From a virus, in IMG/VR virus record IMGVR_UViG_3300037553_000149, positions 1 through 22,021 of that record: a DNA stretch of 22,021 bases; one strand, given 5' to 3'. The notes under the pieces are model-generated. The model ran no database searches. It worked only from the letters and a program-made list of their open reading frames with translations, and was not told the origin of the DNA. This document shows, piece after piece, positions 1-22,021 of the stretch (the first letter of the stretch is position 1; the number at the start of each line of letters is the position of its first letter). The position numbers and the translations under genes were made by a program.

Positions 1-54
1 TCACTCCATTGGGTAAAGGGTGGGTACCTGGCTCCAGCGTACCGAAGGGCCTAG
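1..54 (+). CDS. Possible C-terminal end of an upstream head-tail/neck gene (partial)
   Basis: Frame 1 is open from the window edge to a TAG at 52-54 and would give 17 residues ending APAYRRA. A short basic C-terminus just before the tail tube gene is what a tail-terminator or neck protein would leave, since those genes normally precede the tube gene in siphoviruses. This rests only on position and an open frame. Frame 3 is also open across the whole interval up to 189, so the choice of frame is uncertain. No family can be recognised from so short a fragment. Confidence 0.3.
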   Translation, partial: SLHWVKGGYLAPAYRRA

Positions 55-75
55 CGACACCGTGTGAGGGGCCCC

Positions 76-150
76 GTATAGGCCGCGAATACCCTCTCTC
101 ACCCCTTACATGGGATGGGGGAGACTGGGTAAGACGAACCAGGCCTATAC
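76..150 (+). promoter_or_regulatory. Structured leader upstream of the tail tube gene (nested inverted repeat)
   Basis: Bases 76-84 (GTATAGGCC) and 142-150 (GGCCTATAC) are exact inverted repeats of 9 bp. Inside them, roughly 90-105 and 117-130 can form a second, imperfect stem pairing a C-rich arm with a G-rich arm. The whole can fold into one long interrupted hairpin ending just before the AAGGAG ribosome binding site of the tube gene at 156-161. It could be a 5' UTR structure, a processing site or a protein-binding site. No promoter in the gap is convincing. The remainder of the non-coding stretch 55-168 shows nothing else I can name. Confidence 0.4.
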
Positions 151-168
151 CCGCTAAGGAGATTTCCG

Positions 169-753
169 ATGCCTGTAGCAAGTAGTGTAATCACCTTCGA
201 TGTCAAGGACTGCAAGGTCTATCAGATGCTGACCGACCCTGCGTCGGCGGCGATGACCTTCACAAGCCCCGGCATCGACGTACCCGGTATCCAGGAAGTA
301 TCTCTGGAGCCGAACTTCATCACCGCAGAGTTGAAGGGTGACGGCGGTTCCGTGCTTGCCAAGAAGGGCAAGATCGACCGTCTCAACTTCTCCTGCACAT
401 ACAGCGAACTTTCGCTGGACGTTCTGGAAGTCCTCCTGGGCCAGGACAACACTGGAGCAGGTTCTTCCGGTACCTACACACAGACCATGGGGTTGGACGA
501 CACGTCGCTGCCGTACTTCATGATCGCCGTCCTCATGGACGACCTCCAGCACTCGGCTGGCGACACTCCGGCCACGGTTGTTCTGACACTCCAGAAGTGC
601 CAGTTGACCGGCGGTTCACTGCTTGGCGGTTCGACAGACTCGTTCAGCAGCCCGACGTTCACCGCTGAGGCGATTCTGCCCTACGGCTACGCCACGGCCA
701 GCATCGTTCGCATGGGCGACATCGAAATCGCCGAAACTGCGGCAACTCTCTAA
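169..753 (+). CDS. Major tail tube protein (putative)
   Basis: This 194-residue protein most likely polymerises into the tube of the long non-contractile tail. Evidence is its place directly before the tail assembly chaperone and tape measure genes, its typical size, and a mainly beta-strand, alternating hydrophobic pattern without cysteine clusters or membrane segments. The segment around residues 50-90 (AELKGDGG, then LSLDVLEVLLG) has the shape seen in actinophage tube proteins, where an E-L-G-D turn is followed by a helix ending in LLG. The ATG is preceded by AAGGAG with 7 bases spacing, which fixes the start. A strong hairpin follows the stop codon, fitting a highly expressed structural gene whose transcript is ended or stabilised there. 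The family call is by context and pattern, not by a database match. Confidence 0.7.
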   Translation: MPVASSVITFDVKDCKVYQMLTDPASAAMTFTSPGIDVPGIQEVSLEPNFITAELKGDGGSVLAKKGKIDRLNFSCTYSELSLDVLEVLLGQDNTGAGSSGTYTQTMGLDDTSLPYFMIAVLMDDLQHSAGDTPATVVLTLQKCQLTGGSLLGGSTDSFSSPTFTAEAILPYGYATASIVRMGDIEIAETAATL

Positions 754-774
754 GCACAACACCTAGCGGGTAGC

Positions 775-806
775 GAGGGACGGCGGCTGTGAAGTCGCCG
801 TCCCTC
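775..806 (+). terminator. Strong GC-rich hairpin after the tail tube gene
   Basis: Bases 775-787 and 794-806 pair over 13 bp with a single G-T wobble, leaving a six-base loop TGTGAA. It begins 22 bases after the tube gene stop. There is no T-tract behind it (the next bases are CGCGCG), so it is not a classical intrinsic terminator. In high-GC phages such U-less hairpins often act as weak terminators or as 3' end stabilisers. A candidate promoter box sits only 12 bases further on, which fits a transcription-unit boundary here. Confidence 0.6.
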
Positions 807-818
807 CGCGCGTAGGTG

Positions 819-830
819 TACGCTTCCCGC
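819..830 (+). promoter_or_regulatory. Candidate leaderless -10 box for the tail assembly chaperone gene
   Basis: TACGCT at 819-824 fits TANNNT and is followed by exactly six bases before the ATG at 831. This spacing would place the transcription start on the A of the ATG. No Shine-Dalgarno sequence is present before either the ATG at 831 or the GTG at 816. The 17-bp-spaced -35 position falls inside the hairpin and has no consensus. Support is the spacing, the missing ribosome binding site and the preceding hairpin. Confidence 0.4.
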
Positions 831-1403
831 ATGGATTACACACCAGCGGTGCTACGGAACAAGGGTGTCCCTGTTCGGATTGCCAGACTCGAAGGCGAAA
901 AGGGTTCATTCGCACAGGTCCGCGACTCCGAGGGGAACGTCGAGAGCGAAGAGTTCTTCGTAAGGTTCACCCACAACACGATCGCTGACATTGAGGAACT
1001 ATGGGAGGGCCTGCCTGATTGGCAGGATGCGATGGCTAATAAGCCAATCTCCACCTTGCGCCGCACCTTTGCCCTGCTGATGGGCAGGGGAGTGGAAGAG
1101 GCTGGTTTGTCCCTTCTTGAGGGGGAGTTGGGGACTTACAACAACGCTATTGGGACGGCTTGGGCGTTGGCCAACGGCGTGGACCCTACCGTGGCGAGCA
1201 GGCTGCTCGCACAAGCGCAAGTGGCGACGGAGTCGCAGATCACGATGCTGAACGAGGAACTCAAGACGACCCTGGCGGAAGCCGAAGAGGAACAGAAACA
1301 GATGAAAGGTACCGGTACCCCTGGCAAGAAGCCATCAGCGCCTGGTGCCAAACGCACCAAAGATTCCAAGACTTCTGGGAAGCCAGCCCCGGTCAAGTCA
1401 TAG
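831..1403 (+). CDS. Tail assembly chaperone, unshifted product
   Basis: This protein of 190 residues sits between the tail tube and tape measure genes, the fixed position of the tail assembly chaperone (lambda G-like), which keeps the tape measure soluble while tube subunits assemble on it. It is largely helical and acidic to about residue 155. The last 35 residues are low-complexity, rich in lysine, proline, glycine and threonine, as expected for a region whose codons are constrained by an overlapping frame. I prefer ATG 831 over the in-frame GTG 816 (5 residues longer), because 831 has a correctly placed TANNNT box and 816 has nothing. A -1 shifted extension overlaps its end and is listed separately. 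The assignment rests on synteny and the overlap arrangement. Confidence 0.7.
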   Translation: MDYTPAVLRNKGVPVRIARLEGEKGSFAQVRDSEGNVESEEFFVRFTHNTIADIEELWEGLPDWQDAMANKPISTLRRTFALLMGRGVEEAGLSLLEGELGTYNNAIGTAWALANGVDPTVASRLLAQAQVATESQITMLNEELKTTLAEAEEEQKQMKGTGTPGKKPSAPGAKRTKDSKTSGKPAPVKS

Positions 1404-1561
1404 CAGCGGTTTCTGTGAAGGACCGCGGGAAGAAGAAGGCCAGGAAAACGAGCGATCTGGCGGCGTTCGTCGCGTCTGCTAGGGGACGTGTGCCTACGTC
1501 CGAGGTCCAGGAATCCCGCCACGACTTCGCTAGTCAACGACCAGCAGACTCGACGGGTTGA
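1310..1561 (+). CDS. Tail assembly chaperone extension in the -1 frame (T-domain equivalent)
   Basis: The -1 frame is open from 1121 to a TGA at 1559-1561. From about 1310 it looks truly coded: third codon positions are mostly G or C, tryptophans and phenylalanines appear in a sensible pattern (AISAWCQTHQRF, DFWEASPGQV), and the stretch after 1403 has no other good frame. There is no ATG in this frame. The only GTG is at 1415, without a ribosome binding site, and the only earlier alternative is a TTG at 1160 in a shadow-like stretch. Independent initiation is therefore unlikely and a programmed -1 frameshift from the upstream frame is expected, as in lambda G-GT. I could not find a canonical X XXY YYZ heptamer, so the left end given here is only where coding character begins. 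Confidence 0.55.
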   Translation, partial: YRYPWQEAISAWCQTHQRFQDFWEASPGQVIAAVSVKDRGKKKARKTSDLAAFVASARGRVPTSEVQESRHDFASQRPADSTG

Positions 1562-1593
1562 GCCTGCTGCCTCCATGGGGGAGAATGGTGTAA

Positions 1594-4500
1594 ATGGCTG
1601 GTATCCCGCTTCCACCCCTCGTACAGAGGATTATCCTAGACCCCTCGGGGCTCGCGGCAGGTTCAGCCGCGGCCTCGCGGGCGGTAGCCCCGGTTGGCAA
1701 AGCCGCGACGAAGGCCGCCAAGGCCGTTACGACCATGAGTACGAGCATGAACACTTTGTCGTTCCGTGCTCAGACGACAGGTCGGCTGCTCTTTAGGAAC
1801 ATCGGTCTGCCCCTGCTGGCTATTGGTGGTTTAGCCCTCAAGACGTTCACGACCTTTGAGAGGTCGATGGTCAAGATCGAAGCGTTGGTGGGTATTAGCG
1901 CCGGCGCGGTCGAAAACTTCACTGAGAAGGTGAAAGAGGTCGCTCGTGCGACCGGTCGTGGCCCTCAGGAACTCGCAGACGCCATGTTCTTCGTTACATC
2001 CGCTGGTTTGCGTGGCGCTGCCGCCCTAGAGGTTATGGAGGCATCGGCGAAGGGTGCCGCTATCGGCCTGGGGGAAACCTCCGTTGTGGCCGATGCCGCC
2101 ACCTCGGCCGTCAACGCTTACGGCTCAGAGAACCTCAACGGCGCTGCCGCCGTGGACATTCTCACCGCGGCCGTTAGGGAAGGCAAGGTCGAAGCCACCA
2201 GATTGACGCCCGCCATCGGCAAGGCGATTCCAGTGGCCTCAGCCATGGGCATCCAGTTCCATGAGGTGGCAGCCGCTATCGCCGCCATGACCCGTACCGG
2301 TACCGACGCCAGGACATCGGCCATCCAGTTGCGCCAGATCATGCAGTCCATCCTGGACCCGTCACGCCAAACAACCACAGCGTTGAAGCAGATGGGTGTC
2401 GCCGAGGGTGAACTCGCCGACATAGCCCGCAGGAAGGGCCTCCTGGTCGTTCTTACGAAACTGCGGGACCTTTCCAAGGACAACGCCGAAGCATTCGCTG
2501 ACGTGTTCCCCAACGTGCGTGCTCTCGCTGGCGCTATGGACATCACCGGTGAGAACTTGCAGGAGAACACCCAGATTTTCGCTGAACTGGCTAACGCCGC
2601 CGGTGATACCGACCTGGCCCTCCAGGCCGTCCAGGACACTGTCTCTCACAGGATGCTTCTCGCCGTAGCCGACTTGAAGGTTTCCTTCACCGAACTTGGT
2701 CAAGCGATGGTCCCGCTGGTTGACATCGTGACAAAGACCATCAAGGCCGTTGCCAAGATTTTCGAGTGGGTTGCCACCCACGCCGTGGTGCTCAAGTTGG
2801 TAATGGGTATCGCCTTGTTGACAGCAGCAATGGGGTTGAGCCTCATAGTGGCTGGGCGTCTGGCCCAGGCGTTTATCTTCCTCCAAGCCGCCATGGTGAA
2901 GACCACAATCGCCAGCGCTGGTCTTGGTGTGGCCTTGAGGGGCCTCCTGATTACTAGCGGTGTCGGCATCGCCATCCTGGCTCTCGGAGCGGCCCTGGCC
3001 TTCTTGACAGGTGGCTTCTGGGGCTTCGGCAACGAGGCCAAAACGGCGGCCCACTCGGCGCGGAACTTGCGTGACGAGTTGCGTGATGTGCGTATCGCCG
3101 GCGAGGAAGTAATCAACCCGATCAAGGACATCACTGGTGCGTTGAAGGAGTTTGTCGACACCTCAGAATCAGCCCGTTTCGCCTCCCGGTTCATAACCGA
3201 GTTCCAGCAGGGCATTGACGACGCCCTGGACATCTCCCAGACGGCTGGTGCTTTCCAGTCCGAAGAAGCGCTTATGACGTACTTCTTCGGCCGCGGTGAC
3301 ACCCCAGCGGTGAGGGCGGCCTTGAAGGAACTGGTTCGCAACATGGTTAGCGATATTGGGCCGATAATCGACGCTGAGGGGAACAGGTTGAAGGTTGACC
3401 CCTTCATGCGGCTCTTTGGCGGGACCACTGCCGATGGTGGAGTCGTGAATGAGGAGCAACTCAGCGCTTTCCTTGCTGGGGACGAGGTCGTGGAGAACGT
3501 CATCGCCGCAGCGAAACTCAAGGGGCGCGTGGCGGCGGACCATCTGGTTATGGAACGAGAGGCCCTGAGAGAGGCTTACGCAGACGCCATTAGCGGCAAC
3601 ATGGACGATGTCGTTTTCACCTCGGAGACACTCCTCAGCAAACAATCCGGCGCCGACCCCTGGGTGAGAAGTCTCGGACAGTTCCTCGACAGCGGGTTCT
3701 TCGACCCAGCGGTCCTTGAGGAGTTGATTTCGGGGAAGCGGGACGACTGGGTAGAGCAAATCGGCATAGCCCTCCAAGCAGAGGCTCTGGACATGGGCAG
3801 CGTCCTTGATGTCGATTTCTTTGATGTCCAATGGGGCCCTGCGGGAGGCCCAGAAACGGTCCTTGACGAGGTGTTGAGCGGTGTGGTCGGTGCCTCCGAA
3901 GCGATTGGACCGTTCGCTGACGATATGGCCCAGGCCCTGAGAAGCGGTCAAGTGGGCGACTTTGTCTCACTATGGCACGGGTTCGCAGCCGGTATCACCG
4001 AAGCGTCTATGGCAGCGCAGGGGGCTGGCGCCTCCTTAGAGGTTGCTGAACGCGACTTGAACAACGTGTTCGTGGTCTTGAAAGAGCATCTCAAAGAGAG
4101 TTTCACCGACATCCCCGACGAGGTCTGGGAAGGCGCTGAGACTTTCGGGCAACTGATGTCCGCCATCGATACAGCCGCCACGGTGAGGGTTGGGGGCCAG
4201 AGCAACAACGCAATAGCGCACTTTGAGGACATCTCCGCTGCCTACTCCTTGGCTATCGGCAACATCACGCACCAAAACGCCAGGCTCGGCATTTCCATGT
4301 CTGCCTCCGGTGTCGAAACAGCGGCGATGCAGGTCATCATGGATGAGTGGCTGAGCACCACGCTTGCGGACAGCGAGTTGGTAGCGGGCGTCGGCACCAT
4401 CGAGAGTGCTTTTGCGGAACTGGAAACCAGGTTCTCGTCGGCGGATAAGGCGGCGAAGCAACTCAACAGGCGTTTCGATGATCTGATCGGCCGCAGCATG

Positions 4501-6189
4501 GGGGTTGGTGAAGCCCAGGATGAACTCAACACGGGCTTGGTCGAGATGACCGAAGCGTTCCATGAGAACGGTGTGGGTATGGATTCCCAGACGGAGATCG
4601 GGAAGAAGAACAGGGAGATGCTCCGTCAGAACATCGAGGCTTCCATCGAGTGGGGGGAGGCGATCATTCGGGCTGGCGGCGACTCTGAGGAAGCGGCCTC
4701 GCAGGTCGAAGCGGCACTCGGGGCAATGCTGGGTAACGCTTTGGCCCAAGATATGGACCCTGAGGAATTGAAGAAGTTCTTCGAGGCTGAGGGGTTGACC
4801 TCCGAGAACATTGCGCTTCTGTTCGCAGACGATGACGACGAGATTCCAGCGGCGATGCAGGACGTTCTCGACGGCATCATAAACACGTCGGAGATGCACG
4901 ATTGGACAAAGGGCCTGGCCTCAGGTTTGGGCGACGATGTTGCTATTGGGTTCATTGGCGGCATGCAGGGGGCGACCCCTGCGGTTATTGCCGCGGCCCG
5001 CAAAATGATCCAAGAGTCCCACGAAGCCATGAGGGACAAGGCCCAAACCGATTCGCCATCCAAGTTGTTCTGGATGGTGGGCGTAGACATCGGCCAGGGT
5101 GCAGCAGATGGCATTGAGTCCAAGTCCCACTTGTTCCACTTCCAGGGTAGGAATATCGTCCAGCAGGTAATAGACGGTGTGCTTTCCGAAGTCCCCAAGT
5201 TCGAGAGCGTAATGAAGGACTTTGTTGATGCCGCCATGAGCGCGGCCCGGCGTCGGATGGACACTGTCGGCGGGGCTATCAGCGCTGTTCTCGACTTGGA
5301 AGAGGCTAAGGCCGCCTTAGCGGAGGCCACGCTGCGACACGGTGGCACGGGTGTTGATACCGCCTTTGAGCGGTTGACTGGCTCCAAACTGGACAGGAAC
5401 CTGGCCTCCGCGGAGCGTGCTCTCCGCCTCGGCCAGGGCAACATGGAGGACCTCCAACTTGCTGTCTTTGAGGCCGAGTTCGCTATTTCGGAGTTCGACC
5501 GCAGGGCCGAGTTGGGGGCGGAGGTCACAAGAGCCCAGTTGGGCACTATGGACGCTGGGGCGACTGTGGTAGAGACCCAAACCGAGTTGCGGATCGAGGG
5601 CGAGGCGGCCGTCGAGACATTCGAGGCCATGGGGGCTGCCGTCGGTCTCACCAATGAGAATCTGACTTCCTTGGCGGGGCTAAGAGCCGACGATGGTGGC
5701 CTGTGGTCGCAGATGACCTCGCCAGAGTTCCAGGCGGCTGTAGCGGCGATCGCCCAGGACATGAAAGATTTCGTCACCGCCGCCGAGATGGCTGACGGGC
5801 TACCTATCCCGGTCCTCCAGATGGGTGACATAGACACGTCTGGGGGCAACTTTGGTGCACCAGGTATCTCCCCGTCGATGTTGGCCTCCTTGTCCGAACC
5901 AGTCGCTGGCGCCTTTATCCCTGGGTCGGGGCCCGGCCAGGGCCATCCGATGGCCTCCGCCGCCAACTTCCAGAGTGGGTCTATCCAAAACCAGGCGAAC
6001 ATCACGATCATTGCCTACCCAGGGGCTACCCCAGACAAGCAAATCGGGCAATCTATCGGGAATGTAATCAAGGACAATGTGGAGAAGGGCTTCCTCGACG
6101 GGTGGCTGATAAACGCGTTCAATCTCCAGGACACTCCCTCCGTTCCCTCCCTACCCATTCACGCCTCCCCTTATGGCGGACCCTCCTAA
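1594..6189 (+). CDS. Tape measure protein
   Basis: This 1,531-residue protein spans the tail lumen, sets tail length and is ejected with the DNA. By the usual rule of about 0.15 nm per residue it implies a tail near 230 nm. Residues about 55-340 have the phage minor tail (PhageMin_Tail/TP901-like) pattern, with FERSMVKIEALVG, TGRGPQELADAMFFVTSAG and ITTA-like repeats. Residues about 380-480 hold several hydrophobic, membrane-compatible segments, typical of tape measures. The C-terminal third contains the recurring tape-measure motif DSPSKLFWMVGVDIGQG near residues 1150-1165 and ends in a flexible glycine/proline-rich tail. I see no lysozyme or peptidase motif. The start has a G-rich ribosome binding site (GGGGGAG, 10 bases upstream). 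The stop TAA overlaps the ribosome binding site of the next gene. Confidence 0.93.
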   Translation: MAGIPLPPLVQRIILDPSGLAAGSAAASRAVAPVGKAATKAAKAVTTMSTSMNTLSFRAQTTGRLLFRNIGLPLLAIGGLALKTFTTFERSMVKIEALVGISAGAVENFTEKVKEVARATGRGPQELADAMFFVTSAGLRGAAALEVMEASAKGAAIGLGETSVVADAATSAVNAYGSENLNGAAAVDILTAAVREGKVEATRLTPAIGKAIPVASAMGIQFHEVAAAIAAMTRTGTDARTSAIQLRQIMQSILDPSRQTTTALKQMGVAEGELADIARRKGLLVVLTKLRDLSKDNAEAFADVFPNVRALAGAMDITGENLQENTQIFAELANAAGDTDLALQAVQDTVSHRMLLAVADLKVSFTELGQAMVPLVDIVTKTIKAVAKIFEWVATHAVVLKLVMGIALLTAAMGLSLIVAGRLAQAFIFLQAAMVKTTIASAGLGVALRGLLITSGVGIAILALGAALAFLTGGFWGFGNEAKTAAHSARNLRDELRDVRIAGEEVINPIKDITGALKEFVDTSESARFASRFITEFQQGIDDALDISQTAGAFQSEEALMTYFFGRGDTPAVRAALKELVRNMVSDIGPIIDAEGNRLKVDPFMRLFGGTTADGGVVNEEQLSAFLAGDEVVENVIAAAKLKGRVAADHLVMEREALREAYADAISGNMDDVVFTSETLLSKQSGADPWVRSLGQFLDSGFFDPAVLEELISGKRDDWVEQIGIALQAEALDMGSVLDVDFFDVQWGPAGGPETVLDEVLSGVVGASEAIGPFADDMAQALRSGQVGDFVSLWHGFAAGITEASMAAQGAGASLEVAERDLNNVFVVLKEHLKESFTDIPDEVWEGAETFGQLMSAIDTAATVRVGGQSNNAIAHFEDISAAYSLAIGNITHQNARLGISMSASGVETAAMQVIMDEWLSTTLADSELVAGVGTIESAFAELETRFSSADKAAKQLNRRFDDLIGRSMGVGEAQDELNTGLVEMTEAFHENGVGMDSQTEIGKKNREMLRQNIEASIEWGEAIIRAGGDSEEAASQVEAALGAMLGNALAQDMDPEELKKFFEAEGLTSENIALLFADDDDEIPAAMQDVLDGIINTSEMHDWTKGLASGLGDDVAIGFIGGMQGATPAVIAAARKMIQESHEAMRDKAQTDSPSKLFWMVGVDIGQGAADGIESKSHLFHFQGRNIVQQVIDGVLSEVPKFESVMKDFVDAAMSAARRRMDTVGGAISAVLDLEEAKAALAEATLRHGGTGVDTAFERLTGSKLDRNLASAERALRLGQGNMEDLQLAVFEAEFAISEFDRRAELGAEVTRAQLGTMDAGATVVETQTELRIEGEAAVETFEAMGAAVGLTNENLTSLAGLRADDGGLWSQMTSPEFQAAVAAIAQDMKDFVTAAEMADGLPIPVLQMGDIDTSGGNFGAPGISPSMLASLSEPVAGAFIPGSGPGQGHPMASAANFQSGSIQNQANITIIAYPGATPDKQIGQSIGNVIKDNVEKGFLDGWLINAFNLQDTPSVPSLPIHASPYGGPS

Positions 6190-6198
6190 GGAGTCCTC

Positions 6199-7050
6199 AT
6201 GGCAACAGTAGAGACTTATTCGATCTTTTCGGCGACACAGCCAACAGCGCTGTTGCTTGATGGCCAGGCGTTCACCCTCACCGCAGTCACGCAAAACACG
6301 CCTGTTATGCGAGGCGAGAATGTGATCCCAGCAATGGACCACGGTCTTCGGTGGCGTGAGAAGCGTATGGGTGGCCGGCAGGAAACATGGGAGATGTGGG
6401 TGTCTGGCGAATACAACTCGGCTGGGGCCCCGCTTACGGCACTTGGCGCCAGGGAGGCGCAGTTCAACGCCAACTGGGAAACCCTGATGGGTGCGCTCAC
6501 AACCACTAAGAAGGCGGATGGTTTCGACGCCCCGTTGAAGGTTATGAGGACGATGAAGTTCACGCCGGCTAGCCCTACGACCGTGTACAGGTTGAACTAC
6601 GGCGAAGTCAACGGGCCGATCTCCACAGGGGATCACGGCACGTGGAATCACACACAGTTCTCCGTGCCGATTCTGTATGTCGATCCTCGCTGGTATTTGT
6701 GCAACTCGTCTGGGGTCAAAATCGCCGCAACACCGATCACCGGTGTCACCGATCCTGGTGGGACGGCTCTAATGACCGACATGGTGATAACCCTGACCAC
6801 TGTTGGTGCCGATAGGACCATCACGAACGCCACGACGGGGAGCACACTGACGTTCTCCGGCACCAACAGTGGGACTATCGTGATCGACACAAAGAACTAC
6901 ACGGTGACAGACGGCGGGAGCAACGCCATCGGTTCTTTGACCCGTTCAGGGTCGTCAACGACCGACTGGTTTCAGTTGCTTCCAGGTGTTTCTAACGCCA
7001 TCTCTTCCAACTCGGCGTTTTCGATTGCGTATACTAAAGCGTATATCTGA
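6199..7050 (+). CDS. Distal tail protein (Dit-like)
   Basis: A 283-residue protein between the tape measure and the hub protein, the position of Dit, which forms the hexameric ring joining tail tube and baseplate. The N-terminal half has the mixed charged pattern of the belt domain (GLRWREKRMGGRQETWEMWVSG near residues 49-70, and WNHTQFSVPILYVDPRWY near 150-170). The C-terminal 100 residues are threonine- and serine-rich beta strands ending WFQLLPGVSNAI, the W-x-L-x-P-G-x-N signature of Dit galectin-like domains. AAGGAG lies six bases before the ATG. The stop TGA overlaps the next ATG by one base, so translation of the hub protein is probably coupled. Confidence is good for the role and lower for the exact subfamily. 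Confidence 0.75.
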   Translation: MATVETYSIFSATQPTALLLDGQAFTLTAVTQNTPVMRGENVIPAMDHGLRWREKRMGGRQETWEMWVSGEYNSAGAPLTALGAREAQFNANWETLMGALTTTKKADGFDAPLKVMRTMKFTPASPTTVYRLNYGEVNGPISTGDHGTWNHTQFSVPILYVDPRWYLCNSSGVKIAATPITGVTDPGGTALMTDMVITLTTVGADRTITNATTGSTLTFSGTNSGTIVIDTKNYTVTDGGSNAIGSLTRSGSSTTDWFQLLPGVSNAISSNSAFSIAYTKAYI

Positions 7051-10000
7051 TGCCAGATGTCGCCCCGTGGGACATTTGGGTTGTCAACGCCACCACGCTG
7101 GCGAAGGTCGCCTACGTCTCAAACTGGAATGACTGCACATTCGGGGATCAGGTCAACGACCCTGGTCACGGCGCAGTCAACCTCGATTATGACGAGCCCT
7201 GGCTAACCACCTTCTACAACGACAACAGCGAGTTCCCCTGGGAAGGGAACTACGCCGTTCAGATTTACCGCAGTGGGTCTCTGGTTTTCACGTTCCTGAT
7301 CGAAGAGGCCGAAATCGAGTACGCGGGGCCACGCCGACGCGCCGTTATGGGTGGTCGCGGGTTGGCTGCTTGCCTGGAATGGGCGATTGTCATTCCCGAG
7401 AAGTACGACGATGGCCTTGTTGTAAGTGGCAACCTTGACCCTGACGCCCTTGTTGAGGTTATGGGCAGAGGGTTCGGAGCCACCCACAACGTGCAGGCCG
7501 ACCTGGAAACGCAGGCTGGGGACACGATGCCCAGGCACGGCACCATGGGCGACCCAGAGTCGTATCACGGGCCGAAGTACAAGGCTTACGGCGGTGGGGC
7601 GTTCGTCCACCTATTCAATGAAGCAAACACCGGCCTGCCGGCCACAACGGCCCTGTGGTTGGACACCGATTCGACGCCAGGCGGCACCCGTGGTGTCGAA
7701 GCCTGGACGACTGTCACCCTGGCGACCCTCGTTGGTGGGGGTGGTGCCGGCGACCGTAACGGCGACGCCGTTGATTGGCCTCTGAGCCTGTCATCGAACC
7801 TGTCCGAGCGGTACGACTCGAACGGCACGAGCACAGCCAACGAATGGAGTTACACGAGTACCTACACCGCCGATGACGTTCAGTGGCTGTTCGATTTACA
7901 GACAGGGCAGAACTACTTCCAGGTGCTCAACGAGTGTGTCGCCAAGACGGCCAACTCGCAGTGGAGGGTCGCCCCCAACGGCGAGATTTCGATAGCGAAA
8001 CTTCTCGGCTCTGACCTGTCAGCCACCGTGATGCTCACCGTCCCGCAGGCAGTTCGTTCTGCTAACTCGCTTCGCCGCACCGACCTGCGGACCTCCATGT
8101 TCATCTCCAACGATTTCGTCTTCGAGAGGGCAAACGACACAACCGCTGAGGCTACGTATGGCCGGCGGGAAGGGTTCGTCAAGTACGACAACACCCATGG
8201 CCAGTCGAACATCGACGCAGCCAATCAGGCTCTGAACGAGGTCAAGGATGTCCTCGATGAGTTCACGTTTCAGTACGTCGAAACGGACACCACGGAGGCG
8301 TGGACTGACTTCGGCATTTCTGACACGGTCAAGATCGAGTACGAACCTGGCGTCTTCTCATCCCGCCAGGTTGTCGGGCTCTCAGCAAATGTCAGCCCAG
8401 AAGAGTTCGCTGTTGAGATAACGATCGGCGAGGTCGTCGACAACGTCATTGCCCGCTTGAGGAAGGTGGAGGAAACCGAGCAGTATTCCCCGCAGATCAC
8501 CCAGGCGAACGCCTATTCGAGTGGCAAGCCAATGGCGCCGCTCAACATTGTCGCCGTCGCTGGGCAGGAGGGCGGGGACCGGTTCGCGACGGTCACCTTT
8601 GACCAGCCGAAGGGCTGGGAGAACGAAATGCTGCTGTATGAAGCCGTGGTCAATCCGGTCGACGCTCCCACGAAGACGTACCGGCGGACCACGTCAGTCA
8701 ATCGCCGCAGCACCCAACAGGAAGTCGTCATTCACGGCTTACCGTCAGGGCCTGAGGGCAAGGAGTACGAGGTTAGCGCCCGGTCGGTTACCAAGACGCA
8801 ACTCATAAGCGACTACCACGTAGGGGACGACTTCACTGTCGCTGCGTCCAGTCTCGATGACGTGACAGGCGAATCCGATGCGCCTGATGAGGTGTCTGGC
8901 ATCTCATTGTTCCCGATGTTGAACGCGATCCTGGTCAAGTTCAGCGATCTGAACGGTGGGAACGATCATGCGATGGTCGGGAACCGTGGGCGCTACGAAA
9001 TCCAAATCTCGAACAACGAATCAGGGGGCACCAACGGGAGTTTCAGCGAAACCAGCGGCAACGAGTGGACTCAAACCTTCGGCCTCCAGGAGTCCGGTTG
9101 GGATGAAGACGACGCTCAGACCTTCGTCGTCCCCAGCGGAGACGGGTTCATCTGCGCTGGGTTGAAGTCGGAATCACCCGCGAGAAGGCACTTTGTCAGG
9201 GTCAGGGCGGTCAACTGGGACAACACGCCGCAGGACGACTGGTCTGTGGGTTCAGGGGAGTATTCCGAATGGGTGGACCTGGACCTCGATGACCAGTCGC
9301 AACTCGGGGTGATAATCGGCAAAGAGGGCATCTACGCAACCCACATCAAGGCTGGGACTATCGACACCACGCGTATCGACACCGGCACGCTGACAGCGTC
9401 TAACGCTGACATAGGCCAGATTTTCACCTCTGCGATCAGGATGCCGCAGCCTGCCACCGCCGAGGATGCCGGCGAGTTGAACGACGGCACAACCGGCAAC
9501 GAGATGACGTTCAACATCGACCATGACGGCAACATTTGGTGGGGGAACTACGCCGACATTGACGATGCTAAGGCGGGTACGAACGCCGACACAGCCAACG
9601 GCACTGACGCTGCAACCTCTTGGATTGACAATACGGGCGATGTCCAGTTCATAGGCAGGATTTCCACTGGTGCGGGGTCCGCAACCGACATCTTTGCGAA
9701 CGGGAACGCTGGCGAGCCCCGCATGGTCATCGGTGACAACACCACCGACCTTGGTTTCGGGGGTAGCAGCGGGGGGTACGGGTACCTGTTGGGCTTCACC
9801 GCTAACTCCCTTGAGGCCATTCCCGGTCACACCGTTTTCACAGAGGAAAGGTGGATCGACGGGGACACCTCCTCCGCTTGGACGGGTGCCGCCTACTTGG
9901 TGGCTCCTCGTTTCCATAGTGGGTTCAAGTACGCGGGGGTCAGACTTCGTGATCCATCGGGTGCTAGTGGTGACGGCGAGGCGATTTTGGTCCACCCGAA

Positions 10001-12587
10001 GGACATGGACTACATGGGTCTCATCATGGGGGCGAGGCCCGAAGCCACCGGCACCGCCTACGCCGAGGTAACGGGTGTCGTTACCGCTCCCGGCGGGTTC
10101 AAGATCACAAGCCACGCCATCGCTACCGGTACGCCCGGTGGGTTGACGTTGGATTCCGGCACTCCGGCTACTGGTGATGACGACACCGGTGCGGCCAGGG
10201 TCAAGTTGTGGAACGACGGTGGTGACCTCATGTGGGGCGACACCAACGTCGGTGGTGGCAGTGGCGACATCACTGCGGTGACCACGGCCGCGACCTCCGG
10301 CTTGGCGGGCGGGGTACTTACAGGGGCCGCTGATTTGAGTCTCGATTTCAACGGTTTGGATACTGGGACTTCTGTGGTGGCAGGGGGCCTTGCTTCCGAC
10401 TATGTGGCCTTCTACGACTCCTCAACCAGTTCTCACAAGAAGGTCCGATTTGCCAACATCGCCCATTCGTGGTTCAAGGCGGATGGGTTGGCCGACATGG
10501 GTTCAAGTAACACGGCCACATCCGATTTGTTGATGGTTTATGACGACAGTGCGAGTCTCGCCAAGAAGGTCGATCTCGCTGAAATCATCGCTTTGAGCCC
10601 ACAGGGCACCGTTACAGCGGTCGACGTGGTCGCCGATCGCGGCTTGTACCTGTCGGGGGCATCCAGCCCAACCCCGTCTATTGGGCTGAGTCTGTTGACT
10701 GCTTTGGATGAGATCACCCCGGTCGTTGGCGATTGGGTGGCGATTCACGACAACTCCCTTGGCTACGCGAAGCGGGTGACGATCCAGGACATAAACGACC
10801 TGGGCCCACAGGGCGACATCGAGACTGTAACGGCAGGCTTCACGAGCGGCATGTCAGTCACCAGCGGCACAGGCCCCATCCCAGACATCTCTCTGAATCT
10901 GGGGAAACTGGGAGAAGTGCTAACCCCGACGTTGGGCGACAAGGTCGGCATTTACGACACCTCCCTCGCCACTACGGGGTACTGCACGATTCAGGACATC
11001 AACGATCTGGGTCCGCAGGGCACAGGCGACGGTGACCTCACCGCCGTAACAGTCAGTATCACGAGTGGCCTCTCCGTCACTAGCGGCACTGGCCCTATCC
11101 CAGACATCTCTCTAAACCTGGGGAAACTGACATACGCAACCCCGGTGGTCGGTGACAAGGTCGGCATTTACGACAACAGCGCCGCCGTTACGCGGTATTG
11201 CACGATTCAGAACATCCTCGACCTGGCCGCTGCTGGGGATGGTGATGTCACTGGCATCTTGACTGGCGCCACTTCCGGCCTTTATACCGTTTCTAGCGGC
11301 GGGCCAATCCCTGACATCAGGCTTGATTTGTCACGGCTGACTGCTGGAAGCCTGCACTGGGGCGACTACATAGCCATGCACGATGTCTCCGCTAGCGGGA
11401 CTTACAGGACCACCGCGCAGGATATTGCCGACATCGCCATTACCACGCACCTGACGAATGGTGGGATTTGGCAGACGGGCGCTAACGGCACAATCGGAAT
11501 CAGTTTCAGCAACATGCTCGCCTACCCGACGCCGACGACGACCGATCTTCTGATGTTCTACGACTCGTCGACCGCAGGCGTCTCGTACCAGACCATCTGG
11601 TCAATCCTCGCCCTAGCCCCACAGACCACAGCCTTCACAAATGGTGGGCTTTATACGAGCACTACTTCGTCCGCGTCCGGCACAATGAAAATCAGTTTTG
11701 GCAATATGACGTTATCGACAGCGTCAGCAGCCGATCTTCTGTGCTTCCAAATCGGCTCCTCTAACGTCGTTGGGTACAACTCCGTCGCGAACGTGCTCAA
11801 CCTGGTGGGGGGCGCAACTACCCCGGTTACGCATGACTTCTATTTGAGTGGTAGCCGCATCATTCAAGCCACTGGGAACCTCTACATGCGTAGTGGCTCG
11901 GGTGCCAACTATGGGGCTGTCGCATGGTCAAATGGCGTGACAAGCCTTTATTACGCGACTGGTACTCAGTTGCAGACTGGCACCAGCGGCGTTTCGATCC
12001 ACGGCGTCAATCTCTGGCCCTCCACCCACAACACCCAGAATCTTGGGTTGTCGGGGAACTGGTGGAAGTATTCGTACCACTACAAGATGGACGCTTCGGT
12101 GTTGCCCAGTTGGTCTGGTACCGGTTGGTACATGTGGATAAACGACGCCGATCAGGTGATGAGAGCGACATCATCGGAGCGTGTCAAGACGGGCGTCACC
12201 ACGATTTCGCCAACGGACGCCTTGGCTCGAATCAAGGGTCTCCGGCCTGTTGAGTTCACACCCACGAACAACCCGAGTGATCTGGTAATCGACGACCTGT
12301 GGCAGTATGAGCGTTTCAAGGGCTTCATCGCAGAAGAGGTGGCGGTGGTAGACCACGATTACGGCGTGTGGAACTGGTGGAAGTCGGATGACCCTGAGAG
12401 CGAGGGCTACGACAAGACGCTGCCTAGCCTCTGTTCGATCCAAGACGAGTGGACCGAAGAAGAGGTCACCGCCTACTACGATCTTGACAAAGCGAACCCT
12501 GTCATGTTCGATGTCCACGCCATTTTGGCCGACTCTGTCGCTGCCATTCAGGCGCTAGAGGCCCGCATCGCGGTCCTGGAAAGTTAG
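7050..12587 (+). CDS. Baseplate hub-tail fibre fusion with C-terminal peptidase S74 chaperone
   Basis: This 1,845-residue protein appears to join hub, fibre and receptor-binding functions. Residues 1-480 resemble the Gp37-like hub family of siphoviruses (start PWDIWVVNATT, then a beta-rich fold with GGRGLAACLEW). Residues about 494-590 and 610-747 look like fibronectin type III domains. Residues 752-789 are a fibre-shaft linker (GIYATHIKAGTIDTTRID). Residues about 800-1090 are a glycine-rich beta region. Residues 1117-1580 carry eight bead repeats, listed separately. From about 1600 the chain leads to an S74 intramolecular chaperone starting at Ser1708. Serine 1708 and Lys1713 (SSERVK) match the catalytic dyad spacing of endosialidase-type chaperones, so the last 138 residues are probably cut off after trimerisation. 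The start overlaps the Dit stop. A single polypeptide with both ends is unusual, because hub and fibre are often separate genes. Confidence 0.85.
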   Translation: MPDVAPWDIWVVNATTLAKVAYVSNWNDCTFGDQVNDPGHGAVNLDYDEPWLTTFYNDNSEFPWEGNYAVQIYRSGSLVFTFLIEEAEIEYAGPRRRAVMGGRGLAACLEWAIVIPEKYDDGLVVSGNLDPDALVEVMGRGFGATHNVQADLETQAGDTMPRHGTMGDPESYHGPKYKAYGGGAFVHLFNEANTGLPATTALWLDTDSTPGGTRGVEAWTTVTLATLVGGGGAGDRNGDAVDWPLSLSSNLSERYDSNGTSTANEWSYTSTYTADDVQWLFDLQTGQNYFQVLNECVAKTANSQWRVAPNGEISIAKLLGSDLSATVMLTVPQAVRSANSLRRTDLRTSMFISNDFVFERANDTTAEATYGRREGFVKYDNTHGQSNIDAANQALNEVKDVLDEFTFQYVETDTTEAWTDFGISDTVKIEYEPGVFSSRQVVGLSANVSPEEFAVEITIGEVVDNVIARLRKVEETEQYSPQITQANAYSSGKPMAPLNIVAVAGQEGGDRFATVTFDQPKGWENEMLLYEAVVNPVDAPTKTYRRTTSVNRRSTQQEVVIHGLPSGPEGKEYEVSARSVTKTQLISDYHVGDDFTVAASSLDDVTGESDAPDEVSGISLFPMLNAILVKFSDLNGGNDHAMVGNRGRYEIQISNNESGGTNGSFSETSGNEWTQTFGLQESGWDEDDAQTFVVPSGDGFICAGLKSESPARRHFVRVRAVNWDNTPQDDWSVGSGEYSEWVDLDLDDQSQLGVIIGKEGIYATHIKAGTIDTTRIDTGTLTASNADIGQIFTSAIRMPQPATAEDAGELNDGTTGNEMTFNIDHDGNIWWGNYADIDDAKAGTNADTANGTDAATSWIDNTGDVQFIGRISTGAGSATDIFANGNAGEPRMVIGDNTTDLGFGGSSGGYGYLLGFTANSLEAIPGHTVFTEERWIDGDTSSAWTGAAYLVAPRFHSGFKYAGVRLRDPSGASGDGEAILVHPKDMDYMGLIMGARPEATGTAYAEVTGVVTAPGGFKITSHAIATGTPGGLTLDSGTPATGDDDTGAARVKLWNDGGDLMWGDTNVGGGSGDITAVTTAATSGLAGGVLTGAADLSLDFNGLDTGTSVVAGGLASDYVAFYDSSTSSHKKVRFANIAHSWFKADGLADMGSSNTATSDLLMVYDDSASLAKKVDLAEIIALSPQGTVTAVDVVADRGLYLSGASSPTPSIGLSLLTALDEITPVVGDWVAIHDNSLGYAKRVTIQDINDLGPQGDIETVTAGFTSGMSVTSGTGPIPDISLNLGKLGEVLTPTLGDKVGIYDTSLATTGYCTIQDINDLGPQGTGDGDLTAVTVSITSGLSVTSGTGPIPDISLNLGKLTYATPVVGDKVGIYDNSAAVTRYCTIQNILDLAAAGDGDVTGILTGATSGLYTVSSGGPIPDIRLDLSRLTAGSLHWGDYIAMHDVSASGTYRTTAQDIADIAITTHLTNGGIWQTGANGTIGISFSNMLAYPTPTTTDLLMFYDSSTAGVSYQTIWSILALAPQTTAFTNGGLYTSTTSSASGTMKISFGNMTLSTASAADLLCFQIGSSNVVGYNSVANVLNLVGGATTPVTHDFYLSGSRIIQATGNLYMRSGSGANYGAVAWSNGVTSLYYATGTQLQTGTSGVSIHGVNLWPSTHNTQNLGLSGNWWKYSYHYKMDASVLPSWSGTGWYMWINDADQVMRATSSERVKTGVTTISPTDALARIKGLRPVEFTPTNNPSDLVIDDLWQYERFKGFIAEEVAVVDHDYGVWNWWKSDDPESEGYDKTLPSLCSIQDEWTEEEVTAYYDLDKANPVMFDVHAILADSVAAIQALEARIAVLES
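10398..11815 (+). repeat. Eight bead repeats in the tail fibre, 42-72 residues apart
   Basis: The motif (G/S)D-hydrophobic-x-(I/F/V)-(Y/H)-D-x-S followed after about 10 residues by a helix such as TIQDINDL recurs with its first Asp codon at 10398, 10524, 10731, 10938, 11154, 11364, 11544 and 11733. Spacings are 126, 207, 207, 216, 210, 180 and 189 bases. Repeats 3-5 are the most alike and are separated by near-identical SGTGPIPDISLNLGKL strands. Repeats 7 and 8 have diverged and repeat 8 has lost the Asp-x-Ser part. Similar bead repeats occur in fibres of environmental phages and probably form a trimeric shaft. The number of repeats is likely to vary between related phages. Confidence 0.75.
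10857..11129 (+). repeat. 54-base direct repeat pair with only silent differences
   Basis: Bases 10857-10910 and 11076-11129 differ at 5 of 54 positions. All five are third codon positions (ACC/ACT, ACA/ACT, CCC/CCT, CTG/CTA, AAT/AAC), so the encoded 18 residues are identical. It lies between bead repeats 3-4 and 4-5. This is a segmental duplication under protein-level constraint. Confidence 0.85.
12171..12587 (+). other. Peptidase S74 (endosialidase-type) intramolecular chaperone domain
   Basis: The last 138 codons of the fibre gene encode the domain that trimerises the fibre and then cuts itself off. Visible marks are SSERVKTGVTTI at the start (Ser1708 nucleophile, Lys1713), ALARIKGLRPVEF, then FKGFIAEEVAVVD, and a C-terminal coiled coil (VAAIQALEARIAVLES). 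The order S-x4-K, L-R-P-V-x-F, G-F-I-A-E-E-V and a terminal coiled coil matches the family. Cleavage is expected between Thr1707 and Ser1708. Confidence 0.85.
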
Positions 12588-12602
12588 GAGTAGGATAAGA
12601 CA

Positions 12603-12800
12603 ATGGCTCACTTGGCATTAGCAGCAACCATCCCTGACGGGCAACTTGAAGCGTTCGACGTTTACCTCGGTAACTCGAACGCGTCTGAGGCCGACAGGCT
12701 CACAGCGGTCGGCACTTGGCTCCAGAGGATGGTGGACGAGGAACTCTGGAACATGGCCAGGCAAGCCGCTTTGGCGGCGGTTGCTGATCCCACGGCGTAG
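12603..12800 (+). CDS. Small protein of unknown function after the fibre gene
   Basis: A 65-residue, mostly helical, slightly acidic protein starting 15 bases after the fibre stop. The ATG is preceded by the purine-rich AGGAG and AGGATAAG, giving a workable ribosome binding site, so it is probably co-expressed with the fibre gene. Residues about 12-35 read like a helix-turn-helix of charged and polar residues (DGQLEAFDVYLGNSNASEADR), and the rest is an amphipathic helix (WLQRMVDEELWNMARQAALA). No cysteines, signal peptide or membrane span. Short helical genes at this place may be fibre-assembly helpers, but the sequence does not show a function. The minus-strand frame opposite it is not convincing. 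Confidence 0.65.
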   Translation: MAHLALAATIPDGQLEAFDVYLGNSNASEADRLTAVGTWLQRMVDEELWNMARQAALAAVADPTA

Positions 12801-12810
12801 ACTCCCCTCC
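12798..12810 (+). promoter_or_regulatory. Possible leaderless -10 box before the coiled-coil gene
   Basis: TAGACT at 12798-12803 fits TANNNT, lies seven bases before the ATG at 12811, and uses the stop codon of the previous gene as its first three bases. The intervening CCCCTCC is the opposite of a Shine-Dalgarno site. The spacing is one base longer than in the three stronger examples in this window. Confidence 0.3.
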
Positions 12811-12978
12811 ATGCCAGACCCAGAAATCGACGTTCAGAACGTCATCAACCGACTCACCAATCAGATCGCTCAGATGACAGCCGAGATCGCTGTCAAGGAT
12901 GCCCTGATCGAGGCCTGGAAAGCCCAGGCTGACGCCCAGGACAGCGTCGTCGCTGAACCGGTGCCCGCCGAAGACTAA
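12811..12978 (+). CDS. 55-residue coiled-coil protein of unknown function
   Basis: The reading frame from ATG 12811 gives a 55-residue protein with a clear heptad pattern over residues about 9-40 (VINRLTNQIAQMTAEIAVKD) and an acidic, proline-containing end (EPVPAED). Length and pattern suggest a small oligomeric coiled coil. The frame remains open upstream to 12646, but that part overlaps the preceding gene and has arginine- and threonine-rich shadow composition, so the internal ATG is preferred. There is no Shine-Dalgarno site. Initiation may be from a leaderless transcript or by re-initiation after the previous stop ten bases upstream. It could be a virion accessory protein or a scaffold; nothing in the sequence decides. 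Confidence 0.6.
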   Translation: MPDPEIDVQNVINRLTNQIAQMTAEIAVKDALIEAWKAQADAQDSVVAEPVPAED

Positions 12979-12983
12979 GACTG

Positions 12984-13232
12984 ATGCCATCGACCGCGTA
13001 CCGGTATCGACTCGGGTGCGCGGTCCCTCTCCTTGAGACGGCGCAGGACCTCGCTCTGGGGATTCGGCTGTTTGATAAAGACGCCCATGTCCACATCAAG
13101 GAGTCCGGTGAGGACGACTTCTGGGACATCGTGGCCCTGTTCAACCTGGGTGGCGGGAAGGCGGCGTTCGGGGTGCTGTCTCTGCTGTTCGCGAACGCTG
13201 TTGAGCAGGCGGGCGGTCGGGAACTCTCCTAG
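12984..13232 (+). CDS. Hypothetical protein, 82 residues
   Basis: A small protein starting six bases after the previous stop and ending just before the early promoter. It reads MPSTAYRYRLGCAVPLLETA, continues with a charged middle (DKDAHVHIKESGEDDFWD) and ends in a hydrophobic glycine/alanine-rich helix (residues about 50-72). Amino acid composition is balanced, unlike the arginine-rich overlapping frame at 13033-13263, which I reject. The ribosome binding site is poor (AAGAC). The hydrophobic end is too short and too interrupted for me to call a holin. It is the last gene of the late block. Confidence 0.55.
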   Translation: MPSTAYRYRLGCAVPLLETAQDLALGIRLFDKDAHVHIKESGEDDFWDIVALFNLGGGKAAFGVLSLLFANAVEQAGGRELS

Positions 13233-13235
13233 GTG

Positions 13236-13264
13236 TTGTGTCTACTGCCAAGCGGCGGTATAGT
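13236..13264 (+). promoter_or_regulatory. Early promoter P1 before the replication/recombination operon
   Basis: TTGTGT at 13236-13241 and TATAGT at 13259-13264 are separated by exactly 17 bases. The -10 box matches TATAAT at five of six positions and the -35 matches TTGACA at the first three. A start near 13271 would give a 28-base leader holding the AGGAGGAG ribosome binding site at 13285-13292. It sits in the only sizeable gap between the late genes and the replication genes. The spacer shares CTGCC and CGGTA with two later promoters. Confidence 0.6.
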
Positions 13265-13298
13265 TCCCCTACACGATCCCCAGTAGGAGGAGCAAGAC

Positions 13299-14003
13299 AT
13301 GGCGCAGATTGCCGAAGACTACGTATCACCTTCCGTCCGTTGGGGGGTCCTCAAGCAGGACTACCCCGAAGCGATCGCCGAGTTTTCCGAGATGACGGGA
13401 GTCGAACTTGGCATCCCCGAGAAGTTCGGGGGCTCCGACAACTACTGCGTCGCGCAGATTCTCCTGCGCCCCACAGACGAGTTGCCCATCGTCGGGTACA
13501 AGCCGTTCTCCGACGCCAAGTCCAACAAGAACGACCACCCGTCCGACGCGTGGAACATCTTGTGCACCAAGGCCCTGGGGCGCGCTCTCAAGAGGGCCGG
13601 TTACGCCGACACTGCTGGGGAGATGAAACTCATCGTCCAGTACAAGCGGCGGAACGCCGAACACGACGCGATTCGTGGTGGCGGTTCACCCGACGCCGAC
13701 CACGAACACGTTGTCGAGGGGCTCACCGAGAAGGTGGGGGTCCCTGAGTTCGCCGTCCACATCGAGAACGACGAGGTTGTTTACTCCGACGATTGGGAGA
13801 GCGACGAGGCGATGGCCAAGGCCCACGTCGAACTCAAGGAGATGGTCAACAATCTGCCTCTTGGCTATGCGGACTCGGCCCGTGAGGCCCACCAGAAACT
13901 CAATGGCCGGCAGTGGCCGATCATGAAGGTCAGCCAATACAACTCCGTCTTCAACACCGTCACGAATCTCCACGCTGAGGCCATAGCGGAGATGAGTGAA
14001 TGA
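13299..14003 (+). CDS. Putative DNA single-strand annealing protein (ERF/Rad52-like)
   Basis: A 234-residue protein that heads the early operon behind a promoter and an excellent ribosome binding site (AGGAGGAG, six bases from the ATG). Residues about 84-103 (DAWNILCTKALGRALKRAGY) have the K-A-L-x-R-A-L-K-x-x-G-Y helix seen in ERF, Sak and other phage single-strand annealing proteins. The N-terminal 110 residues alternate strands and helices as in their cores, and the C-terminal part, after an acidic linker, forms a separate helical domain. Such proteins anneal complementary strands and promote recombination-dependent replication. Neighbours support this: a HIRAN protein, a RusA resolvase and a HARP-SNF2 helicase. 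It could instead be another single-strand DNA binding or replication protein. The stop overlaps the next start (ATGA). Confidence 0.5.
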   Translation: MAQIAEDYVSPSVRWGVLKQDYPEAIAEFSEMTGVELGIPEKFGGSDNYCVAQILLRPTDELPIVGYKPFSDAKSNKNDHPSDAWNILCTKALGRALKRAGYADTAGEMKLIVQYKRRNAEHDAIRGGGSPDADHEHVVEGLTEKVGVPEFAVHIENDEVVYSDDWESDEAMAKAHVELKEMVNNLPLGYADSAREAHQKLNGRQWPIMKVSQYNSVFNTVTNLHAEAIAEMSE

Positions 14004-14344
14004 AGTCCCCGTTTGAGGTCCCGGTTGCCGGCGTGACGTTCCGCCCTGGTTACCCGAAGAACCTTTGGGACATCGCCGGTGCCATGGTCGAAGTGTTTGG
14101 CAAGACGCCGAGGGTCATAGCGACTCTCGTCAGGGAGCCTGAGAACGAACACGACCCGAACGCCATCAAGGTGCTCGTCGCCGCCGAGCATGTCGGTTAC
14201 ATCCCGTCACGCGAGGCTGGCGGGCTGGCCCCCCTAATGGACGCTGGCGAACGGTGGTGTGGTCTGGTAGACCGTCTTGTCGTTTCACCCGAGAACCCAG
14301 AACAACCTGGGCTGAGAGTAAAGGTGGTCAAGGATGAATCTTGA
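14000..14344 (+). CDS. Stand-alone HIRAN domain protein
   Basis: A 114-residue protein consisting almost wholly of a HIRAN domain. The family signature is plain: VAGVTFR near residue 10, a central LVREPENEHDPNAIKVLV (residues about 43-60), HVGYIPSREAGGLAPLMDAG (about 64-84). HIRAN domains bind 3' ends of single-stranded DNA at stalled forks; in eukaryotes the domain is fused to the SNF2 fork-remodelling helicase HLTF. Here it is separate, while a HARP-SNF2 helicase is encoded about 3.2 kb downstream. It overlaps the preceding gene (ATGA) and the following one by 11 bases, so translation is tightly coupled. Function in this phage is inferred. Confidence 0.85.
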   Translation: MKSPFEVPVAGVTFRPGYPKNLWDIAGAMVEVFGKTPRVIATLVREPENEHDPNAIKVLVAAEHVGYIPSREAGGLAPLMDAGERWCGLVDRLVVSPENPEQPGLRVKVVKDES

Positions 14345-14921
14345 CGAACGGATAGCCGAGATTGACGCGATGGCAGGGGAACTCCGCAGGTCGCTCGACA
14401 TGGCGATCGCCGAGGCCAAGGAGAACGCCGAGGACGCCGTCTATGGCCCCGAGGACACCCTCCAGGGCACTGCGAACTCGATGGTGGACCTCTTGGAGGT
14501 CATCAAGGCCCACAAGTCGGTGATGCGCGACGTGGACAACGAAGCGAATCCGACGCTGGTGTCGATCATGGACAACCTGGGGACCCGCAAGTTCGAGAGG
14601 GGTGGGCTCCTTGTTGAGAAGAAGCAGTCGTCCTACCGCTCCAACTGGCAGAACAACGTCCTTGTCCGGTCAGTGGTGAATACCGCCATGGACGAGATTG
14701 CCGACCGTGAGTACGTCGATCAGGAGACTGGGGAACCGATCAGCGAGCGCGCCATTCTGGCCCCGTGGATCGAAGCCATCGTGGAGCGTCTGCTGGAGTG
14801 TGCTGCGTTCCGTGACTGGCGTGTCACCGCCTTGCGTGCCCGTGTCCCTGGGCTCGATCCAGACAACTTTTGTGACGTGAAGCGTTCCACTAAGGCGACG
14901 ATTTCCAGGGTCAAGAACTGA
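14334..14921 (+). CDS. Hypothetical protein of the replication operon, 195 residues
   Basis: A helical, acidic protein. Residues 1-70 form a long predicted helical stretch (NLDERIAEIDAMAGELRRSL, then VDLLEVIKAHKSVMRDVDNE). Residues about 80-110 hold a basic/aromatic segment (FERGGLLVEKKQSSYRSNWQ) of a kind often found in early proteins of actinophages beside annealing and nuclease genes: a short beta hairpin, then K-x-S-S-x-R-x-x-W. I do not know a biochemical function for it. No cysteine cluster, membrane span or nuclease motif is visible. The start lies inside the end of the HIRAN gene and its stop shares a base with the next ATG (TGATG), placing it firmly in the operon. A role as a partner of the annealing protein is possible but unproven. 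Confidence 0.75.
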   Translation: MNLDERIAEIDAMAGELRRSLDMAIAEAKENAEDAVYGPEDTLQGTANSMVDLLEVIKAHKSVMRDVDNEANPTLVSIMDNLGTRKFERGGLLVEKKQSSYRSNWQNNVLVRSVVNTAMDEIADREYVDQETGEPISERAILAPWIEAIVERLLECAAFRDWRVTALRARVPGLDPDNFCDVKRSTKATISRVKN

Positions 14922-15673
14922 TGGCGATTGAAGTCATGGTCTGGGTTCTGGAGCAGGACAGGAACATCACGACAAACGAGAAGTTCGTTCTCCTGGGGAT
15001 CGCCAATCACAGCCGGCCAGATGGCACGAACGCGTTTCCTTCGTTAGACACCCTCGCTCGGTACACGCTGCTATCTCGTTCGACGGTACAAAGGTGCATC
15101 AAGGAGTTGTTGAGTAAGGGTTTCCTGACCTACGAACCAGGCGGGGGCAGAAAGTCAAACACATACATAGTGACAATGAACTATGCCAAAGTCACCCGTT
15201 TAGAGGTTCTTGAGGGGGGTCAGAGTGACACCCCTACAGGGTCAGGCTCTGACCCGGCAGCAGAGTCAAGCCTTGAACTGGCAGCAGGGTCAGGCTCTGA
15301 CCAAGGAACCGTAATAGAACCGTTATCTACCGAAATAGAACCTCGCGCAAAGAAACGCGACGAGGTCTGGGACGCGATCATGGAAGCATGTGGAGTCAAT
15401 ACTGCGACGATCAACTCCAACGAGCGCGGTCGCTACAACAAGGCCGTGAAACTACTCAAGGAGTCCGGTGCCACCGGCGCCCAGATTCACACGCGGGTGC
15501 AGGTGTATCGCCGCAAGTTCAAGGGCGCCTCTGTCACCCCGGTGGCCATCGCCAACCACTGGTCTGAGTTGGACCCGGCGACAGTGAAGGTCGAAGATGT
15601 AGTTTCAGCCCCAAAGGGTTGGGATGCAATTAGGCAAGCGAGGGAGGCCCGCGATGGGCAACATCAGACTTGA
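14921..15673 (+). CDS. Replication-initiator-like winged helix-turn-helix protein
   Basis: A 250-residue protein in three parts. Residues about 17-80 are a winged helix-turn-helix of the kind found in phage initiators: LNEK-type opening (TTNEKFVLLGIANHS), NAFPSLDTLARYTLLSRSTVQRCIKELLSKGFLTYE, then a basic wing. Residues about 97-130 are a low-complexity Gly/Ser/Asp/Ala linker encoded by the DNA repeats described separately. Residues about 145-250 are helical and end TPVAIANHWSEL, a C-terminal arrangement common to phage HTH replication proteins. Like lambda O, it is expected to bind repeats within its own gene and recruit the helicase through a loader; a loader candidate is encoded 0.6 kb downstream. 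A purely regulatory role cannot be excluded. The start shares a base with the previous stop. Confidence 0.7.
   Translation: MAIEVMVWVLEQDRNITTNEKFVLLGIANHSRPDGTNAFPSLDTLARYTLLSRSTVQRCIKELLSKGFLTYEPGGGRKSNTYIVTMNYAKVTRLEVLEGGQSDTPTGSGSDPAAESSLELAAGSGSDQGTVIEPLSTEIEPRAKKRDEVWDAIMEACGVNTATINSNERGRYNKAVKLLKESGATGAQIHTRVQVYRRKFKGASVTPVAIANHWSELDPATVKVEDVVSAPKGWDAIRQAREARDGQHQT
15219..15302 (+). repeat. Four palindromic iterons within the initiator gene (candidate origin)
   Basis: Four units, each an inverted repeat around a three-base centre, have centres at 15224, 15247, 15271 and 15295, a period of 23, 24 and 24 bases. Units 2 and 4 are GGGTCAG-GCT-CTGACC(C). Unit 1 is GTCA-GAG-TGAC. Unit 3 is TCAA-GCC-TTGA, where both arms have changed together so pairing is kept. 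They encode an eight-residue protein repeat (GSGSDPAA, ESSLELAA, GSGSDQGT). Regular palindromic iterons inside an initiator gene are the layout of lambda and related origins. They could instead be operator sites. Confidence 0.65.
15303..15355 (+). other. AT-richer stretch after the iterons, possible unwinding element
   Basis: Just downstream of the iterons, 15303-15355 is visibly richer in A and T than its surroundings and contains the short direct repeats AATAGAACC (ending near 15320 and 15342) and repeated GAACC. In iteron origins an AT-rich element next to the repeats is where strands open. The contrast is modest, so support comes mainly from position. Confidence 0.4.
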
Positions 15674-15782
15674 CCAAGATGACCAACCGACCCGTGAGGA
15701 ACTATTGAAGATTCGCGGCAAGGACTTCAAGCCAGTCCCGATGAAGGTGAGACGCGCAGAACCGAAAGGATCGAAGCGGTGA
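15654..15782 (+). CDS. Small 42-residue basic protein
   Basis: A short frame with its own strong ribosome binding site (AGGGAGG at 15641-15647, six bases before the ATG). It starts within the last codons of the initiator gene and ends in GTGA shared with the next gene. The protein reads MGNIRLDQDDQPTREELLKI and then turns basic (VRRAEPKGSKR). The nested overlaps, good Shine-Dalgarno site and GC-rich third positions make it a real gene. It has no recognisable family. Its place between initiator and loader-like genes suggests a replication accessory role. Confidence 0.6.
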   Translation: MGNIRLDQDDQPTREELLKIRGKDFKPVPMKVRRAEPKGSKR

Positions 15783-16252
15783 ACACGTTGGACACGGCAG
15801 CGATGGTTCAACGGTTCCAGGAGCGCGCTGCGGGAGTACGCAAACGGAACATGCCGCCGATCGCTGGCGCTGAACGTAAGGCGTTTGTCCAGCAGGCTGA
15901 GATGGACTATCTGGATTTCGCGCTTATCGGCGACTCTGTAATCAGTTTGGATGCTGGGATTCTGACGGTCGACCTTCGACCCGCTATCTGCGACGCCGCT
16001 ATTCGTGGCATGGCACCTCTGGAACGGGAAACGCAGGTCGCCATGGAAAACATCTCCAAGTCTGAGCATCGCACCTACGACAACGTCATGAACGCTCAGC
16101 GGGAGCAGCGGGCTGATCGGGCACGCGAGGCACTCATAGAGGATGAAGATAGGCCGTCAATGCTCAAGGTGGTAAAGACCACCGAAATCATCAAAAGGCG
16201 TATTGGGCTAAGCGGCCCCAACCCCAACTTCGTTTACGGAGGAGAAGCCTAA
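15779..16252 (+). CDS. Hypothetical protein of the replication operon, 157 residues
   Basis: It starts with GTG overlapping the previous TGA. The protein is soluble, mostly helical at both ends, with a central beta segment (YLDFALIGDSVISLDAGILT, residues about 42-61) followed by VDLRP. A motif of the form Q-Q-A-E-M-D-Y-L-D-F-A occurs in unassigned early proteins of actinophages, so it is likely conserved, but I know no function. There are no nuclease, Walker or zinc motifs. The C-terminal 60 residues are strongly charged (EHRTYDNVMNAQREQRADRA) and may form a coiled helix. Operon position suggests replication or recombination. Its stop lies inside the leader of the next gene. Confidence 0.7.
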   Translation: MNTLDTAAMVQRFQERAAGVRKRNMPPIAGAERKAFVQQAEMDYLDFALIGDSVISLDAGILTVDLRPAICDAAIRGMAPLERETQVAMENISKSEHRTYDNVMNAQREQRADRAREALIEDEDRPSMLKVVKTTEIIKRRIGLSGPNPNFVYGGEA

Positions 16253-16254
16253 CA

Positions 16255-16287
16255 ATGGGTATTTGGCATGACTCCCGACCACGCTGA
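16255..16287 (+). CDS. Possible 10-residue leader peptide before the loader-like gene
   Basis: ATG 16255 is ten bases after a perfect GGAGGAG (16238-16244) and opens a ten-codon frame (MGIWHDSRPR) that stops at 16285-16287, inside the next gene. The next gene's only possible start, ATG 16268, has no ribosome binding site of its own at normal distance. Translation of the short frame could deliver ribosomes to 16268 by re-initiation. It could also be chance. Confidence 0.3.
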   Translation: MGIWHDSRPR

Positions 16288-16582
16288 CTACGTGTTGGCG
16301 AAACTCAGCGTGGTGTTTCCCAGCAAGCCCGTGTCTGTTGAAGAGGTCAGGTTCTGGGTGGAGAAACTCGAATCGTTCGAGTTCGACCATGCCATGTTGG
16401 CTGTCGGGAAGATCAGCGACACCTGCAAGTGGTGGCCTTCCTGGGCTGAGTTCAAGGAGGTCCTCTTGGCCGTTCGCCCGCGTGTCGTCTATGAGTTGGA
16501 ACGCCCTGAGGGCAAGCCCGCCACGAAGGAAGAGGCCAGGGCTTACATGGCTGAGATCAGGGAGACACTGGCCCATGGTTGA
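16268..16582 (+). CDS. Putative helicase loader (G39P-like)
   Basis: A 104-residue helical protein. Its pattern matches the SPP1 G39P loader family: a first helix ending in a FP/YP turn (LAKLSVVFPSKPVS), then VRFWVEKLESFEFDHAMLAV with W-x-x-x-L, then a WWPSWAEFKEVL segment, equivalent to the F-P-P-x-x-E motif. Family members bind the replicative helicase and deliver it to the initiator at the origin. The gene lies 0.6 kb after an initiator-like gene carrying iterons, as expected. The match is from memory of the motif layout, at low identity, so a database profile is needed. In-frame stop TAA at 16250 and lack of GTG or TTG codons make ATG 16268 the only start. It overlaps the next gene by eight bases. 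Confidence 0.5.
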   Translation: MTPDHADYVLAKLSVVFPSKPVSVEEVRFWVEKLESFEFDHAMLAVGKISDTCKWWPSWAEFKEVLLAVRPRVVYELERPEGKPATKEEARAYMAEIRETLAHG

Positions 16583-16715
16583 GAACTGCCCTTATTGCCT
16601 GGGGACGGGTTGGGCCCCATCAGACGACACAGCCAACCGCAAGACGGAGTGCGGCTTCTGCGACAAGGGCAAGTGGCACGTGCCACCCTGGGGCACCCCC
16701 AGGAAAGGGGTATAA
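16575..16715 (+). CDS. 46-residue zinc microprotein (DnaJ-type C-x-x-C-x-G-x-G pair)
   Basis: The short protein starts inside the end of the loader-like gene. It contains CPYCLGTGW at residues 5-13 and CGFCDKGKW about 14 residues later, a pair of C-x-x-C-x-(G/K)-x-(G/K) knuckles that should bind one zinc ion, as in the central domain of DnaJ. The rest is short and polar, ending PWGTPRKGV. Stand-alone proteins of this type are common in phage early operons; their substrates are unknown. The frame continues open upstream, but that part is a shadow of the preceding gene. Four cysteines at ideal spacing make chance unlikely. Confidence 0.75.
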   Translation: MVENCPYCLGTGWAPSDDTANRKTECGFCDKGKWHVPPWGTPRKGV

Positions 16716-16724
16716 GGTGTCTAT

Positions 16725-17099
16725 GTGGCCAAGCATTGGACGCTCGTTATCGAGGGACCGTTATTCACGCTCAACAGTGAACGGGGCATGCACTATCACA
16801 AGAGGGCGAAACTCACTAAGACGTGGAGGGAGGCGGCGTTCGAGGCCGCCCTGGCCGCAGGGGTCCCAAAGATGAAGACAATCGACATCCTGTGTATTCC
16901 CCATCGGAAGAATCGACGCAACATGGCCGACACGGGTGGGCACTTCCCGGTGGCGAAGGCGTGTATTGACGGGCTGGTTGACGCTGGGGTTATCCCTGAC
17001 GATGGACCCAACTTTGTCAAGTCGCTAGAGTTCAGGTCGCCAGTAGTGGATGGTGGGGAAGACAGGGTGATGTTGTACATCACGGAGCGTTCCAGGTGA
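16725..17099 (+). CDS. RusA-family Holliday junction resolvase
   Basis: A 124-residue endonuclease that should cut four-way DNA junctions. The RusA pattern is clear: N-terminal strand and loop with LNSERGMHYHKRAKLTKTW, a basic strand with RKNRRNMADTGGHFPVAKAC, then IDGLVDAGVIPDDGPNFV with the acidic residues that bind metal (Asp of MADTG, Asp of IDG, the DD pair), and a final strand. Length is typical of the family. The GTG start has AAGGTG five bases upstream; the ATG two bases earlier is in another frame. It ends in GTGA, overlapping the HTH gene. With the annealing protein and SNF2 helicase it would process recombination or reversed-fork intermediates before packaging. Confidence 0.85.
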   Translation: MAKHWTLVIEGPLFTLNSERGMHYHKRAKLTKTWREAAFEAALAAGVPKMKTIDILCIPHRKNRRNMADTGGHFPVAKACIDGLVDAGVIPDDGPNFVKSLEFRSPVVDGGEDRVMLYITERSR

Positions 17100-17395
17100 G
17101 TGTCGAACGTCTGCTCCAGGTTGCTCTCGAATCCGAAGACCCGTTGGAAAGAGCGCGCATTCTCAACAACGAGGTCCTGCCGGCCGTTGCTGATCTTCGC
17201 CAGTCGATCATCAAAGAGCGCGCCCTGTCGGTCAAAGAGGCATGCGATTTCGGCAACGGTGGCGATGGGTTTACCTACTCTGAGGTAGCGAACGCCATGA
17301 CCGTTTCCAAACCCCTAGTGCAGCAGATGGTTGCTTTAGCCAGGGAGATACACACCCTTAGGATGGTGTCATCCACCAATGGGAGCATCCGGTAG
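17096..17395 (+). CDS. Small helix-turn-helix protein
   Basis: A 99-residue protein starting with GTG inside the RusA stop. Residues about 57-83 (FTYSEVANAMTVSKPLVQQM) form a helix-turn-helix resembling sigma region 4 or small regulators: Y-S-E-V-A as first helix, T-V-S as turn, P-L-V-Q-Q-M as recognition helix. The N-terminal half is helical and acidic. It may regulate phage promoters, and the promoter motif shared by P2 and P3 begins about 100 bases downstream of it, but this link is only positional. Small HTH proteins next to RusA are common in phages and some may act with the resolvase on DNA. The stop is directly followed by the ATG of the next gene. Confidence 0.65.
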   Translation: MSVERLLQVALESEDPLERARILNNEVLPAVADLRQSIIKERALSVKEACDFGNGGDGFTYSEVANAMTVSKPLVQQMVALAREIHTLRMVSSTNGSIR

Positions 17396-17488
17396 ATGTG
17401 GGAGTGGGTCGGCTATGGCGGGCTGTTTGCGGGCGCTGTGCTGGCCCTGGTCCTCTACATGATGATGGTCATTGACCGCAAGGATTGA
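17396..17488 (+). CDS. 30-residue single-span membrane microprotein
   Basis: TAGATG joins it to the previous gene. The peptide starts MWEWVGYGGLFAGAVLALVL and ends MMMVIDRKD: a short aromatic N-terminus, one hydrophobic span of about 20 residues and a charged cytoplasmic-type tail, i.e. N-out/C-in by the positive-inside rule. Translational coupling and consistent GC-rich third positions support it. It is too short to be a typical holin. Membrane microproteins in phage early operons sometimes alter host membrane processes or exclude other phages; nothing here fixes its role. It is the last gene before promoter P2. Confidence 0.55.
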   Translation: MWEWVGYGGLFAGAVLALVLYMMMVIDRKD

Positions 17489-17489
17489 G

Positions 17490-17524
17490 TTGTAGGTCGG
17501 GTCACCTGCCGGTAGAGTGTGGTC
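17490..17524 (+). promoter_or_regulatory. Promoter P2, leaderless type, before the SNF2 helicase
   Basis: TTGTAG at 17490-17495 and TAGAGT at 17513-17518 are separated by exactly 17 bases. Six bases (GTGGTC) follow before ATG 17525, so transcription would start on the A of the start codon. No Shine-Dalgarno site is present. The segment GTCACCTGCCGGTAG is shared with P3 at 15 of 16 aligned positions including one flanking base. Confidence 0.6.
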
Positions 17525-19753
17525 ATGACTGACACACTGACTCAAGACACAACCAAGGAAGCCATCTGGATGGCCGTCGTTGCCCTCTCGTCGAACTGCG
17601 ACGGGGCCAGGGAACAGGACGGTGTCGGGTTCAACGGAACGGACGCCCCATTTGGGAATCGCGCCGCCGAAATGGCGTCCTCCCAGTGGTCTGACGCTCT
17701 CACCTACGAGGCGTACACCATGCTCGCCAAGTACGGCAAACAGTTGGAGGACTACGGCTACGTCTATGCCGAACTCCCTGTCCCGAAGAAGGTCCTAGGC
17801 GACGGCCGCGACGACGCCCGTCAGGCCGAGCGCAAGCGCAAGTCAGCCGACTCCCGTGTGATCGACAAGATCGTCGATGGACATTTCGTCATCACCTCCA
17901 CCTATGACACCGCGCTGGTTGCCCAGTTGCGGAAGATCACCGGCGCCCACTGGGTGCCCGACGCGCAGAAGTGGTTCGCCCCCGTCGAGCAGGGTGCCAA
18001 GGTCCGCACGTTCGTCGAGACCAACGGCTTCCGCACCAGCCCCGAGGTCCAGGCGCAACTCGACAAGTTCGAGGTCGTCTCGGCTGAGGAACTGACCAGG
18101 GTCAAGCGGGACCTCCGCTTCGAGGGCGGCACGTTCGTTATGGACTTCGACTACGACCCCTACCTCGTTGAGGCCGTCAAGGACCTTGCTGGTCGACGGT
18201 GGGACACGAAGCGCAAGGTGTGGACCCTGCCCGCCGTGATGGCTCAGTCGGTGGTTGCCCTCGCTGTGAACTTTGACTTCGACTTTGACCCGACGATCCA
18301 GGCGCAGGCCATCGAGATGAACTCCCAGGCCGAACGCCGCGCTGTTGCTTCTGAGGCCGACACGTCAACCCTCCACATCCCAGGGATGGGCGACAAGCAC
18401 CCCCTGACCGGTGAGAAGTTGGCCCTGCACCCGTTCCAGGTGGCAGGCGTCGCTTACGCCGTCGACACGAAGCGCTGTTTCATCGCCGACGAAATGGGCC
18501 TAGGCAAATCAGTCCAGTCATTGGCCTCAGTCCAACACGAAAATGCGTACCCCTTGCTGATCGTGTGCCCTGCCACGTTGAAGCACAACTGGGAGCGCGA
18601 GGTCCGCATGTGGCTCCCAGGCAAGACCGTTCACATCGTCGACAACAAGGTCGGTGTGAAGAACTCAGATGTGGTGATTATCAACTACGACATCCTTGAC
18701 AAGCAGAAGGAAGCCCTCAACGCTGTCGGCTTCCAGTCGCTGGTGTTCGATGAGAGCCACTACGCCAAGAACGCCGCCGCGAAGCGCACGAAGGCCCTCA
18801 AGGAGATCGCTGAGGGCATCCCGGTCATGGTGCTGGCCCTCACCGGCACCCCCGTCCTGAACCGCCCCGTCGAGTTGGTTTCACAGTTGGAGATTCTCGG
18901 ACGGATCGAAGATTTCGGTGGCCCGTGGAACTTCAAGAAGCGCTACTGCAACGCCCAGAGGAACGGCTACGGCTGGGACTTCAATGGCGCCTCCAACACC
19001 GAAGAGTTGAACGCTCTCCTGCGGCGCACCTGCTACGTGCGTCGCCAGAAGGAGGACGTGATGAAGGAACTGCCACCCAAGGCCAAGTACACCATCGAGA
19101 CCGACCTCTCGACGGCGAAGGCCAAGGAGTACAGGGCGATGGAGTCGGACACGATCGTGTGGCTCGCAGAAGAGGGTCGCAACTCTGAGTACGCCGACGC
19201 TTTGGCGAAGATCATGATTCTCAAGCGTCTCGCCGGCGAAGGCAAGATTGACGCGGCGATGGAATGGATCGACACGTTCCTCGACAGCACCAGTCGCAAG
19301 TTGGTCGTGTTCGCCCACCACAAGGCCGTCGTGAATGCCCTGGCCGACAAGTACGGCGGGATGAGGGTCGCTGGCGCCGATTCGATGAAGGCCCGCCAGG
19401 AAGTGATCGACAAGTTCCAGAGCGACGACGACGCCCGTGTGATCGTCCTGAACATGAAGGCTGGAGGTGTCGGCATCACGCTTACGGCCGCATCCGACGT
19501 TCTGTTCGTTGAGCAGGGCTGGACCCCCGCTGAGCATGACCAGGCCACTGATCGCTGTCACCGAATCGGACAGGACGCCTCGGTGGTGTCGTCGTGGTAT
19601 CTGCTGGCTGACGGTACGATCGACGACGACATCTTCGAGTTGATCGAAGCCAAGAGGATCGTGGTGGATGCTGTGACTGATGGTGAAGACGATCTGGCCG
19701 TGTCGGTGATGAACGGCCTCATCGACAAGTTGGTGAAGCGGGCCAATGACTGA
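17525..19753 (+). CDS. HARP-SNF2 family DNA annealing helicase/translocase
   Basis: A 742-residue ATP-driven DNA translocase. Residues 1-80 form an N-terminal domain with NCDGAREQDGVGFNGTD, common to actinobacterial members. Residues about 117-175 and 192-250 are two HARP-like repeats (WVPDAQKWFAPV and RRWDTKRKVWTLP), the part that gives SMARCAL1 its strand-annealing activity. The motor follows: motif I DEMGLGKS at 322-329, DESH box at 409-412, motif III LTGTP, motif V AGGVGITLTAAS, motif VI QATDRCHRIGQ at 673-683. All catalytic motifs are intact. It likely remodels forks or anneals strands together with the HIRAN and annealing proteins. ATG 17525 is preferred over GTG 17519 because of the leaderless promoter. 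Its end overlaps the next gene by eight bases. Confidence 0.92.
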   Translation: MTDTLTQDTTKEAIWMAVVALSSNCDGAREQDGVGFNGTDAPFGNRAAEMASSQWSDALTYEAYTMLAKYGKQLEDYGYVYAELPVPKKVLGDGRDDARQAERKRKSADSRVIDKIVDGHFVITSTYDTALVAQLRKITGAHWVPDAQKWFAPVEQGAKVRTFVETNGFRTSPEVQAQLDKFEVVSAEELTRVKRDLRFEGGTFVMDFDYDPYLVEAVKDLAGRRWDTKRKVWTLPAVMAQSVVALAVNFDFDFDPTIQAQAIEMNSQAERRAVASEADTSTLHIPGMGDKHPLTGEKLALHPFQVAGVAYAVDTKRCFIADEMGLGKSVQSLASVQHENAYPLLIVCPATLKHNWEREVRMWLPGKTVHIVDNKVGVKNSDVVIINYDILDKQKEALNAVGFQSLVFDESHYAKNAAAKRTKALKEIAEGIPVMVLALTGTPVLNRPVELVSQLEILGRIEDFGGPWNFKKRYCNAQRNGYGWDFNGASNTEELNALLRRTCYVRRQKEDVMKELPPKAKYTIETDLSTAKAKEYRAMESDTIVWLAEEGRNSEYADALAKIMILKRLAGEGKIDAAMEWIDTFLDSTSRKLVVFAHHKAVVNALADKYGGMRVAGADSMKARQEVIDKFQSDDDARVIVLNMKAGGVGITLTAASDVLFVEQGWTPAEHDQATDRCHRIGQDASVVSSWYLLADGTIDDDIFELIEAKRIVVDAVTDGEDDLAVSVMNGLIDKLVKRAND

Positions 19754-20234
19754 CATTCCGAAGTGGCAACTAGCCATCACCGAACGACAGCACCAGGTCA
19801 ACGAAGAGGCTGCCGGTCTGAGCATCATGCTGGAGAACACCGACGACCACTGGGCAGCGACCATGGCCATGGCCAGGGCGCAGTTCGGTGACGGGAACGA
19901 GGACGCGGCCCTGACGGCCTCCATGGCCCATCACGTGGCTGTGTCGATGCTGGCTTCACTGTCGATGCAACTCAACAAGCGCATCCGGGTTTTCTATGGC
20001 TGGGAGATGATGGACGAGTCGTCGGTCATCACCGTCGGCGACGAAGGCTTCGTGGCGCTGCATGGGGTGCTCCTGGACGACTCCAGGGACGCCGGCCTGG
20101 TCCTAATCACCGAGAAGCATCTGGACGAGCCTGAGACGTTCCCGCCGACGGTCCTCAGGTACTGCTCGATTTACAAGGCCGAGATCATCATGGAGCCTTG
20201 CGAATGGGAGGGGATGACGACGTGTCGGCCATAA
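19746..20234 (+). CDS. Hypothetical partner of the SNF2 helicase, 162 residues
   Basis: It overlaps the end of the helicase gene by eight bases, so translation is coupled. The protein begins MTDIPKWQLAITERQHQVNE, is helical and acidic to about residue 75, and has a beta-rich second half (SSVITVGDEGFVALHGVLLD). It contains only scattered cysteines near the end. The helical part has the spacing of an oligomerisation domain. I do not recognise a family. Fixed overlap with the helicase suggests a subunit or regulator of it. The following gap holds a weak CCCA/TGGG hairpin and promoter P3. Confidence 0.7.
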   Translation: MTDIPKWQLAITERQHQVNEEAAGLSIMLENTDDHWAATMAMARAQFGDGNEDAALTASMAHHVAVSMLASLSMQLNKRIRVFYGWEMMDESSVITVGDEGFVALHGVLLDDSRDAGLVLITEKHLDEPETFPPTVLRYCSIYKAEIIMEPCEWEGMTTCRP

Positions 20235-20255
20235 ATCCCCCAGTTTTGGGTCAGT

Positions 20256-20286
20256 TTGTAATGTCAACTGCCGGTAGGCTGTAGCC
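20256..20286 (+). promoter_or_regulatory. Promoter P3, leaderless type, before the zinc/GIY-YIG-like gene
   Basis: TAGGCT at 20275-20280 fits TANNNT and is followed by six bases (GTAGCC) and ATG 20287, the same geometry as P2. TTGTAA at 20256-20261 is only 13 bases upstream of the -10, too close for a standard -35. GTCAACTGCCGGTAG repeats the P2 element with one change. No Shine-Dalgarno site is present. Confidence 0.5.
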
Positions 20287-21486
20287 ATGTCCAGACATCT
20301 AGACAAAGGCCCTTGCGCCATCCCCGGCTGCACATGGGAGGAAACCAGCAAGGCCAGCCCCGAGCGCAAGCGCAGGAGGCACAACTCCCCCTATGGATGG
20401 GTCTGTCATGGCCACTATGGACGCCACCGCAAGGGCCTTGACATGACGGCACCGTTTCGCAAGTACCAGCCGATCCCCGATGGCTCGACCTGTGACACCG
20501 AAGGGTGCGACCTCCCAGTCAAGAGGGAGGGGTACAAGGCCGGCAGGCACTTTGAGGGCTACGGCTACGCCTGCTCACATCACACCTCTCGCATGGAGAC
20601 CGACAAGGTGTGGGGAGGGGACGTTCGACCCACCAAGAGGCAGGAGTCCTACACCCTCAAGCGTGTGCGGGCATCGTTGAAGATGCACGGAGCGAAACTG
20701 GAGAGTATCCCCGTCGGCGAACTCACCTTCCGCACCCGCCTGGATGTCCGCTGTCTTGAGTGTGGGGAGAGGGGGCGTAAGAGCATCGTCAAGGTCTGTA
20801 ACACCGCAGACGCGATCAAGGCAAGCACTACGCCGCAGCGACCCAACGGCACCATTCTCGGTGAGGGCATCTGCGCCCCCTGTGGGAAGCGCAAGTCGAC
20901 CGAAGCCCTCTGGGGTGAGGAAGGCTTCTTTGGGTCATGGGAAAGCAGGGCGGCAGACGCCATCGCCGAAGCCGCCTCCTACGGGTGGGACTACATCGAC
21001 GATCCGTACCCTGGGCTGGAAAAGCGATGGACCCTGAGGCACCGTGGGTGTGGACGCCCATACGGAACGACGCTCTACAAGATGCGAACGTGCGCTGAGA
21101 CTAAGACCCCTGTGCGTCCCGATTACCCGCATGCCGGTCAGGGATGTCCCCATTGCTCACCTAATGGGTACGACCCTGCACTGGCCGGCACCCTGTACCT
21201 CGTCCGTCGCGCGGGTGCGGTCATGGTCGGGATTACCAACACGACAGACACCCAACCCGGCTACGGCAGGATCAACCTCCACAGGGCCAACGGGTGGGTA
21301 CTCGTTCGCACATGGGACCACTCTGATGGTCAGGTCATCTGGGATTGTGAGAAAGAGGTGCTTCGCCACTGGCGTGAAGACCTCAACGCCCCGCTGGTCA
21401 AGCCCGGCAGGGAATCGGCGTCCACCCGCAAGGTCGGGCTCCAGCGGACGATCGACTACATCGAGGGACTAAGGGAGAAGGTCTGA
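20287..21486 (+). CDS. Multi-zinc-finger protein with degenerate GIY-YIG-like nuclease end
   Basis: A 399-residue protein of possible homing-endonuclease type. The first 110 residues carry two similar zinc modules (CAIPGCTWEE...VCHGHYGRH and CDTEGCDLPV...ACSHHTSRM). A third region (CLECGERG...ICAPCGKRK, about residues 155-205) and a fourth (RGCGRPYG...CPHCSPNG, about 255-292) follow. The last 100 residues resemble a GIY-YIG or T5orf172-like fold: GTLYLVRRAGAVMVGITN, then GYGRINLHRANGWV with the arginine, and CEKEVLRHW with the glutamate. The canonical Y-I-G is V-G-I here, so catalytic status is uncertain. It has its own leaderless promoter and can be seen as an independently transcribed, mobile-type gene. 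It might alternatively be a zinc-rich host-interaction or DNA-binding protein. The stop shares a base with the next ATG. Confidence 0.55.
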   Translation: MSRHLDKGPCAIPGCTWEETSKASPERKRRRHNSPYGWVCHGHYGRHRKGLDMTAPFRKYQPIPDGSTCDTEGCDLPVKREGYKAGRHFEGYGYACSHHTSRMETDKVWGGDVRPTKRQESYTLKRVRASLKMHGAKLESIPVGELTFRTRLDVRCLECGERGRKSIVKVCNTADAIKASTTPQRPNGTILGEGICAPCGKRKSTEALWGEEGFFGSWESRAADAIAEAASYGWDYIDDPYPGLEKRWTLRHRGCGRPYGTTLYKMRTCAETKTPVRPDYPHAGQGCPHCSPNGYDPALAGTLYLVRRAGAVMVGITNTTDTQPGYGRINLHRANGWVLVRTWDHSDGQVIWDCEKEVLRHWREDLNAPLVKPGRESASTRKVGLQRTIDYIEGLREKV

Positions 21487-21938
21487 TGGCAGCCGTTATT
21501 CGAGGTTTCCGCAACTGGGAGCGTTACAGCAAGATTAGCAACGCTTATCCGTGGGGCGACTGGTTCGACGGCCAGCAGTGGCGTCTAACCGAGGCCGATC
21601 TCCGAAATATGCCGTTTGACGACCTTGCGCGGTATGTCCACAAGAAAGCCGCGCAGTTTGGCATCAAAGCGAAGTGCAAACGCATCGAATACTCGATGGA
21701 GACCAAAAAGTACGCCGCGATGGTCATTGAGGCCACTTGCCCGATGTGCAAAGCCATCCACAGCGATTTAGAGGCGAAAGGCAAGAGGAAAGACGCTTGT
21801 TTCCTCAATGGCTTCTCGCCGAAGTTCGATTCTGCCGCTTTCAGGCGGTCCAGGAGCGAATACCTGGGTCAGCGTCCCGCTGGCTTTGGTTACGTAACGG
21901 TGGACGATGTCCACGGGAAGGAAGGCAAAAATGCCTAA
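21486..21938 (+). CDS. Hypothetical protein, 150 residues, different codon use
   Basis: Its ATG shares a base with the previous stop (TGATG). The protein opens MAAVIRGFRNWERYSKISNA, has a basic middle (IKAKCKRIEYSMETKKYAAM) and a C-x-x-C (CPMCK) near residue 85, then FLNGFSPKFDSAAFRRSRSEYLG. A single C-x-x-C plus two lone cysteines gives at most one zinc site. Lysine codons are 8 AAA to 7 AAG, whereas the upstream gene uses AAA about three times in two dozen, a sign of different origin. No function is recognised. Basic charge suggests nucleic-acid binding. Confidence 0.7.
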   Translation: MAAVIRGFRNWERYSKISNAYPWGDWFDGQQWRLTEADLRNMPFDDLARYVHKKAAQFGIKAKCKRIEYSMETKKYAAMVIEATCPMCKAIHSDLEAKGKRKDACFLNGFSPKFDSAAFRRSRSEYLGQRPAGFGYVTVDDVHGKEGKNA

Positions 21939-22021
21939 GAAACGAGCGGCCGCGAAGGCCGACATCATAGAAAAGGTCGTAGCGAGCAATGACGATGTCA
22001 TTCGGGCTCGCAGCGACTACC
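21931..22021 (+). CDS. N-terminus of a further gene, cut by the window end
   Basis: ATG 21931 overlaps the previous stop by eight bases and follows a purine-rich ribosome binding site (AAGGAAGG). The 30 visible residues start MPKKRAAAKADIIEKVVASN and are basic, then helical, with no stop before the window end. Too short to name. It continues the same operon. Confidence 0.55.
   Translation, partial: MPKKRAAAKADIIEKVVASNDDVIRARSDY

Follow-up and report, generated by a model that had tools for sequence, protein, structure and literature searches.

Results

A probable replication origin within the gene of its own initiator

The segment 15219–15342 of the viral fragment analysed here (IMG/VR record IMGVR_UViG_3300037553_000149, 22,021 bp, hereafter called the window) is best explained as a phage replication origin lying inside the gene of its initiator, in the part that codes for the linker, a reading to which I give a probability of about 85% on the strength of sequence comparisons. 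Dyad iterons occupy the linker-coding part, a segment prone to melting lies beside the last iteron, and a helicase-loader gene is found downstream (Table 1). This is the layout of lambda-type origins, and the proposal of such an origin inside the initiator gene, made in an earlier sequence-only reading, appears well supported by these three elements taken together.

Table 1. Coordinates of the features discussed in the text (positions in the window unless a relative is named)
Feature	Position	Strand	Remarks
O-like replication initiator, 250 aa	14921-15673	+	disordered linker between a winged helix and a helical C-terminal domain
DNA-binding winged-helix domain, residues 3-84	14927-15172	+	Pfam and AlphaFold2
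Weakest 40-bp duplex in the 22-kb fragment	15151-15190	no strand	nearest-neighbour energy rank 0 of 21,982
Disordered-linker coding region, residues 96-143	15206-15349	+	holds both DNA elements; AlphaFold2 pLDDT
Iteron 1, GTCAGAGTGAC	15219-15229	no strand	short 3-nt centre; centre at 15224
Iteron 2, GGTCAGGCTCTGACC	15240-15254	no strand	centre at 15247
Iteron 3, AGTCAAGCCTTGAAC	15264-15278	no strand	both arms altered jointly; centre at 15271
Iteron 4, GGTCAGGCTCTGACC	15288-15302	no strand	centre at 15295; 4 nt ahead of the repeat block
Phased repeat block, AACCGTAATAG-AACCGTTATC-TACCGAAATAG-AACC	15307-15342	+	starts 15307, 15318, 15328 (degenerate), 15339
G39P-like helicase loader, 104 aa	16268-16582	+	profile search, phrog_2289, Foldseek
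Linker-less initiator relatives	L013:6001-6654; L015:3194-3847		

The initiator and the helicase loader

The gene that contains the array encodes an O-like initiator. Its product matches the Pfam families HTH_36 (E = 4e-14) and, weakly, DnaD_N (E = 1e-5), and the PHROG groups phrog_270, 1032, 8540 and 678, which are O-like groups of replication initiation proteins. The only Pfam matches at E ≤ 0.001 were HTH_36, DnaD_N, MarR_2 and IclR; neither the lambda O N-terminal family nor the RepA_N profile was matched. Among the closest structural neighbours of the winged helix are the N-terminal domains of RepA_N-type initiators (4pql, 4pt7, 5kbj). In an AlphaFold2 model of moderate overall confidence (pLDDT 72), the winged helix and a helical domain (residues 148–212) are predicted confidently, and pLDDT falls below 50 across most of residues 96–143. 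This disordered region coincides with the array, in agreement with the initial assignment of the repeats to the linker-coding part of a winged HTH gene.

The assignment of a G39P-type loader to a downstream gene is upheld. SPP1 G39P (PDB 1no1) is both the best profile match of its product (E = 0.015) and the best fold match obtained with Foldseek (probability 0.99, TM-score 0.78 by target), and phrog_2289 (helicase loader) was matched in 10 of 18 relatives; the product has no match in Pfam. The gene begins about 0.6 kb 3' of the initiator gene and is kept there in all relatives examined. The window ORFs that were scanned with Pfam and PHROG include no recognisable replicative helicase, which fits recruitment of the host DnaB.

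Other genes of the window were noted in passing. A small HIRAN-domain protein is encoded upstream of the initiator (14000–14344); its neighbours (13299–14003 and 14334–14921) have no family match and are conserved with it in relatives. The replication region also contains genes for a RusA-like resolvase (16725–17099) and an SNF2-type helicase (17519–19753). A very long tail protein of 1845 amino acids with internal repeats is encoded at 7050–12587; by eye only, the end of this ORF resembles an intramolecular chaperone (peptidase S74) domain.

Four dyad units beside a weak duplex

Direct reading of 15219–15302 bears out the four dyad units with centre-to-centre distances of 23, 24 and 24 bp. 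It was likewise correct that both arms of unit 3 have changed together, the peptide changing from GSGSD to ESSLE. The centres of the units in the window are GAG, GCT and C/GCC. Unit 3 is a more complete dyad in two relatives, L002 and L038, than in the window, that of L002 being the complete dyad GTCAAGCCTTGAC. GTCA-N5-TGAC matches twice and GTCA-N3-TGAC once in the 22 kb, in every case inside the array. Since chance reaches these counts in 19 and 34 of 100 shuffles, respectively, either motif count alone is compatible with chance, and the case is carried by the clustering of the units and by the homologues, together with the synonymous-codon null described below.

The stretch 3' of the units is indeed AT-richer, as had been remarked: its GC content is 42% (15304–15355), versus 61% for 15219–15303, and the duplex at 15304–15343 is the 20th weakest of 21,982 forty-base segments by nearest-neighbour energy. 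The weakest one sits within the initiator gene, just 5' of the iterons, and its weakness possibly reflects merely the codon content of the wing.

GC skew was also considered as an origin marker. It does not turn at the array in four relatives of 38–64 kb and one of 30 kb, where its course is monotonic, up or down according to gene orientation; because it tracks the gene strand it is uninformative and was dropped.

The array is conserved as DNA

Eighteen relatives were found in IMG/VR (L001, whose protein is identical, and L018, which is partial, among them) and one in a MAG. Linker sequence and length differ among them. Over the 83 bp from 15246 to 15328 (+ strand), 66 bases are the same in L004 although the reading frame is different, compensating 1-nt indels separating the window, L002 and L003 from L004 and L038; the resulting peptides are SDPAAESSLELAAGSGSDQGTVIEPLS and LVTTQQGQALTTQQSQALTKEPLYNRP. 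When the window linker was rewritten with random synonymous codons, 0.78 palindromes were expected, against the 3 present (P = 0.033). The linkers of 16 relatives, which are not independent of one another, contain 50 palindromes versus 16.1 expected with synonymous codons. Moreover, many unrelated O-like genes show the same arrangement, iterons with a repeat block 3' of them. Conservation of the array across a frame shift, loss of the palindromes upon synonymous randomisation and recurrence of the layout make selection at the DNA level, rather than on the protein, a well-supported reading of these alignments, as the joint change in unit 3 had suggested.

The expectation that homologues which keep the linker also keep the palindromes held only in part. 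The palindromes are eroded in L012, L014, L016 and L017; the 3' repeat block is retained there. In L013 and L015, the linker, the iterons and the AACCRT block are all cleanly absent together, which implies that the protein fold does not need the linker. Neither an iteron array nor an AACCRT element is present in the rest of the 29.6-kb L013 record, and neither occurs in the short record of L015. The eroded palindromes and the lack of either element in L013 are points against the origin reading. So is the half-site separation of the iterons, which within one family is 3, 4 or 5 nt: such variability is not usual in a rigid dimer site.

A phased, oriented AACCRT block follows the iterons

The short repeats of the AT-richer stretch, initially taken as minor, in fact surpass the rest of the region in both conservation and spread. 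They conform to the consensus AACC[GA]T(C/A)A-N3 with a period of 11–12, and they form the constant part of the array within the family (for example, AGAACCGTTATATAACCGTAATATAACCGAAATAGAACC in L008). In the window, as in relatives of up to 64 kb, the AACCRT pair occurs only once per locus or contig, inside the gene and on the sense strand.

A search of viral contigs with the seed motif GAACCGTNATANAACCG returned 64 stretches. A permuted motif returned nearly as many (48), so raw counts were discarded as evidence and only location counts. Outside the window's family, 37 ORFs carry the seed motif; HTH_36 was matched in 16 of them and an O-like PHROG in 18, whereas HTH_36 was matched in none of the 38 ORFs hit by the permuted motif. 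The seed-motif genes bear differing iteron sets directly 5' of the block.

O-like genes were then sampled by protein pattern, giving 98 non-redundant genes. In 69 of the 98, two or more AACCRT copies fall within 42 nt, versus 0.6 expected from codon shuffling and none on the reverse strand; the seed proteins were motif-bearing and the genes are phylogenetically related, relatedness inflating the counts, so that 69 of 98 is not a number of independent cases. The spacing is 11 in 66 and 12 in 26 of 103 gaps (92 together). In 66 of 67 genes the block is preceded on its 5' side by repeats, repeat coverage being 0.55 upstream versus 0.03 downstream.

The block is found in all three codon phases, and its variable bases depend on the phase. 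In phase 1, where TAG, TAA or TGA could arise, position 6 is C or T in 21 of 21 cases and position 10 is mostly T; in phase 2, position 6 is A in 23 of 37 and position 10 is G in 37 of 37. This phase-dependent avoidance of stop codons marks the block as a DNA element that accommodates the constraints of coding.

Distribution of the block among phages

The three-repeat pattern, AACCRTCA-N3 twice followed by AACC, has at least 71 non-redundant matches, at least 51 of which are in sense O-like ORFs; among the matches listed, none is in an antisense O-like ORF. At least 10 of the other 20 matches listed are in genes of another initiator family, which match DnaD-like helicase-loader PHROGs. Four further matches (L323, L330, L387, L415) are in apparent DnaD-like genes truncated by contig ends. 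In the DnaD-like initiator genes of L336 (12025–12768), L327, L334, L390, L394 and L417, the obvious tandem array consists of the 11-bp repeats AACCATCA, which may themselves act as iterons in these genes. The DnaD TnnT motif was rejected as a component of the blocks, being no more frequent than base composition predicts (4.73 versus 5.06 in shuffled sequences).

Among named phages, the block is present in Pseudomonas phages D14O, phi2 and Itty13, Bordetella PHB09, Stenotrophomonas CUB19, Arthrobacter Kels and Microcystis Mvi-Yong1342-1. Enterobacteria mEp460, Klebsiella RothC and Stenotrophomonas BUCT708 have the variant AACCAGTCA. The block is doubtful in Arthrobacter Piku and was not seen in lambda O, ZF40, Aeromonas 4_D05 or Vibrio K75.

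Discussion

Alternatives to an origin

Winged-helix folds are common among repressors and dyads are typical of operator sites, so the array could be an operator through which the winged-helix protein represses its own gene, with no role in replication. I regard this as very unlikely. The array is located mid-gene rather than at a promoter, the AACCRT pair is the sole copy in up to 64 kb, and the fixed order of iterons then AACCRT, together with the low duplex stability, is origin-like. Autoregulation could nevertheless coexist with origin function. Some of the same features might instead act in the initiator mRNA, as hairpins and a spaced, C-containing sense element (a rut-like Rho site or a translational control element): the block is invariably in sense orientation, CC recurs every 11–12 nt and folding of the upstream dyads is conceivable. 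Sense orientation is expected anyway of a directional origin, however, and low duplex stability has no role in RNA. The sequence constraint on Rho sites is expected to be looser; in AACCRT the A, R and T positions are constrained as well, far more tightly than a Rho site would require. An RNA-level explanation thus seems very unlikely.

That a disordered linker tolerates change might also suggest that the repeats are nothing but codon or linker low complexity devoid of DNA function. This reading, already largely refuted, is scarcely credible, given that the DNA is conserved across a frame shift, that an 11-bp period rotates the reading frame and that codon shuffling predicts 0.6 genes where 69 are observed.

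A model for the putative origin

Under the origin reading, and with the first step modelled on lambda, initiator dimers would bind the iterons through their winged helix, and their assembly would open the adjoining weak AACCRT block. Either the initiator or a host factor would recognise the sequence of the AACCRT repeats, whether double- or single-stranded, and the repeats, with their fixed orientation, would set the site and the strand at which the loader delivers a host DnaB-type helicase. From its position, orientation, conservation and low stability, I infer that the block may be a directional unwinding or helicase-loading element. Because arrays with differing iterons have AACCRT in common, whatever reads it should be either a host factor or some conserved property of these initiators.

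Iterons within initiator genes are already known. What is added here is that another repeat, conserved in sequence and fixed in strand orientation, accompanies them; it is found in all reading frames and in phages of distant hosts. No description of such an oriented repeat was found in the literature searched by topic, which is weak evidence given that subscription papers were mostly outside the search; searching by motif string gave only unrelated matches among those listed. If functional, the AACCRT block offers an easy way to find origins in phage and prophage genomes, and it becomes possible to test what governs the opening of the strands and the loading of the helicase at lambda-like origins without a plain A/T tract.

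Comparison with known origins

The closest parallel is the lambda origin, which likewise lies in the linker region of an initiator gene (gene O). It also comprises four iterons with hyphenated dyad symmetry (starting at 39034, 39054, 39078 and 39101), directly followed 3' by a destabilised segment, with a helicase-loader gene downstream. Lambda O whose AT-rich part carries short in-frame deletions still works in trans (PMC6022878), which indicates that the linker is tolerant. Lambda has a 39–40 bp A/T tract where the window has AACCRT repeats, however, and no phased AACCRT repeat is present in lambda O. The window further differs in its HTH_36/DnaD_N-like wing domain and in its loader, which resembles G39P and not P.

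The RepA_N replicons (pSK41, pTZ2162, PLE) have the similar winged-helix N-terminal fold mentioned above and, as in the window, semi-palindromic iterons (PMC7145576). Their iterons converge on a poly-A tract, which the window array lacks, and the origin of PLE, unlike that proposed here, is non-coding. Gene 4 of the Bartonella run-off replication (ROR) region is a phage-derived O-like gene that lies upstream of a helicase gene and coincides with the maximum of chromosomal amplification (PMC3610622); like the window gene, it contains palindromes. The oriV of repABC plasmids is also within an initiator gene, repC, in which silent recoding of the A+T-rich part abolished replication (PMC3155836); unlike in the window, no iterons were found there.

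The AACCRT block itself is best compared with the DnaA-trios and the DnaD recognition element (DRE) of B. subtilis oriC, strand-specific short repeats in the unwinding region that are read by DnaD-family proteins (PMC10201434). It resembles them as a set of strand-specific short repeats in what would be an unwinding region. A tentative extension, to which I give slightly less than even odds, is that AACC[GA]T(C/A)A-N3 is a general directional origin element, shared by origins with differing iterons, by O-like and DnaD-like initiators and by phages of Actinobacteria, Proteobacteria and Cyanobacteria, and read sequence-specifically by one shared factor responsible for duplex opening or helicase placement; it would then be the phage counterpart of the DnaA-trio/DRE.
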